Below, in pieces: positions 1 to 64,000 of a DNA stretch of 64,000 nt. Positions within the stretch are counted from its first letter, which is position 1. Each line of letters opens with the position of its first letter. The position numbers and the translations under genes were made by a program. The DNA comes from Streptomyces puniciscabiei (lineage in GTDB: Bacteria > Actinomycetota > Actinomycetes > Streptomycetales > Streptomycetaceae), in assembly GCF_006715785.1 (NCBI RefSeq), contig NZ_VFNX01000001.1:1812501-1876500 (forward strand), in the 5' to 3' direction. The notes beneath the pieces are model-generated. The model saw only the letters and a list, made by a program, of their open reading frames with translations. It did no database searches and was not told the DNA's origin.

Positions 1-66
1 CGCTTGTATGCACTGTCAAGGGTTCGCGGGGGTTCGGGCGCCGGGTTCGCGCCGGTGGGCGGCGGG

Positions 67-106
67 GGTGCCCCCGCTGGAGCGAAGCCGAGAGCGGAGA
101 GGCACC
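67..106. repeat. Intergenic hairpin element upstream of hisN
   Basis: The arms GGTGCC (67-72) and GGCACC (101-106) can pair, with an inner CGCT/AGCG pairing around a GGAGCGAAGCC core. The pattern looks like a short GC-rich palindrome I recall from many Streptomyces intergenic regions; that is memory, not a search. The rest of 1-255 shows no convincing gene. The open frames there are Pro/Ala-rich, lack ribosome binding sites and look like noncoding GC-rich sequence. Confidence 0.4.
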
Positions 107-255
107 CGGCGAGCGACCCGACCCCCCGGCCGGCCGCAGCGCCCGCCCCGTCAGGGAGCCAGCTGCAGCAATCGCAGCCACCCGCCCGCAGCACAGGCCC
201 CGACACCGCCCGCCCCTGCTAGCCCCCACCACCCCCGGCGGATACCGTTCCTTTC

Positions 256-1056
256 ATGCCGGACTACCTAGACGACCTGCGCCTGGCCCACGTCCTCGCC
301 GACGCCGCCGACGCCGCCACCATGGACCGCTTCAAGGCCCTCGACCTGAAGGTGGAGACGAAGCCGGACATGACCCCGGTGAGCGAGGCGGACAAGGCGG
401 CGGAGGAATTGATCCGCGGCCAGCTCCAGCGCGCCCGCCCCAGGGACGCGGTGCTCGGGGAGGAGTACGGCATCGAGGGCTCCGGCCCCCGCCGCTGGGT
501 GATCGACCCCATCGACGGCACCAAGAACTACGTCCGCGGCGTCCCCGTGTGGGCGACCCTCATCGCGCTGATGGAAGCGGGCGAGGGCGGCTTCGAGCCC
601 GTCGTCGGCCTCGTCTCCGCCCCCGCCATCGGCCGCCGCTGGTGGGCCGCGAAGGGCCACGGCGCCTTCACCGGCCGCAGCCTGACCTCCGCGAGCCGCA
701 TTCACGTCTCCGGCGTCGGCAAGCTCGAGGACGCGTCCTTCGCGTACTCCTCCCTCTCCGGCTGGGAGGAGCAGGGCCGCCTCGACGGCTTCCTCGACCT
801 CACCCGCCAGGTGTGGCGCACGCGCGCGTACGGCGACTTCTGGCCGTACATGATGGTCGCCGAGGGATCCGTGGACATCTGCGCGGAGCCGGAGCTGTCG
901 CTGTGGGACATGGCCGCCAACGCGATCGTCGTCACGGAGGCCGGCGGCGTCTTCACCGGCCTCGACGGCCGTCCGGGCCCGCACAGCGGCAACGCGGTCG
1001 CGTCCAACGGCCTGCTGCACGACGAGTTGCTGGGGTATCTCAACCCGCGCCAGTGA
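256..1056 (+). CDS. hisN: Histidinol-phosphatase HisN (inositol monophosphatase fold)
   Basis: This 266-aa protein of the inositol-monophosphatase superfamily most likely dephosphorylates L-histidinol phosphate, the penultimate step of histidine biosynthesis. All metal and substrate motifs are visible: GEE at residues 68-70, DPIDGT at 84-89 and WD at 217-218 followed by EAGG. Length is typical for the actinobacterial HisN type. The ATG at 256 has only a weak purine-rich sequence upstream (GGCGG). A general inositol-1-phosphatase role is the alternative. The histidinol-phosphatase call rests on the close similarity I recall to the Streptomyces enzyme (SCO5208). Confidence 0.9.
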
Positions 1057-1188
1057 GGCACGGGAGTACTCCCGGTACGCCCTCAACTGGCGCCACGCGC
1101 CCCCTTGTTGACCCGTCCTTTACCTGGCACTCTGGGTACACCCCCACTTGTGAACTTGTGAATTCGGGAACTAGCGCACCGGATTCCT

Positions 1189-1195
1189 AGGAGGT
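1189..1195 (+). promoter_or_regulatory. Ribosome binding site fixing the CBS-protein start
   Basis: AGGAGGT lies 10 nt before the ATG at 1206 and overlaps the alternative upstream GTG at 1194, which rules that GTG out as a start. Confidence 0.8.
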
Positions 1196-1205
1196 GGCCC
1201 CACCC

Positions 1206-1601
1206 ATGCTCGTCCGAGACGCCATGAGCACGGTGATCCTCACCGTCGGCCCTGCCCACACCCTCCGCCAGGCAGCCGCCCTGATGTCCGCCCGCCGCGT
1301 CGGCGCCGCCGTCGTGCTCGACCCGGACGCCGGCGGCATCGGCATCCTCACCGAACGCGACATCCTGAACTCGGTCGGCCTCGGCCAGAACCCCGACACG
1401 GAACGCACCCACGCCCACACCACCACCGATGTCGTCTTCGCGGCGCCCACCTGGACCCTGGAAGAGGCCGCCCGCGCCATGGCCCACGGCGGCTTCCGGC
1501 ACCTCGTCGTCCTCGACCGCGGCGAGGTGGCCGGCATCGTCTCGGTCCGCGACATCATCCGCTGCTGGACCCCGGCCCGCGAGCCCGCACCGGCGCTCTG
1601 A
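1206..1601 (+). CDS. CBS-domain pair protein
   Basis: A 131-aa protein made almost entirely of two tandem CBS domains (about residues 5-60 and 70-125), the Bateman module that usually binds adenosyl nucleotides. Motifs such as GILTERDIL in the first half and GIVSVRDIIR in the second are typical. An in-frame GTG at 1194 exists, but it lies inside the Shine-Dalgarno AGGAGGT (1189-1195), so the ATG at 1206 is the better start. The ligand and partner are not evident from the neighbours. It sits between hisN and a convergent catalase gene. Confidence 0.88.
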   Translation: MLVRDAMSTVILTVGPAHTLRQAAALMSARRVGAAVVLDPDAGGIGILTERDILNSVGLGQNPDTERTHAHTTTDVVFAAPTWTLEEAARAMAHGGFRHLVVLDRGEVAGIVSVRDIIRCWTPAREPAPAL

Positions 1602-1627
1602 CGCCCCGGACGCCCTGAACACGCGGA

Positions 1628-1664
1628 ACGGGCCGGACCCCGAGCACCGTGGGGTCCGGCCCGT
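1628..1664. terminator. Bidirectional terminator hairpin between convergent genes
   Basis: A perfect 14-bp stem (1628-1641 with 1651-1664) with a 9-nt loop lies between the 3' ends of the CBS gene (+) and katA (-). There is no strong U tract, as is common in streptomycetes. Confidence 0.8.
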
Positions 1665-1690
1665 CCAGCGACACCCGATGTGCCGCCGGC

Positions 1691-3160
1691 TCAGCCGCGC
1701 AGCGCCTGCACCGCCGCCTCCAGCCGCTTGCCGAAGTCGGCGTCGGCCTGGCGGAAGTTGCCGATCGCGCGCTCGACGATGTCCTCGCGGGAGACCGGCG
1801 CGAGCGCACCCGCCAGGTTCTCGACCAGACGCTCCTTCTCGTCCTCCGACATCAGCCGGTAGAGGTTGCCCGCCTGCACGAAGTCGTCGTCCTCGGCGTG
1901 CACCGGCGTCGGGTGGCCACCGGTGGAGCCGTCGACGGAGACGGGCTGCCACAGCGGACGGCCGGTCTGCTGCGGCCCGCCGAAGCTGTTCGGCTCGTAG
2001 TTCTTCGCGCCGCCGTGCCGGCCGTCGTACAGGAAGCCGTCACGGGAGTTGGTGCGCGCCTCGGTGGCGTGCGGGCGGTTCACCGGCAGGTGGTCGGCGT
2101 TGATGCCGACACGGTAGCGGTGCGCGTCGCCGTACGCGAAGAGGCGGCCCTGGAGCATCTTGTCGGGCGAGGGGCCGATTCCCGGCACGAAGTGCGCGGG
2201 GCTGAAGACCGACTGCTCGACCTCGGCGAAGATGTTCCGCGGGTTGCGGTTCAGCTCCAGCCTGCCGATCTCGATGACCGGGTAGTCCGCGTGCGGCCAG
2301 ACCTTGGTCAGGTCGAACGGGTTGAAGCGGTACGTCGCCGCGTCCGCCGCCGGCATGATCTGCACACCGACGGTCCAGCTCGGGAACTCCCCGCGCTCGA
2401 TCGCCTCACGCAGGTCGCGCTGGTGCGAGTCGGGGTCCTTGCCCGCGAGCGCCTCGGCCTGCGCCGCCGTGAGGTTCTTGATCCCCTGGTCGGTCTTGAA
2501 GTGGTACTTGACCCAGAAGACCTCGCCGGCCGCGTTGTTCCACTGGAAGGTGTGCGAGCCGAAGCCGTCCATGTGGCGGTACGACGCCGGGATGCCGCGG
2601 TCGCCGAACAGCCAGGTCACCTGGTGGGTCGACTCCGGCGACAGCGACCAGAAGTCCCACACGTTGTCGGCCTCGGTACTGCCGGTGTACGGGTCGCGCT
2701 TCTGGGTGTGGATGAAGTCCGGGAACTTGATCGCGTCCCGGATGAAGAACACCGGGGTGTTGTTGCCGACGAGGTCGTAGTTGCCCTCCTCGGTGTAGAA
2801 CTTCAGCGCGAAGCCCCGCGGGTCACGGACCGCGTCCGCCGCGCCGAGGTTGCCCGCGACGGTCGAGAAGCGCAGGAAGACCTCGGTCTCCTTGCCGGCC
2901 TCGGAGAGGAAGGCGGCGCGGGTGTACGGCGTGACGTCGGCGGTGACGGTGAAGGTGCCGCAGGCGCCCGCACCCCGCGCGTGCACGACCCGCTCCGGAA
3001 TGCGCTCCCGGTTGAAGTGGGCGAGCTTCTCCAGCAGGAGCTGGTCCTGGACGAGGACCGGTCCGCCGACGCCCGCCGTCTCGCTGTTCTGGTTGTCGGC
3101 GACCGGAGCACCGGCCTCCGTGGTGAGCGGTCCCTGCGTCACGCGCGCCTCCTGCGTCAT
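1691..3160 (-). CDS. katA: Monofunctional heme catalase
   Basis: A 489-aa small-subunit catalase that dismutates hydrogen peroxide. The distal His is at residue 60 (ERVVHARG), the catalytic Asn at 133 ([12 protein letters not shown]) and the proximal heme Tyr at 343 in [12 protein letters not shown]. Length and the NADPH-binding type C-terminus fit clade-3 enzymes. It is divergent from a Fur-family regulator at 3299. A promoter with an embedded inverted repeat precedes it (3210-3237). The start MTQEARV is preceded by CAGGA very close to the ATG. Regulation by peroxide through the neighbour is inferred from the arrangement and the known CatR-catalase pair of S. coelicolor. Confidence 0.96.
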
Positions 3161-3209
3161 TCCTGACCGGTCCTGTCCCAGTCCTGTCCTGTGGCCAAAG
3201 CCGTTCTGG

Positions 3210-3237
3210 ATCCTACATTGGACTCAGTCCAAGTCAA
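3210..3237 (-). promoter_or_regulatory. katA promoter with embedded operator
   Basis: Read on the minus strand, TTGACT (3237-3232) and TAGGAT (3215-3210) form -35 and -10 boxes 16 bp apart. A perfect inverted repeat with 7-bp arms around one base (TTGGACT-N-AGTCCAA, 3218-3232) fills the spacer, so a bound dimer would block RNA polymerase. The 7-1-7 geometry is that of Fur/PerR-family sites and the divergent gene encodes such a regulator. The site assignment is inferred. Confidence 0.72.
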
Positions 3238-3285
3238 ATATCAATCCAAACTCACACCTATTCCCGTCCTGGTCCCCCTTGCTGT

Positions 3286-3291
3286 TAGGCT
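3286..3291 (+). promoter_or_regulatory. Possible -10 box for a leaderless regulator mRNA
   Basis: TAGGCT ends 7 nt before the ATG of the Fur-family gene at 3299, which places the likely transcription start on the start codon. No Shine-Dalgarno precedes the ATG, which also fits a leaderless transcript. The -35 region is poor. Confidence 0.45.
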
Positions 3292-3298
3292 GTTGTCC

Positions 3299-3715
3299 AT
3301 GAGTGACCTTCTGGAACGGCTGCGTGGACGCGGATGGCGGATGACCGCGCAGCGGCGCGTCGTCGCCGAGGTCCTCGACGGCGACCATGTGCACCTGACG
3401 GCCGACGAGGTCCACGCCCGGGCTGTCGCGAAGCTGCCCGAGATCTCCCGGGCGACCGTCTACAACACGCTGGGTGAGCTGGTCTCGCTCGGCGAGGTGC
3501 TGGAAGTCACGACGGACAAACGCGCCAAGCGCTACGACCCGAACGCACACCGGCCGCACCACCACCTGGTCTGCGCCCAGTGCGGAGCGATCCGTGACGT
3601 CCACCCCCTGGGCAACCCGCTCGCCGACCTCCCCGACACCGAGCGCTTCGGCTTCACGGTGTCGGACGTCGAGGTGACGTACCGCGGGCTGTGCCCGGAC
3701 TGCGCGAAGGCGTAA
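3299..3715 (+). CDS. catR: Fur/PerR-family repressor (CatR-like)
   Basis: A 138-aa ferric-uptake-regulator family protein with an N-terminal winged helix (about residues 1-80, ISRATVYNTLGELV recognition helix) and a C-terminal dimerisation and metal domain. The latter has HRPHHH, CAQC and CPDC, the His cluster and two CxxC pairs expected for regulatory and structural metal sites. It is divergent from katA, with an operator-like repeat between them. The likely role is peroxide-sensing repression of katA, as for CatR in S. coelicolor. The GTG at 3191 lies inside the promoter region and is rejected as a start. Confidence 0.88.
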   Translation: MSDLLERLRGRGWRMTAQRRVVAEVLDGDHVHLTADEVHARAVAKLPEISRATVYNTLGELVSLGEVLEVTTDKRAKRYDPNAHRPHHHLVCAQCGAIRDVHPLGNPLADLPDTERFGFTVSDVEVTYRGLCPDCAKA

Positions 3716-3730
3716 CCCACCGCTTCTTCG

Positions 3731-3757
3731 GAGCCCCGGCGGCCGCCGGGGCTCTTT
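3731..3757 (+). terminator. Intrinsic terminator after the Fur-family gene
   Basis: A perfect 24-bp palindrome (3731-3754, GAGCCCCGGCGG and its complement) is followed by TTT, starting 15 bp after the regulator's stop codon. Its right arm resembles the tandem repeat unit that follows. Confidence 0.85.
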
Positions 3758-3760
3758 GCG

Positions 3761-3888
3761 CACCCCGGGCTCTTCGCGCACCCCGGGCTCTTCGCGCACC
3801 CCGGGCTCTTCGCGCACCCCGGGCTCTTCGCGCACCCCGGGCTCTTCGCGCACCCCGGCGCCTTTGCGTACACCCGGCGCTCTTTGCG
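3761..3888. repeat. 18-bp tandem repeat array between a terminator and a tRNA
   Basis: Five exact copies of the 18-mer CACCCCGGGCTCTTCGCG run head to tail at 3761-3850. Degenerate copies follow at 3851-3868 and 3869-3888, and the terminator right arm precedes. The unit contains CCCGGG and matches the 3' arm plus tail of the preceding terminator, so the array may have grown by slippage from it. There are no spacers, so this is not a CRISPR. 18 is a multiple of 3, so all frames stay open through it, which explains the repetitive open frames on both strands. Confidence 0.9.
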
Positions 3889-3902
3889 TATGTGCGACGA
3901 GC

Positions 3903-3945
3903 AAAAACCGAGGGCCGGAACCCATCTCTGGATTCCGGCCCTCGG
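3903..3945 (-). terminator. Intrinsic terminator of the first initiator tRNA gene
   Basis: A 13-bp stem (3908-3920 with 3933-3945) around a 12-nt loop is followed on the minus strand by TTTTTGC (3907-3901). It lies just downstream of the tRNA at 3953-4026. Confidence 0.9.
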
Positions 3946-3952
3946 CCTTCAG

Positions 3953-4026
3953 TAGCGGGGACAGGATTTGAACCTGCGACCTCTGGGTTATGAGCCCAGC
4001 GAGCTACCGAGCTGCTCCACCCCGCG
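3953..4026 (-). tRNA. Initiator tRNA-fMet (CAT), copy 1
   Basis: A 74-nt tRNA read on the minus strand. The acceptor CGCGGGG pairs with CCCCGC, leaving position 1 (C) unpaired against 72 (T), the initiator hallmark. The anticodon stem ends in GGG/CCC around the loop CTCATAA with anticodon CAT. The T arm carries GGTTCAAAT. The 3' CCA is not encoded. An identical copy lies at 6110-6183. Confidence 0.96.
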
Positions 4027-4102
4027 TCGGTGAACACGACATTACGTGAGGGAGGTCGACGGAAGCAAATCGGTTCCCCGGGACGTGGCCGGGCTCACCT
4101 GG

Positions 4103-5905
4103 TCACGCTGAAAGTTCCTCCCGCAGCGCATCCCGCAGCCGCCCCGCCCGCTCCGACACCTCCGCCGGGCCCAGCTCGACCGCGCGGTCGGCCCAGCGCT
4201 GCCCCTCCGCCAGCTCACCCCGACGCGCGTAGACAAGGGCCAGCCGCAGCGCCGCCCGGCCGTGCCCGGCATCCGCCGCCCGCGTCCACCACACCGCGGC
4301 CTCCGGCTCGCTCCCCTCCCGCGCCAGCAGCAGCCCGAGGTTGAAGGCGCCGTTGCGCGACCCGGCCTCCGCCGCCGCCCGGTACCAGCGCGCCGCCTCG
4401 ACCACGTCGCCCCGCGCCGCCGCGAGCATCCCGACCCGCACCTGGGCCCGCCGGTGCCCCTGGGCCGCCGCCCGCTCGTACCACTCCTCGCACTCGGTCC
4501 TCTCGTGCACGATCTCGCCGAGCTCGTGCGCCGGCTCCGGCGGCCGCCGCGCGTCGAGCAGCGCCGCCAGCCGGTACGCCGCCTCCGCGCTGCCCCCGCC
4601 CGCCGCGCACCGCAGATGCCGCTCGGCCTCCTGCTCCTCGCCCGCACGCAGCCGGGCGATCCCGACCTGGAGCGCGGCCTCGGTGTGCCCGGCGGCGGCC
4701 GCCCGCTCGTACCAGCGCAGCGCCGTGGTCTCCTCGCCGCGTCCGGCGTAGAGGATGCCGAGGTTGAACGCGGCGTCCACGCTGCCGGCCTCGGCGGCCT
4801 TGGAGAACCACGGCTCGGCGCCGGTGGTGTCACCGCCCTGGAGCAGCAGGATGGCGAGCGCGTTGGCGGCCTCCCGGTGCCCGGCGTAGGCGGCCCGCCG
4901 GTACCACTGCTCGGCCTGCGCGGTGCGGCCCTGCTCGGCGCAGAGCAGCCCGAGGTTGTAGGCGCCGTTGTCGTCACCGGCGTCCAGCGCCGCCCGGTAC
5001 CAGCGCTCGGCGGTCTGCGTCTCGCCGCGCTCGGCGTGCAGCGCACCCAGCGCGTTGGCCGCGTTGCCGTCGCCCTCCTGGGCAGCGCGCAGCCACCACA
5101 CGGCCGCGCTCTCGGTGTCCCCGGCGTCGCGCAGCAGGAAGCCGAGCGCGCAGGCGGCCCGCGGCTCGCCGTCCTTGGCGGAGGTCAGGTACCAGCGCCC
5201 GGCCTCCTTCAGTTCCCCGCGCTTCTCCAGGATCGCCCCGAGGTGCAGCGCGGCCCGCCGGTGACCGCGCGCGGCGGCCTGCCGGTACCACTGTTCCGCC
5301 TCGGCGACAGCGTTGTCGGCCTCGTCCTCGCGCCCTGCGGTGTCGAGCGCGCGCGCCAGCCGGTAGGCGGCCTCCCGGTGCCCCCGCTCGGCGGCGGCCC
5401 GCATCCAGTGCTCGGCGCCGACGTCCCCGCGGTGCTCCAGCAGGTCGGCGAGCGCGTAGGCGCCGAGGACATGGCCCTGCTCGGCGGACTGGCGCAGCCA
5501 GTACTCGGCGGCGGGTTCGTCCCCGCGCTCACGGTGGTAGCGGCCCAGGGCGTGCGCGGCGGCGGCGGAACCGGCGACGGCGGCGATGCGCCACCAGCCG
5601 GCGGCCTCCTCGGGGTAGCCGCGCTGGTGCAGCAGCACGCCCAGGTTGTTGGCGGCGGCCCGGTCGCCGGCCGCGGTGGCGGCCCGCAGCTGGGGTTCGG
5701 CTCCGTCGAGGTCGCCGCGGCGCAGCAGCATGGCTCCGAGGACGCTCGCCGCCTCGGCGTCGCCGTTCTGCGCGGCGAGTCCGAGGCGTACCTCCTCGGC
5801 GGCTTCCCCCATGTCGGTCATTTCGTCACGGGACGGTTCCTCACCGGAAGCCTGCGCAAATCGCCCTGACTCGAACAGAGTTGCCTTGTCCCCCATAACG
5901 TCCAT
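4103..5905 (-). CDS. Sel1/TPR-like repeat protein
   Basis: A 600-aa soluble protein built from roughly fifteen helical repeats of about 35 residues, each with a consensus like AAEQGH.EAAYRLA.LL..RGD. This is the Sel1-like (SLR) branch of tetratricopeptide repeats, used as protein-interaction scaffolds. The first 40 residues are not repetitive. No catalytic domain, signal peptide or membrane helix is visible. An AGGTGG lies 7 nt before the ATG at 5905; an in-frame ATG at 5896 is an alternative. The gene sits exactly between two identical initiator tRNA genes on the same strand. Its partner is unknown. Confidence 0.85.
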   Translation of the reverse strand: MDVMGDKATLFESGRFAQASGEEPSRDEMTDMGEAAEEVRLGLAAQNGDAEAASVLGAMLLRRGDLDGAEPQLRAATAAGDRAAANNLGVLLHQRGYPEEAAGWWRIAAVAGSAAAAHALGRYHRERGDEPAAEYWLRQSAEQGHVLGAYALADLLEHRGDVGAEHWMRAAAERGHREAAYRLARALDTAGREDEADNAVAEAEQWYRQAAARGHRRAALHLGAILEKRGELKEAGRWYLTSAKDGEPRAACALGFLLRDAGDTESAAVWWLRAAQEGDGNAANALGALHAERGETQTAERWYRAALDAGDDNGAYNLGLLCAEQGRTAQAEQWYRRAAYAGHREAANALAILLLQGGDTTGAEPWFSKAAEAGSVDAAFNLGILYAGRGEETTALRWYERAAAAGHTEAALQVGIARLRAGEEQEAERHLRCAAGGGSAEAAYRLAALLDARRPPEPAHELGEIVHERTECEEWYERAAAQGHRRAQVRVGMLAAARGDVVEAARWYRAAAEAGSRNGAFNLGLLLAREGSEPEAAVWWTRAADAGHGRAALRLALVYARRGELAEGQRWADRAVELGPAEVSERAGRLRDALREELSA

Positions 5906-6068
5906 CGTCGCACCACCTGCAACCTGGGTACACCCGGTATACCGCAGCCCGTGAGGTCACTTCAGCGTTTTGTCGACATGCCCACAGGACGACAAGTCAA
6001 ACACACACCCCCGAACTCCCCACGGCGGCGCGGCCGTCCCTCCCCTCAGCACATGAGTTCGCACACCA

Positions 6069-6102
6069 CGAAGGCCCGGATCCCTTGGGATCCGGGCCTT
6101 CG
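6069..6102 (-). terminator. Terminator hairpin of the second initiator tRNA gene
   Basis: A perfect 16-bp stem (6069-6084 with 6087-6102) lies 7 bp downstream of the tRNA at 6110-6183 on the minus strand. No clear U tract follows. Confidence 0.75.
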
Positions 6103-6109
6103 ACTGCAG

Positions 6110-6183
6110 TAGCGGGGACAGGATTTGAACCTGCGACCTCTGGGTTATGAGCCCAGCGAGCTACCGAGCTGCTCCACCCCGCG
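6110..6183 (-). tRNA. Initiator tRNA-fMet (CAT), copy 2
   Basis: Identical over all 74 nt to the copy at 3953-4026: C1-U72 mismatch, three G-C pairs closing the anticodon stem, CAT anticodon, no encoded CCA. Flanking sequences differ apart from the hairpin just downstream, so the two genes are separately terminated. Confidence 0.96.
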
Positions 6184-6224
6184 CCGTTGCGTGTCAACCG
6201 TACCACGACGCGGGCTGCGCTTGA

Positions 6225-9137
6225 TCAACTCTTGCTGCCGGTGCTGCCGGTGCTGCCGTTCTTGCCGGCCTTGGCCTGCGCTTCCTCGGCCCGCTTCAGG
6301 GCGGCCTTCAGGTCCTTCTGCGCCTTGTCGTACGCGGTCCAGTCCGGGCCGTTCGGCGCCTTGAGGGCCTGCTGGCCCGCGTCGAACGCCTTCTGGGCGT
6401 CGGTCAGGGCCTGTTGGACGGTCGGATTGGCGGAGGACGGCGGGTTGGTGGTGCCGGTGTCCGGTGGTGTGGTGGTCGAACCGTCCACGCCGAACACCTT
6501 GTTGAGCGCCTGGTCGAGGGTGTCCTCGAACGCCGTCTTGCCGTTGTAGGTGACCAGTACCTTGCCCAGCAACGGGTACTTCAGCTTACCGCCGAGGACG
6601 TAGACCGGCTCCGCGTACAGCAGCCCGCCGTCGAGCGGCACGGTCAGCAGATTGCCGTACTCGACCTTGGAGTGCCCGCGGGTGAGCAGGCTGATCGTCT
6701 CCGCGATGTCCGGCCGGGAGTTGAACTGGCTCTGCACCTGTTTGGGACCGTCGGCCGTCGTACTCGTCGGCAGTTTCAGGATTCTGATCTTGCCGTAGTC
6801 ACTGGTGCCCGGATCGGAGTCGACCGCCATGAACGCGCTGAGGTTGTCCCGTCCGTTCGGCGTGAACGTCGTCGTCAGCGAGAACGACTGCCGGCTCTGG
6901 TCCGGCATCTTCATGCTCAGGTAGTACGGCGGCACCGCGCTGCCCGAGTCGTTGGTCGGGTCGTCGGGCACCTGCCAGACCTCGCTGCCGGTGAGGAACG
7001 TCTGCGCGTCCGTCACGTGGTAGCGGGTGAGCAGCTCGCGCTGGACCTTGAACAGGTCCTGCGGATAGCGCAGATGGGACAGCAGGTCCTGCGAGATGGC
7101 CTTCTTCGGCTGCACGGTGCCCGGGAAGGCCTTCATCCAGGTCTTCAGCACGGGGTCCTGGGTGTCCCACTGGTACAGCTTGACCTCGCCGGTGTACGCG
7201 TCGACGGTCGCCTTCACCGAGTTGCGGATGTAGTTGACCTGGTTCTGCTGGGCCACCACCGCGCGGTTGTTGTTGGTGGCGGTCAGCGAGTCGGCCGTCG
7301 TGTCGCCGAGGGTCGTACGCGAGGAGTACGGGTAGCCGTTCGACGTCGTGTACGCGTCGACGATCCACTGGATATGGCCGTCCACGACCGCGGGGTAGGT
7401 GTCGCCGTCGATGGTCAGCCAGGGGGCGACCGCCTCGACGCGCTCCTTGGGCGTGCGGTTGTACAGGATCCGCGAGCCCTTGCCGATCGCGCCGGAGTAG
7501 AGGATCTGCGGCTCGTTGAACGCCACCGCGTACGCTGCCCGGTTGAGGGGGTTGTCGAGGTTGACGCCGCTCTTGCCGGTGTACCTGGTGGTCTTCTCGG
7601 TGCCGTCGTCCCTCGAGTAGTCGACCTCCTTCTGCGGTCCGCCGACGATGGAGTACGTGGTGGTCTTCTCGCCGTAGTAGATACCCTGCTGGTACGGGCC
7701 GAGGTCACCCCTGGACGGCAGGCCGGACTCGGTGAAGACCGGCTGGCGCTGGTCGTCGGCCTCGGTGCCCTTGGCGGCGACCACGCCGTAGCCGTGCGTG
7801 TAACGGAAGTGGTCGTTGATCCAGTTGTTGCTCGGGACGCCGTCCAGGTTCAGCTCGCGCAGGCCGAGGACCGTGTCCTGTTTCCCGTCCTTGCCGTCCT
7901 TCGAGGGGTACCGGTCGACGTCCAGGTTGGTCGGGAAGGCGTAGTACTTCTTCATCTGCTGCGCCTGCTGGAACGTCGGCGAGACGATGTTCGGGTCCAT
8001 GATCCGGATGCTCGCCGCGTCGTCCGCGTCACTGCGCAGACCGGTCTTGTCCGAGGCCGTGGACTTGCCGGCGTACTCGGTGACCTTGGTGTCGTCGATG
8101 CCGTACGCCTCGCGGGTCGCCTTGAGGTTCTTCTGGACGTACGGGGCTTCCTTGGCCTGTTCGTTGGGCTGGACCTGGAACTTCTGCACGATCGCCGGGT
8201 ACAGACCGCCGATCAGGATCGCCGAGAGGACCATCAGGCCGAAGCCGATGACCGGCAGCTGCCAGGTGCGCCGCCACAGCGTGGCGAAGAACAGCAGCGC
8301 GCAGATGACGGCGATGCAGAACAGGATCGTCTTCGCCGGCAGATAGGCGTTGGCGTCGACGTAACGCAGGCCGGTCCAGTTGCCGGTCGCCTTGAAGTCG
8401 CTGGACTTGACCGCCAGGCCGTACCGGTCGAGCCAGTAGGCGACCGCCTTGAGGGCGACGAAGACGCCGAGCAGCACCGACAGATGACCGGTCGCGGCGG
8501 CGGTGGCCCGCGCGCCGGGGCTGGTGACGCGCAGCCCGCCGTACAGATAGTGCGTGAGCGCGGCGGCGATCAGACAGAGGATGGCGGCGGCGAAGCCGAA
8601 GCCGAGCAGGAAGCGGTACCAGGGCAGGTCGAAGGCGTAGAAGGAGACGTCGAGGTGGAACTGGGGGTCCTTCTGGTGGAAGGGCACGCCGTTGACCCAC
8701 ATCAGCCAGGTCCGCCACTGGCCGGCCGCCGAGGCGCCGGCGATCAGCCCGACGAGCGCGGTGACGGCGAGCAGCAGCCATGTCTTGTACGGCGCGATGC
8801 CCATCCGGTAGCGGTCGAGGCTCTGCTGCTCCATGGACATGGCGCTCAGCGGGGGCCGCAGGCGGTGCGCCAGCCAGATGTTGACCCCCACCGCGACCGC
8901 CATCAGCAGCCCGAAGACGAAGAAGAGGCCGATCTTGGTCCACAGCATGGTCGTGAACACCGACGAGTAGTGCACCGACCGGTACCACAGCCAGTCCGTC
9001 CAGAAGCCCGCGAACATGGTGAACGCCATGCCGAGGACGGCCAGGACGCCCAGGGTCATCAGCAGGGTCCGGACACCCCGGGACGGTCGTCCCGCTCTGA
9101 TCCGTGGCCCCGTCGGGCCTCCGCCGCGGTCCGGCAT
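6225..9137 (-). CDS. UPF0182-family large membrane protein
   Basis: A 970-aa member of the UPF0182 family, of unknown function and conserved in actinobacteria. The first third holds about seven transmembrane helices (for example [20 protein letters not shown] near the N-terminus). A long, probably extracytoplasmic region follows, and the tail is Ser/Thr/Pro/Ala-rich ending in short GSTGSTGS repeats. I chose the ATG at 9137 ([10 protein letters not shown]) because homologues as I remember them begin there; an upstream in-frame start at 9233 adds a basic stretch without family support. No strong Shine-Dalgarno is seen. It is divergent from the PPA1309-type gene. Confidence 0.85.
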
Positions 9138-9301
9138 CTGGAAAGCCAAGGTGCGCACCTCGAAGTTCGCTGTCGATCCGTCGGGCCCTCGTGTTCGCGG
9201 ACCCGCCGTGGCCCCCCGTGATCGCGGACCCACACCTATGCAACTTACTCACGCTTTGGTCGGTTCCCGATTCGGGTGGGGAACGAGGCAGGATTGTGAC
9301 C

Positions 9302-9844
9302 ATGTCCAACACTCCCATGGCAGCGAGCCCGCTCACCCGGGCCGTACTCGAGATCGACGAGTACGTCTCCGGCCTCGGCTGGGACCAGCCCGCTCGCCTC
9401 TTCGCCCTTGTCGACACCGCACGGCTGCGGGCTCAGGAACCCGCGCTCGCGGCCCAGCTGGGCCTTGAGGACGAGTCCGCCTCCGCCGGTCTCACCCCGA
9501 TCGAGCAGGACGAGATCCCGTCCGGCAAGCCGCTGGACGAGTTCCTCGGCACCATCGCCTGGCCGGACGCGGTGGTCGGCTGCGCGCTCTCGGTGGAGCG
9601 CCTGATGCTGCCGCCGTCCGCCGAGGCGCAGGTCCCGGAGAACCTGAGCGAGGCCAAGCTGGCCAAGTGGGTCGCCGACCACCCCGAGCGCCAGGAGGTG
9701 CGCATGACGGTCGCGGTGCTGCGCGACGGCGGGCGCGAGTCGGCGCTGCGGCTGCGCGAGAAGGACTCCCCGACGGAGGTCCTGACCGGCCCCGACCTGG
9801 TGCCCGGCCTGGCCGAGGCCCTGGCGGCGACGTTCGCGGACTGA
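9302..9844 (+). CDS. PPA1309-family protein
   Basis: A 180-aa acidic protein matching a family conserved across actinobacteria with no assigned function (PPA1309 type). Recognisable features are an N-terminal helical segment (SPLTRAVLEIDEYVSGLGWD), a central DEIPSGKPLDEFLGTIAWPD and a C-terminal region with VRMTVAVLRDGGRESALRLR. No membrane segment, signal or metal motif is visible. The ATG at 9302 is preceded by AGGA 9-12 nt upstream. It is divergent from the UPF0182 gene and convergent with the PDZ protease. Confidence 0.8.
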   Translation: MSNTPMAASPLTRAVLEIDEYVSGLGWDQPARLFALVDTARLRAQEPALAAQLGLEDESASAGLTPIEQDEIPSGKPLDEFLGTIAWPDAVVGCALSVERLMLPPSAEAQVPENLSEAKLAKWVADHPERQEVRMTVAVLRDGGRESALRLREKDSPTEVLTGPDLVPGLAEALAATFAD

Positions 9845-9866
9845 TCCCGGCCGGTTCGGTACGGCG

Positions 9867-9899
9867 CTGGGGGCGCCCCTGTCCCGGGGGCGCCCCCAG
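9867..9899. terminator. Bidirectional terminator hairpin
   Basis: A perfect 13-bp GC stem (9867-9879 with 9887-9899) with a 7-nt loop lies between the convergent 3' ends at 9844 and 9928. Confidence 0.85.
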
Positions 9900-9927
9900 C
9901 CGTGTCACCGTCGCGCGCGGGTGCCGC

Positions 9928-11025
9928 TCAGCCCTTGGTGGTGCACTTGGGCAGCGCCGCGGTGTTGCCGCTGCGGATGTCCTTCAGCGCGTCGAGCGCG
10001 TCGCCGATGTCCTTCACCTTGACCAGGGTGAGCCCGCCCGGGGTGTCCTTGGCGGCGGCCGCGCAGTTGTCGGCGGGCGTCAGGAAGTACTGGGCGCCCC
10101 GGTCGCGGGCGCCCACGGTCTTCATCTCGACGCCGCCGATCGGCCCGACGGTGCCGTTGTCGTCGATGGTGCCGGTGCCGGCGACGAACTTGCCGCCGGT
10201 CAGGCTGCCCGGGGTCAGCTTGTCGTAGATGCCGAGGGCGAACATCAGACCGGCGCTGGGCCCGCCGACGTCGGCGAGCTTGATGTCGATCGTGAACGGG
10301 AAGGTGTGGTCGGTGCCGGCGGAGATCCCGACGATGGCCCGCTTGGCGCCGCTGTCGTCGGACGTGGTCGTGGTGATGGTGACGTCCTGCGTCCTGCTCG
10401 CCGTCCTGTGCGCCTTCTCGGCGGCGGCCTGCTCCTTGGCGGGGACGACGGTGAAGACGGCGTTCTGCCCGGGCTTGTGCCTGGTGACGAGCTTGGCGAC
10501 GTCGGAGGGCTGCTTCACGGCCGTGCCGTCGACGGCCTTGATCACGTCACCGGCGTGCAGCCTGCCCTCGGCCGGCGAGCCCTTGACGACCGTGGAGACG
10601 ATCACCCAGGACTTCACCGGGACGCCCAGTTCCTTCAGCGCGGCGACCTTGGCGCTCTCCTGGGACTGACTGAACTCCTCCGCGTTCTGCTGCGAGGACT
10701 GCTCCTCGGTCGTCCCGTTCGGGTAGAGCGTGTCGTGCGGGACGATCTTGGTGTCGGGGTCCAGCCAGCCGTAGACCGCCTGCACCAGGTTCATGCGGAA
10801 GTTCGCGCTGGTCACCCGGACCGTCGTCATGTTCAGGTTGCCGTCGGTCGGGTACGTCCTGTGCCCGGAGATCTGCAGCACCGGCTCGCCGTCGTGGTCC
10901 CCGAGCGTGTTCACGGTCGGGCCGGGGGACATCTCCGCGTACGGCACGGGGATGAGCACTCCCGCGCACAGGAGCGCGATCAGCATCAGGGTGGAGGCGA
11001 GCATCGTCGCGGTGCGGCGTGGCAT
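9928..11025 (-). CDS. Membrane-anchored PDZ/Lon-like serine protease (YlbL type)
   Basis: A 365-aa protein with one N-terminal transmembrane or signal segment (residues about 7-27), a PDZ domain near residues 135-210 (VVKGSPAEGRLHAGDVIKAVDG) and a C-terminal Lon-type (S16) protease domain. The Ser of GGPSAGLMFALG and the Lys of GGVEMKTVGA form the expected Ser-Lys dyad. The domain faces outside the membrane. Substrates are not evident. It follows a 57-aa membrane protein gene by 48 bp and probably shares its transcript. Confidence 0.9.
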   Translation of the reverse strand: MPRRTATMLASTLMLIALLCAGVLIPVPYAEMSPGPTVNTLGDHDGEPVLQISGHRTYPTDGNLNMTTVRVTSANFRMNLVQAVYGWLDPDTKIVPHDTLYPNGTTEEQSSQQNAEEFSQSQESAKVAALKELGVPVKSWVIVSTVVKGSPAEGRLHAGDVIKAVDGTAVKQPSDVAKLVTRHKPGQNAVFTVVPAKEQAAAEKAHRTASRTQDVTITTTTSDDSGAKRAIVGISAGTDHTFPFTIDIKLADVGGPSAGLMFALGIYDKLTPGSLTGGKFVAGTGTIDDNGTVGPIGGVEMKTVGARDRGAQYFLTPADNCAAAAKDTPGGLTLVKVKDIGDALDALKDIRSGNTAALPKCTTKG

Positions 11026-11073
11026 GCCACGACAGTACGGGACGCCTCTGTCAGCGCACCGTCAGGGCACCCG

Positions 11074-11247
11074 TCACGCGCCGCCGGCACCCGTGTGGGA
11101 CCTCTCCATGGCCTCGCGGAACCGGGCATAGCCGTCCAGCTCCGGGCCGTCGCCGCGCATCTTACGAGTCCGATTGGCCCAACTGCCCCACAGTCCGCCG
11201 CCGATCGCGGCCACCAGCGGAATCAGCAGCCAGACAAGCGCCCCCAT
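11074..11247 (-). CDS. Small conserved membrane protein upstream of the PDZ protease
   Basis: A 57-aa ORF starting MGALVWLLIPLVAAIGGGLW, a single transmembrane helix, followed by a cytoplasmic basic and then acidic tail (RTRKMRGDGPELDGYARFRE). A strong GGGAGGT lies 5 nt before the ATG at 11247. It is 48 bp upstream of the PDZ/Lon-like protease on the same strand, so it may be a partner or substrate of that protease. I do not recognise a named family. Confidence 0.8.
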   Translation of the reverse strand: MGALVWLLIPLVAAIGGGLWGSWANRTRKMRGDGPELDGYARFREAMERSHTGAGGA

Positions 11248-11383
11248 GCCGACCTCCCAACGCCATGAGCGTCCGCAACTGACTGATCAGCAGATTAACC
11301 ATCCGCACTGACAACGCTCACGCGAGGGTGCCGGTTACGCAACACGGAGTGGCCCGTGTGCTCCGAGTGACGTATCTCAGCAG

Positions 11384-11489
11384 GCGCCGACCCGCCCTCC
11401 CGTCACCCGACCACCACCCCTCAACGACGGCGCTACGCGCCGACCCGCCCTCCCGTCACCCGACCACCACCCCTCAACGACGGCGCTAC
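11384..11489. repeat. Perfect 53-bp tandem duplication at the 3' end of moaE
   Basis: Two identical 53-bp units run at 11384-11436 and 11437-11489, and the first bases of a third continue at 11490. The unit starts GCGCCGACCCGCCCTCCCGT. The second copy contains the moaE stop codon (11486-11488), so the last codons of moaE and its stop are duplicated downstream. Full identity suggests a recent slippage or recombination event. The stretch 11248-11383 upstream shows no gene. Confidence 0.95.
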
Positions 11490-11944
11490 GCGCCGACCCA
11501 TTCATCGGTGCCGTCGGAGAACCTCTGGTGCTTCCAGATGGGCACCTCGTGCTTGAGGTCGTCGATCAGCTTCCGGCAGGCCTCGAAGGCCTCGGCGCGG
11601 TGCGGACAGGCGACGCCGACGACCACGGCCAGGTCCCCGACCCGCAGGTCCCCCACCCGGTGCACGGCGGCCAGCGCCCGCACCGGATACTCGGCCACCA
11701 CCTTCTCGGCGATCCGCCGCATCTCGGCCTCGGCACTGGGGTGGCAGGAGTACCCGAGCGCGTCCACGTCCGCGCCCCCGTCGTGGTTGCGCACCGTCCC
11801 TACGAACAGGGCGATGCCCCCGGCCGCGTCGTCCCCGACGGCCCGGAACACCTCGTCCACGGAGAGCGCGGTGTCCCGGACACCGATCACCTTGATGGGG
11901 TCCTGTGCCGCCTGCTCACCGGGGTGCTCGTTCGCGTGTGCCAT
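11486..11944 (-). CDS. moaE: Molybdopterin synthase catalytic subunit MoaE
   Basis: A 152-aa MoaE, the large subunit of molybdopterin synthase, which with MoaD inserts sulfur into cyclic pyranopterin monophosphate. Family motifs include GGIALFVGTVRNHD, HRVGDLRVGDLAVVVGVACPHR and the C-terminal VPIWKHQRFSDG with the conserved Lys. The start is MAHANEHPG at 11944; the upstream in-frame extension is unsupported. No other molybdopterin gene lies next to it, though moeZ is about 32 kb away. Confidence 0.93.
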   Translation of the reverse strand: MAHANEHPGEQAAQDPIKVIGVRDTALSVDEVFRAVGDDAAGGIALFVGTVRNHDGGADVDALGYSCHPSAEAEMRRIAEKVVAEYPVRALAAVHRVGDLRVGDLAVVVGVACPHRAEAFEACRKLIDDLKHEVPIWKHQRFSDGTDEWVGA

Positions 11945-12064
11945 ACCCCCATCGTGCCGCACGCCTGTGACACCGGGGAATACGAGATTCACCAGGCACG
12001 CGCGCGGGGACGTTTGGAGCCTCCTACGACGTGGCAGGGCGCAGGGGCACCCCACCCGCCCTGC

Positions 12065-13183
12065 TCACGCGCGGCGCCGGGCCTTGCGGGCCCGCCGGAC
12101 CACGGCGGCGGCGCCGAGCAGGGCCACCGTCGCCCCCGCGGCCCCCGCGGCCGTCGCGTCCTTGCGCCCGAGCCGCCGACCGGCCACCGTGTGCCGCCCG
12201 GAAACCTCCTCCAGCAGCTCCGCGAGGACCTCCTCGTTGGTCCACCGCGGCCGCCACCCGGCGTCGTGCAGCCGGCTGCCGCTGACCACCCACGGGTACA
12301 TCGTGTACGCCAGGTCGCCCGCCGGGGACGGCGTGAGCCCGATCCGGTGCAGCCGTGCCGCAGCGCCCAGCGCCACCGCCGACGGCAGCTCCATCCGCCG
12401 GATCCCGCTGAGCTCCTCGACCTCCTCCTGCTCCAGCCACCCGTCGCAGCCGACGGCCAGTTCCCCGTCGACCTTCTCCAGGACGGCGTACTCCAGGGCA
12501 CTGCACAGGTCCTCGACGTGGCAGAACTGCCAGGCCGGCCGCGACCCGGCGACGACGAGCAGCCGCGGCGACTCGAAGTACCGGGTCAGCGCGGTGTCCG
12601 TGCCCCCGACCAGCACCGCGGGCCGTACGACGGTGACGTTCAGCCCCGGATGCGCGCGCGGCGCCCGCCGGGCCAGCCGCTCGATCTCCAGCAGGTCCCC
12701 CACGCCGGTGGCCTCGGCGGTCGCGCGCAGCTCGGCGTCCTCCGAAAGGGGCAGCTCGTTGTCCGGCAGCGCGCCGTAGACCATCGCCGAGGTGCACAGC
12801 ACGACCCGGTGCACGCCGGCTGCCGCGGCGGCGGTCAGGACGGTCTGCGTCCCCCGGACGTTGTAAGCGCTGCGGGCGGCCGGATCGGTCTCCAGGTCGA
12901 GGTCGAGCGCGAGGTGGACGACCACGTCGGCGCCCCGCAGCTTGTCCGCGATGGCGGGGTCGCGCACGTCGAGGATGTGCCACTGTGCCTCGGCGCAGTC
13001 GCCGCGCCGCTCGTCGATGGCGACGACCTGCCTGATCTCCTCCGAGGCGGCGAGCCGCTCGGTGAGCAGGGCACCGACCCCGCCGGCGGCGCCGGTGACC
13101 GCGACGACGGGTCCGCGCACGGCGGGAGCGGGCGGGGTTGACGGGTTTCGCGCTGCGCGAACCTGCGGATCTGGGGAACTCAC
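12065..13183 (-). CDS. NAD(P)-dependent SDR-family epimerase/reductase with C-terminal membrane anchor
   Basis: A 372-aa extended short-chain dehydrogenase. The Rossmann motif VTGAAGGVGALL lies near residue 25, and a later CTSAMVYGALPDN carries the active-site Ser/Tyr region. The canonical YxxxK is not clean, so a catalytic role is uncertain. The C-terminus has a hydrophobic stretch (AAGAAGATVALLGAAAVVRR) and a basic end, suggesting a tail anchor. The GTG at 13183 has GGAG at suitable distance; the longer ORF to 13390 would overlap the divergent promoter. The substrate is unknown. Confidence 0.8.
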   Translation of the reverse strand: MSSPDPQVRAARNPSTPPAPAVRGPVVAVTGAAGGVGALLTERLAASEEIRQVVAIDERRGDCAEAQWHILDVRDPAIADKLRGADVVVHLALDLDLETDPAARSAYNVRGTQTVLTAAAAAGVHRVVLCTSAMVYGALPDNELPLSEDAELRATAEATGVGDLLEIERLARRAPRAHPGLNVTVVRPAVLVGGTDTALTRYFESPRLLVVAGSRPAWQFCHVEDLCSALEYAVLEKVDGELAVGCDGWLEQEEVEELSGIRRMELPSAVALGAAARLHRIGLTPSPAGDLAYTMYPWVVSGSRLHDAGWRPRWTNEEVLAELLEEVSGRHTVAGRRLGRKDATAAGAAGATVALLGAAAVVRRARKARRRA

Positions 13184-13374
13184 CGGGCGTCTCCAGCGGT
13201 TGTCTTCAGTACGAGCGCGAGTGACGCGTCCGTACCAGGTGTATCCATCCTGCCGCAGGCCTTCCGCGGGCGAAGCACCGAGGCCCGATCGGGTCCGGGT
13301 GTCTACGCTGGGTGGTGTTGTCGGGCAGCCGCGCCGCCGGAGAGAACCGGTGGCCTTACCAGCCGAGGAATCCC

Positions 13375-14832
13375 GTGAGTGACACCCCATTCGGTTTCGG
13401 CCTTCCGCCGGAGGAGCCGGAGGACGGCGACGAGGGCAAGAAGAAGGACCAGCAGAGCGGTGGTGGGCAGGGACCGGCCAACCCGTTCGGCTTCGGCGGC
13501 CTGCCCGGAGCCGGCGGCTTTGGCGGCCCCGGCGCCGACAATCCGCTCGCAGCGATGTTCGGGTCGCTGAACCCCACCGACCTGGGCGCCGCGTTCCAGC
13601 AGCTGGGCCAGATGCTCTCCTACGAGGGCGGCCCGGTGAACTGGGACATGGCCAAGCAGATCGCCCGCCAGACGGTCGCCCAGGGCACCCCGGACGGCAC
13701 GAAGGACGCGAGCGTCGGCCCGGCCGAGCGCAGGGCGGTCGAGGAGGCCGTCCGCCTGGCCGACCTGTGGCTGGACGACGCGACGTCCCTGCCGTCGGGC
13801 TCCGCCTCGGCGGTCGCCTGGTCCCGCGCGGAGTGGGTCGAGGCGACCTTGCCCGCCTGGCAGGAGCTGGTCGACCCGGTCGCCGAGCGGGTCGGCGCGG
13901 CCATGGGCGACGTCCTGCCGGAGGAGATGCAGGCCATGGCGGGCCCGCTGATCGGCATGATGCGCTCGATGGGCGGCGCCATGTTCGGCACCCAGATCGG
14001 TCAGGCCGTCGGCGTGCTCGCGGGCGAGGTCGTCGGCTCCACCGACATCGGCCTGCCCCTCGGCCCGGCCGGCAAGGCCGCGCTGCTCCCGGCCAACGTG
14101 GAGGCCTTCGGCAAGGATCTCGGCGTGTCGCAGGAGGAGGTGCGGCTGTACCTGGCCCTGCGCGAGGCCGCCCACCAGCGCCTGTTCGCGCACGTGCCGT
14201 GGCTGCGCTCGCACCTGTTCGGCGCGGTCGACGGGTACGCGCGCGGGATCAAGGTCGACACCGCCAAGCTGGAGGACGTGGTCGGCCAGTTCGACCCGCA
14301 GAACCCCGAGCAGCTGCAGGACGCCCTTCAGCAGGGCATGTTCCAGCCGGAGGACACCCCGGAGCAGAAGGCCGCCCTGGCCCGTCTGGAGACCGCTCTG
14401 GCGCTCGTCGAGGGCTGGGTGGACGCGGTGGTCCACGCGGCCGCGAAGCCGCGTCTGGCGTCCGCCGACGCCCTGCGCGAGACCCTGCGCCGCCGCCGTG
14501 CCACGGGCGGCCCCGCAGAGCAGACGTTCGCCACGCTGATCGGCCTGGAGCTGCGCCCGCGCCGGCTGCGCGACGCCTCCCGCCTTTGGGCCTCGCTCAC
14601 GGACGCGCGCGGGGTCGACGGCCGGGACGGCCTGTGGGCCCACCCGGACATGCTGCCGACCGCGACCGACCTGGACGACCCGGACGGCTTCGTGCACCGC
14701 GAGCAGCTGGACTTCTCCGAGCTGGACAAGATGCTCGGTGAGGCGGCGGGCGGCTCCCACGGCAAGCCCGACCTGCGCAAGAAGGACACCGACGGCGAGG
14801 ACACCGACGGCAAGGGCGACGACACCGAGTGA
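13375..14832 (+). CDS. Zinc-dependent metalloprotease-like protein (DUF2342 family)
   Basis: A 485-aa actinobacterial protein of the family annotated as putative hydrolase or zinc-dependent metalloprotease (TIGR03624/DUF2342). The N-terminus is Gly/Pro-rich (residues 1-60), followed by an all-helical domain. The motif LREAAHQRLF keeps the E and the second H of HExxH, but Arg replaces the first His, so protease activity is not assured. A GAGGA precedes the GTG at 13375. Its stop overlaps the start of the Nudix gene (GTGA), so the two are translationally coupled. Confidence 0.75.
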   Translation: MSDTPFGFGLPPEEPEDGDEGKKKDQQSGGGQGPANPFGFGGLPGAGGFGGPGADNPLAAMFGSLNPTDLGAAFQQLGQMLSYEGGPVNWDMAKQIARQTVAQGTPDGTKDASVGPAERRAVEEAVRLADLWLDDATSLPSGSASAVAWSRAEWVEATLPAWQELVDPVAERVGAAMGDVLPEEMQAMAGPLIGMMRSMGGAMFGTQIGQAVGVLAGEVVGSTDIGLPLGPAGKAALLPANVEAFGKDLGVSQEEVRLYLALREAAHQRLFAHVPWLRSHLFGAVDGYARGIKVDTAKLEDVVGQFDPQNPEQLQDALQQGMFQPEDTPEQKAALARLETALALVEGWVDAVVHAAAKPRLASADALRETLRRRRATGGPAEQTFATLIGLELRPRRLRDASRLWASLTDARGVDGRDGLWAHPDMLPTATDLDDPDGFVHREQLDFSELDKMLGEAAGGSHGKPDLRKKDTDGEDTDGKGDDTE

Positions 14833-15344
14833 GCCTGCATGACGACGCGGTTCTCGTGCTGAAGGGGTACGAGGGCCAGGACGAGCTGCGCCAGGCCTAC
14901 CTGGACCATCTGGCGGCCCACCCGGACGGCATGTGGAAGGCCTGCGAGGCAGGGCATGTGACGGCGAGCGCCCTGGTGGTCGACCCGGCGCACGAGCGGG
15001 TGCTGCTGACCCTCCACAAGAAGATGCGGATGTGGCTGCAGATGGGCGGCCACTGCGAGCCGGGCGACGCCACCCTCGCGGACGCCGCCCTGCGTGAGGC
15101 AACGGAGGAGTCGGGCATCGCCGGTCTGATCCTGCTGCCGAGCGGTCCGGTACGCCTGGACCGGCACCACACGCCCTGCACCTGGCACCTGGACGTGCAG
15201 TACGCCGCCGTCGCACCCGACGGGGCCGTGGAGGCGATCAGCGACGAGTCCCTGGACCTGCGCTGGTTCGCCTACGGTGAGGTGGCGGACGTGGCCGACG
15301 AGTCGGTCGTACGCCTGCTGGAGGCGACCCGCGCGCGCCTGTGA
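14829..15344 (+). CDS. Nudix hydrolase
   Basis: A 171-aa Nudix protein that would cleave a nucleoside-diphosphate-linked substrate. The Nudix box is at about residues 73-98 (GGHCEPGD, then REATEESGI); the metal-binding REATEES core is intact, while the upstream Glu of the strict consensus is not in the usual place. It starts at a GTG overlapping the stop of the previous gene by 4 bp. The substrate cannot be told from sequence. Coupling with the metalloprotease-like gene implies a joint role. Confidence 0.88.
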   Translation: MSLHDDAVLVLKGYEGQDELRQAYLDHLAAHPDGMWKACEAGHVTASALVVDPAHERVLLTLHKKMRMWLQMGGHCEPGDATLADAALREATEESGIAGLILLPSGPVRLDRHHTPCTWHLDVQYAAVAPDGAVEAISDESLDLRWFAYGEVADVADESVVRLLEATRARL

Positions 15345-15356
15345 CCCCGGGCATGT

Positions 15357-15390
15357 GTAAGGGGCGTCCGCACAGGCCGACGCCCCTTAC
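15357..15390. terminator. Bidirectional terminator hairpin
   Basis: A 12-bp perfect stem (15357-15368 with 15379-15390) lies between the Nudix gene (+) and the AIM24 operon (-). Confidence 0.82.
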
Positions 15391-15407
15391 CTTGGTTCAC
15401 TGGACGC

Positions 15408-16163
15408 TCAGCTCCAGACGTTCCCCTGGTTCTGCCCGCGTGCCCCGTGCTGCCCCATGCCGAACTGCGCGGCGAGGCCCTGCCCGATCACCGCGTTCTG
15501 CGGCGGCAGCAGCTCGCTGGGCTGGACCAGCGCGAACCCGGAGCCCATGAAGCTCAGCTCCCAGCCCTCACCGGTGTTGCCGCGCCGGCGCCACACTCCG
15601 GAGGAGTGCGTCTGGGCCTGCATCTGCACGCGCAGCCCGGTGGACCAGGCGACGATCGCGTCCGCGTCGCAGTTGACGTACTTGTCCGGCGTGACCCGCA
15701 TCAGCAGCGGCGCGCCCGAGGTCATCAGGGCGACCTTGCCGCGCCCGGTGATGTTCAGCTGGTACTTCCCCGAGCCGGAGATGCCGTAGAGGCTGTCGAC
15801 GGCGACGACCTCGTAGTGCAGCGAGGAGTCCATGGCGAGGACGTAGGAGCTGTCGACGGACAGCCCGTCCTGCTCGATGTCCATGATGTGCACGTGCTGG
15901 GCGAGGTTGGCGAGATACACCGTGCCCTGCCCGTGACAGCGCATCAGGTCCAGGCCCTCACCGGTGTACGCACGCGCGCGTGCCTGGTGGTTGTTCTGGT
16001 ACTCGGCGTCGAACTCCATCAGCCCCTGGTAGGCGACCATGGTGCCCTTGCGGGCGAGGATGTCGTCGTGACCCTCCAGGGTGACGCGGAGCAGCTGCGC
16101 GTTCTGCAGGCTCCAGCGCTCCTGCGTCTGGACGTCGTTGTGCGCGAAAAGCGGGCTTTGCAT
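15408..16163 (-). CDS. AIM24-family protein (third gene of operon)
   Basis: A 251-aa AIM24/TIGR00266-type protein with the beta-rich double fold of that family. Typical pieces are LEGHDDILARKGTMVAYQGLM, EGLDLMRCHGQGTVYLAN and a Gly/Gln-rich C-terminus after VVQPSELL-like sequence. AIM24 proteins have no firm enzymatic role; the yeast member supports mitochondrial membrane architecture. It is 17 bp downstream of another AIM24 gene, and together with the TerD-AIM24 fusion forms a three-gene operon. Confidence 0.87.
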   Translation of the reverse strand: MQSPLFAHNDVQTQERWSLQNAQLLRVTLEGHDDILARKGTMVAYQGLMEFDAEYQNNHQARARAYTGEGLDLMRCHGQGTVYLANLAQHVHIMDIEQDGLSVDSSYVLAMDSSLHYEVVAVDSLYGISGSGKYQLNITGRGKVALMTSGAPLLMRVTPDKYVNCDADAIVAWSTGLRVQMQAQTHSSGVWRRRGNTGEGWELSFMGSGFALVQPSELLPPQNAVIGQGLAAQFGMGQHGARGQNQGNVWS

Positions 16164-16180
16164 GGCTTTCTGACTCCCCC

Positions 16181-16861
16181 TCAGCCCCGGACCCGGATGC
16201 GGTCGGTGCTGTCCTCGCTGGGCTGGACGACGACGATGCCCTGACCGGAGAAGGCCATCTGGTAGGCCTCACCGCTGCCCCGGCCGATCAGCGACTGCGC
16301 CTTGAAGCTGCGCTTGCCCTTCACCTTCAGGTTCGGCGACCAGGCGACGAGCGCGTCCGGGTCGACGTACGTCTCGTCCTCGCCGCCGCCGCAGTCGACG
16401 ACGATCGGCTCGCCCCGGGAGGTCAGCGCGACCCAGCCCTGCCCGGAGATCCTCGTGTTCCACAGGCCCTGCCCGGCGAACTTCGCGAGCCCCTTGACGC
16501 GTTCCACGCCCCAGCTGAGGTGGGCGTCGAAGGCGAGCAGGTTGGTGGCGTTGACGGAGATGCCGTCTCCGTTGAGGTTGATCACGACGACGTTCGCACC
16601 GTAGTCGGCGAGATAGAGCAGCCCGTCCCCGGTGCACTTCATCAGGGGCGCGCCCTCGCCGGTGATCCAGTCGCGGGCGATCTGGCGGACGGCGGGCGGG
16701 TTGGGCTCGTACTGGACGAAGCCCTCGTAGGCGACCATCGAGCCCACGCGCGCGAGGAGGTCGTTGCCGGTCTGCATGGCGACCTTCAGCATGTGGTGGC
16801 CGTGGTTCTCCATGCGGGCGGTGACGGGTGCGGGGGCGTAGCCCGCGAGCGGCTGGTTCAT
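16181..16861 (-). CDS. AIM24-family protein (second gene of operon)
   Basis: A 226-aa AIM24-domain protein. LLARVGSMVAYEGFVQYEP and GLLYLADYGANVVVINLNGDG correspond to the same positions as in its two neighbours. It lacks the Pro-rich linker and TerD domain of the first gene. An AGAGGGAG lies upstream of the ATG at 16861. It is 12 bp downstream of the TerD-AIM24 gene. The function is unknown. Confidence 0.87.
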   Translation of the reverse strand: MNQPLAGYAPAPVTARMENHGHHMLKVAMQTGNDLLARVGSMVAYEGFVQYEPNPPAVRQIARDWITGEGAPLMKCTGDGLLYLADYGANVVVINLNGDGISVNATNLLAFDAHLSWGVERVKGLAKFAGQGLWNTRISGQGWVALTSRGEPIVVDCGGGEDETYVDPDALVAWSPNLKVKGKRSFKAQSLIGRGSGEAYQMAFSGQGIVVVQPSEDSTDRIRVRG

Positions 16862-16873
16862 GACGGGCTCCCT

Positions 16874-18613
16874 CTAGACCTCGTACGGCTGGACGACGAT
16901 GAAGTTGCCGGGCGCGCCCCGGAACTGGAGGTTGACGCTCTCGCCGGTGTCGCCCGGGTAGGCGTTGCGGCGCATGCGGACCTGGCTGGAGACGATCACC
17001 TGGGAGGCGGCCGACCAGGCGACGACGGCGTTGCAGTCGGCGAAGGTGGTCGGCGTGACCGGCAGGACGACGGGCGTGCCGTGCGTCTTGACGACGATCG
17101 TGCCGGTGCCCTGGAACTGCATGGTGAACAGCGCGCCGCCGGGGATGCCGTGGCCCTCGATGCGGCGGACCTCGTGGTGCAGGCTCTCGTCGAAGGCGAG
17201 GACGTTCTCGGCGGAGACGCAGATCGCGTCGCCCTGGAGCTCGACGGGGTGCAGATGGGTGGAGTTCTCGGCGAGGAACACCTGGCCGTTGCCGGTGCAG
17301 CGCATCAGCTGCATCTCCTGGCCGGTGGCGTTGCCGACGATCCGCCCGGCGAACCCGGCGCCCTTGTAGCTGAAGTCGACCTTGCCCTGGTAGAGCACCA
17401 TGCTGCCCTGCCTGGCCAGCACGGGCTGCCCGCCGATGCCGAGGTCCACGCGCATGAGCTTCTTGTTCTGCTGGGTCCAGCGCTGTCCGGTCGGCGTCTC
17501 CTTGTACATCTGCAGCGCGGCCGACACCCCCGCGCCGCCCTGCGGGGCGCCCTGCGGCGCCGCGTAGCCGCCGGGCTGCTGGCCCGGGACCTGCCCATAG
17601 CCCGGGGGCATGGGCGCGGTGGGCTGGCCGCCGTAGGAGGGCGGCTGCTGGCCGTAACCGGGGGGCATCTGCGCGGTCGGCTGACCGCCGTACGACTGCT
17701 GCTGGGGCGGGTAGCCGTACGACGGCTGCTGCTGCGGGTGGCCGTAGGGCGCCGGTGCGGGGGCCGGCGGAGGGACCGTGCCGCCGGCGGGCGGGGTCAG
17801 GGGGGCGATGACCGTCGGCGCGGCATGCACGTTCGGGGCTGGCGCCGGGGGCGGAGTCTGGCCGGGCGGGGTCTGGCCGGGTTGCGGTGCGAAGCCCTGC
17901 GGAGGCGTGGCTCCGGACGGCGGGGCGAAGCCCTGGACGGCGGGCTGCGGCACGGGGGCCGGGGCGGGCGCGGGGGCCGGCGCGGACGGGGCGGCGAACG
18001 ACGGTGGGGTCGTCGCCTGGGCGGGCGGGGCGAAACCGGGGCCGGCGCCGGTCTGCGGCTGCTGCGGGGCGGCGGGCGCCTCCTCCTCCAGCACCTCGCC
18101 GCCGAAGTTCTTCAGCAGCGCCTCCAGACCGCCGTCGAAGCCCTGCCCGACGGCCGCGAACCGCCACACGTCCTTCAGATAGATGTCGCCGAGCATCACG
18201 GCCCGCTCGGTGGAGAACTCCACGCCGCTGAAGGAGTACCGCGCGACTTCCTCGCCGCCCGCCACGATGCGCAGGTAGCCGGGGGCGATCTGCGACATCT
18301 GCCCGGCGCCGTCGATGGTCGCCGTGAAGGACAGCTTGTGGATGTGCGACGGGATCCGGTCCAGGGTGACCCGGAACGACTCGGTGTCGCCCGCCTGGGC
18401 ACCCAGCAGCTGGACGGACTCCTCCGGGGACTTCGGCTGGTTGAAGAAGACGAAGTACCGGTCGTCGGAGAGGCGCTCGTGGGCGTCCAGACCGAAGCAG
18501 CTGATGTCGAAGGTCAGTCCGGGGGCGGAGATCTGCACGCCTACGTACAGATCCGTGCCCGCGGTGAGGTCACTGATCCTGGCCTTGTGGCCGCGTTGGA
18601 ATTCCCTGGCCAT
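16874..18613 (-). CDS. TerD-AIM24 fusion protein
   Basis: A 579-aa two-domain protein. Residues 1-180 are a TerD (tellurite resistance/stress) domain, with DISCFGLDAHERLSDDRYFVFFNQ and acidic residues that in TerD bind calcium. About residues 190-360 are a Pro/Gln/Gly/Ala-rich linker with repeated QPPSYGGQPTA-type units. The C-terminal 210 residues are an AIM24 domain (LARQGSMVLYQGKVDFSYKG). The start is MAREFQRGHK at 18613; an in-frame upstream ATG at 18682 is unsupported. It heads an operon with two further AIM24 genes, suggesting a TerD-linked membrane stress complex (inference). Confidence 0.9.
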   Translation of the reverse strand: MAREFQRGHKARISDLTAGTDLYVGVQISAPGLTFDISCFGLDAHERLSDDRYFVFFNQPKSPEESVQLLGAQAGDTESFRVTLDRIPSHIHKLSFTATIDGAGQMSQIAPGYLRIVAGGEEVARYSFSGVEFSTERAVMLGDIYLKDVWRFAAVGQGFDGGLEALLKNFGGEVLEEEAPAAPQQPQTGAGPGFAPPAQATTPPSFAAPSAPAPAPAPAPVPQPAVQGFAPPSGATPPQGFAPQPGQTPPGQTPPPAPAPNVHAAPTVIAPLTPPAGGTVPPPAPAPAPYGHPQQQPSYGYPPQQQSYGGQPTAQMPPGYGQQPPSYGGQPTAPMPPGYGQVPGQQPGGYAAPQGAPQGGAGVSAALQMYKETPTGQRWTQQNKKLMRVDLGIGGQPVLARQGSMVLYQGKVDFSYKGAGFAGRIVGNATGQEMQLMRCTGNGQVFLAENSTHLHPVELQGDAICVSAENVLAFDESLHHEVRRIEGHGIPGGALFTMQFQGTGTIVVKTHGTPVVLPVTPTTFADCNAVVAWSAASQVIVSSQVRMRRNAYPGDTGESVNLQFRGAPGNFIVVQPYEV

Positions 18614-18742
18614 GCGTAACGACCGTCCCCCATCCCGAATGTGAGTGCGTCGCGCCAGGCTAACGGCAAAGTCCGACATCACACGCAGCCGGTACAGACC
18701 CGGTACACAACCGCGCCCGGAGGGGGACGGACGGCGCCCGGC

Positions 18743-19339
18743 TCACTCCCCGCGCACCCCGGGCAGATGCGGCAGCCGTTCCGCGGCGACCACCCCTTCG
18801 AGGTAGCCGCGGGCCCGCTCGGTGCGCGGGTACGCCTCCAGCAGCCGCCAGAAGTCCGGTCCGTGACCGGGGACCAGCAGATGGGCCAGCTCATGGCAGA
18901 GGACGTAGTCGACGACGTACTCGGGCATCCCCTGCAGCCGGTGCGAGAGCCGGATGCTGCCCTCGGCCGGGGTGCACGAGCCCCAGCGCGTGTTCTGGTT
19001 GGTGACCCACCGTACGGAGGCGGGGCGCGCCCGGCCGTCGAAGTACTGGGCCGACAGCCGCTCGGCACGCTCGGCGAGCTCGGCGTCGCCGAGCACCCGC
19101 CGGCTCTCCTGCGCGGCGAGTTTGTCGAGCATGACGGTGATCCAGCGCTGTTCCTCCGCCTTCGACATCCGGGCGGGGATCAGCACGACGGTGCGATCGC
19201 CCTCGCGGTACGCGGAGACCGTCCGGCGGCGCCGGGAGCTCCTGCGGACCTCGATCGCGCTCGCCCCCGAGCCGCCGGGCGGCTGGCTCGTCGTGCTGCG
19301 CTGTGGCTTTCCGGCGCGGTGCAGTGGGTCGGCGGGCAC
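18743..19339 (-). CDS. YgjP/M48-type metallopeptidase
   Basis: A 198-aa protein of the YgjP/DUF45 (WLM-like) metallopeptidase group. The zinc motif HELAHLLVPGHGPDFW, with the HExxH core and a downstream His, is complete, and RWGSCTPAEGSIRLSHRL before it is characteristic. The N-terminal 35 residues are basic and low-complexity. The start is probably the GTG at 19339. It is upstream of, and co-directional with, the TerD-AIM24 operon, and divergent from the E1-like gene at 19646. Confidence 0.88.
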   Translation of the reverse strand: MPADPLHRAGKPQRSTTSQPPGGSGASAIEVRRSSRRRRTVSAYREGDRTVVLIPARMSKAEEQRWITVMLDKLAAQESRRVLGDAELAERAERLSAQYFDGRARPASVRWVTNQNTRWGSCTPAEGSIRLSHRLQGMPEYVVDYVLCHELAHLLVPGHGPDFWRLLEAYPRTERARGYLEGVVAAERLPHLPGVRGE

Positions 19340-19392
19340 GCCCCGACGTTACCCGCTGGGTGTGGCCGAAGTCCCGGCTCAAGGAGGGTTCG

Positions 19393-19440
19393 ATGCCGAT
19401 CCCCCACCATGCGTTTGATTCCTATGACTCCTACGACTGA
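19393..19440 (+). CDS. Possible 15-aa peptide with strong ribosome binding site
   Basis: AAGGAGG (19381-19387) stands 5 nt before ATG and is followed by 15 codons, MPIPHHAFDSYDSYD, then TGA. The peptide ends in a duplicated (D)SYD unit. It lies in the 306-bp gap between the divergent metallopeptidase and the E1-like gene, 205 bp before the latter. The ribosome binding site is among the best in the window, but an ORF this short can arise by chance. It could be a leader peptide or a modified-peptide precursor. The rest of the gap (19441-19645) is less GC-rich than its surroundings and holds no other convincing gene. Confidence 0.35.
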   Translation: MPIPHHAFDSYDSYD

Positions 19441-19645
19441 TCCGCACATCCGGTTTGTGATGCTCCGCACGCCCGGTTCGACACTCTTTATCCAGTCCTC
19501 TTGTATGAGAAATACCCCCAACCTGTGGATAACCCTCTGCGCCGGGCGGCCGGTCGCGGCATGCTGGCAGGCGTCGGGGGAACGTGACCGGTTCCACCGG
19601 CGACGAGACGTTCGGGATGCTTTCCAGGGATACGGGGGGCCAGTC

Positions 19646-20860
19646 ATGCATCCGGTGATGAAGCCCGCGCTGCGGCGCGGCTGGCGTGATCGCGAGACCG
19701 TGCAGTTCGGGATGACCGCGGCGCACGCGCTGACACTGGGACCGATGGACCCGGCGACGCGCGGCTTCCTGGATCTGCTGGACGGCACCCGCGGGCTGCC
19801 GCTGCTCCGCGAGGAGGGCCGCCGCATGCGGCTCCCGGCCGGCCATGTCGACACCCTGCTGGCACGCCTGACCCGCGCGGGCCTGATCGACGACGCGCGC
19901 GGCGGTGGACGGGCCGCCGACGCCCTGCGTGCGAAGACCGACGTCCTGCGGCATCTGCGCCCCGACCTCGCCGCGCTGTCCCTGACCACGGCCGAGCCCG
20001 GCGGCGCGCTCGCCCGGCTCGCCGCCCGTCGCGCACTGCGCGTGCAGGTGCGCGGCGCGGGACGGGTCGGTGCGGTGCTCGCCTCGGCGCTCTCGGGCGC
20101 CGGAGTCGGCGAGGTCGACGTGCGCGACGTGGGACGCGTGGAGCCGTGGGACGTGGCGCCGGGCGGGCTGCCCGCCGAGTCGCTCGGCGAGCGCCGCGAG
20201 TCGGCGGCGCGGGCCGCCGTGCGCCGTGCGGCACCCGACCGCCCACCCCGTCGCGCCCATTCCCCCGGCTCCGGCGCCCAGGACCCCGGGCTCTCCCTGG
20301 TGGTCCTCACGCCCCGGGACGAAGTCGCCGTGCACGCGCCGGACCCGGCCGACGCCGAGCCGCTCATGGCCTCCGGAACGCCCCACCTGTACGCCGGCGT
20401 GGTCGAGGGCACCGGAGTCGTCGGACCGCTCGTCGTACCCGGCGAGTCGGGCTGCGCCCGCTGTCTGCACCTCGACCGCGGGGACCGGGACCCGGCCTGG
20501 CCGCGACTGACCGCCCAGTGGCGGTGCGCCAGGGCCCGCCGGGTGGGCGCCTGCGATCTGACGCTGGCCACGGCGGTCGCCGGACTGGCCGCGGCGCACG
20601 CGCTGGCCTTCCTCGACGGGGAGTCGCCGTCCAGCACGGGCACCCGCTGGGAGGCCTCCACGCCCGGCCTCGACTGGCACGCCCGACCGGTCAGGCCGCA
20701 TCCGGCGTGCGGGTGCGGCGCTGCGGAGAGACCGAAAGAGGAGCACTCCTCAAACGACGGCGAGGCGCGCGAGACAATGGCGGTGCAACGGCCGTCGACG
20801 GAGCGACGACGCACAGCGGGCGCGGCGCGGCCGACTGGGACCTGGAGGGCGCATGTCTGA
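19646..20860 (+). CDS. E1-like (ThiF/TOMM cyclodehydratase-type) protein
   Basis: A 404-aa protein of the ThiF/E1-like superfamily most like the leader-peptide-binding partner proteins of TOMM (thiazole/oxazole) clusters. An N-terminal winged-helix-like region (to about residue 100) precedes a Rossmann part, VRGAGRVGAVLASALSGAGV. Then comes VVPGESGCARCLHLDRGDRDPAWP, the PG..C.RC...R..RDPAWP signature of that group, and a Cys-rich CGCG near the end. No YcaO partner is in the window, so it is an orphan here. The start MHPVMKPALR at 19646 fits. It overlaps the ABC1 kinase gene by 8 bp. Confidence 0.72.
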   Translation: MHPVMKPALRRGWRDRETVQFGMTAAHALTLGPMDPATRGFLDLLDGTRGLPLLREEGRRMRLPAGHVDTLLARLTRAGLIDDARGGGRAADALRAKTDVLRHLRPDLAALSLTTAEPGGALARLAARRALRVQVRGAGRVGAVLASALSGAGVGEVDVRDVGRVEPWDVAPGGLPAESLGERRESAARAAVRRAAPDRPPRRAHSPGSGAQDPGLSLVVLTPRDEVAVHAPDPADAEPLMASGTPHLYAGVVEGTGVVGPLVVPGESGCARCLHLDRGDRDPAWPRLTAQWRCARARRVGACDLTLATAVAGLAAAHALAFLDGESPSSTGTRWEASTPGLDWHARPVRPHPACGCGAAERPKEEHSSNDGEARETMAVQRPSTERRRTAGAARPTGTWRAHV

Positions 20861-22232
20861 TCTTCCCCGGAAGGCGGTCACCCGTACCGCCAAGCTCGCC
20901 GCGCTCCCGCTCGGCTTCGCCGGCCGGGCCACCTGGGGGCTGGGCAAGCGGATCGTGGGCGAGTCCGCGGAGATCGTCGGCCGTGAACTGCAACAGCGCA
21001 CGGCGGAGCAGCTCTTCAAGGTGCTCGGCGAGCTCAAGGGCGGGGCCATGAAGTTCGGGCAGGCCCTGTCCGTCTTCGAATCCGCCCTGCCCGAGGAGAT
21101 CGCCGGTCCCTACCGCGCGGCGCTGACCAAGCTCCAGGAGGCGGCACCGCCGATGCCGACCCGCACGGTGCACGCGGTGCTCGAGGCGCGGCTCGGTCCG
21201 GACTGGCGTGATCTGTTCGAGGAGTTCGAGGACAAGCCTGCCGCCGCGGCCTCGATCGGGCAGGTGCACCGGGCGGTGTGGCACGACGGCCGTGAGGTGG
21301 CGGTCAAGGTGCAGTACCCGGGCGCCGGCGAGGCCCTGCTCTCCGATCTGAGCCAACTGAGCCGTTTCGCCCGTCTGTTGGGGCCGCTGATTCCCGGCAT
21401 GGACATCAAGCCGCTCATCGCGGAGCTGAGGGACCGCGTCTCCGAGGAGCTGGACTACGCACTGGAGGCGCAGGCCCAGACCGTTCACGCGGAGGAGTTC
21501 GCGGACGACCCCGACGTGGTGGTCCCGGCGGTGGTGCACCAGTGCGATCAGGTCCTGGTGACCGAGTGGATCGACGGCATCCCCCTGTCGGAGGTGATCT
21601 CCGACGGCACCCCGGAGCAGCGCGACCGTGCCGGCCAGCTCCTGGCCCGGTTCCTCTTCTCGGGCCCGGCCCGCACCGGCCTGCTGCACGCCGACCCGCA
21701 TCCCGGCAACTTCCGGCTGCTGCCCGGCGGCCCGGCCGGGGAGGACGACTGGCGTCTGGGCGTCCTGGACTTCGGCACGGTCGACCGGCTGCCCGGCGGT
21801 CTGCCGACACCGATCGGCGTCTCGCTGCGCATGACGCTGGACGGCGAGGCGGAGACGGTCTACGAACTCCTCTGCGAGGAGGGATTCGTGAAGGAGTCCA
21901 TAGAGCTGGACCCCGACGCGGTCCTCGACTACCTGCTGCCGATCATCGAACCGGCCCGCGTCGACGCGTTCACCTTCAACCGCACCTGGATGCGCAACCA
22001 GGCCGCCCGCATCGCCGACCCCCGCTCCCCCGCCTACCAGCTGGGCAAGCGGCTCAACCTGCCGCCCGCCTATCTGCTGATCCACCGGGTGACGCTGAGC
22101 ACCATCGGCGTGCTGTGCCAACTCGGCGCCACGGTACGGCTCCGCGAGGAACTGCAGGAGTGGCTGCCGGGCTTCGCGCTGGAAGAAGAGCTGGCTGAGA
22201 CGGAGGAGGAGGGGACGGCAGCGGAGGCGTGA
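20853..22232 (+). CDS. ABC1/UbiB-family atypical kinase
   Basis: A 459-aa ABC1 (ADCK/UbiB) protein. The hallmark KxGQ motif (MKFGQ, near residue 68), the Ala-rich loop AAASIGQVHRA, the lysine of VAVKVQYP, LLHADPHPGN and LDFGTV are all present, so an ATP-binding or ATPase function is expected. In other bacteria such proteins act in isoprenoid-lipid metabolism. No membrane segment is obvious. Its start overlaps the stop of the E1-like gene by 8 bp, so both are translationally coupled. Confidence 0.9.
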   Translation: MSDLPRKAVTRTAKLAALPLGFAGRATWGLGKRIVGESAEIVGRELQQRTAEQLFKVLGELKGGAMKFGQALSVFESALPEEIAGPYRAALTKLQEAAPPMPTRTVHAVLEARLGPDWRDLFEEFEDKPAAAASIGQVHRAVWHDGREVAVKVQYPGAGEALLSDLSQLSRFARLLGPLIPGMDIKPLIAELRDRVSEELDYALEAQAQTVHAEEFADDPDVVVPAVVHQCDQVLVTEWIDGIPLSEVISDGTPEQRDRAGQLLARFLFSGPARTGLLHADPHPGNFRLLPGGPAGEDDWRLGVLDFGTVDRLPGGLPTPIGVSLRMTLDGEAETVYELLCEEGFVKESIELDPDAVLDYLLPIIEPARVDAFTFNRTWMRNQAARIADPRSPAYQLGKRLNLPPAYLLIHRVTLSTIGVLCQLGATVRLREELQEWLPGFALEEELAETEEEGTAAEA

Positions 22233-22240
22233 CCGGGACC

Positions 22241-22290
22241 GGGGGGAGGGAGGGGGAGGGAGGGGGCGGGGGGAGGGGGCGGGGGGAGGG
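22241..22290 (+). repeat. G-run tract with quadruplex potential
   Basis: About 50 nt of the plus strand contain at least eight runs of 3 to 6 G separated by single A or C, directly after the ABC1 kinase stop and before the convergent zinc-ribbon gene. It fits the G-quadruplex pattern several times over. It may act as a transcription end or roadblock; this is inference. Confidence 0.6.
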
Positions 22291-22306
22291 GCCCCCGAGC
22301 AGCGGC

Positions 22307-22519
22307 TCACCACCAGGACGAGTCCAGCCGCCCCTCGATCGCCCTCAGGTTCTCCCTGGAGCAGGTGTCGCAGAAGTACTGGCGGACGCCGTTCTCCACG
22401 GAGCAGGTCCAGGTGGCCGGCGGGGGACCGTCGGCGGGGGCGCCGCACCGGGCGCACACGAGTACACGGCGCTCCGGGGTGGAGCCGCCCTGATCACTTC
22501 CTCCGGGAAGACTCGTCAC
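22307..22519 (-). CDS. Small zinc-ribbon protein
   Basis: A 70-aa protein starting VTSLPGGSDQ. It carries CARCGAPADG, TCSVENG and CDTCSREN: two CxxC pairs plus an extra Cys, a likely zinc ribbon. It ends DSSWW. The GTG at 22519 is the best start, though its Shine-Dalgarno (GGAG) is 13 nt away. It is convergent with the ABC1 kinase gene and downstream of the wblC operon terminator. The function is unknown. Confidence 0.7.
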   Translation of the reverse strand: MTSLPGGSDQGGSTPERRVLVCARCGAPADGPPPATWTCSVENGVRQYFCDTCSRENLRAIEGRLDSSWW

Positions 22520-22584
22520 CTCGCGACGATAACTCCGCGGGCGGCGGATCGCCGTACAACGCACCGCGGCGGGGACAACGCGCC

Positions 22585-22620
22585 GCGGGGGCCGGTCCGT
22601 TCGGTCGGACCGGCCCCCGC
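22585..22620 (-). terminator. Terminator of the wblC operon
   Basis: A perfect 14-bp stem (22585-22598 with 22607-22620) with an 8-nt loop, 57 bp beyond the stop of the 107-aa gene that follows wblC. Confidence 0.82.
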
Positions 22621-22676
22621 GCAGAAGGCTTCGCCTCTCCAGGGCCGGGAGGCTACCTCTTCTGTTGGTGTGATCG

Positions 22677-23000
22677 TTACTGCATGACCGCCATGGCGAG
22701 CGCGCGCCGGGCGCGCAGCGAGGCGCGCTCGGCCCGGCGCTGCATCCGCTGGGCGACCGCCAGGCGGACGGCCCGGCGTTCCCGCACGGCGTCGTCGAGT
22801 CGTTCGTGCATATGCGCACGAGCCAGGGCTTCTTGCATGAGTTGCATCTCTCGGGTCCTGTTCTGGCGCGCTTCGGTCGCGCCGGTGGTGGTGACGTCTG
22901 GTGTCGCGGAGCCGGCGGGCTCGCTGGTGGACGGCTTCATCGGGGCCTGCTTCTGGGGGTCGTGCGTGAGGGGGCGATCGATCGTTCCTGCGGTGTTCAT
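22677..23000 (-). CDS. Arg-rich helical protein coupled to wblC
   Basis: A 107-aa protein. The first half is polar and disordered; the second half (from about residue 50) is a long amphipathic helix very rich in Arg and Ala (ERRAVRLAVAQRMQRRAERA). No known domain. Its ATG overlaps the wblC TGA (ATGA), so it is translationally coupled to wblC and shares its regulation. The position suggests an accessory in the translation-stress response, but the sequence alone does not show a function. Confidence 0.72.
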   Translation of the reverse strand: MNTAGTIDRPLTHDPQKQAPMKPSTSEPAGSATPDVTTTGATEARQNRTREMQLMQEALARAHMHERLDDAVRERRAVRLAVAQRMQRRAERASLRARRALAMAVMQ

Positions 23001-23365
23001 GCCGTGACCGGGTTCTTCCGCGGGCGGCCACGCGGCCGCTTCCGGGCGACGACGACACCCTGGACGAAGAGCTCGCCACCCCAGACGCCCCAGGGCTCGC
23101 GCCGCTCCTTGGCGCCGGCGAGGCAGGCCTCGATCAGCGGGCAGGTGCGGCAGAGGGACTTGGCGTACTCGACGTCGGCCGGCGACTCGGCGAAGAAGAC
23201 CTCCGGGTCGTAGGAGCGGCAGGGGACGGGTACGCCGAGGTTCTCGATGGCGTCGTCGAGCGCGGTGAGCGCGGTGAGGGGGGTCAAGGTGGAGTCCTCC
23301 GTGAGGCCGGGCGGGGGGATCGTTTGCGAAGGCGGTACGGACGGGGCGTGCGCTTCGAGTTGCAC
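22997..23365 (-). CDS. wblC: WhiB-family regulator WblC (WhiB7)
   Basis: A 122-aa WhiB protein with the four iron-sulfur Cys (CRSYDP, then CRTC and C in IEAC), the GVWGG turn, and a C-terminal AT-hook RGRPRK. That hook is diagnostic of the WhiB7/WblC branch, which binds the primary sigma factor and activates intrinsic resistance genes against translation-targeting antibiotics. A GAGGA lies upstream of the GTG at 23365. A long leader with its own promoter, a leader ORF and an attenuator-like hairpin precede it. Synteny with uvrD2 matches the S. coelicolor locus as I recall it. Confidence 0.95.
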   Translation of the reverse strand: MQLEAHAPSVPPSQTIPPPGLTEDSTLTPLTALTALDDAIENLGVPVPCRSYDPEVFFAESPADVEYAKSLCRTCPLIEACLAGAKERREPWGVWGGELFVQGVVVARKRPRGRPRKNPVTA

Positions 23366-23473
23366 GGTTGGTCTTCCTCGTCTGGTCGGTCCGGCCGGTT
23401 GACCGGGTGTCGGCTGGGTACCGGGTTCTTTTCTTGTCCCGAGGCCCCTTCGCTCCGTCGTCCCCGTTTTGGG

Positions 23474-23517
23474 GAAAACAGAAGGGCCGCGGATCCCGGA
23501 TGGGGTTCCGCGGCCCT
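23474..23517 (-). terminator. Attenuator-type intrinsic terminator in the wblC leader
   Basis: An 11-bp GC stem (23483-23493 with 23507-23517) with a 13-nt loop is followed on the minus strand by TTCTGTTTT (23482-23474). It sits 21 bp after the leader ORF stop and 110 bp before wblC. A second small hairpin (CCTGAT/ATCAGG) overlaps the leader stop codon. The layout fits ribosome-controlled premature termination as described for mycobacterial whiB7. Confidence 0.82.
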
Positions 23518-23538
23518 GAAGGCGCCGGCCTGATCGAA

Positions 23539-23859
23539 TCAGGCTGGATCACTCCAGGGTTCTGGCCCACGGAAGGCCCACATCAGGTGGTGCTGCGTCG
23601 TCTGCTTCCGGAATCCGGCACCGGCCGCCGCAAAGGCATAGGCCTGCGCCTGTGCCGCTACTGCTTCCAGTGCCTTGGTCGGTCGCTCATTGCGCTCACG
23701 GACGGGAAGGCCCGCGAGAGCGACGGAGGACGCCGGACGGTCGGCACGAATGCCGGACAGACCGGTGCCCTGGTGGGAGGCGCCGAGCATGCACAGGGAG
23801 ACGGTCGGGCGATCGGTCAGTTTGGCCGTGCTGATGGTGCTGCTGTTGATGCTGATCAC
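23539..23859 (-). CDS. 106-codon leader ORF of wblC
   Basis: An ORF with a perfect AGGAGG 9 nt before its GTG start at 23859. Codons over the first two thirds nearly all end in G or C, so it is probably translated. The product begins MISINSSTISTAKL and ends MWAFRGPEPWSDPA; it has no domain I recognise. The stop falls inside a small hairpin just ahead of the attenuator terminator. Stalled or slow ribosomes on it could open the terminator and allow wblC transcription (inference from known whiB7 leaders). Confidence 0.72.
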   Translation of the reverse strand: MISINSSTISTAKLTDRPTVSLCMLGASHQGTGLSGIRADRPASSVALAGLPVRERNERPTKALEAVAAQAQAYAFAAAGAGFRKQTTQHHLMWAFRGPEPWSDPA

Positions 23860-23970
23860 TGGACTCGCCTCCTCTCGGCGTCTCGAGGACTGGGGTGAAC
23901 CAGTCCGTTCGGATGTGCAAGTACATCACGGAGCCGGGCCCTTCGAGAAGGCCGCTGCGTCCGTGCCTAG

Positions 23971-24010
23971 AACCTATGGGGATTGCCGGGGCATGCGCAA
24001 ACTATTTTTT
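23971..24010 (-). promoter_or_regulatory. wblC promoter with WblC-type activation site
   Basis: On the minus strand an A/T run (AAAAAATAGT, 24010-24001) directly precedes a -35 TTGCGC (24000-23995). After an 18-bp spacer comes a -10 TAGGTT (23976-23971). An AT-rich block abutting the -35 box is the known signature of WhiB7/WblC-activated promoters, so autoregulation is likely. The leader RNA would be about 600 nt. The promoter starts 14 bp after the uvrD2 stop. Confidence 0.75.
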
Positions 24011-24023
24011 CGACGAGTTCGCA

Positions 24024-26219
24024 TCAGTCGTCCTCGTCGCCCTCCCCGACCTCGTGGCCTGCGCAGATGGCCAGAACGTCGGTTCCGTAGCTGCGCAGCT
24101 TGCGGCTGAGGACACCGGGGATGCGGGAGAGTTCGGCCGGAGTCCCGGGCCGGGCCTCGGCGATGGCCATCAGGGTGCGGTCGGTGAAGACGCAGAAGTC
24201 CGGCTGTCCGCTGCGCTCGGCTTGGACGGCCCGCCACTCCCGCAGCCGTTCGTAGAGCCCCTCGTCCATGTCCGAGGGACAGTCCTCGCAGCGCATCAGC
24301 TTCATCTCGCCCGCGTCGGTGAGCGTGCGGCCGCAGACCCGGCAGCGGGCAGGGGTGCGCTGGGTACGGCGGGGAGCGGCGATGGCGCCGGTGGTGGTCC
24401 CGCGCTCGACGCCTCCGGTCGCGGCGGCGCCGCTGCGGCCGACGGTGGCCGTGGTGCCGGGGCGCAGTCCGTCGAGGAAGCGGCTGGGCCGGCGGTTGGG
24501 GCGGGTGCCGGGTGACCGGGACAGCGCCCAGGACAGGTGGAGCCGTTCCCGCGCACGGGTGACGCCCACGTAGAGCAGCCGGCGTTCCTCCTCGATCTGC
24601 TCGTCGGTCCTGGCGTAGGTGATGGGCAGCATGCCCTCGGCGATGCCGACCAGGAAGACGACGTCCCACTCCAGGCCCTTGGCGGCGTGCAGGGAGGCGA
24701 GGGTGACGCCCTGGACGGTCGGGGCGTGCTGGGCGTTCGCCCGCTCGTCGAGTTCCGTCACGAAGTCGCCGAGGGTGGCGCCGGGTCTGGCGGCGGCGAG
24801 GTCGTGGGCGAGGCCGACCAGGGCGGCGAGGGACTCCCAGCGCTCTCTGGCGGCGCCGGAGCCGGCCGGGGGCTCGGTGGTCCAGCCCTCCGAGGACAGG
24901 ACGGCACGCACCTGGGAGGGCAGGTCCACGGCGTCGTCCAGCAGGGAGTCGTTGCCGCCGAAGCGGGCCGCGCCGCGCAGGGCGATGCCGGCCTTGCGCA
25001 CCTCGGGCCGGTCGAAGAAGCGCTCGGCGCCGCGCAGCTGGTAGGGGACGCCGGCGTCGGCGAGGGCCTGCTCGTAGGTCTCGGACTGGGCGTTCGTGCG
25101 GAACAGGACGGCGATCTCGGCGGCGGGGACGCCCGCGTCGATCAGCTCGCGGATGCGGCGGGCGGCGCCTTCGGCCTCGGCCGGCTCGTCGGTGTACTCG
25201 GTGTAGACGGGTTCGGGGCCGGCGGGGCGCTGGGAGACGAGTTCCAGCCGGTGGTCGGCGGCGCGGCCGCGGGCCTGGGCGAGCAGGCCGTTGGCGAGGT
25301 GGACCACCTGGGGGGTGGAGCGGTAGTCGCGGACGAGTTTGACGACCGTGGCGCCGGGGTGCCGGGTGCGGAAGTCGAGGAGGTGGTCGGGCGTTGCGCC
25401 CGTGAACGAGTAGATGGTCTGGCTGGCGTCGCCGACGACGCAGAGGTTGTCGCGGTCGCCGAGCCAGAGGTCCAGCAGCCGCTGCTGCAGGGGGCTGACG
25501 TCCTGGTATTCGTCGACGACGAAGTGCTGGTACTGCGCGCGGACCTGTTCGGCGATGTCGTGCCGGTCCTGCAGGATGGCGACGGTGAGCAGCAGGACGT
25601 CCTCGAAGTCGATCACGGCGCGGTCGCGCTTGAGGTCTTCGTAGGCCGCGTAGAGGTGGGCGACCTCGGTGGGGTCGCGCGGGGCCTCGCGGCCGGCCTT
25701 CGCGGCCGCGTACGGGTAGTCGGCGGGGATGGTCTGGGTGACCTTGGACCATTCGATCTCGGCGGTGACGTCCCGCAGCTCGCCCCGGTCGAGCCGGGTG
25801 CCCAGACTCGCGGCCGCGTCGGCGACGAGCTGGATCTTGCGGTCGACGAGCCGGGGCATGCCGCCACCGATCGCTTTCGGCCAGAAGTACTGCAGCTGGC
25901 GCAGGGCGGCGGAGTGGAAGGTGCGGGCCTGGACGCCGTGGGCGCCGAGCTGGCGCAGCCGGCCGCGCATCTCTCCGGCGGCGCGGTTGGTGAAGGTGAC
26001 GGCGAGCACGCTGGAGGGCTGGAGGATGCCGGCGCGCACACCGTAGGCGATGCGGTGCGTGATCGCCCGCGTCTTGCCGGTGCCCGCTCCGGCCAGAACG
26101 CACACCGGGCCGTGCAGGGCGGTGGCCACCGCGCGCTGCTCGGGGTCGAGCCCTTCGAGCACCGCGTCGGCCGAGTCCGGTGTCCGCGGGAAAAGGGTGG
26201 AGTGCGTTGCTGCTGTCAC
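24024..26219 (-). CDS. uvrD2: ATP-dependent DNA helicase UvrD2
   Basis: A 731-aa superfamily-1 helicase. Walker A GAGTGKT lies at residues 44-50, followed by VDEYQD, QTIYSFTGA, TLASLHAAKGLEWD and VGVTRARERL. A four-Cys zinc motif (C626, C629, C644, C647) links to a C-terminal HRDC domain (about 655-720), the architecture of actinobacterial UvrD2, a 3'-5' helicase. The GTG at 26219 (VTAATHSTLF) is chosen over the longer ORF. It lies upstream of the wblC promoter on the same strand and divergent from mycoredoxin. Confidence 0.93.
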   Translation of the reverse strand: MTAATHSTLFPRTPDSADAVLEGLDPEQRAVATALHGPVCVLAGAGTGKTRAITHRIAYGVRAGILQPSSVLAVTFTNRAAGEMRGRLRQLGAHGVQARTFHSAALRQLQYFWPKAIGGGMPRLVDRKIQLVADAAASLGTRLDRGELRDVTAEIEWSKVTQTIPADYPYAAAKAGREAPRDPTEVAHLYAAYEDLKRDRAVIDFEDVLLLTVAILQDRHDIAEQVRAQYQHFVVDEYQDVSPLQQRLLDLWLGDRDNLCVVGDASQTIYSFTGATPDHLLDFRTRHPGATVVKLVRDYRSTPQVVHLANGLLAQARGRAADHRLELVSQRPAGPEPVYTEYTDEPAEAEGAARRIRELIDAGVPAAEIAVLFRTNAQSETYEQALADAGVPYQLRGAERFFDRPEVRKAGIALRGAARFGGNDSLLDDAVDLPSQVRAVLSSEGWTTEPPAGSGAARERWESLAALVGLAHDLAAARPGATLGDFVTELDERANAQHAPTVQGVTLASLHAAKGLEWDVVFLVGIAEGMLPITYARTDEQIEEERRLLYVGVTRARERLHLSWALSRSPGTRPNRRPSRFLDGLRPGTTATVGRSGAAATGGVERGTTTGAIAAPRRTQRTPARCRVCGRTLTDAGEMKLMRCEDCPSDMDEGLYERLREWRAVQAERSGQPDFCVFTDRTLMAIAEARPGTPAELSRIPGVLSRKLRSYGTDVLAICAGHEVGEGDEDD

Positions 26220-26416
26220 CCCGCCATGCTGCCAGGTCGTCCGGGGCCGGCGTGTCGGTTGTCCACAGGCGGGCGCCCGTGGTCGTACTAATGCGGCAGG
26301 TGTCACACGGGCCTGTGGATACCGCGCCTGTGAATACCCCGGGCGGGAATGGCGGACGGCTCGCGTACGTTCTTCCCCTGGACGATTTTCCGAGCTGCCT
26401 GAGGAGCGCGAGAGAC

Positions 26417-26659
26417 ATGCAGGGCACTGTGACGATGTACAGCACGACTTGGTGCGGCTACTGCCGGCGGCTGAAGAGCCAGCTGGACCGGGAGGGCATC
26501 GCCTACACCGAGATCAACATCGAGCAGGACCCCGAGTCCGCCGCTTTCGTGGAGAAGGCGAATGGCGGAAACCAGACGGTCCCGACCGTGCTCTTCGCGG
26601 ACGGCAGCACGCTGACGAACCCGTCGCTGGCCCAGGTGAAGCAGAAGCTCGCCGCGTGA
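26417..26659 (+). CDS. mrx1: Mycoredoxin (glutaredoxin-like)
   Basis: An 80-aa glutaredoxin-fold protein with the redox pair CGYC at residues 13-16 and a cis-Pro TVPT motif. In actinobacteria such mycoredoxins reduce mycothiol mixed disulfides. The size, the motif YSTTWCGYCRRLK and the setting beside uvrD2 and nudC match the mycoredoxin-1 group. A GGAG lies upstream of the ATG at 26417. It is monocistronic and ends at a strong terminator. Confidence 0.92.
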   Translation: MQGTVTMYSTTWCGYCRRLKSQLDREGIAYTEINIEQDPESAAFVEKANGGNQTVPTVLFADGSTLTNPSLAQVKQKLAA

Positions 26660-26690
26660 CCTTCCGCGGGTTTTTGCGGTGACCGCAGCG

Positions 26691-26722
26691 GGGCGGCCCC
26701 TGAACAGGATCAGGGGCCGCCC
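26691..26722. terminator. Bidirectional terminator hairpin
   Basis: A perfect 13-bp stem (26691-26703 with 26710-26722) and 6-nt loop between the convergent mycoredoxin and nudC genes. Confidence 0.88.
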
Positions 26723-26746
26723 TGCTGTGTCTCGGACGCGTGTGTC

Positions 26747-27691
26747 TCAGACGAAGCTGCGCGTCGGCAGTGGCTTGCCGTACCACATCTCGATCAGGCG
26801 GGCCGCGATGGAGATGCCGTAGGGCGGCAGCACCTCGCCGGACTCGAAGGCCTCGTGCAGTTCCTCCCGGGAGAACCAGCGGGCCTCGTGGATCTCGTCG
26901 CCGTCGACATCGATCTCGGTCGTGGTGGCGCGGGCCATGAAGCCGAGCATCAGGCTGGACGGGAAGGGCCAGGGCTGGCTGGCCACGTACTCCACGGCAC
27001 CGACGGTGACCCCGACCTCCTCGGACACCTCGCGGCGCACCGCCTGCTCGATGGACTCGCCGGGTTCGACGAAGCCGGCGAGCGTGGAGAAGCGGCCCTC
27101 GGGCCAGTGGACCTGGCGGCCGAGCAGGATGCGGTCGTCCGCGTCGGTCACGGCCATGATCACGGCCGGGTCGGTGCGCGGGTAGTGCTCGGCGCCGCAG
27201 GCGGGGCAGCGGCGGATGTGACCGGCGGCGGCGATGACCGTGCGTTCGCCGCAGCGGGAGCAGAAGCGGTGGGTGCGCTGCCAGTTCTCCAGGCCGACCG
27301 CGTGCACCATGAGGCCCGCGTCGCGCGGTGACAGGAGCAGTCCGGCCTCGCGCAGGCCCGCGGGGCGTGCGGACTGGTCGATACGGCCGGGCAGCGCGTC
27401 CTTCTGGAGCGCGAAGTAGCTGACGCCGTCCTCGTCGATGCCGAGGAAGTAGCGGTGCGCCTCGGTGAGCGGGGCCTCGAACGAGGGCGTCATGACGAGC
27501 TCGGTGCGGCCGTCCGGTGTCTCGTCGATGAGCACCTGGCCACCGGAGACCACGAAGCAGCGGGTCGTGGGGTGGCTCCACGCCGCCGCGAGCCAGGCCT
27601 CGTCGAGCCGGTGGTGGGCGGCGCGGTCGATGCCGCTCGGGGCGGTCAGCGAGATGGGTCGATCGGCTGTGTCGTCGGTCCAGGTGGTCAC
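26747..27691 (-). CDS. nudC: NAD(+)/NADH diphosphatase NudC
   Basis: A 314-aa Nudix enzyme that cleaves NAD(H) to NMN(H) and AMP and can remove NAD caps from RNA. It has the zinc ribbon CSRC...CPAC, a complete Nudix box GFVEPGESIEQAVRREVSEEVGV (split here as GFVEPGESIEQ and REVSEEVGV), and SQPWPFPSS, the signature that separates NADH diphosphatases from other Nudix proteins. The start is the GTG at 27691; the longer frame adds a Pro-rich non-family extension. Confidence 0.93.
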   Translation of the reverse strand: MTTWTDDTADRPISLTAPSGIDRAAHHRLDEAWLAAAWSHPTTRCFVVSGGQVLIDETPDGRTELVMTPSFEAPLTEAHRYFLGIDEDGVSYFALQKDALPGRIDQSARPAGLREAGLLLSPRDAGLMVHAVGLENWQRTHRFCSRCGERTVIAAAGHIRRCPACGAEHYPRTDPAVIMAVTDADDRILLGRQVHWPEGRFSTLAGFVEPGESIEQAVRREVSEEVGVTVGAVEYVASQPWPFPSSLMLGFMARATTTEIDVDGDEIHEARWFSREELHEAFESGEVLPPYGISIAARLIEMWYGKPLPTRSFV

Positions 27692-27839
27692 GGGTGCTTC
27701 CAACTCCCCCAGTGCAGCGGTCGGTTCGGCGGGCGGTTCGGCGGGACGTGGGCGGGCGGGCACCGGGCCGGGCGCGGGCGGGCGGGACGGTCGTTCCAGT
27801 GTGCCCCGCGCGTGGTGCCCTCCCGTACGGGCCTGCCGG

Positions 27840-29243
27840 TCAGGGCGTGGGCCGCCAGTGCTCGGCGAGGTCACCCCACAGGTAGGCGCTGGTCTCGACG
27901 CCCTTGAGGAGGAGGTCCAGCTCGACCTTCTCGTTCGGGGCGTGCCAGCCGTCGGAGGGGACGGAGATGCCCAGGAAGAGCACGGGGGCGCCGAGGACCT
28001 CCTGGAGGTCGGCGGCGGGTCCGGAGCCGCCCTCGCGGGTGAAGCGGACCGACTTCTCGAAGGCTCGGCCCATGGCGCGGACCACGGACTGCAGGGCGGG
28101 GTGGTCGAGCGGCGTCAGGCAGGGGCGGGTGGCCGCGCCGAAGCGGATCTCGTGCCGGATCCCGGCGGGCACCTGTGTCCCGGTCCAGGCGCGGACGGCC
28201 TTCTCGAGGTGGTCGGGGTCCTGGCCCGCGACCATGCGGAAGGACAGCTTCACCGTGGCCGAGGACGGGATGATCGTCTTGCTGCCGGGGCCCTGGTAGC
28301 CACCGCCGATGCCGTTGACTTCGGCGGTCGGGCGGGCCCAGATGCGTTCGAGGGTGGTGTATCCGGCCTCGCCGTGGGTGGCGCGGGATTTGGCGGTGTC
28401 CAGCCAGCGCGTCTCGTCGAAGGGCAGCTCGGCGAACAGCTCGCGCTCGCGGTCGGTCAGCTCGACGATGCCGTCGTAGAAGCCGGGGATCGCCACGCGC
28501 GCGTGCTCGTCGTGCAGGGCGGCGACCAGGCGGGCGGCGGCGGTGGCCGGGTTGGGTACGGCGCCGCCGAAGGAACCGGAGTGGATGTCCTGGTCGGGGC
28601 CGTACAGCCGGATCTCGCACTCGGCGAGGCCGCGCATACCGGTGCACACGGTCGGGGTGTCCTCGGACCACATGCCGGTGTCGGAGACGATCACGGCGTC
28701 GGCGGCGAGCCGGCCCGCGTGCTCCTCGACCAGGGCCCGGAAGTGCGGGGAGCCGGACTCCTCCTCGCCTTCGACCAGCAGTTTCAGGTTGACCGCGGGG
28801 GTGGTGCGCCCGGTGGCGGCGAGGTGGGCGCGGACGCCGAGTGTGTGGAAGAACACCTGGCCCTTGTCGTCGGCCGCCCCGCGCGCGTAGAGACGGTTTC
28901 CGCGGACGACCGGCTCGAAGGGGTCGCTGTCCCAGCCGTCCTCGCGGGCGGCGGGCTGCACGTCGTGGTGGCCGTAGACGAGGACGGTGGGCGCCTCGGG
29001 GTCGCCGGAGGGCCACTCGGCGAAGACGGCCGGGGCGCCGGGGGTCTGCCAGACCTCGGCCGTGGGGAAGCCGGTCTCCTTGAGCCTGGCGGCCAGCCAG
29101 TCGGCGCTGCGCCGCACGTCGGGCGCGTGGTCGGGCTGGGCCGACACGGAGGGGATGCGCAGCCATGCCGTGAGGTCGTCGAGGAAGGCGGCGCGGTGTT
29201 GCTCGATGTACGTGCGGACGGCGCTGTCCGGGGTCTGGCTCAT
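27840..29243 (-). CDS. M20-family metallopeptidase (dipeptidase)
   Basis: A 467-aa zinc peptidase of family M20. VLVYGHHDVQP supplies the first metal His and Asp, RGAADDKGQ the bridging Asp, and EGEEESGSP the catalytic Glu pair. A dimerisation domain insert follows (about 200-310). It probably hydrolyses di- or acyl-amino-acid peptides in the cytosol, since no signal peptide is seen. The start MSQTPDSAVR is at 29243. It is 53 bp downstream of adnB on the same strand. Confidence 0.9.
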   Translation of the reverse strand: MSQTPDSAVRTYIEQHRAAFLDDLTAWLRIPSVSAQPDHAPDVRRSADWLAARLKETGFPTAEVWQTPGAPAVFAEWPSGDPEAPTVLVYGHHDVQPAAREDGWDSDPFEPVVRGNRLYARGAADDKGQVFFHTLGVRAHLAATGRTTPAVNLKLLVEGEEESGSPHFRALVEEHAGRLAADAVIVSDTGMWSEDTPTVCTGMRGLAECEIRLYGPDQDIHSGSFGGAVPNPATAAARLVAALHDEHARVAIPGFYDGIVELTDRERELFAELPFDETRWLDTAKSRATHGEAGYTTLERIWARPTAEVNGIGGGYQGPGSKTIIPSSATVKLSFRMVAGQDPDHLEKAVRAWTGTQVPAGIRHEIRFGAATRPCLTPLDHPALQSVVRAMGRAFEKSVRFTREGGSGPAADLQEVLGAPVLFLGISVPSDGWHAPNEKVELDLLLKGVETSAYLWGDLAEHWRPTP

Positions 29244-29296
29244 GCTCACGAGCCTATCGGCCCGCACCGACAACCTCGGCGGGCGGTTCGTCACAC

Positions 29297-32200
29297 TCAG
29301 GTTGCCTGCCGTGCCGTTTCGGAGTCTTCCGTTCGGGTGTCTTCCCTGAGGAGCCGTTCCAGCGCGGCCCGGTCCGGCAGGTCACGCGGCCGTACGACCT
29401 CGCCGCTGCGCACATAGACGAAGGCGGCCGTGACCGACTCCGGCGGCACGCCCTGCTGCTCGGCCCAGGCCAGCCGGTACACGGCGAGCTGGAGCGGGTC
29501 GGCGGTGCGGGTGCGGCTGGTCTTCCAGTCGACGATCTCGTACGTCGCCCCCTCGCCGTGGCCGTGCTTGTACACCGCGTCGATACGGCCTCGTACGACA
29601 CGGCCGGCGAGGGTGAGCTGGAAGGGGGCCTCGACCCGGTAGGGGGTGCGCCGGGCGTACTCGGTGCGCTCGAACGCCTCCTTCAGGGCTTCGAGGTCCT
29701 GTTCGTCGGAGATCTCGGCGTCGCTGCCCGGCAGCTCGTCCGGTTCGAGCAGGGGCAGCCGCAGTTCCTCGAAGCGGGCTTCGACCCAGGCGTGGAACCG
29801 GGTGCCCCGGCGTGCGGCCGGTTGCGGGGGGCGTGGCATGGGGCGCGCGAGTTCCTGCGCGAGCCCGTCCGGGTCGTCGGCCAGGCGCAGCAGCTGGGAG
29901 GCGGTGAGTGTGGCGGGCAGCGGGACGTCGGTGACGGCCTGGCGGGCGCGCAGCAGCTCTCCGGTGAGTGCGTCCAGGTCACGGTCCCAGGAGGCGATGG
30001 TGCGGGCCTCCTCGGGGGTGAGGTCGGCGTCGTACCGCGGCCCGGCGGGGCGGGGGCGCTGTTCCGGGGCGGGCGCCTGGTGCGGGACGGTGAGCCGGTC
30101 GGTACTCCGGGCGTCCCCGTCGGCGCTGCCGGCGGGGGTGGGGGAGTGCGGATCGTAGGGCGGTTCTTCCCCGGCGAAGGGGTCCTCGTCGTACGGGAGG
30201 TCCCCGCCGTGGTCGTCGTACGGGAGGTCCCCGTCGTGGTCGTTGTACGGGAGGTTCCCGCCGTGGTCGTCGTACGGATCCTCGCCGTAGGGATCGTCGT
30301 CCGGCGGGACGGGCCAGTCCGGGTCGTCGAGGGCGGCGGGGTCGTGGGCGGTCGGCGGGTGGGCGGTGTCCTGGGCGGCGAGGGCGTCCAGGTGGGCCAG
30401 GACGGTCTCGGCGGCCGCGCGGCGGCGGGCCAGGGCGGCGGCGCTCAGCGGGAGCGGCCACACCTGGTCGGCGCCGCCCGTGTGCAGGGCCGGGTTCTCC
30501 GCGTCCTCGGCGGGCTCCTCCGCCCAGGCCTCGATCTCGCCGTACCCGGCGGCGCAGTGGTCGTGGAGGGCCTGGAGGAAGTCGGAGGGGCCGCGCGGCT
30601 TCTTCTGGCTGGGGCCCCACCAGTGGCCGGAACCCAGCAGGAGGGAGCGGGGGCGGGTGAAGGTGACGTAGCCGAGGCGGAGCTCCTCGGTGTGCTGGTG
30701 GTCCTTCATGGCCTCGTGGAAGGCCTTCATGCCGCGTGCGTCCCAGCTGTCGACGTCGGGCAGCGTGTCGGTGTCGCCCCGCAGGGCGTGCGGCACCACC
30801 TTGGCCTGCGCCGTCCACTTCTCGCGGCCCTGCGCGCTGGGGAAGGTGCCCTTGACCAGTCCGGGGACGGCCACGACGTCCCACTCCAGGCCCTTGGACT
30901 TGTGGGCGGTGAGCACCTTGACGGTGTTCTCGCCGCCGGGCAGGGCGTTGTCCAGGCCCTTCTCGTACTGCGCGGCGGTGCGCAGGAAGCCGAGGAAGGC
31001 GAGCAGGGTGGCCTCGCTGTCGCTCGCCGCGAAGGAGGCGGCGACGTCCAGGAAATTGGACAGGGTCTCGCGGCGGCGGGCGGCCAGGGCGTGCGGGGAC
31101 GCCGACAGCTCCACCTCCAGGCCGGTGACGGCGAGCACGCGGTGCAGGACGTCCATCAGCGGGTCGGACAGCGAGCGGCGCAGGTCGCGCAGCTCGGTCG
31201 CCAGCCGGGCGAAGCGCACGCGCGCGTCCGCCGAGAACGGCAATTCGTCGTCATCGGTGTCGCCCTCCCCCGGTGATTCGAGGAAGGTGTCGAGGGCGTC
31301 CGCGAGCGATATCACCTCCGCCGGGTCGATCCCTTCGACGGCCGCGGCGAGCCTGCGGTCGGGGTCGTCGTCGTCCGCCACGCGTGCGTGGGCGACGAGA
31401 AGGCGGGCCCGGCGGCCCAGCAGGGCGAGGTCGCGGGGGCCGATGCGCCAGCGCGGGCCGGTCAGCAGGCGCACCAGGGCGGCGTTGGCGCCGGGGTCCT
31501 GCAGGACCTCGCAGACGGCGACGAGGTCGGCGACCTCCGGCAGGTGCAGCAGCCCGGACAGGCCGACCACCTCGACGGGGACGTCCCGGGCCACCAGGGC
31601 TCCCTGGATCTCGGCGAAGTCGGTCGCCGTACGGCACAGGACGGCGATCTCGCCGGGGGCCGTGCCGGTGTGCACGAGGTGGGCGATGGAGCCGGCGATC
31701 CAGTCGATCTCCTCAGCGTGGGTGGGCAGCAGCGCGCAGCGGACCGTGCCGTCGTACTCGGCGCCGGGGGCCGGGCGCAGGGCCTCCACGCCCGCGTGCA
31801 TGGCACGCAGGGGTTCGGCGAGCCCGTTGGCGAGGTCGAGGAGGCGGCCGCCGCTGCGGCGGTTCTCGCTGAGCGCCTGCCGGGTGGCCGGGCGGCCGTC
31901 GGCGTGCGGGAAGTGCGCGGGGAAGTCGTCCAGGTTGGCGACGGAGGCGCCGCGCCAGCCGTAGATGGCCTGGCAGGGGTCGCCGACGGCGGTCACGGGA
32001 TGGCCCGTTCCGCCGCCGAACAGGCCCGCCAGCAGGACGCGTTGGGCCACGGACGTGTCCTGGTACTCGTCCAGGAGCACCACGCGGAACTCCTCGCGCA
32101 GCAGCCGGCCGACCTCGGGCATGCGGGCGAGGCGGGCGGACAGGGCGATCTGGTCGCCGAAGTCGAGCAGATCGCGTTCGCGTTTGGCGGTCCGGTAGCG

Positions 32201-32878
32201 GCGGACGAGGTCGGCCAGCTCGCGGCGCGCGGCGGCCGTCTCGGGCACCTTGCGCAGATCGGCGTTGGTCAGTCTGGCGCTCTGGAGGGTGCGCAGCAGG
32301 TCCGCGTCCCATACGCGCAGCTCCTCGGGGTCGACGAGGTGTTCGGCGAGTTCGGAGTCGAGGGCGAGGAGATCGCTGACAAGGTCGGCGAAGGAGCGGG
32401 TCAGCGCGGGGTAGGGGCCGGGGGCCTCGCGCAGCACGCGCGCGGCGAGCTGGTAGCGGGTGGCGTCGGCGAGGAGGCGGGAGGTGGGTTCCAGGCCGAG
32501 GCGCAGGCCGTGGTCGGTGAGGAGGCGGCCCGCGAAGGAGTGGTACGTCGAGATCACCGGCTCGCCGGGCGGGTTGTCCGGGTCGATGACATCGGGGTCG
32601 GTGACGCCGGCCTTGATCAGTGCCTTGCGGACGCGTTCGGCCAGCTCGCCGGCGGCCTTGTTGGTGAAGGTCAGGCCGAGGACCTGTTCGGGGGCGACCT
32701 GGCCGGTGCCGACCAGCCAGACCACGCGGGCGGCCATCACGGTGGTCTTGCCCGACCCGGCGCCGGCCACGATCACCTGCGGGGCGGGCGGCGCGGTGAT
32801 GCAGGCCGTCTGCTCCGGGGTGAACGGGATGCCGAGGAGCTCCTTGAGCTGCTCGGGGTCGGTGATACGGGAGGGCAT
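29297..32878 (-). CDS. adnB: Helicase-nuclease AdnB
   Basis: A 1193-aa UvrD-like superfamily-1 helicase with a C-terminal RecB-type nuclease. Walker A GAGSGKT is near residues 39-45, followed by LLDEYQDTS, helicase motifs with LTAHKSKGLEWD, and the nuclease signature VDWKTS at 1116-1121. AdnB pairs with AdnA to resect double-strand breaks in actinobacteria, replacing RecBCD/AddAB. Residues around 860-910 hold an acidic Asp/Tyr/Pro insert with four 9-residue repeats. The ATG at 32878 has no Shine-Dalgarno; a TAGCCT 8 nt upstream hints at a leaderless transcript. It is 116 bp downstream of adnA. Confidence 0.93.
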   Translation of the reverse strand: MPSRITDPEQLKELLGIPFTPEQTACITAPPAPQVIVAGAGSGKTTVMAARVVWLVGTGQVAPEQVLGLTFTNKAAGELAERVRKALIKAGVTDPDVIDPDNPPGEPVISTYHSFAGRLLTDHGLRLGLEPTSRLLADATRYQLAARVLREAPGPYPALTRSFADLVSDLLALDSELAEHLVDPEELRVWDADLLRTLQSARLTNADLRKVPETAAARRELADLVRRYRTAKRERDLLDFGDQIALSARLARMPEVGRLLREEFRVVLLDEYQDTSVAQRVLLAGLFGGGTGHPVTAVGDPCQAIYGWRGASVANLDDFPAHFPHADGRPATRQALSENRRSGGRLLDLANGLAEPLRAMHAGVEALRPAPGAEYDGTVRCALLPTHAEEIDWIAGSIAHLVHTGTAPGEIAVLCRTATDFAEIQGALVARDVPVEVVGLSGLLHLPEVADLVAVCEVLQDPGANAALVRLLTGPRWRIGPRDLALLGRRARLLVAHARVADDDDPDRRLAAAVEGIDPAEVISLADALDTFLESPGEGDTDDDELPFSADARVRFARLATELRDLRRSLSDPLMDVLHRVLAVTGLEVELSASPHALAARRRETLSNFLDVAASFAASDSEATLLAFLGFLRTAAQYEKGLDNALPGGENTVKVLTAHKSKGLEWDVVAVPGLVKGTFPSAQGREKWTAQAKVVPHALRGDTDTLPDVDSWDARGMKAFHEAMKDHQHTEELRLGYVTFTRPRSLLLGSGHWWGPSQKKPRGPSDFLQALHDHCAAGYGEIEAWAEEPAEDAENPALHTGGADQVWPLPLSAAALARRRAAAETVLAHLDALAAQDTAHPPTAHDPAALDDPDWPVPPDDDPYGEDPYDDHGGNLPYNDHDGDLPYDDHGGDLPYDEDPFAGEEPPYDPHSPTPAGSADGDARSTDRLTVPHQAPAPEQRPRPAGPRYDADLTPEEARTIASWDRDLDALTGELLRARQAVTDVPLPATLTASQLLRLADDPDGLAQELARPMPRPPQPAARRGTRFHAWVEARFEELRLPLLEPDELPGSDAEISDEQDLEALKEAFERTEYARRTPYRVEAPFQLTLAGRVVRGRIDAVYKHGHGEGATYEIVDWKTSRTRTADPLQLAVYRLAWAEQQGVPPESVTAAFVYVRSGEVVRPRDLPDRAALERLLREDTRTEDSETARQAT
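30189..30290 (-). repeat. 27-bp in-frame tandem repeat inside adnB
   Basis: About four copies of a 27-bp unit containing TCGTACGGGAGGT encode repeats of the 9-residue motif DLPYDDHGG in a linker between helicase and nuclease parts. Two of the copies differ at single bases. A length-variable, acidic, probably disordered segment. Confidence 0.8.
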
Positions 32879-32994
32879 GTCGGAAAAGGCTAGCGGCGGC
32901 CACTGACAGTCGGGTCCGGATCGGCTTTCCGGGGAGGAAGAAGCGCAGGTCAGCCTGCGTGGTGCCGTACGTCACCCCGGCATCTGGCGGTGGC

Positions 32995-35900
32995 TCACTC
33001 GACCACGTGGCGTCCCTCGGGCCGGGCGCTGCACGAGGCGCGGAACGCGCAGTGCGTGCAGTGCTGGCCGGTGTTCGGCGCGAACCGCTCGTCGAGGACC
33101 TTGCCGGCGGCGGTGGCCAGCAGCTCGCCGACCCACTCCCCCGACAGCGGCTCCTGGGTCTGCACCTTGGGCAGGCTGTCGCCTCCGTCGCGCTGGGCGG
33201 CGCCCTGTCTGAGGTGCACCAGTTCGGCGCCGCCGGGTTCGGGACGCACGCCGTCGAAGGCCTCGTCGGCGGCGCCTTCACGGACGGCGAGCTGGTAGAC
33301 GGCGAGCTGGGGGTGGCGGGCCACCTCGGCGGCGCTGGGCGCCTGCTTTCCGGTCTTGAAGTCCACCACGTAGGCACGGCCCTCGGCGTCCGTCTCCACC
33401 CGGTCCATCTGGCCGCGGATGCGGACCTGGTAGTCGCCCGCTTCGAGGGTGACGTCGAAGTCCTGCTCACTCGCCACCGGGGCGCGCCCGGTGCGGTCCA
33501 GCACATGCCAGTTCAGGAAGCGCTCGAGCGCCACGCGCGCGTTGTCCTTCTCCTGCTGCGACTTCCAGGGCGCGTCGAAGGCGAGCGCGTTCCACACCGA
33601 GTCCAGGCGCTCCATGAGGACGTCGAGGTCGGCCGGGCTGCGGCCGGAGGCGACCTCGTCGGCGAGGACGTGGACGACGTTGCCGAAGCCCTGGGCGGTG
33701 GTGGCCGGGGCGTCCGCCTTCACCTCGCGGCCCAGGAACCACTGGAGCGCACAGGTGTTGGCGAGCTGGTCGAGAGCGCTGCCGGAGAGCACGACCGGCC
33801 GGTCGCGGTGGCGCAGCGGCACCTTGCTCTCCGTCGGGTCGTACATGCCCCACCAGCGGTAGGGGTGGGCGGAGGGCACCAGGGGGCGGCCGTCCTCGTC
33901 GGCGAGCACGGCGAGCCGGGCCAGGCGGCGGGCGGCGGCCTCCCGCAGGGCGGCGGAGGCGCGCGGGTCGACCGTGGTGGCGCGCAGCTCGGCGACGAGC
34001 GCGGCCACGGACAGCGGGCGGCGGGGGCGGCCCGTGACGTCCCGGGGTTCGACGCCGAGTTCGGTCAGGAAGCGGGACGGCTGGTCGCCGTCGTCGGCCG
34101 GCGCCTTCACAGCGGTCACGACGAGACGTTCACGCGCGCGCGTGGCGGCGACGTAGAACAAGCGGCGCTCCTCTGCCAGCAGGGCGCCGGGGGTGAGCGG
34201 TTCGGCGAGTCCGTCGCGGCCGATGCGGTCGGCCTCCAGCAGGGAGCCACGGCGGCGCAGGTCGGGCCACAGGCCCTCCTGGACACCGGCGACCACGACC
34301 AGCCGCCACTGAAGGCCCTTGGCGCGGTGCGCGGTCATCAGGCGGACGGCGTCGGGGCGTACCGCGCGGCGGGCGAGCGTGTCGGCGGCGATGTCCTCGG
34401 CCTCGATCTCCGCCAGGAAGTTCAGCGCGCCACGGCCTCCGGTGCGCTCCTCCGCGCGCGCGGCGGTGGCGAACAGCGCGCACACGGCGTCCAGGTCCCG
34501 GTCGGCGTTGCGGCCGGCCGCGCCGCCGCGCCGGGCGGCCCGCTCCAGCCGCGCGGGCCACGGCGTGCCCTCCCACAGGTCCCACAGCGCCTCCTCGGCC
34601 GTACCGCCGCCCGCGAGCCGCTCGCGGGCCTTGCGGAGCAGCGCGCCGAGGCGCTGCGCTCCGCGCGCGTAGGCCGGGTCGTGCACGGCCAGGCGCTCGG
34701 GTTCGGCGAGCGCCCGGGCGAGCAGGACGTCGGAGGGGGGCGGCAGCGGATTGCCGGCCGCCCGCTCCTCCTCGCGCAGGGCACGGCCGAGCCGGCGCAG
34801 GTCGGCCGGATCCATGCCGGCGAGGGGGGAGGCGAGCAGGGTGAGCGCGGTCTCAGTGTCGAGCCAGGTGGTGTCCGGGGCCGGCTCTGCGGTGTCCTGC
34901 GGGGCGGCGTCCTCGGGAGCGGCGTTGGCAGTGGCAGCCTGTTCGGCCTCTTGAGAGGGGGTCCCCTCGGGCTCGGAGGTGGTTCCCCCGGGCTCCCCGG
35001 AAGGTCCATCCTGGGGAGCGGCTGCGAGCGCGGCTGCGCTTTCCTCGTGACCCCGGGACGCCGCCGTGGCCACCGCGCGCAGGGCGGTGAGCAGGGGGGC
35101 CACCGCCGGCTCGTGGCGCAGGGGCAGGTCGTCGCCGTCGATGTCCAGCGGGACGCCGGCCGCGGTGAGGGCGCGGCGCAGGGTCGGCAGGGTGCGGGAG
35201 CCCGCCCGGACCAGGACGGCCATGTCGCTCCAGGCGACGCCGTCCTCCAGGTGCGCGCGGCGCAGGATGTCCGCGATGTTGTCCAGTTCCGTGCCGGCCG
35301 TCGGGTAGGTGTAGACCTCGACGCGTCCCCCGTCCCGCACAGCGGCCGGCTCGCGGTGCGCGCGGACCTTGTCGGCGGGCAGCCGGGGCAGCGGCATGCG
35401 CCGGGCGATCAGCCGGGTGGCGGTCAACAGGGCCGCACCGGAGCGGTGGGAGGCTCGTAGCACCTCGACGGGTGCGGGGCGGCCGTCCGCGCGCGGGAAG
35501 GCGGCCGGGAAGTCGAGGATGCCGTTCACGTCCGCGCCCCGGAAGGCGTAGATCGCCTGGTCGGGGTCGCCGAAGGCCACCAGGGTCCGTCCGCCGCCGG
35601 CCAGCGCGTGCAGGAGCCGTACCTGGGCGGGGTCGGTGTCCTGGTACTCGTCGACGTACACGGCGTCGTACTGGGCGGCGAGCCGTACGGCGTTCTCTGG
35701 GCGGCGCGCGAGCAGGACCGCGCGGTGTACCAGTTCCGCGTAGTCGATCACCCCCTGCATGTCGAGCACGTCCAGGTACTCGGCGAGGAACGCGGCCGCG
35801 GCGCGCCAGTCGGGGCGCCCGATGCGGCGGGCGAAGGCCTCCAGCGCGTCGGGACCGAGGCCCAGCTCGCGGCTGCGGGCGAGGACCGCGCGGACCTCGT

Positions 35901-36450
35901 CGGCGAAGCCCCGCGTGGTCAGACAGGCGCGCAGCTCGTCGGGCCAGCGCACGTGCGCCAGTCCGAGCCGCTGCAGTTCGGGCTGCCCGGCGAGCAGCTC
36001 GCGTACGGTGACGTCCTGTTCCGGGCCGGAGAGCAGCCGCAGGGGTTCGGTGAACAGGCCGCTGTCCTGGTGGGCGCGCACCAGTGCGTAGCAGTACGAG
36101 TGGAACGTGGTCGCCCGGGGCGCGCGGGCGGCGCCGATGCGCACGGCCATGCGGTCGCGCAGGTCGACGGCGGCCTTGCGGCTGAACGTCAGCACCAGGA
36201 TGCGCTCGGGGTCGGTACCGCGGGCGATCCGCGCGGCCACGGACTCCACGAGGGTGGTGGTCTTGCCGGTGCCGGGGCCGGCGAGGACGAGCAGGGGTCC
36301 GGCGCGGTGGTCAACCACGGCGCGCTGTGCCGCGTCCAGACGAGGGGGGTCGACGGCGGTCGGCGGGGTACGGACCAGTCGGTAAGCGCCACGGCTCCCC
36401 TGCCGCACCGGGGGGTGCGGCAGGTGCCTGGTGGAGGAAGAGGAGCTCAC
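32995..36450 (-). CDS. adnA: Helicase-nuclease AdnA
   Basis: A 1151-aa partner of AdnB. It has Walker A GPGTGKTTT, YVDEYQDTDP, LMTAHRAKGLQW, and a C-terminal nuclease VDFKTGK at 1029-1035. Cys in TCALQWFL plus CTHC (1131-1134) and C1140 form the four-Cys set that holds an iron-sulfur cluster in AddB-like nucleases. Residues about 470-560 are an Ala/Pro/Glu-rich insert. I chose the GTG at 36450 (VSSSSSTRH); a GTG at 36531 is possible, and neither has a clear ribosome binding site. Confidence 0.92.
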   Translation of the reverse strand: MSSSSSTRHLPHPPVRQGSRGAYRLVRTPPTAVDPPRLDAAQRAVVDHRAGPLLVLAGPGTGKTTTLVESVAARIARGTDPERILVLTFSRKAAVDLRDRMAVRIGAARAPRATTFHSYCYALVRAHQDSGLFTEPLRLLSGPEQDVTVRELLAGQPELQRLGLAHVRWPDELRACLTTRGFADEVRAVLARSRELGLGPDALEAFARRIGRPDWRAAAAFLAEYLDVLDMQGVIDYAELVHRAVLLARRPENAVRLAAQYDAVYVDEYQDTDPAQVRLLHALAGGGRTLVAFGDPDQAIYAFRGADVNGILDFPAAFPRADGRPAPVEVLRASHRSGAALLTATRLIARRMPLPRLPADKVRAHREPAAVRDGGRVEVYTYPTAGTELDNIADILRRAHLEDGVAWSDMAVLVRAGSRTLPTLRRALTAAGVPLDIDGDDLPLRHEPAVAPLLTALRAVATAASRGHEESAAALAAAPQDGPSGEPGGTTSEPEGTPSQEAEQAATANAAPEDAAPQDTAEPAPDTTWLDTETALTLLASPLAGMDPADLRRLGRALREEERAAGNPLPPPSDVLLARALAEPERLAVHDPAYARGAQRLGALLRKARERLAGGGTAEEALWDLWEGTPWPARLERAARRGGAAGRNADRDLDAVCALFATAARAEERTGGRGALNFLAEIEAEDIAADTLARRAVRPDAVRLMTAHRAKGLQWRLVVVAGVQEGLWPDLRRRGSLLEADRIGRDGLAEPLTPGALLAEERRLFYVAATRARERLVVTAVKAPADDGDQPSRFLTELGVEPRDVTGRPRRPLSVAALVAELRATTVDPRASAALREAAARRLARLAVLADEDGRPLVPSAHPYRWWGMYDPTESKVPLRHRDRPVVLSGSALDQLANTCALQWFLGREVKADAPATTAQGFGNVVHVLADEVASGRSPADLDVLMERLDSVWNALAFDAPWKSQQEKDNARVALERFLNWHVLDRTGRAPVASEQDFDVTLEAGDYQVRIRGQMDRVETDAEGRAYVVDFKTGKQAPSAAEVARHPQLAVYQLAVREGAADEAFDGVRPEPGGAELVHLRQGAAQRDGGDSLPKVQTQEPLSGEWVGELLATAAGKVLDERFAPNTGQHCTHCAFRASCSARPEGRHVVE

Positions 36451-36707
36451 GTGATGTGCCGGTCCTGGTGTTCGTGCTGGTGGGCGGGCGGTCACGGGTG
36501 CGAGACGGTGGCCGCGGGGTGAGGGGGACACGTGCAGCCGACGCTACGCCGCCACACGGGGCGGAAGCAGGGCTTCCGCTTGTTCCCTCGGGGCGCGCGG
36601 GCCACGTGTGTCCCACAACCCACGAACGTACGTCATGCCACGGATGTCCCCCACGTCACCCGAACGGGCCATGGGTTCTCACCGAGGGCACCCAATGGCG
36701 GAAGCTG

Positions 36708-37094
36708 TCAGATGTGACCCACCGCGCCCGCCCCGCCGTCCCATCGGGCCCGCCGCATGTCGATCCGCGGCAGATGCCCCTGGGCGCTCCTGGCCGCCTC
36801 CTTCAGCGGCGTGCCCTCCGCGCGGTAGTGGGCGAGCGCGCGCAGTTCATGGCCGGGCAGCAGCATCCCGTCGGCGCGTACCACCCGCCACCACGGGACG
36901 GCGCCTCCGTACAGCGACATCACCCGGCCGACCTGGCGCGGTCCCCCCTCCTCGAGCCACTCGGCGACATCGCCGTACGTCATGACCCGCCCCGGCGGGA
37001 TCCGCTCGGCGACCTCGAGGACCCGCTCCGCGTACTCCGGCAGCGCGTCCACGCGGTCCTCGGGGGTGTCCTCGGCAGGGCTCTGCTCGCTCAT
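36708..37094 (-). CDS. Alkyltransferase-like (ATL) DNA repair protein
   Basis: A 128-aa protein with the DNA-binding fold of O6-alkylguanine-DNA alkyltransferase. The acceptor site reads VPWWRVVRADG, with Trp where active enzymes have Cys (PCHRV). It is therefore an ATL that binds alkylated guanine and hands it to nucleotide excision repair. RVMTYGDVAEWL and GRVMSL are the helix-turn-helix region. It lies 257 bp upstream of adnA on the same strand; the gap (36451-36707) shows no gene. Confidence 0.88.
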   Translation of the reverse strand: MSEQSPAEDTPEDRVDALPEYAERVLEVAERIPPGRVMTYGDVAEWLEEGGPRQVGRVMSLYGGAVPWWRVVRADGMLLPGHELRALAHYRAEGTPLKEAARSAQGHLPRIDMRRARWDGGAGAVGHI

Positions 37095-37280
37095 TCGTCC
37101 CATCCTGCCGCACGCCACCGACATCGCGGCGCGGACCTCGGGGCACGGCCCTCTCGCCCCCGGACGGCGCTTCCGGCAGACTGTGCGCCCGCGCATCCGC
37201 ACCCTGATGCCCGCGTGTGTCGGTGGGGCATGCCACCATCGTGCGGGCGGTGACCGGTGATACGAGACCAAGAAGAGACC

Positions 37281-40187
37281 ATGAACCAGCAGGGCGTGCA
37301 CCCCGAAGGCGCGGCGGGCACCCCTGACGCCGCCGCGCGCCCCGACACCGCCGCCGGCGCGGCCGAAACCGGCGGAGCCGCCCAGCAGCGGGACCCCGCT
37401 CCGCGCCGGCGCGAAGGCACGGAAGACGGCACCGCACGCGCGCGTGAGGACACTGCGGACGACGGCACGCGCGCGCGTGAGACCGACGGAGACGACGGCA
37501 CACGCGCGCGTGAGGACGCGAACGGCGACACCGAGGGAGCTCACGTCCCGAAGAACACGCCGCCCGGCCACGGTCCCGGCGCGGACGACGATCCGCACGC
37601 CGAGGCGGTGGAAGGCGACGAACCGCTGCTCCCCGCGCGCGTGCACCGCCCCTCCGATCTCATGCGGCTCCTGGTGGGCGTGCTCGCCATCGTGGTGCTG
37701 CTCGCGATCGCCGCGTTCGCGCACGGCACCACCTCGGGCTTCGAGCAGGACATCAACAAGGGCACCGGGCAGGCCCCCGACCTGCTCATCCGGATCGCGG
37801 GTCTGGCGTCCAGCATCGCGATCCTGCTGGTGCCGGTCGCCTTCGCGATCGAGCGGCTGGTCAAACGCGACGGGCTGCGCATCGCCGACGGCGTCCTCGC
37901 GGCCGTTCTCGCCCACGGAGTGACCCTCGCGACCGACCTGTGGGTGGCGCGGGCCGCCCCGGGCTCGATCCAGGAGGCGCTCACCCAGCCCTCCCCGGGC
38001 GACATCCACGCCCTGACCGATCCCGTGCACGGCTATCTGGCACCCGTCATCGCCTATATGACGGCCGTCGGCATGTCCCGCAGACCCAGATGGCGCGCGG
38101 TGCTGTGGATCGTGCTGCTGCTCGACGCCTTCTCGATGCTGGTCACCGGCTACACGACCCCGTTCTCGATCATCCTGACGGTACTGATCGGCTGGACCAT
38201 CGCCTACGGCACGCTGTACGCGGTCGGCTCCCCCAACGTCCGCCCCACCGGCCAGACGCTGATGGCAGGTCTCAGGCACGTCGGCTTCCACCCGGTCAGC
38301 GCGGCGCGCGAGGAGGCCGTGGAGACGGAGAACGGCGATCGCGGCCGGCGCTACTTCGTCACCCTGGAGGACGGCCCGCCGCTGGACGTCACGGTCGTGG
38401 ACCGGGAACAGCAGGCCCAGGGCTTCTTCTACCGCGCGTGGCGCAATCTCACCCTGCGCGGCTTCGCCACCCGCTCCAGCCTCCAGTCGCTGCGCCAGGC
38501 GCTGGAGCAGGAGGCGCTGCTGGCGTACGCGGCGATCGCGGCCGGCGCCAACGCGCCCAAGCTGATCGCCACCTCCGAACTCGGCCCCGACGCGGTCATG
38601 CTCGTGTACGAGCACACCGGCGGGCGCACGCTGGACTCGCTGGCCGACGAGGAGATCACCGACGAGTTGCTGCGCAACACCTGGCACCAGGTGCAGGCGC
38701 TGCAGTCGCGGCGCATCGCGCACCGCAGACTCGCGGGTGACGCGATTCTGGTGGATCGTTCCGGCAGGGTGATCCTCACCGAACTGCGCGGCGGTGAGAT
38801 CGCGGCCGGCGAGCTGTTGCTGCGCATGGACGTGGCGCAGCTGGTCACGACGCTCGCTCTGCGGGTGGGCGCCGAGCGCGCGGTGGCCTCCGCCGTCCGG
38901 GTGCTCGGGCCCGACGCGGTCGCCGACTGTCTGCCGATGCTGCAGCCGATCGCCCTGACGCGCTCCACGCGCGCGACGCTGCGCCGGCTGGCCCGGGAGC
39001 GCGCCCAGCGCGAGCGCGAGGCGGTCCTCGAGGCGTCCCGGCAGGCCAGGCAGGCGCGCACGGAGGAGGGGGCCGGAACGAGCGGGGCCGACCTCGAAAA
39101 GCCCGACAAGAAGACGGTCCGCGCCGAGCAGCGCGCGGAGCGGCGGGCCATGGAGGAGGCCCTCGAAGAGGCCCGCGAGGAGGACCTGCTCACCCAGATC
39201 CGGCACGAGGTGCTGCGGATCAGGCCGCAGGCCCCCGTCGAGCCGGCCCGGCTGGAGCGGGTACGGCCGCGCACCCTCATCAGCTTCATCGCGGGTGCGA
39301 TCGGCGCCTACTACCTGCTGACGCAGCTCACCCACATCCAGTTCGGCACGCTGTTCGCGCAGGCGCAGTGGGGCTGGGTGGTCGCCGCGGTGCTGTTCTC
39401 CGCGCTCAGCTACGTCGCCGCGGCCATGGCGCTGCTGGGGTTCGTGCCGGAGCGGGTGCCCTTCCTGAGGACGGTGGGCGCGCAGGTCGCCGGGTCCTTT
39501 GTGAAGATCGTGGCGCCGGCCGCGGTGGGTGGTGTCGCCCTCAACACGCGCTTCCTGCAGCGCGCCGGCGTACGCGCGGGTCTCGCCGTGGCGAGCGTCG
39601 GAGCGTCGCAGCTTTTCGGGCTCGGCTGCCACATCCTGATGCTGCTGTCCTTCGGTTATCTGACCGGCACCGAGAAGACGCCGTCGCTGTCGCCGTCCCG
39701 TACGGTCATCGCGGGCCTGCTGACCGTGGCGGTGCTGGTGCTCGTGGTGACCTCGGTGCCGTTCCTGCGGAAATTCGTCGTCACGCGCGTGCGGTCGCTC
39801 TTCGCCGGTGTCGTACCGCGCATGCTCGACGTGCTCCAGCGCCCGCAGAAGCTCGTCACCGGCATCGGCGGCATGCTCCTGCTGACGGCCTGCTTCGTGA
39901 TGTGCCTGGACGCCTCGATCCGGGCGTTCGGCGGCGGCTCGGCCTCGCTGAGCATCGCCAGCGTCGCCGTCGTCTTCCTCGCCGGCAACGCGCTCGGGTC
40001 CGCGGCGCCCACCCCGGGCGGCGTGGGCGCGGTCGAGGCGAGCCTCACACTCGGCCTCATCGCCTTCGGCCTGCCCAAGGAGGTCGCCGCGCCGGCCGTC
40101 CTGCTGTACCGCCTGCTCACGCTGTGGCTGCCGGTGCTTCCGGGCTGGCTCGCCTTCAACCAGCTCACCCGGAAGGGAGCCCTCTAG
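37281..40187 (+). CDS. LPG-synthase-type membrane protein with pseudokinase-like middle domain
   Basis: A 968-aa protein with three parts. The first 120 residues are disordered and charged, with three ARE(D/T)-type repeats. About six membrane helices follow (to about residue 330). Residues about 340-600 resemble a small-molecule/protein kinase fold (VYEHTGGRTLDSL, then HRRLAGDAILVDRSGRVILTE), but the catalytic Asp and DFG-like metal residue are not where a live kinase needs them. The last 300 residues are a polytopic lysylphosphatidylglycerol synthase/YbhN-type domain ending TPGGVGAVEASLTLGL. It is probably a lipid flippase or lipid-binding membrane protein. Start MNQQGVHPEG, with AGAAGAG upstream. 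Confidence 0.8.
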   Translation: MNQQGVHPEGAAGTPDAAARPDTAAGAAETGGAAQQRDPAPRRREGTEDGTARAREDTADDGTRARETDGDDGTRAREDANGDTEGAHVPKNTPPGHGPGADDDPHAEAVEGDEPLLPARVHRPSDLMRLLVGVLAIVVLLAIAAFAHGTTSGFEQDINKGTGQAPDLLIRIAGLASSIAILLVPVAFAIERLVKRDGLRIADGVLAAVLAHGVTLATDLWVARAAPGSIQEALTQPSPGDIHALTDPVHGYLAPVIAYMTAVGMSRRPRWRAVLWIVLLLDAFSMLVTGYTTPFSIILTVLIGWTIAYGTLYAVGSPNVRPTGQTLMAGLRHVGFHPVSAAREEAVETENGDRGRRYFVTLEDGPPLDVTVVDREQQAQGFFYRAWRNLTLRGFATRSSLQSLRQALEQEALLAYAAIAAGANAPKLIATSELGPDAVMLVYEHTGGRTLDSLADEEITDELLRNTWHQVQALQSRRIAHRRLAGDAILVDRSGRVILTELRGGEIAAGELLLRMDVAQLVTTLALRVGAERAVASAVRVLGPDAVADCLPMLQPIALTRSTRATLRRLARERAQREREAVLEASRQARQARTEEGAGTSGADLEKPDKKTVRAEQRAERRAMEEALEEAREEDLLTQIRHEVLRIRPQAPVEPARLERVRPRTLISFIAGAIGAYYLLTQLTHIQFGTLFAQAQWGWVVAAVLFSALSYVAAAMALLGFVPERVPFLRTVGAQVAGSFVKIVAPAAVGGVALNTRFLQRAGVRAGLAVASVGASQLFGLGCHILMLLSFGYLTGTEKTPSLSPSRTVIAGLLTVAVLVLVVTSVPFLRKFVVTRVRSLFAGVVPRMLDVLQRPQKLVTGIGGMLLLTACFVMCLDASIRAFGGGSASLSIASVAVVFLAGNALGSAAPTPGGVGAVEASLTLGLIAFGLPKEVAAPAVLLYRLLTLWLPVLPGWLAFNQLTRKGAL

Positions 40188-40197
40188 GGAGCCGGTA

Positions 40198-40265
40198 CGG
40201 GCACGGGGTGCACCGCGCAGAGAGCCCTGTGCGGGCACGGGGTGCACCGCGCAGAGAGCCCTGTC
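40198..40265. repeat. 34-bp tandem duplication between two plus-strand genes
   Basis: Two 34-bp copies (40198-40231 and 40232-40265) differ only in the last base, and a degenerate third start follows at 40266. The unit begins CGGGCACGGGGTGCACCGCG. It sits between the LPG-synthase-type gene and the first lipoprotein gene. Confidence 0.9.
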
Positions 40266-40339
40266 CGGGCGCCGGGTGCCCGTACCTCGTACGGCCCGCG
40301 CCCCGCGCGCCCCGGCGTGCGCGCCTCCAGGATGGGAGC

Positions 40340-41884
40340 ATGGCGAACCCCTCCCGGCTGCGCGCCGCAGCCCTGACCACCACTGCCCTGCTGCTCTCCG
40401 CACTGCTGGCCGGCTGCGGCGACGGCAGCAGGGACGGCGACCTCGCGGCGCAGAAGCTGGACTGGAAGGACTGCCCGGCTCCGTCCGAGGCCGAGGGCGG
40501 CGGAAGTGCCCCGTCCCCGCTGCCGAACGGCGGCACATGGCAGTGCGCCACCATGAAGGCGCCGCTGGACTGGAGCAAACCGAAGGGCGACACCATCGGC
40601 ATCGCCCTGATCCGCGCCAAGGCCAGCGGCCCCGCGAGCCGGCGGATCGGCTCGCTCGTGTTCAACTTCGGCGGCCCCGGTGGCAGCGGCGTCAGCGCGC
40701 TGCCCGCCTTCGCCTCGGACTACGCCGCCCTCCGCACCCGCTACGACCTGGTCAGCTTCGACCCACGGGGGGTCGGCCGCAGCGCGCCGGTGAAGTGCGT
40801 GAGCGACTCCCAGCTGGACACGTACTTCCAGCAGGACGCGACCCCCGACGACAGCGCCGAACGCACCCAACTCCTGGACCGTACGAAGCAGTTCAACGCG
40901 GCCTGCGAGAAGAACTCCAAGAAGATCCTGCCGCACGTGGCGACAACCGACGCGGCCCGCGACATGGACCTGATGCGCCAGGTGCTCGGCGACGACAAAC
41001 TGCACTACTTCGGCATCTCGTACGGCACAGAACTCGGCGGCGTGTACGCCCACCTGTTCCCCGGGAACGTCGGCCGGGCCGTGCTCGACGCCGTCGTCGA
41101 CCCCACGCAGAACCCCGAGCAGAGCTCGCTCGGACAGGCAAAGGGCTTCCAGCTCGCGCTGGACAACTTCGCCGAGGACTGCGCCTCGAAGACCACGGAA
41201 TGCCCGATCGGCACCAGCGCGCAGGACGTGAAGAACCGCATCGCGAAGCTGCTGAACGACCTGGAGAAAAGGCCGATCCCCGGCATCCCGCCGCGCCAGC
41301 TCACCCAGACCGCCGCGACGAACGGCATCGCACAGTCCCTGTACTCCAAGGACTTCTGGGAGTACCTCACCGAGGGCCTCGAGCAGGCCTACGCGGGCGA
41401 CGGCAAGATCCTCATGCTGCTGTCCGACTCGATGAACGGCCGAAGCGAGGACGGCCAGTACAGCAACATCACCGCGGCGAACGTCGCCATCAACTGCGCC
41501 GACGAGAAGCCGCGATACACCGCCGACTACGTCCAGCAGAAACTGCCCGAGTTCCGCGCCGCCTCCCCGCTGTTCGGCGACTACCTGGCCTGGGGCATGC
41601 TCAGCTGCACCGACTGGCCCGTGGCCGGTGCCGCCGACCATCCCGACGTCAGCGCGCCCGGCTCGGCGCCCATCCTCGTCGTCGGCAACACCGGCGACCC
41701 GGCCACCCCCTACGAGGGCGCGAGGAAGATGGCGGACGCACTCGGCAAGGGGGTCGCCGTGGAGCTGACGTACAAGGGCCAGGGGCACGGTGCGTACGAC
41801 AGCAAGAACAGGTGCGTGCAGAGCGCGGTGAACGGCTATCTGCTGGACGGGAGGGAGCCGAAGGCCGGCACGGTCTGCTCCTGA
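40340..41884 (+). CDS. Tripeptidyl-aminopeptidase-like lipoprotein (alpha/beta hydrolase), copy 1
   Basis: A 514-aa secreted serine hydrolase. The signal peptide ends in the lipobox SALLAGC, predicting a membrane-anchored lipoprotein. FNFGGPGGSG is the oxyanion region, the nucleophile Ser is in GISYGTELGG, the acid in GNTGDPATPYEG and the His in GQGHGAY, the triad order of the Tap/SlpD-E family. Homologues cut tripeptides or dipeptides from N-termini outside the cell. AGGA lies 7 nt before the ATG at 40340. It is followed by a paralogue. Confidence 0.92.
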   Translation: MANPSRLRAAALTTTALLLSALLAGCGDGSRDGDLAAQKLDWKDCPAPSEAEGGGSAPSPLPNGGTWQCATMKAPLDWSKPKGDTIGIALIRAKASGPASRRIGSLVFNFGGPGGSGVSALPAFASDYAALRTRYDLVSFDPRGVGRSAPVKCVSDSQLDTYFQQDATPDDSAERTQLLDRTKQFNAACEKNSKKILPHVATTDAARDMDLMRQVLGDDKLHYFGISYGTELGGVYAHLFPGNVGRAVLDAVVDPTQNPEQSSLGQAKGFQLALDNFAEDCASKTTECPIGTSAQDVKNRIAKLLNDLEKRPIPGIPPRQLTQTAATNGIAQSLYSKDFWEYLTEGLEQAYAGDGKILMLLSDSMNGRSEDGQYSNITAANVAINCADEKPRYTADYVQQKLPEFRAASPLFGDYLAWGMLSCTDWPVAGAADHPDVSAPGSAPILVVGNTGDPATPYEGARKMADALGKGVAVELTYKGQGHGAYDSKNRCVQSAVNGYLLDGREPKAGTVCS

Positions 41885-42031
41885 CCCGCCCCACCCGAAC
41901 CATCCCGCACCCGCGAAGAATCCGCTGGTCAGAGCGTTATCCACAGGCTGCCCAGGGCTCGGTCGGATGTGCCTACCATGGCCTGGACGCCCGGCGCGGC
42001 ACGACGCGAAGGGCCTGTGAGGGGGGTGCGT

Positions 42032-43585
42032 ATGAGGCGATTCCTGCGCTGGACGGCCGCGGTGGCCGCGGCGCTGCTGGTGGCCGGCTGCGGCGGCTCG
42101 CCGGGCGGGAGCCGCGAGGGGAAGGGGCACAAGGGCGAACGGAGCCGGGGCACGAGCGCCGCTCCCCCGTCGGCGTCGGCGAGCGACCTGCCCGCCTCCC
42201 TCACCTCGCAGCGCCTCGACTGGCACGGGTGCAAGGCCACGGGGGACTCCCCCGCACCGAGCGGCGACTGGCGGTGCGCGACGCTCAAGGTGCCGCTGGA
42301 CTGGTCCGAGCCGGGCGGTGCGACGATCGGCCTGGCGCTGATCCGCGCGCGGGCGACGGGCGGGAACCGAATCGGGTCGCTGCTGTTCAACTTCGGCGGC
42401 CCGGGCGGCTCGGGCCTGGAGATGATGCCGTACTACGCGAACAGCGTGGCGAAACTCCGCGGGCGCTACGACCTGGTGAGCTGGGACCCGCGCGGAGTAG
42501 GCGCCAGTGAGGGCGTCCGGTGCCGCGGCGACCGGCAGATCCAGGCCACCGAGGACGTGGACGCCACACCGGACACCCCACGCGAGGAGAAGGCCTTCTT
42601 CCAGGACGCCGCCGACTTCGGCCAGGGCTGCCAGAAGGCGGCCGGCACCTTGCTGGCCCATGTGTCCACCACCGACACCGCCCGGGACATGGATCTGATC
42701 CGGCAGGTCCTCGGCGACACGCGGATACACTACTTCGGCATCTCCTACGGCACCGAACTCGGCGGTGTGTACGCCCACTTGTTCCCGAAGCGGGTGGGAC
42801 GGCTGATCCTCGACGCGGTGGTCGACCCGACCGCGGACACGGTGGGCCAGGCGGAGAACCAGGCCCGCGGCTTCCAGCGGGCGCTGGACGACTACCTGAA
42901 GTCCACCGGACAGGACCCCGCGCAGGGCACCCGGAAGATCGCGGCCCTGCTGAAGCGGATCGACTCGCGACCGCTGCCGACGTCGTCCGGGCGGAAACTG
43001 ACCGACTCTCTCGCGGTCACCGGAATCGTCCTGCCGCTGTACAGCGAGGCCGGCTGGCCGAGGCTGACCGCCGCGCTCGACTCGGCGGAGAAGGGCGACG
43101 GTTCACCGCTGCTGGCGCTCGCCGACGACTACGACGAGCGGGACTCCTCGGGTCACTACGGCACGACGTCCCACTCCCAGCGGGTCATATCGTGCCTGGA
43201 CCAGAGGGAGCGGCCGACGCTCGCGCAGACGAGGAAACGGCTGGCGGAGTTCGAGCGGATCTCGCCGGTGTTCGGGGACTTTCTGGGCTGGGACACGTCC
43301 GGCTGGTGCCACGACTGGCCGGTGCCGGGCCAGTACACGCATCCGGAGGTCAGCGCCCCGGGAGCGGCGCCGATCCTGCTGGTCGGCAACACCGGCGACC
43401 CGGCCACGCCGTACGAGGGCGCCCGCAGAATGGCCGACGAGCTGGGCAAGGGCGTCGGCGTGGAACTCACCTGGAAGGGCGAGGGACATGGGTCGTACGG
43501 CAACGGCAGCGACTGCGTCGACTCGACGGTGAACGCCTACCTGTTGAACGGGACGGTGCCGAAGGACGGCAAGGTCTGCTCCTGA
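42032..43585 (+). CDS. Tripeptidyl-aminopeptidase-like lipoprotein (alpha/beta hydrolase), copy 2
   Basis: A 517-aa paralogue of the preceding lipoprotein with lipobox LLVAGC and the same triad motifs (GISYGTELGG, GNTGDPATPYEG, GEGHGSY). A low-complexity linker (residues about 22-55) follows the lipid anchor. GAGGGG stands just ahead of the start; the ATG at 42032 is preferred over the in-frame GTG two codons upstream. The pair arose by tandem duplication and then diverged substantially. Confidence 0.92.
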   Translation: MRRFLRWTAAVAAALLVAGCGGSPGGSREGKGHKGERSRGTSAAPPSASASDLPASLTSQRLDWHGCKATGDSPAPSGDWRCATLKVPLDWSEPGGATIGLALIRARATGGNRIGSLLFNFGGPGGSGLEMMPYYANSVAKLRGRYDLVSWDPRGVGASEGVRCRGDRQIQATEDVDATPDTPREEKAFFQDAADFGQGCQKAAGTLLAHVSTTDTARDMDLIRQVLGDTRIHYFGISYGTELGGVYAHLFPKRVGRLILDAVVDPTADTVGQAENQARGFQRALDDYLKSTGQDPAQGTRKIAALLKRIDSRPLPTSSGRKLTDSLAVTGIVLPLYSEAGWPRLTAALDSAEKGDGSPLLALADDYDERDSSGHYGTTSHSQRVISCLDQRERPTLAQTRKRLAEFERISPVFGDFLGWDTSGWCHDWPVPGQYTHPEVSAPGAAPILLVGNTGDPATPYEGARRMADELGKGVGVELTWKGEGHGSYGNGSDCVDSTVNAYLLNGTVPKDGKVCS

Positions 43586-43592
43586 CGCGGAC

Positions 43593-43627
43593 GGGGGCCC
43601 CGGGCGCCGTACGCACCCGAGGCCCCC
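43593..43627. terminator. Bidirectional terminator hairpin
   Basis: An interrupted stem (GGGGGCC at 43593-43599 with GGCCCCC at 43621-43627, plus CGGG/CCCG inside) between the convergent lipoprotein and moeZ genes. Confidence 0.75.
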
Positions 43628-43650
43628 ACCACCCGCACCGGGGAACCGGC

Positions 43651-44829
43651 TCAGTAGACCGGCTTGTGCGGTTCGATCTGGTTGACCCAGCCGATGACGC
43701 CGCCGCCGACGTGCACGGCGTCGGCGAAGCCCGCGGACTTCAGGACGGCGAGGACTTCCGCACTGCGGACACCCGTCTTGCAGTGCAGGACGATCTTCTT
43801 GTCCTGCGGGAGGCCCTCCAGGGCGGTGCCCATGAGGAACTCGTTCTTCGGGATCAGCCGGGCGCCCGGGATGGAGACGATCTCGTACTCGTTCGGCTCG
43901 CGGACGTCGATGATCTCGATGTTCTCGCCCTCGTCGATCCACTCCTTGAGCTGCTTCGGAGTGATCGTGGAGTCGGCGGCGGCCGCCTGGGCCTCCTCGG
44001 ACACGACGCCGCAGAAGGCCTCGTAGTCGATGAGCTCGGTGACGGTGGGGTTCTCGCCGCAGACCGCGCAGTTCGGGTCCTTGCGGACCTTGACCTGGCG
44101 GTACGTCATCTCCAGGGCGTCATAGATCATCAGGCGGCCGACCAGCGGCTCGCCGATGCCCGCGAGGAGCTTGATGGCCTCGTTGACCTGGATGGAGCCG
44201 ATGGACGCGCAGAGCACGCCCAGGACGCCGCCCTCGGCGCAGGAGGGGACCATGCCGGGCGGCGGGGGCTCCGGGTAGAGGCAGCGGTAGCAGGGGCCGT
44301 GCTCGGACCAGAAGACGGAGGCCTGGCCGTCGAAGCGGTAGATCGACCCCCACACGTACGGCTTGTTCAGCAGCACGCAGGCGTCGTTGACCAGGTAGCG
44401 CGTCGCGAAGTTGTCGGTGCCGTCGATGATCAGGTCGTACTGGCTGAACAGGTCCATCACGTTGTCGGCCTCGAGCCGCTCCTCGTGCAGGACCACGTTC
44501 ACGTACGGGTTGATGCCCTTGACGGTGTCGCGGGCGGACTCGGCCTTGGAGCGGCCGATGTCGGACTGGCTGTGGATGATCTGGCGCTGCAGGTTCGACT
44601 CGTCGACCTCGTCGAACTCCACGATGCCGAGCGTGCCCACGCCCGCGGCGGCCAGGTACATCAGCGCCGGCGAGCCCAGGCCGCCGGCGCCCACACAGAG
44701 CACCTTGGCGTTCTTCAGCCGCTTCTGCCCGTCCATGCCCACGTCGGGGATGATCAGGTGGCGGGAGTACCTGCGGACCTCGTCTACGGTGAGCTCAGAA
44801 GCCGGCTCGACCAGGGGTGGCAGCGACAC
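43651..44829 (-). CDS. moeZ: Adenylyltransferase/sulfurtransferase MoeZ
   Basis: A 392-aa two-domain protein. The N-terminal E1-like domain (GAGGLGSPALMYLAAAG, then CYRCLYPEPPPPG and zinc CxxC pairs) adenylates the C-terminal Gly of a small sulfur carrier. The C-terminal rhodanese domain carries the active Cys in HCKTGVRS and transfers sulfur. In actinomycetes MoeZ serves molybdopterin, cysteine and several thio-natural-product pathways. It starts at the GTG at 44829. Confidence 0.94.
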   Translation of the reverse strand: MSLPPLVEPASELTVDEVRRYSRHLIIPDVGMDGQKRLKNAKVLCVGAGGLGSPALMYLAAAGVGTLGIVEFDEVDESNLQRQIIHSQSDIGRSKAESARDTVKGINPYVNVVLHEERLEADNVMDLFSQYDLIIDGTDNFATRYLVNDACVLLNKPYVWGSIYRFDGQASVFWSEHGPCYRCLYPEPPPPGMVPSCAEGGVLGVLCASIGSIQVNEAIKLLAGIGEPLVGRLMIYDALEMTYRQVKVRKDPNCAVCGENPTVTELIDYEAFCGVVSEEAQAAAADSTITPKQLKEWIDEGENIEIIDVREPNEYEIVSIPGARLIPKNEFLMGTALEGLPQDKKIVLHCKTGVRSAEVLAVLKSAGFADAVHVGGGVIGWVNQIEPHKPVY

Positions 44830-44892
44830 GGGGACTCCGTTGGTCGGTCAATCACTACAGTTGTTCTCCTCGTAACACTGCCATGGCCTTCT

Positions 44893-45642
44893 TCATTCCG
44901 AGACACCTGTTCCGATACGCGAGACGATTTCGTCCCAGTAGCCGGGCATGGTCTCCCAGGGGTCGATGCGGCCACCGCGGTCCGTGCGGTCGGTGAAGTA
45001 GATCGTCGCCGCTCCCTGCCACCGGGCGATGCGCAGCGCCTCCTCCAGATGGCCGCGGGGCACTCCGTGCACGAAGTGGCAGAAGCGGTCCGGCGGATAG
45101 TCGGCGGTCCACTCGGCGACCTGCGACCAGCGGTAGTCGGACCAGGGGCCGGAGAAGGTCACGAGTTGGTCGGCGTTCTCCGCGTACCCGGGGTGCGGAT
45201 GGGTGCCGTGGCCGAGGACGATGTGGGCGGAGTCACTGATCATGCGGAGCGTGGTGACCGCGCGGCGCACCTCGGGGAGGGCGGTGCGGTCGGTGGGGCA
45301 GCGGTCCAGCAGGAAGCCGTCGACCCGGTACCAGTCGAGGTAGCGGTGGGCGTCGGAGAGCAGGTCGGCGAAGGCTCGGGCGCCATGGGTGAGGTCCAGG
45401 TGGCCGAGGACCCGGACGCCCGCACCGCGCAGCCGGCCCGCGGCCTCCAGGCAGTGCGGGTCCGGCCGGGTGCCCGGGCCGGCGGCCACGTTCAGGACGA
45501 CCCAGTCCAGCGGGATGCCCGGGCGGGCGAGCTCGGCCCACTGGGCGGGGGCGACGAGCGGGTGGGCATAGCCGGGGACGCCGATGGCGGTGCGCAGGCC
45601 GGTGCTCGTGGCGCCTGCTGTGGTGCTGGTCAGATGCGGCAT
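44893..45642 (-). CDS. Spherulin-4-like (GH135-related) protein
   Basis: A 249-aa TIM-barrel-type protein of the spherulation-specific family 4. Fungal Sph3 of this family hydrolyses galactosaminogalactan. Motifs seen are VPGYAHPL, VVLNVAAGPGT, YRVDGFLLDRC and ADQLVTFSGPW. Compared with the fungal enzyme as I recall it, the first catalytic Asp (DGFLLD) is kept, but the adjacent Glu is Arg and the later Glu of the FE motif is Ser. It has no signal peptide. GGAGG precedes the ATG at 45642, and it overlaps the epimerase gene by 13 bp. It is the last gene of a coupled operon. Confidence 0.8.
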   Translation of the reverse strand: MPHLTSTTAGATSTGLRTAIGVPGYAHPLVAPAQWAELARPGIPLDWVVLNVAAGPGTRPDPHCLEAAGRLRGAGVRVLGHLDLTHGARAFADLLSDAHRYLDWYRVDGFLLDRCPTDRTALPEVRRAVTTLRMISDSAHIVLGHGTHPHPGYAENADQLVTFSGPWSDYRWSQVAEWTADYPPDRFCHFVHGVPRGHLEEALRIARWQGAATIYFTDRTDRGGRIDPWETMPGYWDEIVSRIGTGVSE

Positions 45643-46589
45643 GCCGCCTCCATCCAGATGTCGGCGAGGGATTCCTCGAGGTTGATGCGGGGCCGCCAGC
45701 CGAGCCGGTCGCGGGCGGTGCGCACGTCGGCCTGCTGCCAGCTGCCGCAGCCGTCCGGGTACGGGTACGCTGCCGGGGCCGCGTGGTCGGAGTCGGCGCG
45801 GGGGTGGCCGATCGCGCCGCGCAACGGTCCGGGCGGGGCGTCGAGTTCGTGCAGGGCGCCGCCGTATCCGGCCACGCGTGCGAGGACGGCGGCGGCGTCG
45901 CGGAGGCGGACGGCGCGGCCGGAGCCGATGTTGATGACGCCCTGGGCGGCGGAGAGCGAGGCGGCGTGCACGGCGCGGGCGACGTCGCGTACGTCGACGA
46001 AGTCGCGCTGCACACCGAGGCCGCCGAGCTTGAGCTCGCCGTCGCCGGACTGCATCGCGCGCCGCATCGCCTCGGCGAGCCGGCCCAGCGGGGAGCCGGC
46101 CGGGGTGCCCGGCCCTGCCGGGGAGAAGACCCGCAGCACGACGGCGTCCAGTCCGGAGCCGAGGACCAGTTCGGTCGCGGCGAGCTTGCTCACACCGTAC
46201 GGGCCGCCGGGGCGCGGTACGGCGTCCTCGGCGGTGGAGGAGCCGGGCTGGCTCGGCCCGTACTCGGCGCTGCACCCGATCTGCACCAGACGGGCCCCGC
46301 AGCCGCTGCGGCGCAGGGCCTCGCAGACGGTGGCGACGGCAACGGTGTTGTGCCGGGTCAGATCGCGGGCGCCGCCGCGGATGGCGCCGGCGCAGTTGAT
46401 GACGACCCCGGGGTGGACCGCGTCGAGGAAGCGGGTGAGGGCGCCGGGGCTGCCGGTGGCGAGGTCGAAGCGGACGTCGGCGTCGTCGCCGCGGCCTAGT
46501 GCGGTGAGCTGGACGGCCGGGTCGGCGAGCAGACGGTCGGCGACGAAGCGGCCGATGTATCCGTTGGCTCCGATCAGCAGGACCCTCAT
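45630..46589 (-). CDS. NAD-dependent sugar epimerase/dehydratase (extended SDR)
   Basis: A 319-aa extended SDR. GANGYIGRF binds NAD, IGCSAEYGPS holds the catalytic Ser/Thr region, and YGVSK gives Tyr and Lys of YxxxK. RDFVDVRDVARAVH and the C-terminal region fit nucleotide-sugar 4-epimerases or reductases. Its ATG overlaps the stop of the 66-aa ORF (ATGA), and its 3' end overlaps the spherulin-4 gene. In this operon a UDP-N-acetylhexosamine or UDP-glucose C4-epimerase role is the best guess. Confidence 0.82.
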   Translation of the reverse strand: MRVLLIGANGYIGRFVADRLLADPAVQLTALGRGDDADVRFDLATGSPGALTRFLDAVHPGVVINCAGAIRGGARDLTRHNTVAVATVCEALRRSGCGARLVQIGCSAEYGPSQPGSSTAEDAVPRPGGPYGVSKLAATELVLGSGLDAVVLRVFSPAGPGTPAGSPLGRLAEAMRRAMQSGDGELKLGGLGVQRDFVDVRDVARAVHAASLSAAQGVINIGSGRAVRLRDAAAVLARVAGYGGALHELDAPPGPLRGAIGHPRADSDHAAPAAYPYPDGCGSWQQADVRTARDRLGWRPRINLEESLADIWMEAACRI

Positions 46590-46786
46590 CGGGCGACTCC
46601 GGGGGTGTCGGCGCCGGCGTGACCGGCGGGGCCGAGGTGACTGACGGTACGAAGGTGGCCGAGGGGGCCATTGGGTGCTGCGTGCCAAGAGGGTGTGCTG
46701 GGCCGAGAGGGTGCGGTGGGCCCGCCCGCGCTTGCGGTGCCGGCGGCCCCGGGGGCACCGGACGCTCCGGGTCGGGAGGTGGTCAT
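46586..46786 (-). CDS. 66-aa low-complexity ORF in the exopolysaccharide-type operon
   Basis: AAGGAGAA lies 8 nt before the ATG at 46786, the strongest ribosome binding site in this operon, and the stop overlaps the epimerase start (ATGA). The peptide begins MTTSRPGASGAPGAAGTASA and is rich in Gly, Ala, Pro, Ser and His. No helix, signal or motif is visible. A run of seven T stands just upstream of the ribosome binding site. It may exist mainly to couple translation into the epimerase gene. Confidence 0.6.
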   Translation of the reverse strand: MTTSRPGASGAPGAAGTASAGGPTAPSRPSTPSWHAAPNGPLGHLRTVSHLGPAGHAGADTPGVAR

Positions 46787-46857
46787 CTGGCGTTCTCCTT
46801 CAAAAAAAGGGGTGGTGCGGTCGCCTCCGGCTGCGGTTCGGGCCGGCGGCGGCAGAT

Positions 46858-48708
46858 TCAGTCGGGAGCCCCCGTGGGAGCGTGTGCCGAGGCCCGGGTG
46901 AGGGTGCGGCCGGCGTGGCACAACAGGGCCAGCGCGGCCGTGCCGCAGGCGAGGACCGGGACGGCGGCCTCGCCCCAGGTGTCCAGAAGCGTCCTTACGG
47001 GCGCCGCCAGGACGGCACAGCCCGGCAGCCTCCCGGCCGACGGCAGGGCGAGGGCGACGGCCTCCATGGCCACAGCGGCACCGAGCGCCACGGCCGGGGC
47101 GTGCCGGTGCCCGTGCACGGTGAGCAGGCGGGCGAGGAGCAGCAGGGCACCGAGGGCGAGGGTCTGCGGGTAGGCCACGGGTTCGTGCAGTACGGCGCCG
47201 CAGACCAGGAGCAGGGCGGTGAGCACGCCCAGAAACACGGTGAACGTGCCGAACAGCAACGGCTTGGCGGCGGCCGTGAAGTCCTCGAGGCCCCGGCTGC
47301 CGGCGAGCCTGCGGCGGGCGCCCGCGCTGAGCAGGTGGGCGCACCAGGCCGCCGGGGCACAGGCCAGGATCAGGGCCAAGGTGGGCGCGACGGCCGTGGG
47401 CCAGGGGCCGTCCGGGGCGCCGGTCGGCAGGGCGTCGGGGCCACCGGTCACGACGGCATGGAGGAGGCCGTCGCCGAGGAGGGCGTAGCCGAGCAGCCAC
47501 AGGGTCCACGCACGCGTGCCGTTCGCCGTACGCCATGCGTGCGTGCCGGGCGGGCTGGCTAGGGGGCCGTGGCGCAGTGCGGTACGCGTGGCCAGGGCCA
47601 TGGCGATGATGCCGACGACGGCGGTCAGGAGGCGGGGCTGTCCGTGGGTCAGGCGCAGTCCGGCCACGGTGGCCGCGCCGAGCGCGCCGGGCAGGAGGGT
47701 GAGCAGGATCCAGACCGCGCGCACCCGGGGCACGGGCAGGGGCTCGGACTGCGGGACCTGCTCGCCGGTGCGGGGCACGCGCGCGTACAGCTCCTCGGCG
47801 AGCGAGAAGACATCGCGGTGGCGGAAGCGGGCGGCGGTCCGGTCGGTGACGCCGTGCGCCTCCAGCCCGGCGGCGATCTCCAAGGGGTCCACGGCCCGCT
47901 CGCACAGCTCGCGGTGCCGGTGCAGCAGGGCTTTCACGGGGTCCGCGGCGCCCCGCCGGGGTGCGGCCACGCGCCTCGTGCCCGACTCGCCCTTGCCGGA
48001 GGGTGGGTTGTCCGGCGGCGAGTCGGCCGATCCCGCCCGAGTGGCCGCGGCGACCGCTCCGGGACGGCCCGGCCGCCCGGTCGGCTGGACGGCACCGGCG
48101 GGGCCTCGCGCACCGGCGACGGTGGCGGACGGCGCCGACGAGGTCTCCCAGGACCCGGCGTCCTGACCGCCCGGCTCCGCCTCGAACCACTCCCCCGACT
48201 GCGCGTCCTCCCAAGGCTCGGCCGTACTGGGCATCCCGGGTCGGTCCAGCCCGCCCGGAGCGCTCACCGCGCGGCGACTGTCATCGTGAGCCCCCGGCAC
48301 GACAGCCGAACGCGAGCCCTCCGCCCCGCCCGGCCCGCCGGCGCCCAGCGCGCCCGCCTCCCCCGGCATCGCTGCGGCCGAACCCGGGTACTCCGTCTCT
48401 CCGGACACCCCAGTACGCCGCGCTCCCGGCCCGCTCAGCGCTTCCGGTGCCTCAGCAGCCGGACTCGGGTCATCCGCCTCGGTAGGCATCCCACTGCCCC
48501 GCCGGCCCAGGCCACCCGGTGCCTCCGGCGCCCAGACGGCCGACCCGGCGTCCCCCGATCCGCCCGGCGCTCCCGTGCTCAGCGGCCGGAGGTCGCCCGG
48601 CGCGCCCCGTTCGCTCACCTCGGCCGCCGCCCAAGTGCGGTCTCCGCCCGCGCGGTCCGCCATCGCTCCGGCGCGGTCTGCGCTCATGCCGTCGTCACGT
48701 GTGTCCAT
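46858..48708 (-). CDS. Polytopic membrane protein of the glycosyltransferase operon
   Basis: A 616-aa protein. The first 230 residues are disordered and rich in Gly, Ala, Pro and Glu. A soluble segment (about 250-320, with HRHRELCERAVDPLEIAAGLEAHG) precedes about eight transmembrane helices up to the C-terminus. I do not recognise a family; it is not an obvious MOP flippase. Its start overlaps the stop of the glycosyltransferase gene (TGATG; a GTG one codon earlier is possible). The context suggests a polymerisation or export membrane partner. Confidence 0.72.
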   Translation of the reverse strand: MDTRDDGMSADRAGAMADRAGGDRTWAAAEVSERGAPGDLRPLSTGAPGGSGDAGSAVWAPEAPGGLGRRGSGMPTEADDPSPAAEAPEALSGPGARRTGVSGETEYPGSAAAMPGEAGALGAGGPGGAEGSRSAVVPGAHDDSRRAVSAPGGLDRPGMPSTAEPWEDAQSGEWFEAEPGGQDAGSWETSSAPSATVAGARGPAGAVQPTGRPGRPGAVAAATRAGSADSPPDNPPSGKGESGTRRVAAPRRGAADPVKALLHRHRELCERAVDPLEIAAGLEAHGVTDRTAARFRHRDVFSLAEELYARVPRTGEQVPQSEPLPVPRVRAVWILLTLLPGALGAATVAGLRLTHGQPRLLTAVVGIIAMALATRTALRHGPLASPPGTHAWRTANGTRAWTLWLLGYALLGDGLLHAVVTGGPDALPTGAPDGPWPTAVAPTLALILACAPAAWCAHLLSAGARRRLAGSRGLEDFTAAAKPLLFGTFTVFLGVLTALLLVCGAVLHEPVAYPQTLALGALLLLARLLTVHGHRHAPAVALGAAVAMEAVALALPSAGRLPGCAVLAAPVRTLLDTWGEAAVPVLACGTAALALLCHAGRTLTRASAHAPTGAPD

Positions 48709-50408
48709 CACGCCCCCTCGGCGGCGGCCAGTCGTGTCGCGCGTACCGCTGGGGCCGTGACCCAGCCGGGGACGCTCCGGGGCAGGACACGGGCCGTGGG
48801 GCCGGTCCAGCGGCCGGGGACGTGGGACTCGGCGGGGGTGGCGAACGGCAGGGGCTCGCCGGCCTCGTCGAGGACGACCCGGCGCACCGGGCAGTGCGCG
48901 ACGATCTGCAGGTAAATGCCGTGAAATGCCGCGATGTTCTGCTCGACGGTGAACAGTTCGAGTGCACGGGCGCGTGCGGCGGCGCCGAGGCGCTCACGAC
49001 GCTCGGGGTCGCGCAGCAGCGCCACGCACGCCTCGGCGAGCGCCCGCGGATTGCGCGGGGGCACGACGAGCCCGGTGCCGCCGATGACCTCCACCACCGC
49101 GCCGACGTCGGTGGACACCGTGGCCCGGCCGCAGAACATGGCCTCGATCAGGCCGACGGGGAAGCCCTCGACGACGCTGGAGAGGACGACGACCGCTCCC
49201 GCGGCGTACGCCTCGGCCAGTGTGGGGGCCTCCGGGCCGCCGATCTCCTCGAAGGAGACCGGGTTGTCGCCGACGGCGTGCACGCCCTCCGCCTCGTCCG
49301 GGAAGAGCTGCGCGGCGAGTGCCCGGCAGTGGCCGAGGTAGGCCGCGCCCTCGGGCCCGGAGGGCGCGCCGACGATCCGGAGACGCGCCTTGGGCTCCTC
49401 CTTGCGGACCTCGGCGAAGGCGTGCAGCAGCGAGATCAGGTCCTTGGCGGGTTCGACGCGCCCGACCCAGGCCAGAGTGCCGGGCTCGGCGCGGTCCGGG
49501 GCCTCGCCGACCTCCGCGAAGCGGGTGGCGTCCATGCCCGGGTAGACCGTGCGGATCCGGGCGCGGTCGGCGCCGCACCGCTCCTGCCAGCGACGGGCGT
49601 GGGCGTTGCCGGGGGTGAGGACCTCGGCGCGCCGGTAGACCTCGGCGGCGAGCCGGCCCTGGTAGGCGGCGAGCAGCGCGCGTACGGCGGGGGGCGTGGT
49701 GTCGGGGCCGAGGGCCAGGTAGTGCGAGCGGAGCTGCACGCCGTACTCGGTGACGAGCAGCGGCACGTCGCAGAAGTGCCGGGCGAGCAGCCCGGGGAGG
49801 GCCGCGGGGCCGCCGGCGGCGGCGTGGCAGAGGTCGGCCGCGCCGAGGCCGTCGTCGCCGTACCAGTCGAGGGAGAGGGGGCGCAGGGCGCGTTCGAGGT
49901 GTGCGGTGACGGTGAGCAGGTCGGGTACGCGCGCCTCGCGCGCCGTGCGCAGTGCGCCGGGGGCGCGGCAGGCGCGTTCGAGGGTGCGTACGGCGGCGTC
50001 CGAGCGCAGGGCGCCGACCAGGCCGCCCTCGTCCCTGGCGAGTTCGGCGAGTCCGTACAGGGCGCTGCCGAAACGGTCCGCCAGATCGGTGGGCATCTCC
50101 TCGGAGGCGGCTCCGGGACCGGCGCACACGGCGGCGAGCAATTCTCCGTAGCACTCGGTGAAGCGCCGTCGCGCGCGCCGTGAGTAGGTGACCCCGTCGT
50201 CCTCGGCCGTCCACAGCGGCGCCGTACGCACCCGGCTGACCTGTGGTGGGAGCGGGACCCAGCCGTCGTCCTCCTGGCGCCGGCTGCGGCTGAGCGCGTA
50301 GATGTCGAACTCATGCTGGTCGAGCCCGCGCACGAGCCGGTCGCACCAGAGTCCGGCGTCACCGCTCACATACGGGTAGCCACCTTCCGTAAGCAGTCCG
50401 ATGCGCAC
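48708..50408 (-). CDS. PelF-like GT4 glycosyltransferase
   Basis: A 566-aa glycosyltransferase. The N-terminus MRIGLLTEGGYPYVSGDAG is typical of the DUF3492/PelF type that begins exopolysaccharide synthesis from UDP-sugars. The C-terminal GT-B half has a nucleotide-binding VGRVEPAKDLISLLHAF and the EX7E motif in EGFPVGLIEAMFCG, marks of retaining GT4 enzymes. No membrane segment. It heads a five-gene operon. The ATG at 50408 starts the operon, and the upstream gap to 50605 holds a terminator hairpin and presumably the promoter. Confidence 0.85.
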   Translation of the reverse strand: MRIGLLTEGGYPYVSGDAGLWCDRLVRGLDQHEFDIYALSRSRRQEDDGWVPLPPQVSRVRTAPLWTAEDDGVTYSRRARRRFTECYGELLAAVCAGPGAASEEMPTDLADRFGSALYGLAELARDEGGLVGALRSDAAVRTLERACRAPGALRTAREARVPDLLTVTAHLERALRPLSLDWYGDDGLGAADLCHAAAGGPAALPGLLARHFCDVPLLVTEYGVQLRSHYLALGPDTTPPAVRALLAAYQGRLAAEVYRRAEVLTPGNAHARRWQERCGADRARIRTVYPGMDATRFAEVGEAPDRAEPGTLAWVGRVEPAKDLISLLHAFAEVRKEEPKARLRIVGAPSGPEGAAYLGHCRALAAQLFPDEAEGVHAVGDNPVSFEEIGGPEAPTLAEAYAAGAVVVLSSVVEGFPVGLIEAMFCGRATVSTDVGAVVEVIGGTGLVVPPRNPRALAEACVALLRDPERRERLGAAARARALELFTVEQNIAAFHGIYLQIVAHCPVRRVVLDEAGEPLPFATPAESHVPGRWTGPTARVLPRSVPGWVTAPAVRATRLAAAEGA

Positions 50409-50484
50409 GTGTGCACCCCCGATCTCCCGTCCGGTGAGCCGCCGTTCGGCGGCTCGCAGCGGGACGAACGTAAGGGGACAAGGC

Positions 50485-50518
50485 GGTGGCGCGACGGACG
50501 GTTGTCCATCGCGCCACC
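50485..50518. terminator. Hairpin between the ABC operon and the glycosyltransferase operon
   Basis: A perfect 10-bp stem (50485-50494 with 50509-50518) with a 14-nt loop. Both flanking operons run on the minus strand, so it probably ends the peptide-transporter transcript. Confidence 0.7.
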
Positions 50519-50605
50519 AAAAGGGGTGAACGGTCGTAACTTTCGCGTGCGGGTCGCGTTCGGCCGCGCTAAGGCCTCACACGGCGATCGACCGTGCACG
50601 AAACG

Positions 50606-52198
50606 TTACGCCACGGCCGGTTCCCGCCGCGCCGCGCGCCGCTGTGCCGCCAGCTCGGGGTCGAGCGCCGGTACGGCCGCCAGGAGCTGCCGGGTGTACG
50701 GCTCGCGGGGGCTGTCGTACACCTCGTCGGCGGGCCCGTACTCCACCACCCGGCCATGGCGCATCACCGCGACCCGGTCGCTGACCTGTCGTACGACGGC
50801 GAGGTCGTGGGCGATGAAGACCAGCGCGAGGCCGAGTTCCCGCTGGAGTTCGCCGAGCAGCTCGACCACCTGGGCCTGTGTCGTGACGTCGAGCGCGGAG
50901 ACCGGCTCGTCGCAGACGATGAGGCGCGGTTCGGCGGCGAGCGCCCGGGCGATGCCGATGCGCTGGCGCTGGCCGCCGCTGAACTCGTGCGGATAGCGGT
51001 CGTAGTGCGCCTTCTCGAGCCCCACGCGCTCCAGCAGTTCCGTCACGCGCCCCTGGATGCGCCGCTCGTCCTGTTCGCCACGCGCGCGTAGCGGGTCGGC
51101 GATGGACTCGCCCACGCTGCGGCGGGGGTTGAGGGAGGAGACGGGGTCCTGGAAGACCATCTGTACGGCCGGGTTCACGCCGGTGTGCGGGCGGCCCGCG
51201 TAGCGGATCGCGCCGGCGGTCGGCTCCAGCAGCCCGACGAGCATGCGGCCGAGGGTGGTCTTGCCGCTGCCGCTCTCGCCGACCACGCCGAGCGTCTCGC
51301 CGCGGCGGACGGTGAGGCTGACGTCGTCCACGGCCGCGAACGCCCGCCTGCCACGCCCGAACTCGCGCCGCAGCCCGGTGGCCTCCAGCACGACCTCGTC
51401 ACAGGCCTGGGAGGCGGTGCGGCGGGCGTCCACGCGCGGGACGGCGTCGAGGAGTTCCCGGGTGTACGCCGCTGAGGGCGCCGCGAGGACCGTGCCGACC
51501 GGGCCGTGCTCGACGACCCTGCCGTGCCGCATGACGAGGACGTCGTCCACGCTCTCGGCGGCGACACCCACGTCATGGGTGACGAGCAGCAGGCCCATGC
51601 CGGTCTCCTCGCGCAGTGTGTGCAGCAGGTCGAGGATCTGGGCCTGGGCGGTGACGTCGAGGGCGGTGGTCGGCTCGTCGGCGATCAGCAGGTCGGGCTC
51701 GCAGGCAAGGGCCATGGCGATGAGGGCGCGCTGGCGCATGCCGCCGCTGAACTCGTGCGGCCGGGACCGGGACCGCCGTGCCGCGTCCGGAATTCCAACC
51801 CGCTCCAGCACCTCCACGGCACGCGCGCGTGCGGCGCGGCGCGACACGCGCGTGTGCACGCGGTGGACCTCGGCGATCTGGTCCCCGATCGCGTAGTACG
51901 GGTCCAGCGAGGACAGCGGGTCCTGGAAGACCATGGCGGCCTTGGCGCCGCGCAGGCGCCGCAACTCCTCGTCCGAAGCCGCCTGTACGTCCGTGCCGGC
52001 GACGCGGACCGAGCCGGTGACCCGGGCTCCGGTGCCGCGGTGCAGGCCCAGCAGGGCGCCCGCGACCGTGGACTTGCCGGAGCCGGACTCGCCGACCAGG
52101 GCCAGCGCGGCACCCTCGGCCAGGCTGAAGGAGAGGCCGTCCACGGCCCGCAGCGAGCCGAACTCGACGGTCAGGCCCGTGACATCCACCAGGCTCAT
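50606..52198 (-). CDS. Peptide ABC transporter, fused double ATP-binding protein
   Basis: A 530-aa protein with two complete ABC ATPase domains, equivalent to DppD and DppF joined. Walker A GESGSGKST and GESGSGKTT, signature motifs FSGGMRQRA and FSGGQRQRIG, and Walker B LLIADEPTTALD and LIVCDEPVSALD are all intact. It energises import by the permeases upstream. The ATG at 52198 overlaps the permease stop (ATGA). Confidence 0.94.
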   Translation of the reverse strand: MSLVDVTGLTVEFGSLRAVDGLSFSLAEGAALALVGESGSGKSTVAGALLGLHRGTGARVTGSVRVAGTDVQAASDEELRRLRGAKAAMVFQDPLSSLDPYYAIGDQIAEVHRVHTRVSRRAARARAVEVLERVGIPDAARRSRSRPHEFSGGMRQRALIAMALACEPDLLIADEPTTALDVTAQAQILDLLHTLREETGMGLLLVTHDVGVAAESVDDVLVMRHGRVVEHGPVGTVLAAPSAAYTRELLDAVPRVDARRTASQACDEVVLEATGLRREFGRGRRAFAAVDDVSLTVRRGETLGVVGESGSGKTTLGRMLVGLLEPTAGAIRYAGRPHTGVNPAVQMVFQDPVSSLNPRRSVGESIADPLRARGEQDERRIQGRVTELLERVGLEKAHYDRYPHEFSGGQRQRIGIARALAAEPRLIVCDEPVSALDVTTQAQVVELLGELQRELGLALVFIAHDLAVVRQVSDRVAVMRHGRVVEYGPADEVYDSPREPYTRQLLAAVPALDPELAAQRRAARREPAVA

Positions 52199-53193
52199 GC
52201 GAGCACCACCCGTCGGTCGGCCACCGCGTACAGGACGTCCGCGAAGGCGTTGGCGAGGACCACGAAGAAGCCGATGACCAGGACCATGCCGACGACCACC
52301 GGCAGGTCGACGACGTTGACCGCGTGCACCAGCTCCTGGCCGATGCCGGGCAGCCCGAACAGGGTCTCGGTGAGGACGGCACCGCCGACGGCGGAGCCGA
52401 CGTTGTTGGCGTTCAGCGCGATCACGGGCGCGAGCGCGCCGCGCAGGGCGTGCCGGCCGACGATGGAGCGCTCGCCGACGCCGTACGCCCGGAAGGTGCG
52501 GATGTGGTCCTCGGCGAGGGTCTCCAGCATGGCCGCACGGGTGAGGCGGGCGAAGGCCGCGGCCTCGATGAGGGCGAGCGAGAGCCAGGGCAGCAGCAGA
52601 TTCCAGGCCCATTGCTCGGGGTCGTCCGAGAAGTTCACGTACTGCGGGAAGGGCAGCAGCTGCAGTTCGCCGCAGACGACGATCATCAGCACCAGGCCGA
52701 TGACGAAGACGGGGGTGGCCGTGCCCGCGAGGGTGATCGCGGTCAGTACGCGCTCGGAGACCCGGCCGCGCCGCCACGCGGACAGCACACCGGTGCCGAC
52801 GCCGAGGACGAGCCACACCACCATGGCGCCGAGAACCAGCGACAGGCTGACCGGCAGCCTGGTCAGGATGATGTCCAGGACCTGCTGGTCGGTCTGGTAC
52901 GACTGGCCCAGGCAGGGCGCGGCGCAGTGCTCGACCGCGGTGCCCGTGGAAAAGTCCTGGCCGGCGAACAGGCCCTGCAGGAAGTGCCAGTAGCGCAGGT
53001 AGAGGGGGTCGCCCAGCTTCAGCTGCTCGGCGACCTGGTGCACCTGTACCGGTGAGCAGCGCGGGCCGCAGGTGATCTGGGCGACGTTGCCGGGGGTGAC
53101 GTAGAAGACGACGTAGACGATTACCGAGATGGCGAGCAGCGTGACCACCGCGCCGACGGCGCGGCGCAGCAGGAATCCGCCGAAGCCGCTCAT
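52195..53193 (-). CDS. Peptide ABC transporter permease (DppB type)
   Basis: A 332-aa permease with six predicted helices and a large external loop after helix 1, which carries four Cys (TCGPRC and HCAAPC). The EAA-like loop is at RTFRAYGVGERSIVGRHALRGALAP. It is coupled by 4-bp ATGA overlaps to the upstream permease and to the downstream ATPase. Confidence 0.93.
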   Translation of the reverse strand: MSGFGGFLLRRAVGAVVTLLAISVIVYVVFYVTPGNVAQITCGPRCSPVQVHQVAEQLKLGDPLYLRYWHFLQGLFAGQDFSTGTAVEHCAAPCLGQSYQTDQQVLDIILTRLPVSLSLVLGAMVVWLVLGVGTGVLSAWRRGRVSERVLTAITLAGTATPVFVIGLVLMIVVCGELQLLPFPQYVNFSDDPEQWAWNLLLPWLSLALIEAAAFARLTRAAMLETLAEDHIRTFRAYGVGERSIVGRHALRGALAPVIALNANNVGSAVGGAVLTETLFGLPGIGQELVHAVNVVDLPVVVGMVLVIGFFVVLANAFADVLYAVADRRVVLA

Positions 53194-54206
53194 GCGGAGG
53201 CCTCCTTCTCGCTCCTGGCGTTCTCGACGTCCTTGCGGCCGGTGCCGACGCGCAGGCGGGAGGCGGCGCGCGGGTCCAGTGCGGTGCGCACGCCGTCACC
53301 GAGGACGGTGAGGGAGAGGACGGTGACGAACAGGGCGCCGGCCGGCAGCAGCAGGTACTGCGGCGCGGCCTGGTACCAGACGTCCGCGGCGGTCAGCATC
53401 TGTCCCCAGGACGGGGTGGGAGGCTTCACGCCGACGCCGAGGAAAGACAGCGCCGCCTCGACGGAGATGTTCATGGGCACCAGCAGCGCGGCGTAGGTGA
53501 TGACGGGCGCGGCAAGGCCGGGCAGCAGTTCGCGGCGCGCGACCCGCCAGGCGCCCCAGCCGCTCAGCCGGGCGGCGGAGACGTAGTCGAGCCCCTTCAG
53601 GGACAGCGTCTGGGCCCGCACGATCTTCGCGATGGTGCCCCAGCCGATCAGGCCGATGACCAGGGTCACCAGGACCGGCCGCGGAAAGCTGGGGGGCACG
53701 ACGGCCAGCAGCGCCAGCGACATGATCATCAGCGGCATCGCCACGATGACGTCCGTGGCCCGGCTCAACAGTTGATCAACCCATCGGTTGCCGAGCGCGG
53801 CGCCGACACCGACCACGACCCCGATGACGACCTGCAGCACCGTGGCCGCGAGCGCGACGCCCAGCGACACGCGCGCGCCGTAGACCAGCCGGGCGAACAG
53901 GTCGCGGCCGGTCTGCGGTTCGACGCCCAGCCAGTGGTCGGCGCTCATGCCGCCGAGGGAGCCCATGGGCACGCCGCCACGCGCGGAGTCGATCAGGGAC
54001 GGGTGGTAGGTGGTGGGGTCCTGGCCCTCCAGCGCGGTGAGCAGCGGGGCGGCGAGCGCCACCAGGACGAGCAGCGCGACGACGGCCGCGGCGACCAGGG
54101 CGGCGCGCTGCGCACGCAGCCGCCGCCAGAACTGACGGGCCCCCGAGGCCGCCGGGACGGAAGCGTCCATCCCTGCGGCCTCGACGGCGACGAGTGCCTC
54201 GCTCAC
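53190..54206 (-). CDS. Peptide ABC transporter permease (DppC type)
   Basis: A 338-aa permease with an N-terminal cytoplasmic segment, an external loop containing HWLGVEPQTGRDLFARLVYG (the DppC/OppC signature GTD.GRD-like region), five further helices and an EAA-type loop (YVSAARLSGWGAWRVARREL). It forms the heterodimeric pore with the DppB-type protein. It is 4 bp downstream of the solute-binding protein gene. Confidence 0.93.
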   Translation of the reverse strand: MSEALVAVEAAGMDASVPAASGARQFWRRLRAQRAALVAAAVVALLVLVALAAPLLTALEGQDPTTYHPSLIDSARGGVPMGSLGGMSADHWLGVEPQTGRDLFARLVYGARVSLGVALAATVLQVVIGVVVGVGAALGNRWVDQLLSRATDVIVAMPLMIMSLALLAVVPPSFPRPVLVTLVIGLIGWGTIAKIVRAQTLSLKGLDYVSAARLSGWGAWRVARRELLPGLAAPVITYAALLVPMNISVEAALSFLGVGVKPPTPSWGQMLTAADVWYQAAPQYLLLPAGALFVTVLSLTVLGDGVRTALDPRAASRLRVGTGRKDVENARSEKEASA

Positions 54207-54210
54207 GGCG

Positions 54211-55929
54211 CTACTTCACCGCGACCTGGGAGATGTCCAGCACGCCGGTCCAGTCGCTGATGACGATGTTCCTGACGTCCTTGCCGTACAGACGCTTGTA
54301 GACCGGGTGGAACAGCGGCACGACGAGGGCCTTCTCGCCGATCTTCTTGTCCAGTGCACCCCAGCGCTTGGCGGCCGCATCAAGGTCGGTCAACTTGTTG
54401 ATCGCGTCAATCTCGTCATTGACCGACTTGTCATTGAGCAGGCCCGTGTTGAAGTTCGCGCCGTCCTTGACGATCTGCCGGCCGTCGAAGATCGGGGCCA
54501 GGAACGGACCGCCGGACGGCCAGTCGGCACCCCAGTGGGCGAGGAAGAAACCGGGCTCGGTCTTCACGCCGTGGATCTTGTCCCGGTAGTCGTTGTCCTC
54601 CAGGCCCTGCAGCTTGACCGTGATGCCGGCCTTCTTGAGCGCGTCCTGGACGGCGGTCGCGATCTCCGGGCTGGTCTCGAAGTCCTTGGCGTTGGAGTGG
54701 GTCAGCGTCACCGTGAGCCCGTTGTGGTAACCGGCCTGGGCGAGCAGTTCCTTGGCCTTGGCCGGGTTGCCGGACGCGCCGGCCGGGAACGGGTCGTACG
54801 GCGTGTAGCCGAAGGACTTCTGGTCGGGCAGGAAGGTGGTGGCGGGCTCGGCGAGCGCGCTGCCACCGGCCGCGTTGACCACCGAGGACCGGTCGACGGC
54901 GTAGGCGATGGCCTCACGCACCTTCGGGTTGTCGAACGGCTTCACGGTCGGGTTGAACGCGATGTAGTTCGTGTAGCCGAAGTGCCCGGTGCCCACGCGC
55001 GCGGCCAGCTCCTTGTCGCCGCTCACCTTGGCGAGCTCGGCCGGGCCGAGGTTGGTGTCCGTGGTCACCGCCGCGGCGTCCGCACCCTGGGACGCGGACA
55101 GCCGCTGGTTGATCACCGAGGAGTCGAGACCGGAGCGGACGTCGATGGTGTCCGGGTAGGCCTTGCGCTGGTCGTCGACAGCCGTCGACCAGTACGTGTT
55201 GCGTTCGAGGACCAGGTGCTCGCCGTCGTTCTCGTTCCTGGCGACCCGGTAGGGGCCGGACGAGACCGGGTGCTCCTCGTACTTGGTGCCCTTGTCCTTG
55301 CTCTTGGGCACCGGGGCGAACTGCGTCTGCGTGGCGAGGTACGGGAACTCGCCCTCGGGCTTGTTCAGATGGAAGACGATGGTCCGCGCGTCGGGCGTCT
55401 CGATCGCCGAGAGCCCCTTCTTGTCCTTGTAGGGCCCCTGGTAGTCGGCCGCGCCGACCAGCCAGTCCCTCAAGTAGGGCGCGCCGCCGGAGAGTTCCGG
55501 GGCGAAGGAGCGCTCGATGCCGTACTTGATGTCGGCCGAGGTGATCGGCGTGCCGTCCTCGTACTTGAGCCCCTTCTTCAAGGTGTACGTCCACACCGTC
55601 GCGTCCTTGCTGGGGCGCCCGGTGTCGGTGGCGAGGTCGGGGACGACCTTGGCGCCGGCCGCGCCGTTCGCGCGGTTGCGGGTGGTGAGGGTGCGGAAGA
55701 CCAGCGAAGGGACGTTTCCGCCGCCGGAGGTGTAGAGGCGGGCGGGGTCGAAGTCGGTCTGCGGCTGGGAATTCAGCACCGTGAGGGTGCCGCCCTTGTG
55801 GGGCGCGGAGTCGCCACCGGAGCCCTTGGCATCGTTGTCCTTCGGACCGCAGGCGGCGGCGCCCGCTGCCACGACCAGGCTGACGGATGCCGCTGCCACG
55901 CGGCGCGCTATGACGGACGATTGACGCAT
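54211..55929 (-). CDS. Family-5 extracellular solute-binding lipoprotein
   Basis: A 572-aa peptide/nickel-type binding protein. The signal peptide ends at AGAAACGPK, a lipobox-like site, so it is a lipoprotein. KGGTLTVLNSQPQTDFDP and the central SSGPYRVARNE are family-5 features. It delivers dipeptides, oligopeptides or other ligands to the permeases below. GAGAGGTCG precedes the ATG at 55929. A 273-nt leader with a small leader peptide gene and promoter lies upstream; the rest of 55930-56106 shows no gene or clear attenuator. Confidence 0.92.
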   Translation of the reverse strand: MRQSSVIARRVAAASVSLVVAAGAAACGPKDNDAKGSGGDSAPHKGGTLTVLNSQPQTDFDPARLYTSGGGNVPSLVFRTLTTRNRANGAAGAKVVPDLATDTGRPSKDATVWTYTLKKGLKYEDGTPITSADIKYGIERSFAPELSGGAPYLRDWLVGAADYQGPYKDKKGLSAIETPDARTIVFHLNKPEGEFPYLATQTQFAPVPKSKDKGTKYEEHPVSSGPYRVARNENDGEHLVLERNTYWSTAVDDQRKAYPDTIDVRSGLDSSVINQRLSASQGADAAAVTTDTNLGPAELAKVSGDKELAARVGTGHFGYTNYIAFNPTVKPFDNPKVREAIAYAVDRSSVVNAAGGSALAEPATTFLPDQKSFGYTPYDPFPAGASGNPAKAKELLAQAGYHNGLTVTLTHSNAKDFETSPEIATAVQDALKKAGITVKLQGLEDNDYRDKIHGVKTEPGFFLAHWGADWPSGGPFLAPIFDGRQIVKDGANFNTGLLNDKSVNDEIDAINKLTDLDAAAKRWGALDKKIGEKALVVPLFHPVYKRLYGKDVRNIVISDWTGVLDISQVAVK

Positions 55930-56106
55930 CGGAATGACGACCTCTCGAATACTGAGACTGATGGACGAGGAGTGAGACGATTGCGGGCAGACGTCGGCCT
56001 CGGCGTCGGGTCGTCGAAAAACCCGTGCGTCCGCGACACGGTCACGGATGGAGCACGGCGGAAGGAAAGAAGGAAGAATCGCGACGCGAACGCCAGGGAG
56101 GCGGCG

Positions 56107-56202
56107 TCAGCGACAGTGGATGTCGGCCACGCAGAGTGCGGTCACGCCGATGAGCGCCAGCTCTATGGCTGCGCTCTCACGGACGGCATGACTAGACCAC
56201 AT
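56107..56202 (-). CDS. Leaderless 31-aa leader peptide of the peptide-transporter operon
   Basis: An ORF whose ATG (56202) coincides with the expected transcription start of the promoter at 56210-56238, so the mRNA is leaderless. The peptide starts MWSSHAVRES and ends GVTALCVADIHCR, with two Cys close to its end. Actinobacterial sulfur-related transporters often have such Cys-containing leader peptides that sense cysteine by attenuation. The sequence type looks familiar from Streptomyces annotation as a putative leader peptide (memory). Confidence 0.68.
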   Translation of the reverse strand: MWSSHAVRESAAIELALIGVTALCVADIHCR

Positions 56203-56209
56203 GCGCAGA

Positions 56210-56238
56210 AATATGAACGAAGTTACGGCTCATGTCAA
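56210..56238 (-). promoter_or_regulatory. Near-consensus promoter of the leader peptide/ABC operon
   Basis: TTGACA (56238-56233, exact -35 consensus), a 17-bp spacer, and CATATT (56215-56210) as -10. It starts only 21 bp past the stop of the DUF3152 gene, and 7 nt separate the -10 box from the leader ATG. Confidence 0.82.
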
Positions 56239-56258
56239 TGTGACATAAGCGGCGCCCG

Positions 56259-57998
56259 TCAACTCCTGGGATAGGGCCAGGGGTTGGGCAGGCAGTGGAT
56301 TCCGTCATGGTCGAGGAACTTGGTCTGCTGCTGCATGACGGGGGCGAGTTCGCCGTTCTTCTGGCACGTCACATGGCCGTGGCCGAGCCGGTGACCGACC
56401 TCATGGTTGATCAGCATCTGCCGGTAGGCGTGGATCTTGTCCACGTATGTCTTGCTGCCCTGAGCCCACCTGTATGCATTGATCATCACTCGTTCGGTGG
56501 CGGCGGAGTCGCAGGAGACGTTGTCCTCCGTGGTGTCGAGCCCGGACTTGGCGCACCACTGGGCGGTCGTACCGGGGCTCGCCAGCGTGATCACGAAGTC
56601 GGGCTTGCCGGAGGAGATCCGCTCGAAGGTACGGGCACCGCCGTGGGCCCAGCTGCGGTCGTCGTTCAGGGTCTTCTGCACGGCCTCGGCGAACAGCTCG
56701 CCGTCCAGGCCGAGCCCCTGCTCGACGTCCACCCGGTAGGTGTACTTCTGGCCGGTGCCGGGTGCCTTGGCGAAACCGGGCACGACGTCGAACTTCCCCG
56801 ACCCCTTGAACGTGGAGCTCAGCGGGTACTTCCGGTCCATCTTCTGCTCGTACGACAGCGTGACCGTGCCGGGCGAGGCGGACGGGGTCTGCCCGCCGGG
56901 GGTGCGCGCGTCCCGGGCCTGGTCGGTGGCGGAGCCCGAGTGTCCGCCGTCGTGCTGCGATGCGGTCACCTGGCCGGCGACGACCACCGCGAGCACGGTG
57001 GTGACGGCGGCCGCCGCGATCCCGGTGAAGGCCCGCCCCTTGCCGCCGAAGCGCTGCGCGGGCAGACCGGCGGAGCGCGGCCCGGGCGGACCGGCCGGGG
57101 GCGCGTCGCCGGCGTCCACCTCCGGCGCGTCCGCCTCCGGCGCGTCGGCCGGGTGTTCCTCGGCGGGGTGGGGCGTTCCCGGGCGGGGCGCGAAGACGTC
57201 GATGTCGTCGTCGAGACCGACGCCGCCGGCCCGCCCGTCGGCGAAGGCGTCGAGGTACTCCTGCCGGGGCCCGGAACCGGCCCTGGGCCCGGCCGGCCGC
57301 TGCCGCGGAAGCACCGCCCCCGGACCGGCCGCCCCCGCGAACTCCCCCCAACCCCCGCCGGCTTCCCGCTGCTCGGGATGCCCACCACGAGCAGAAGCGC
57401 CGTCATGGAAACGGGGGGTACCGTGCGCGGGCGTGCCGTCCGGAAGCCGCGGCGCACCGTGCCCGGGAGTGCCATCGGGAAGCCGCGGGAAACCACGGGC
57501 GGGCGTGCCGTCGGGCAGACGCGGCACACCACGCGCCGGGGTTCCCTCGCCGAAACGCGGAACACCCTGGGCCGGCGTGCCACCAGGAAAGCTCGGTACA
57601 CCATGCGCGGGCGTGCCATCAGGCAGACGCGGCACCCCCCGCACGGGCGTGCCCTCGGGAAGCCTGGGAAAACCATGTGCCGGCGTGCCGTCGGGCAGAC
57701 GGGGCACGCCGCGCGCGGGGGTGCCGTCCGCGAAACGCGGCGCACCAGGCGCGGGGGTACCGTCCATGACACGCGGCGCGCCCGGCGCGGGGGTGCCCGA
57801 AGGGAACGTCGGCGGTCGGTGCGAGCCGCGCGGCGGGGCCCCGGCGGTACCGGCGCCGGTACCGGTCCCGTTCGTCGACGCCTGTCGTTGCCCGGGCAGC
57901 AGCGGCTGCTCGTCCCGGGCACCGCGCGTCCGCCTGGTGGCGGCTATGTCCGCGGAGTCGGCCTTGGCGGCCGGGCCGCGGCGGCTGTGGCGTCCCAC
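56259..57998 (-). CDS. DUF3152 protein with collagen-like 12-residue repeats
   Basis: A 579-aa type II-like membrane protein. Residues 67-210 are about twelve tandem 12-residue units of the form DGTPARGVPRLP. An acidic linker follows, then one transmembrane helix (about 335-355, AAAAVTTVLAVVVAGQV), and an extracytoplasmic DUF3152 domain. Near the end this domain carries HEVGHRLGHGH, a metzincin-style HExxHxxGxxH zinc motif, with Cys residues likely in disulfides. A secreted-side zinc peptidase is plausible but unproven. It starts 7 bp after the alpha/beta hydrolase gene. Confidence 0.85.
   Translation of the reverse strand: MGRHSRRGPAAKADSADIAATRRTRGARDEQPLLPGQRQASTNGTGTGAGTAGAPPRGSHRPPTFPSGTPAPGAPRVMDGTPAPGAPRFADGTPARGVPRLPDGTPAHGFPRLPEGTPVRGVPRLPDGTPAHGVPSFPGGTPAQGVPRFGEGTPARGVPRLPDGTPARGFPRLPDGTPGHGAPRLPDGTPAHGTPRFHDGASARGGHPEQREAGGGWGEFAGAAGPGAVLPRQRPAGPRAGSGPRQEYLDAFADGRAGGVGLDDDIDVFAPRPGTPHPAEEHPADAPEADAPEVDAGDAPPAGPPGPRSAGLPAQRFGGKGRAFTGIAAAAVTTVLAVVVAGQVTASQHDGGHSGSATDQARDARTPGGQTPSASPGTVTLSYEQKMDRKYPLSSTFKGSGKFDVVPGFAKAPGTGQKYTYRVDVEQGLGLDGELFAEAVQKTLNDDRSWAHGGARTFERISSGKPDFVITLASPGTTAQWCAKSGLDTTEDNVSCDSAATERVMINAYRWAQGSKTYVDKIHAYRQMLINHEVGHRLGHGHVTCQKNGELAPVMQQQTKFLDHDGIHCLPNPWPYPRS
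57369..57800 (-). repeat. 36-bp coding tandem repeats (12-residue units)
   Basis: About twelve in-frame 36-bp units encode variants of DGTPARGVPRLP, for example DGTPAHGFPRLP and EGTPVRGVPRLP. Copies differ at several bases, so the array is older than the perfect intergenic duplications in this window. Confidence 0.9.
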
Positions 57999-58005
57999 GC
58001 AGGCC

Positions 58006-58989
58006 TCAGCTCCCCGTGCCCGAGTCGGTGCCGGCGTCCTCGGTCTCCGCGAGGAGCTCCCGGAACGCCGTGGCCACCACGTTCGGGTACTCCATCATCG
58101 CGACGTGCCCGGCGTCCGGCAGGGACAGCAGGCGCGAGTCGCGGAAGGCGCGGGCGGCCCGGCGGGCCATGCGGAAGCCGACCAGCTGGTCACGGCCGCC
58201 GTAGATCAGCAGGGTCGGCGCGAGCACGCGCTCGGCCTGGCGCCACAGCCCGTGCTGTCCACCGAGCGTGTAGGCGTTGACGATCCCGCGCGCGGAGCGG
58301 GCCATCGCGTCCCAGAAGTACGGCAGCTGCAGCCGCCGTTCCAGCTCCTCCACGGCGTGCTGGAACGCCTCGGGCGACACCCGCCCCGGGTCGCCGTAGC
58401 AGAGCGCCAGGACACCGCGCACCCGCTGCTCGGCCGTCCACTGCTTGGTGAACCGGGTGAACAGGGCGGCGACACCGGGCACGCCGAGCAGCGCGGTCGG
58501 CGCCGCGGTGCGCTGGATGCGCAGCTCCGGCAGGGCCGGCGACACGAGCGTGAGCGTACGGACCAGGTCGGGGCGTACGGCGGCCACGCGCGTGGTGACC
58601 GCCCCGCCGAGCGAGTTGCCGAACAGGTGGACCGGGCCGCGGCCGGCCGCGTCGAGATAGCGGATCACCGCGCGCGCGTGCCCGGTGACGGAGTAGTTCC
58701 CGTCGTCCGGGGGCGGGGAGTCGCCGAAGCCCGGCAGGTCGACCGCCTCACTGTCCACGACGCCGTCCAGCTCGGCCATCAGCGACGACCAGTTCTGCGA
58801 GGAACCGCCGAGCCCGTGGACGTACAGCGCGGGCGGCAGGCCCTCGCGCGCGGGGCGGCGGGAGCGGACCGACAGGGTGACTCCGGGCAGTCCCACGGAC
58901 CGCAGCCGCTCGCCCTCGCCGACCCGGACGGGCGCCACTCTCGGAAGCACACTGGCGGCCGGCACGGACGGCGACTCGGTCGAAGACAT
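58006..58989 (-). CDS. Alpha/beta hydrolase
   Basis: A 327-aa alpha/beta-hydrolase fold enzyme. LYVHGLGGSSQNW is the oxyanion region, the nucleophile Ser is in LFGNSLGGA, the Asp in YGGRDQLVG and the His in DAGHVAMMEYP. It is cytosolic, with no signal peptide. The substrate is unknown. It starts at MSSTESPSVP and is followed after 7 bp by the DUF3152 gene. Confidence 0.9.
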   Translation of the reverse strand: MSSTESPSVPAASVLPRVAPVRVGEGERLRSVGLPGVTLSVRSRRPAREGLPPALYVHGLGGSSQNWSSLMAELDGVVDSEAVDLPGFGDSPPPDDGNYSVTGHARAVIRYLDAAGRGPVHLFGNSLGGAVTTRVAAVRPDLVRTLTLVSPALPELRIQRTAAPTALLGVPGVAALFTRFTKQWTAEQRVRGVLALCYGDPGRVSPEAFQHAVEELERRLQLPYFWDAMARSARGIVNAYTLGGQHGLWRQAERVLAPTLLIYGGRDQLVGFRMARRAARAFRDSRLLSLPDAGHVAMMEYPNVVATAFRELLAETEDAGTDSGTGS

Positions 58990-59201
58990 GCGGCAATGTT
59001 ACGAGGTGATCACGTCGGGGTTCATGTGTTCGCCGTCACAGAGTGGGCCGCGAGTGACGGGTGAACCGGAACCGGACCGGCCCGCTACGAACGGGCGCGA
59101 CGGCATGGCGTCCGGATCTGCTGTCTCCTAGGCTCGTAGAAAGGGCACCCGTATGTGGCCCCCTGCTGTTTCCAGGGACGTTCGTAGGAAGGGAGCCCAC
59201 C

Positions 59202-59426
59202 ATGGCCTATGACCCCATCGAGCCCGACACGATCGAGGACCTGGAGGCCGAAACGGCCGAGGAGATCGACGTCGAAGCCCCCGAGGTGGACGCCGCCGAG
59301 CAGCACCACGACATCGCGCCGGACCGCGACGACCCCCTGACGGGCAAGGATCCGGACGGCGCGAACGAGGCCGATCTGGTCGAACAGGCGCGTGTCGTCT
59401 CGCTCGACGAGGACGACTACCGCTGA
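59202..59426 (+). CDS. Small acidic protein
   Basis: A 74-aa strongly acidic protein (MAYDPIEPDTIEDLEAETAE at the start, VVSLDEDDYR at the end), probably disordered. AGGAAGGGAG lies upstream of the ATG at 59202. Family unknown. It sits upstream of the TetR gene on the same strand; the gap 58990-59201 holds no other gene. Confidence 0.7.
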   Translation: MAYDPIEPDTIEDLEAETAEEIDVEAPEVDAAEQHHDIAPDRDDPLTGKDPDGANEADLVEQARVVSLDEDDYR

Positions 59427-59583
59427 CCTCCCCGGACTCCCGCGACCGCACGAGGAGCCCACTGCGGCTTCCGCCGCCGTCCGGTACGTGAAATTCTGCG
59501 CTCGCAGCGCGCACACCACGGTTACCGAAAAGTACGATGGCCGCGCGGCCGACACCGCGAAATGGACGACTTTGGGAGGCGGC

Positions 59584-60225
59584 GTGACAGCCATCGAGCA
59601 AACTGAGGCGGCACGCCCGCGTGGCACCCGTCTGCCGCGCCGAGCTCGACGGAACCAGCTGCTGGGCGCCGCCCAGGAGGTCTTCGTCGCGCAGGGGTAC
59701 CACGCGGCGGCGATGGACGACATCGCCGAGCGGGCCGGCGTGAGCAAGCCGGTGCTCTACCAGCACTTTCCCGGCAAGCTCGACCTCTACCTCGCCCTGC
59801 TGGACCAGCACTGCGAGTCGCTGATCCAGGCGGTGCGGGGCGCACTCGCCTCGACGACCGACAACAAGCAGCGCGTCCGCGCCACCATGGACGCCTATTT
59901 CGCCTACGTCGAGGACGACGGCGGCGCCTTCCGGCTGGTCTTCGAGTCGGACCTGACGAACGAGCCCGCGGTGCGCGAGCGCGTCGACAAGGTCACCAAC
60001 GACTGCGCCGAGGCGATCTGCGACGTCATCGCGGAGGACACGGGCCTGTCGCGCGCGGAGTCGATGCTGCTCGCCTCCGGTCTCGGCGGTCTCGCCCAGG
60101 TGGTGGCCCGCTCCTGGCTGCACAGCGACCGCAGCGTGCCGCGCGACCAGGCGGTGCAGCTGCTCACCTCACTGGCCTGGCGGGGCATCGCGGGCTTCCC
60201 GCTGCACGGCAGCGAACACCACTGA
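59584..60225 (+). CDS. TetR-family transcriptional regulator
   Basis: A 213-aa TetR repressor. The N-terminal DNA-binding domain has the helix-turn-helix MDDIAERAGVSKPVLYQHFPGK near residues 45-66 (stated in parts here: MDDIAERAGVS and KPVLYQHFPGK). The C-terminal ligand domain is all helical. GGGAGG stands directly before the GTG at 59584. No divergent target gene is present, so it may regulate itself or distant genes. Confidence 0.92.
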   Translation: MTAIEQTEAARPRGTRLPRRARRNQLLGAAQEVFVAQGYHAAAMDDIAERAGVSKPVLYQHFPGKLDLYLALLDQHCESLIQAVRGALASTTDNKQRVRATMDAYFAYVEDDGGAFRLVFESDLTNEPAVRERVDKVTNDCAEAICDVIAEDTGLSRAESMLLASGLGGLAQVVARSWLHSDRSVPRDQAVQLLTSLAWRGIAGFPLHGSEHH

Positions 60226-60359
60226 CGGCCGTTTGTTCCCGTCCGCTGTTCGCTGACGGCGTTCCGGCCCGGAGCGTGCAGGTCCCCTTACCGGACTAAT
60301 GTGTGCTGGGTACGGCGCGGAAGATCGCGCACATCACTGACCGTCGGAGGGACATAGCC

Positions 60360-60587
60360 GTGGAGGTCAAGATCGGCGTGCAGCACGCGCCCCGCGAGAT
60401 CGTTCTGGAGAGCGGTCAGAGCGTCGAGGAGGTCGAGCGCGTGGTGGCCGAGGCGCTGGCCGGGAAGACGGGGCTGCTGAGCCTTCAGGATGAGAAGGGC
60501 CGCAAGGTTCTGGTCCCGACCGACCGCCTCGCGTACGTGGACATCGGCGAGCCGACCGTGCGCAAGGTGGGCTTCGGCGCGCTGTAG
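60360..60587 (+). CDS. DUF3107 family protein
   Basis: A 75-aa protein beginning VEVKIGVQHAPREIVLESGQ and ending DIGEPTVRKVGFGAL, typical of the actinobacterial DUF3107 family. It has a small alpha/beta fold and no known activity. GGAGGG lies 8 nt ahead of the GTG at 60360. In actinobacteria such genes are often near a TetR regulator and an RNA helicase, as here. Confidence 0.88.
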   Translation: MEVKIGVQHAPREIVLESGQSVEEVERVVAEALAGKTGLLSLQDEKGRKVLVPTDRLAYVDIGEPTVRKVGFGAL

Positions 60588-60602
60588 GCGGACGTCATGC
60601 AC

Positions 60603-60635
60603 AAGGGCCCGGCGGCCGCGAGCCGCCGGGCCCTT
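60603..60635 (+). terminator. Terminator after the DUF3107 gene
   Basis: A perfect 14-bp stem (60603-60616 with 60622-60635), a 5-nt loop and a short TT-containing tail, 15 bp after the stop codon. Confidence 0.9.
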
Positions 60636-60757
60636 CCGTATGAGCGATGCACACGGCCGGCCCACAGCTCCTCCACAGCGGAGGATTGCACTCCGCAGGT
60701 CACGGGTATGACGGGCTACGACCGTCAAGGCAGACGTGCCGTGGGAGGGACCCGCTG

Positions 60758-61024
60758 ATGATCCTGGAAGCGCTCGGCTCCGCTGTGCTCGGTCTCGTCC
60801 TCGCCTGCGCGGCGGCGTACCGCCTGTCCCACCGTCTGCCGTCCCGCCCGCTGGTCCTGTCCACGGGCATCGCCGGCGCCCTCTTCGGCGACTTCGTCAC
60901 CCACACCGCCCTCGGCCCCGGCGCCGCCTGGCTGAGCCTCCTGGGCGCCGCGATCATCTCGGCGGCGTCCCTGTCCCTGCTCCTGCGCCCCGCAGGCAGG
61001 TTGCGCCGATCAGCGACGGCGTAG
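60758..61024 (+). CDS. Small membrane protein
   Basis: An 88-aa hydrophobic protein with three probable helices (MILEALGSAVLGLVLACAAA, PLVLSTGIAGALFGDF, AAWLSLLGAAIISAASLSLL) and a basic C-terminus. GGGAGGG lies 8 nt before the ATG at 60758. No family recognised; convergent with the ferritin-like gene. Confidence 0.78.
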   Translation: MILEALGSAVLGLVLACAAAYRLSHRLPSRPLVLSTGIAGALFGDFVTHTALGPGAAWLSLLGAAIISAASLSLLLRPAGRLRRSATA

Positions 61025-61029
61025 CAACG

Positions 61030-61115
61030 GCGCCTTTGCAGCGGGCGCAGGGGGCAGCGCCCCGAAGGGCGCGGGGAACTGCGCGAGCAACCACAACGCG
61101 CCCGCGGCCGCGCAA
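61030..61115. repeat. Nested-hairpin intergenic element
   Basis: GCGCAG (61045-61050) pairs with CTGCGC (61079-61084). Inside it, GCGCCC (61057-61062) pairs with GGGCGC (61067-61072) around a CGAA tetraloop. The string GGCGCGGGGAACTGCGCGA is one I remember as recurring in Streptomyces intergenic regions. It lies between convergent genes and may double as a terminator. Only one copy is seen in this window. Confidence 0.55.
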
Positions 61116-61150
61116 CTCACCGCACCCACCCCACAGAGCGCACCCGGCTC

Positions 61151-61897
61151 TCAGGCCGCGAGGCCCAGCGCGGCCATCCGCTTGGTGTGCGCCTCGGTGA
61201 TCCGCGAGAACATCTTCCCGACCTCCGCGAGATCGAACCCGTCGGCAACCCCGCCCACGAGCATCGTCGACAGCGCGTCCCGGTCGGCGACCACCCGCTG
61301 CGACTGCGACAGCGCCTCCCCCATCAGCCGCCGCGCCCACAGCGCCAGCCGGCCGCCCACGCGCGGGTCGGCGTCGATCGCGGCCCGCACCTTCTCCACC
61401 GCGAACCCGGCGTGCCCGGTGTCGTCGAGGACGGCCAGGACGAGCTCGCGGGTGTCGGAGTCGAGGCGGGCCGCGACCTCCCGGTAGAAGTCGCTCGCGA
61501 TCGAGTCGCCGACGTACGCCTTGACCAGGCCCTCCAGCCAGTCCGAGGGCGCGGTCTGCTTGTGGAAGCCGTCGAGCGCGGCGACGAACGGGTCCATGGC
61601 CGCCGTCGGCTCCTCGCCGATCTCGGTCAGCCGGTCCCGCAGCCGCTCGAAGTGGTGGAACTCGGCCGAGGCCATCTTCGCCAGCTCCGCCTTGTCCGCG
61701 AGGGTCGGCGCCAGCTTCGCGTCCTCGGCGAGCCGCTCGAACGCCGCCAGCTCCCCGTACGCGAGCGCGCCGAGCAGGTCCACGACGGCGGCGCGGTACT
61801 GCGGGTCGGCGGAGGCCTGCGCCCAGTCCTGGGCGGCGACACCGGTGGGTTCGGCGGAGGCGGCGGACGCGTTCTCGGGCTTGTCAGAGCTAGTCAT
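61151..61897 (-). CDS. Ferritin-like diiron-fold protein (MiaE-like)
   Basis: A 248-aa four-helix-bundle protein of the ferritin-like/MiaE-like group. Carboxylate and His residues lie in YGELAAFERL, SAEFHHFERL and DDTGHAGFAVEKV, matching the ExxH spacing of diiron sites. Actinobacterial members are annotated as tRNA hydroxylase-like, but the substrate is unproven. ATG at 61897. Confidence 0.78.
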   Translation of the reverse strand: MTSSDKPENASAASAEPTGVAAQDWAQASADPQYRAAVVDLLGALAYGELAAFERLAEDAKLAPTLADKAELAKMASAEFHHFERLRDRLTEIGEEPTAAMDPFVAALDGFHKQTAPSDWLEGLVKAYVGDSIASDFYREVAARLDSDTRELVLAVLDDTGHAGFAVEKVRAAIDADPRVGGRLALWARRLMGEALSQSQRVVADRDALSTMLVGGVADGFDLAEVGKMFSRITEAHTKRMAALGLAA

Positions 61898-62302
61898 GAG
61901 GCGCACAATAGCCCGCTTGCGTGGCGCCGGAGGGGTCCTGTCGATCAGTGTGACGACCATGACGTGACGAAATCGGCCATCGCATGTGCGCGAATCCGGG
62001 GTATGGTGGTAATGCGCCTGCCAGAGTGCGTCGACGGTGTTCGACGTCTCCGAACAGGCCGCACGCATGAGGATGCCCGGTCGGTGGCCCGATCGGCTCC
62101 GACCCGACAGCCCTCCGTGGCCGTACGGCGAAGTACGTACGACGACCGGAGGGACACCCTCAGCGGTACGAGCGCTAGAGCGTCGGCAGAGGTCCCGTGC
62201 CTTACGGCTTGCCCGAGTGGTTCGCCCGTACGGCAGCCGACGTCCCCGGCACGGTCGCACACGACCCCCGCGCTCGCCTCGCGCCGCGCACACAGAAGAG
62301 GC
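61898..62302 (+). promoter_or_regulatory. 405-bp gene-free leader of the RNA helicase with structured segment
   Basis: No credible gene is seen. CCCTCCG (62111-62117) pairs with CGGAGGG (62147-62153), enclosing GTACG (62123-62127) with CGTAC (62136-62140), a two-level hairpin about 150 nt before the helicase start. A long structured 5' UTR is common for cold- or stress-induced DEAD-box helicases; that link is inference. No -10/-35 pair could be picked with confidence. Confidence 0.4.
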
Positions 62303-64000
62303 ATGATCCTGACTACGACGTTTCGAGACCTTGGGATTCTCCCCGAGACCGCCGAGGCCCTGGAGGCCGTCGGCATCACCACTCCCTTCCCCATCCAGGA
62401 GATGACGCTCCCCGTCGCACTTTCCGGCACGGACGTCATCGGCCAGGCCAAGACCGGCACCGGCAAGACGCTGGGCTTCGGTCTTCCGCTCCTCGAGCGC
62501 GTCACCGTCCCTGCCGACGTCGAGGCCGGACGCGCCGCCCCCGAGGCCCTCACCGACGCCCCGCAGGCCCTCGTCGTCGTCCCCACGCGCGAGCTGTGCA
62601 CCCAGGTCACCAACGACCTGCTGACGGCGGGCAAGGTCCGTAACGTACGCGTGGTCGCGATCTACGGCGGCCGGGCCTACGAGCCCCAGGTGGAGGCCCT
62701 CAAGAAGGGCGTCGACGTGGTCGTCGGCACCCCGGGCCGGCTGCTGGACCTCGCGGGCCAGAAGAAGCTGAACCTCAAGCACGTCAAGAGCCTGGTCCTC
62801 GACGAAGCCGACGAGATGCTCGACCTGGGCTTCCTGCCCGACGTCGAGAAGATCATCGACATGCTGCCGGTCAAGCGCCAGACCATGCTGTTCTCGGCGA
62901 CCATGCCGGGCGCGGTCATCGGCCTCGCGCGCCGGTACATGTCCCGTCCCACGCACATCCGCGCCACCGCGCCGGACGACGAGGGCGCGACGGTCGCGAA
63001 CATCAAGCAGTTCGTCTACCGCGCGCACAACATGGACAAGCCGGAGATGGTCGCCCGCATCCTCCAGGCCGAGGGCCGCGGACTGGCGATGATCTTCTGC
63101 CGTACGAAGCGTACGGCCGCCGACATCGCCGAGCAGCTCCAGCGCCGCGGCTTCGCCTCCGGCGCGGTCCACGGCGACCTCGGGCAGGGCGCCCGCGAGC
63201 AGGCGCTGCGCGCCTTCCGCAACGGCAAGGTGGACGTCCTGGTCTGCACCGACGTCGCCGCGCGCGGCATCGACGTCGAGGGCGTGACCCACGTCATCAA
63301 CTACCAGTCCCCCGAGGACGAGAAGACCTACCTGCACCGGGTCGGCCGTACGGGCCGCGCGGGCGCCAAGGGTACGGCGATCACGTTCGTCGACTGGGAC
63401 GACATCCCGCGCTGGCAGCTGATCAACAAGGCGCTGGAGCTGGACTTCAACGACCCGGTGGAGACGTACTCCTCGTCCCCGCACCTGTTCTCCGACCTCG
63501 GCATCCCCGAGGGCACCAAGGGCACCCTGCCGCGCTCGGAGCGGACCCGTGCCGGTCTGGACGCGGAGGAGCTGGAGGACCTCGGCGAGACCGGCGGGCG
63601 TGGCGCACGCGGCCGCGGCCGTGGTGGCCGGGGCGAGCGTGAGGGGCGTCCCGAGTCCGGCACCGCCGAGCGCGAGCGTACGGCCCGTACGCCGCGCCGT
63701 CGCCGCCGCACCCGTGGCGGAGCACCGCTCGACGCCGCCGCGACCACCGCGGTACCGGCCGCCGAGCCGGGCGCCGCGGAGGCCACCGGTGCGGAGGAGG
63801 CGGGCGCTCCCCGCGCCCTGCGCCGCCGTCGCCGTACCCGCGGCGGGGCGCCGGCGCAGCCGGTGACGGCCACCGAGGCCGCCGTCGAGTCGGTGGACAC
63901 GGCGGCGGGCCCGGCCCGGCTGGAGACCCCCGAGGCCCCGGAGAAGCCGCGCCGCCGCACCCGCAGGTCTGCGGAGCCGGCCGCGACCGAGACCACCGCG
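62303..64000 (+). CDS. DEAD-box ATP-dependent RNA helicase (3' end outside window)
   Basis: At least 566 codons are open to the last base of the window, so the C-terminus is missing. The helicase core is complete: a Q motif near residue 28, AKTGTGKT, PTRELC, VLDEADEM, FSAT, the DVAARGIDVEG region and HRVGRTGRAG. After about residue 400 comes an Arg/Gly-rich tail (GRGARGRGRGGRGER) with two RRRRRTRGGAP repeats, likely RNA-binding. It resembles RhlE-like cold-shock helicases of actinobacteria. AGAAGAG precedes the ATG at 62303. Confidence 0.93.
   Translation, partial: MILTTTFRDLGILPETAEALEAVGITTPFPIQEMTLPVALSGTDVIGQAKTGTGKTLGFGLPLLERVTVPADVEAGRAAPEALTDAPQALVVVPTRELCTQVTNDLLTAGKVRNVRVVAIYGGRAYEPQVEALKKGVDVVVGTPGRLLDLAGQKKLNLKHVKSLVLDEADEMLDLGFLPDVEKIIDMLPVKRQTMLFSATMPGAVIGLARRYMSRPTHIRATAPDDEGATVANIKQFVYRAHNMDKPEMVARILQAEGRGLAMIFCRTKRTAADIAEQLQRRGFASGAVHGDLGQGAREQALRAFRNGKVDVLVCTDVAARGIDVEGVTHVINYQSPEDEKTYLHRVGRTGRAGAKGTAITFVDWDDIPRWQLINKALELDFNDPVETYSSSPHLFSDLGIPEGTKGTLPRSERTRAGLDAEELEDLGETGGRGARGRGRGGRGEREGRPESGTAERERTARTPRRRRRTRGGAPLDAAATTAVPAAEPGAAEATGAEEAGAPRALRRRRRTRGGAPAQPVTATEAAVESVDTAAGPARLETPEAPEKPRRRTRRSAEPAATETTA

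Follow-up and report, generated by a model that had tools for sequence, protein, structure and literature searches.

Does an operon of Streptomyces puniciscabiei that unites a PelF-like glycosyltransferase, a polytopic membrane protein, a 66-codon ORF, an epimerase-like protein and a spherulin-4-like protein still make a galactosamine-type polymer, or has it taken on another job? The operon lies in a 64,000-nucleotide stretch of DNA (the window). All five ORFs were confirmed on the minus strand at the predicted positions, and the overlaps claimed for the GT4/membrane protein, 66-aa ORF/epimerase-like and epimerase-like/spherulin-4-like junctions are present (Table 1). Genes outside the window were called with our own codon-model caller, so their starts are approximate. 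The S. coelicolor counterparts presumably carry the tags SCO5178-SCO5183; a literature search pairing DUF3492 with Streptomyces found no paper.

Table 1. Features of the operon and its downstream neighbour, in window positions.
Feature	Position	Strand	Remarks
GT4 (PelF/DUF3492-type) glycosyltransferase, 566 aa	48708..50408	-	Glyco_trans_1_4, DUF3492, NCBIfam PelF
Polytopic membrane protein, 617 aa	46858..48711	-	TGATG junction with GT4 gene
66-codon leader ORF (apparent)	46586..46786	-	ATGA overlap with epimerase start; placement shared by most loci, without sequence conservation
Extended SDR (NDP-sugar epimerase/4-ketoreductase-like), 319 aa	45630..46589	-	Epimerase family
Cys106 codon of SDR	46272..46274	-	Catalytic Ser/Thr position of extended SDRs
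GH135 (Spherulin4) family protein, 249 aa	44893..45642	-	13-base overlap with SDR gene
Ser164 codon of GH135 protein	45151..45153	-	Acid/base Glu position of Sph3, from alignment with 5c5g/5d6t
moeZ-like gene (ThiF + Rhodanese), downstream neighbour	43651..44829	-	63-bp gap

The original prediction was a working minimal Pel/galactosaminogalactan (GAG) operon for the synthesis or remodelling of an exopolysaccharide of the galactosamine type, and the gene families match it. Profile searches gave 103.5 bits for DUF3492, 86.8 for Glyco_trans_1_4, 130.7 for Epimerase and 84.2 for Spherulin4 (cut-off 30.2), while the GT4 protein only just passed the NCBIfam PelF model (105.3 bits, cut-off 100), with a match split into two stretches. 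The gene set is also conserved among streptomycetes: in a class-wide sample, the GT4 gene is present in 28 of 28 Streptomyces, and the GH135 gene lies between the epimerase-like and moeZ-like genes in 25, being absent from the locus in the other three.

Functions expected of such an operon were searched for in the whole genome. No match was found for CE18 with one Streptomyces CE18 protein as the query (CE18 being the one deacetylase family covered), for GH114 at 1e-10, or for a LegB-type dehydratase at 1e-80. The Agd3 CBM87 model gives just one sub-threshold match among the 28 Streptomyces and misses CE18-like genes found by the protein query; therefore, only the protein-query search is counted. 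CE18 is absent from the locus too, and the family searches agree with the prediction that the locus holds no deacetylase gene. A Pfam search saw no PelD/PelE-type c-di-GMP domains within the five operon proteins.

The link to GAG is nonetheless real. Paralogous actinobacterial operons contain the same genes and also encode a CE18 deacetylase resembling Agd3 and a hydrolase of family GH114, which completes the set and bears out the proposed relationship with Pel-type loci and the GAG cluster of fungi. A full gene set with intact catalytic residues also occupies the moeZ position in a related genus, where it is known from one genome only. The GH135 protein of this full operon is the first branch within the moeZ-linked clade, and in the SDR (EPI) tree the full moeZ-linked operon is among the deepest branches, whose order is not fixed. 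LegB-type dehydratases were excluded from the EPI tree, and the AB comparison was counted without EPI-labelled rows below 36% identity, which correspond to them; locus L129, which duplicates part of L157, was left out of both trees. Taken together, the complete paralogs, the moeZ-linked operon of the related genus and the first-branching GH135 protein indicate that the window copy is a reduced descendant, and, judged from the sequences, it shares common descent with the full operons.

In the GH135 protein, no hydrophobic stretch exceeded the threshold used. It retains Asp113 at the nucleophile position, whereas the acid/base Glu is replaced by Ser164, so the catalytic Asp and Glu pair is broken. 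The Glu is retained in 19 of 19 full-operon copies and absent from all 135 close copies, a set dominated by the best 120 of 1,296 matches. None of the 60 named-locus copies has it (two are gapped at the site because the genes are partial), nor do three further copies (L179-L181). A wider check of 11 moeZ-linked copies found Glu in two (L124 and L129) and Asp in one (L128). A Ser in place of the Glu is no proof of inactivity.

The SDR retains GxxGxxG and Y131xxxK135, and Cys106 stands at the catalytic Ser/Thr position of extended SDRs. Ser is retained in 15 of the 80 named loci, and a protein with Cys at this site may still work. Its two best solved relatives are GDP-6-deoxy-D-lyxo-4-hexulose reductase and GDP-6-deoxy-D-mannose reductase, followed by chains 6wjb and 6wj9, which we take to be PelX, although their database title says only epimerase/dehydratase family protein. 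With GDP-sugar 4-ketoreductases ranking ahead of these chains, the proposed C4-epimerase reading is weak.

For the GT4 protein, residue roles were assigned by correspondence with MshA/PimA. The donor-site motif of these enzymes comprises an Arg, a Lys and Ex7E, and the GG loop is also important in GT4 enzymes. The window protein keeps the donor side (R317, K322, E414 and E422); it has GDAG at residues 16-19 instead of the GGVS loop and Tyr222 where the TEHG motif has the active-site His. The roles of the Lys and both Glu residues follow the relevant part of PMC4506291. The change from His to Tyr occurs in 135 of 138 copies, a set dominated by the best 120 of 3,251 matches. We rejected the idea that it is near-universal, given that 11 of the 46 named-locus copies with otherwise intact donor residues retain His.

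The intact donor residues, the matching families and the conservation in Streptomyces thus speak for a working polymer operon. They are set against a GH135 protein without the acid/base Glu, an SDR with Cys that is nearest to 4-ketoreductases, a GT4 without the GG loop, a membrane protein shorter than those of the paralogs, and a genome without CE18, GH114 or LegB-type matches in the searches above. The prediction of a working minimal operon is, therefore, distinctly unlikely.

The membrane protein had been described as belonging to no known family. This holds in that neither it nor the 66-aa ORF matched a Pfam family at E 0.01 or an NCBIfam family at E 0.1; however, the full operons have a MOP-fold protein as its equivalent. 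Its first ~250 residues are of low complexity and variable length (17 relatives span 256-553 aa by our own gene caller). From about residue 250, a conserved small helical domain is followed by a MOP-like bundle, which is shorter than in the paralogs: the modelled part has 370 residues, 59 fewer than the 429 of a paralog. A Foldseek search with the window model gave no match at 1e-3. The window protein appears to resemble a shortened MOP-fold flippase. For the membrane protein of actinobacterial GAG-like operons, a MOP-type flippase is the probable identity. PelG was rejected by family search: the best PF16933 match in the window genome, a 118-position piece elsewhere, scored 25.5 bits, under the cut-off of 29.

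The 66-aa ORF was considered as a conserved small protein and rejected, its best tblastn E value being 0.052. Among 80 named loci, the epimerase start was recognised in 73. In 49 of them, an ATG preceded by a Shine-Dalgarno sequence starts a frame whose TGA stop overlaps the ATG of the epimerase, and 24 have no such frame; each of the two other frames has such a start in none of the 73. All but one of the 49 frames are 15-49 codons long, the remaining one having 103. The ATGA overlap arises because the epimerase begins with Met-Arg. From these comparisons, the 66-aa ORF seems to be a short coupling leader that has been lengthened here.

Selection on the remaining genes was compared using dN/dS (Nei-Gojobori with Jukes-Cantor correction), and because the genes are very GC-rich, only the comparison between genes was used. 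The donor site is intact in most Streptomyces GT4 copies. All 12 Streptacidiphilus copies lack R317, K322 or E414, and all nine Kitasatospora copies lack K322, E414 and E422; their frames are open despite these losses, with median dN/dS of 0.45 and 0.41, respectively. The median is 0.37 for GH135, and the membrane protein has higher values, with medians of up to 0.78. At L149, a 1.1-kb stretch without a called gene occupies the expected GT4 position.

These patterns could reflect slow decay, with only the SDR, next to moeZ, under selection and the GT4, membrane and GH135 proteins left as eroding remnants. Stepwise loss fits this: GH135 has gone from the locus in some Streptomyces, several genera show loss or erosion of the GT4 and the membrane protein, and, of 20 loci outside Streptomyces, two (L150 and L151) retain the SDR alone and four, belonging to two genera, retain nothing of the operon. 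The lost donor residues and the higher dN/dS of the membrane protein point the same way. However, the open frames and the median dN/dS well below 1 for GT4 and GH135 argue against it, as do 104 of 249 GH135 columns conserved at 97% or more, albeit in an alignment made up largely of closely related copies. Decay is possible, with the odds against it. The same GT4 copies, open without donor residues, and a GH135 protein conserved in Streptomyces without its Glu would also suit non-catalytic repurposing, in which the three proteins make no polymer and instead bind glycans or sugar nucleotides in a sensing, scaffolding or regulatory capacity. The intact donor site of most Streptomyces copies speaks against this, and no regulatory partner was identified; we regard it as rather unlikely.

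The explanation we favour, with a probability of roughly 0.6, is that the operon derives, by reduction and catalytic remodelling in place, from a complete GAG-type operon of bacteria, and has changed its function. The ancestor would have occupied the moeZ site in an early streptomycete, with eight genes: a CE18 deacetylase, a PelF-like GT4, a MOP-type membrane protein, a LegB-type dehydratase, a nucleotidyltransferase, an SDR, GH135 and GH114. Compared with the eight-gene full operon, four genes are absent from the window operon; the GH135 acid/base Glu, the GT4 GG loop and the SDR Ser have also gone, and the membrane protein is shorter. With finishing enzymes and key catalytic residues lost and the genes still under selection, the operon's present job probably differs from galactosamine-polymer synthesis. 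In this remodelled operon, the SDR would be the component under the tightest constraint and would still act on nucleotide sugars. The Streptomyces GT4 would retain NDP-sugar binding and transfer to a changed acceptor, with the membrane protein as the putative site. If the GH135 protein acts at all, it would be a non-cutting glycan-binding partner, and a CE18-deacetylated galactosamine polymer would not be produced.

A bolder version, which we consider doubtful, is that Streptomycetaceae turned a biofilm-polysaccharide synthase operon, without moving it, into a group of conserved pseudoenzymes with a single live SDR at its centre. Each lineage would have disabled its own catalyst (the hydrolase in Streptomyces, the transferase in Kitasatospora and Streptacidiphilus) while the proteins are kept, which would suggest binding, sensing or scaffolding rather than synthesis. 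Whichever reading holds, the locus provides a phylogenetically ordered series from full GAG-type to reduced operon in which the chromosomal site stays the same. It also allows a clean test of whether biofilm systems can have their pseudo-hydrolases and pseudo-glycosyltransferases selected for non-catalytic roles. Annotations of the locus across Streptomyces, among them PelF, spherulin hydrolase and even 'phage tail protein', would be misleading.

Among known systems, the Gram-positive pel operon pelDEADAFG, as outlined in PMC7112168, which describes altered SDR domains in PelD, has a PelF-family GT4 in common with the window operon. In contrast to it, the window membrane protein has no PelG match and the locus no deacetylase gene. 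Actinobacterial operons with agd3-like genes were reported in outline (Nat Commun 2020; PMC7229062), and the operons of types A and B in this analysis belong to that kind. As far as that outline goes, they have a glycosyltransferase and a polytopic membrane protein, some with spherulin-4, as in the window, and, unlike it, agd3-like genes, mostly with GH114; its account of Agd3-type operons contains no description of the moeZ-linked reduced locus. The window operon thus has the cytoplasmic glycosyltransferase and multi-spanning membrane protein of GAG/Agd3-type systems, with neither CE18 in the operon nor linked GH114. With the fungal GAG cluster (uge3, gtb3, agd3, sph3 and ega3), it shares the GT4-type synthase, the NDP-sugar SDR and GH135; it differs in lacking CE18, GH114 and the acid/base Glu of GH135, and in encoding the glycosyltransferase and membrane part as separate genes, where Gtb3 is described in PMC7229062 as one integral membrane glycosyltransferase. 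Compared with MOP superfamily flippases (MATE, MurJ and WzxE), both the window membrane protein and its paralog carry an extra N-terminal helical domain.

Re-reading the ORFs of the window returned the five minus-strand genes at exactly the coordinates of the original prediction. Profile searches against Pfam and NCBIfam assigned DUF3492/GT4 domains to the glycosyltransferase (GT4; NCBIfam PelF model, 105.3 bits vs a cut-off of 100), the extended SDR family to the epimerase gene product, and the Spherulin4 (GH135) family to SPH, a 249-aa product. The membrane protein (MEM), for which the original prediction named no family, matched none in either collection, nor did the 66-aa ORF. A moeZ-like ThiF-Rhodanese gene lies 63 bp downstream of the operon; on its upstream side are genes for an ABC transporter that depends on a binding protein, among them one of the SBP_bac_5 family. 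The epimerase gene begins ATGAG. A leader ORF with a Shine-Dalgarno sequence before it ends on this ATGA at 49 of the 73 named loci; conserved in position and variable in length, it is likely a translational-coupling device.

Features discussed and their locations (L, compared locus)
Feature	Location	Strand	Remark
Five-gene operon	window 44893-50408	-	
Leader ORF, 66 codons	window 46586-46786	-	ends on ATGA of epimerase start
Bacterial GH135 proteins	L097:10041-10703; L092:11844-12506; window 44893-45642		barrel at very start
Dehydratase and nucleotidyltransferase region, type A operons	L097:7363-10044; L094:8518-11154		beside SDR
Stretch with no called gene, ~1.1 kb	L149:9210-10335		where GT4 would sit, before membrane protein

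The locus is widely conserved in Streptomyces. In a class sample of 296 genomes, GT4 matches (E 1e-40 or better) occurred in all 28 Streptomyces and SPH matches in 26, the sole match of genome G327 being a 45% paralog. In the remaining 25, the SPH gene was always flanked on opposite sides by an epimerase (EPI) match and moeZ (1.5-kb flanks). G203, G284 and G327 show the order GT4-MEM-EPI-moeZ, with SPH absent. SPH was present in 14 of 17 Streptomyces moeZ loci compared with the window, and 13 of these 14 keep the 13-base SDR-SPH overlap. Among 80 named loci gathered by SDR alignment (best 80 of at least 568), 57 exceed 16 kb; these read GT4-MEM-EPI-SPH-moeZ (41), GT4-MEM-EPI-moeZ (15) or GT4-EPI-moeZ (1).

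Neighbourhoods of paralogs in Streptomyces and other actinobacteria revealed two fuller operon types. Type A comprises c7-GT4-MEM-dehydratase-nucleotidyltransferase-EPI-SPH, often with c16; type B comprises c7-GT4-MEM-SPH, with c16 in two of five loci (L092, L100). In L102, c7 matched CBM87_Agd3 (53.4 bits) and Agd3_CE (43.4 bits), both above the cut-off of 27.6; the c7 of Streptomyces L092 reached only 18.2 bits with Agd3_CE, below cut-off, and was placed in the family by sequence clustering. c16 is a GH114 protein (290.6 bits) matching the Ega3 structure 6oj1 at 5.7e-55. The type A operons of Streptomyces are galactosaminogalactan (GAG)-like and encode two further enzymes next to the SDR, as scored on L097: a sugar-1-phosphate nucleotidyltransferase and a LegB-like 4,6-dehydratase, whose 446.7 bits fall short of the cut-off of 475. 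This adjacency suggests that the polymer contains, or is accompanied by, a 6-deoxy sugar and not just GalNAc and Gal. The window genome yielded no GH114 match, no match to one Streptomyces CE18 query (which matched 12 of 28 Streptomyces), no LegB-type dehydratase at 1e-80 and no PelG over cut-off. The CBM87 model also found nothing there, which adds little since it detects just 1 of 28 Streptomyces, below its own cut-off.

One genome of another genus of the family (G359, genus g132) holds the complete set CE18-GT4-MEM-dehydratase-NTPt-EPI-SPH-GH114 at the moeZ locus, a single opposite-strand gene separating it from moeZ, with GGVS, TEHG, Ser and Asp/Glu all intact. In the midpoint-rooted SPH tree, its copy is one of 26 in the moeZ-linked clade (100/97) and lies outside the 25 others (94/83); no copy from a paralogous operon belongs to that clade. 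A long branch with 100/99 support sets 16 paralogous-operon copies apart in the EPI tree, whose deepest moeZ-linked branches lack resolution. In G367, Glu and Ser are retained, the GG loop of GT4 has gone, and no CE18 lies within the 16 kb examined; G354 shows EPI and SPH only, with Asp in place of Glu. The simplest reading of these sequences is that the moeZ-linked operon arose by reduction in place. Overall, we favour, at a probability of roughly 60%, the window operon being a reduced, catalytically remodelled descendant of a full GAG-type operon.

Residue changes affect three proteins. Across 138 GT4 copies (mostly the best 120 of 3251 matches), donor-side residues are kept (R317 in 135, K322 in 135, E414 in 137, E422 in 136), GGVS is replaced by G[DE]xx, and Tyr substitutes for His222 in 135; His is retained in 11 of 46 otherwise intact copies from the named loci (best 80 of at least 568). 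Excerpts of PMC4506291 list His133, Lys236, Glu316 and Glu324, with PimA counterparts, as substrate-binding residues of MshA. Some relatives of the window GT4 are publicly called D-inositol 3-phosphate glycosyltransferase, which looks like a misannotation.

The SDR keeps Tyr and Lys in all 18 copies compared, and its catalytic Ser position is Cys in 18/18; full-operon copies have Ser in 10/10. Four of five solved relatives shown have Ser there; the fifth, 6wj9, has Ala, with Phe at the Tyr, and looks, from its sequence, like an inactivated form of 6wjb.

In SPH, window Asp113 and Ser164 align with the FFDE Asp and VFE Glu of Sph3 (5c5g, 5d6t), which are 56 residues apart. We take the Sph3 catalytic pair to be Asp166 and Glu222, a numbering that fits this spacing. 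The published text gives the pair as Asp196/Glu222. Among 135 close copies (the window, 14 loci and the best 120 of 1296 database proteins), none has Glu at position 164 (108 Ser, 15 Ala, 5 Arg, 3 Cys, 3 Thr, 1 Gln) and 112 retain Asp113; both acids are present in 19/19 full-operon copies. Public names for near relatives include 'Phage tail protein', apparently a misannotation.

That all parts except the SDR have decayed is a rather unlikely alternative. In Streptacidiphilus and Kitasatospora the SDR is under more constraint than GT4 (dN/dS 0.06 and 0.26), and losses occur elsewhere: when 20 moeZ loci from 11 further genera were compared, four loci of two genera (g119, g122) retained no operon genes and L150 and L151 the SDR alone. 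The stretch of L149 with no called gene is possibly a degraded GT4. Change followed a different route in other lineages: R317, K322 and E414 are replaced in 12/12 Streptacidiphilus GT4 copies, as are K322, E414 and E422 in 9/9 and R317 in 8/9 Kitasatospora copies; no SPH was found at the moeZ loci read in either genus. These GT4 frames are nevertheless open, with median dN/dS of 0.45 and 0.41, respectively, close to the Streptomyces value (0.41), and Pfam still recognises GT4 domains in 4/4 copies scanned from the two genera. A purely non-catalytic role seems less probable still.

With the descent of the window operon, its gene absences, its residue changes and the constraint on it established, remodelling would work as follows. 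The SDR would make a nucleotide sugar, perhaps via 4-keto reduction, because the two solved structures that match it best belong to reductases of the GDP-4-keto-6-deoxyhexose type and type A operons pair it with a LegB-like dehydratase and a nucleotidyltransferase; the Streptomyces GT4 would pass a sugar to an altered acceptor, and SPH would bind without cutting.

We found no published account of the moeZ-linked reduced locus in the open-licence literature searched. The fuller c7/GT4/MEM operons are already in print in outline: a 2020 Nat Commun paper (PMC7229062) describes bacterial agd3 operons with a glycosyltransferase and a multi-spanning membrane protein, mostly with GH114, and in some Actinobacteria also with spherulin-4. 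The GH135 proteins of L097, L092 and the window have no apparent signal sequence, whereas fungal Sph3 is described, in passages of PMC11356417, with a TM domain; the bacterial proteins may be intracellular.
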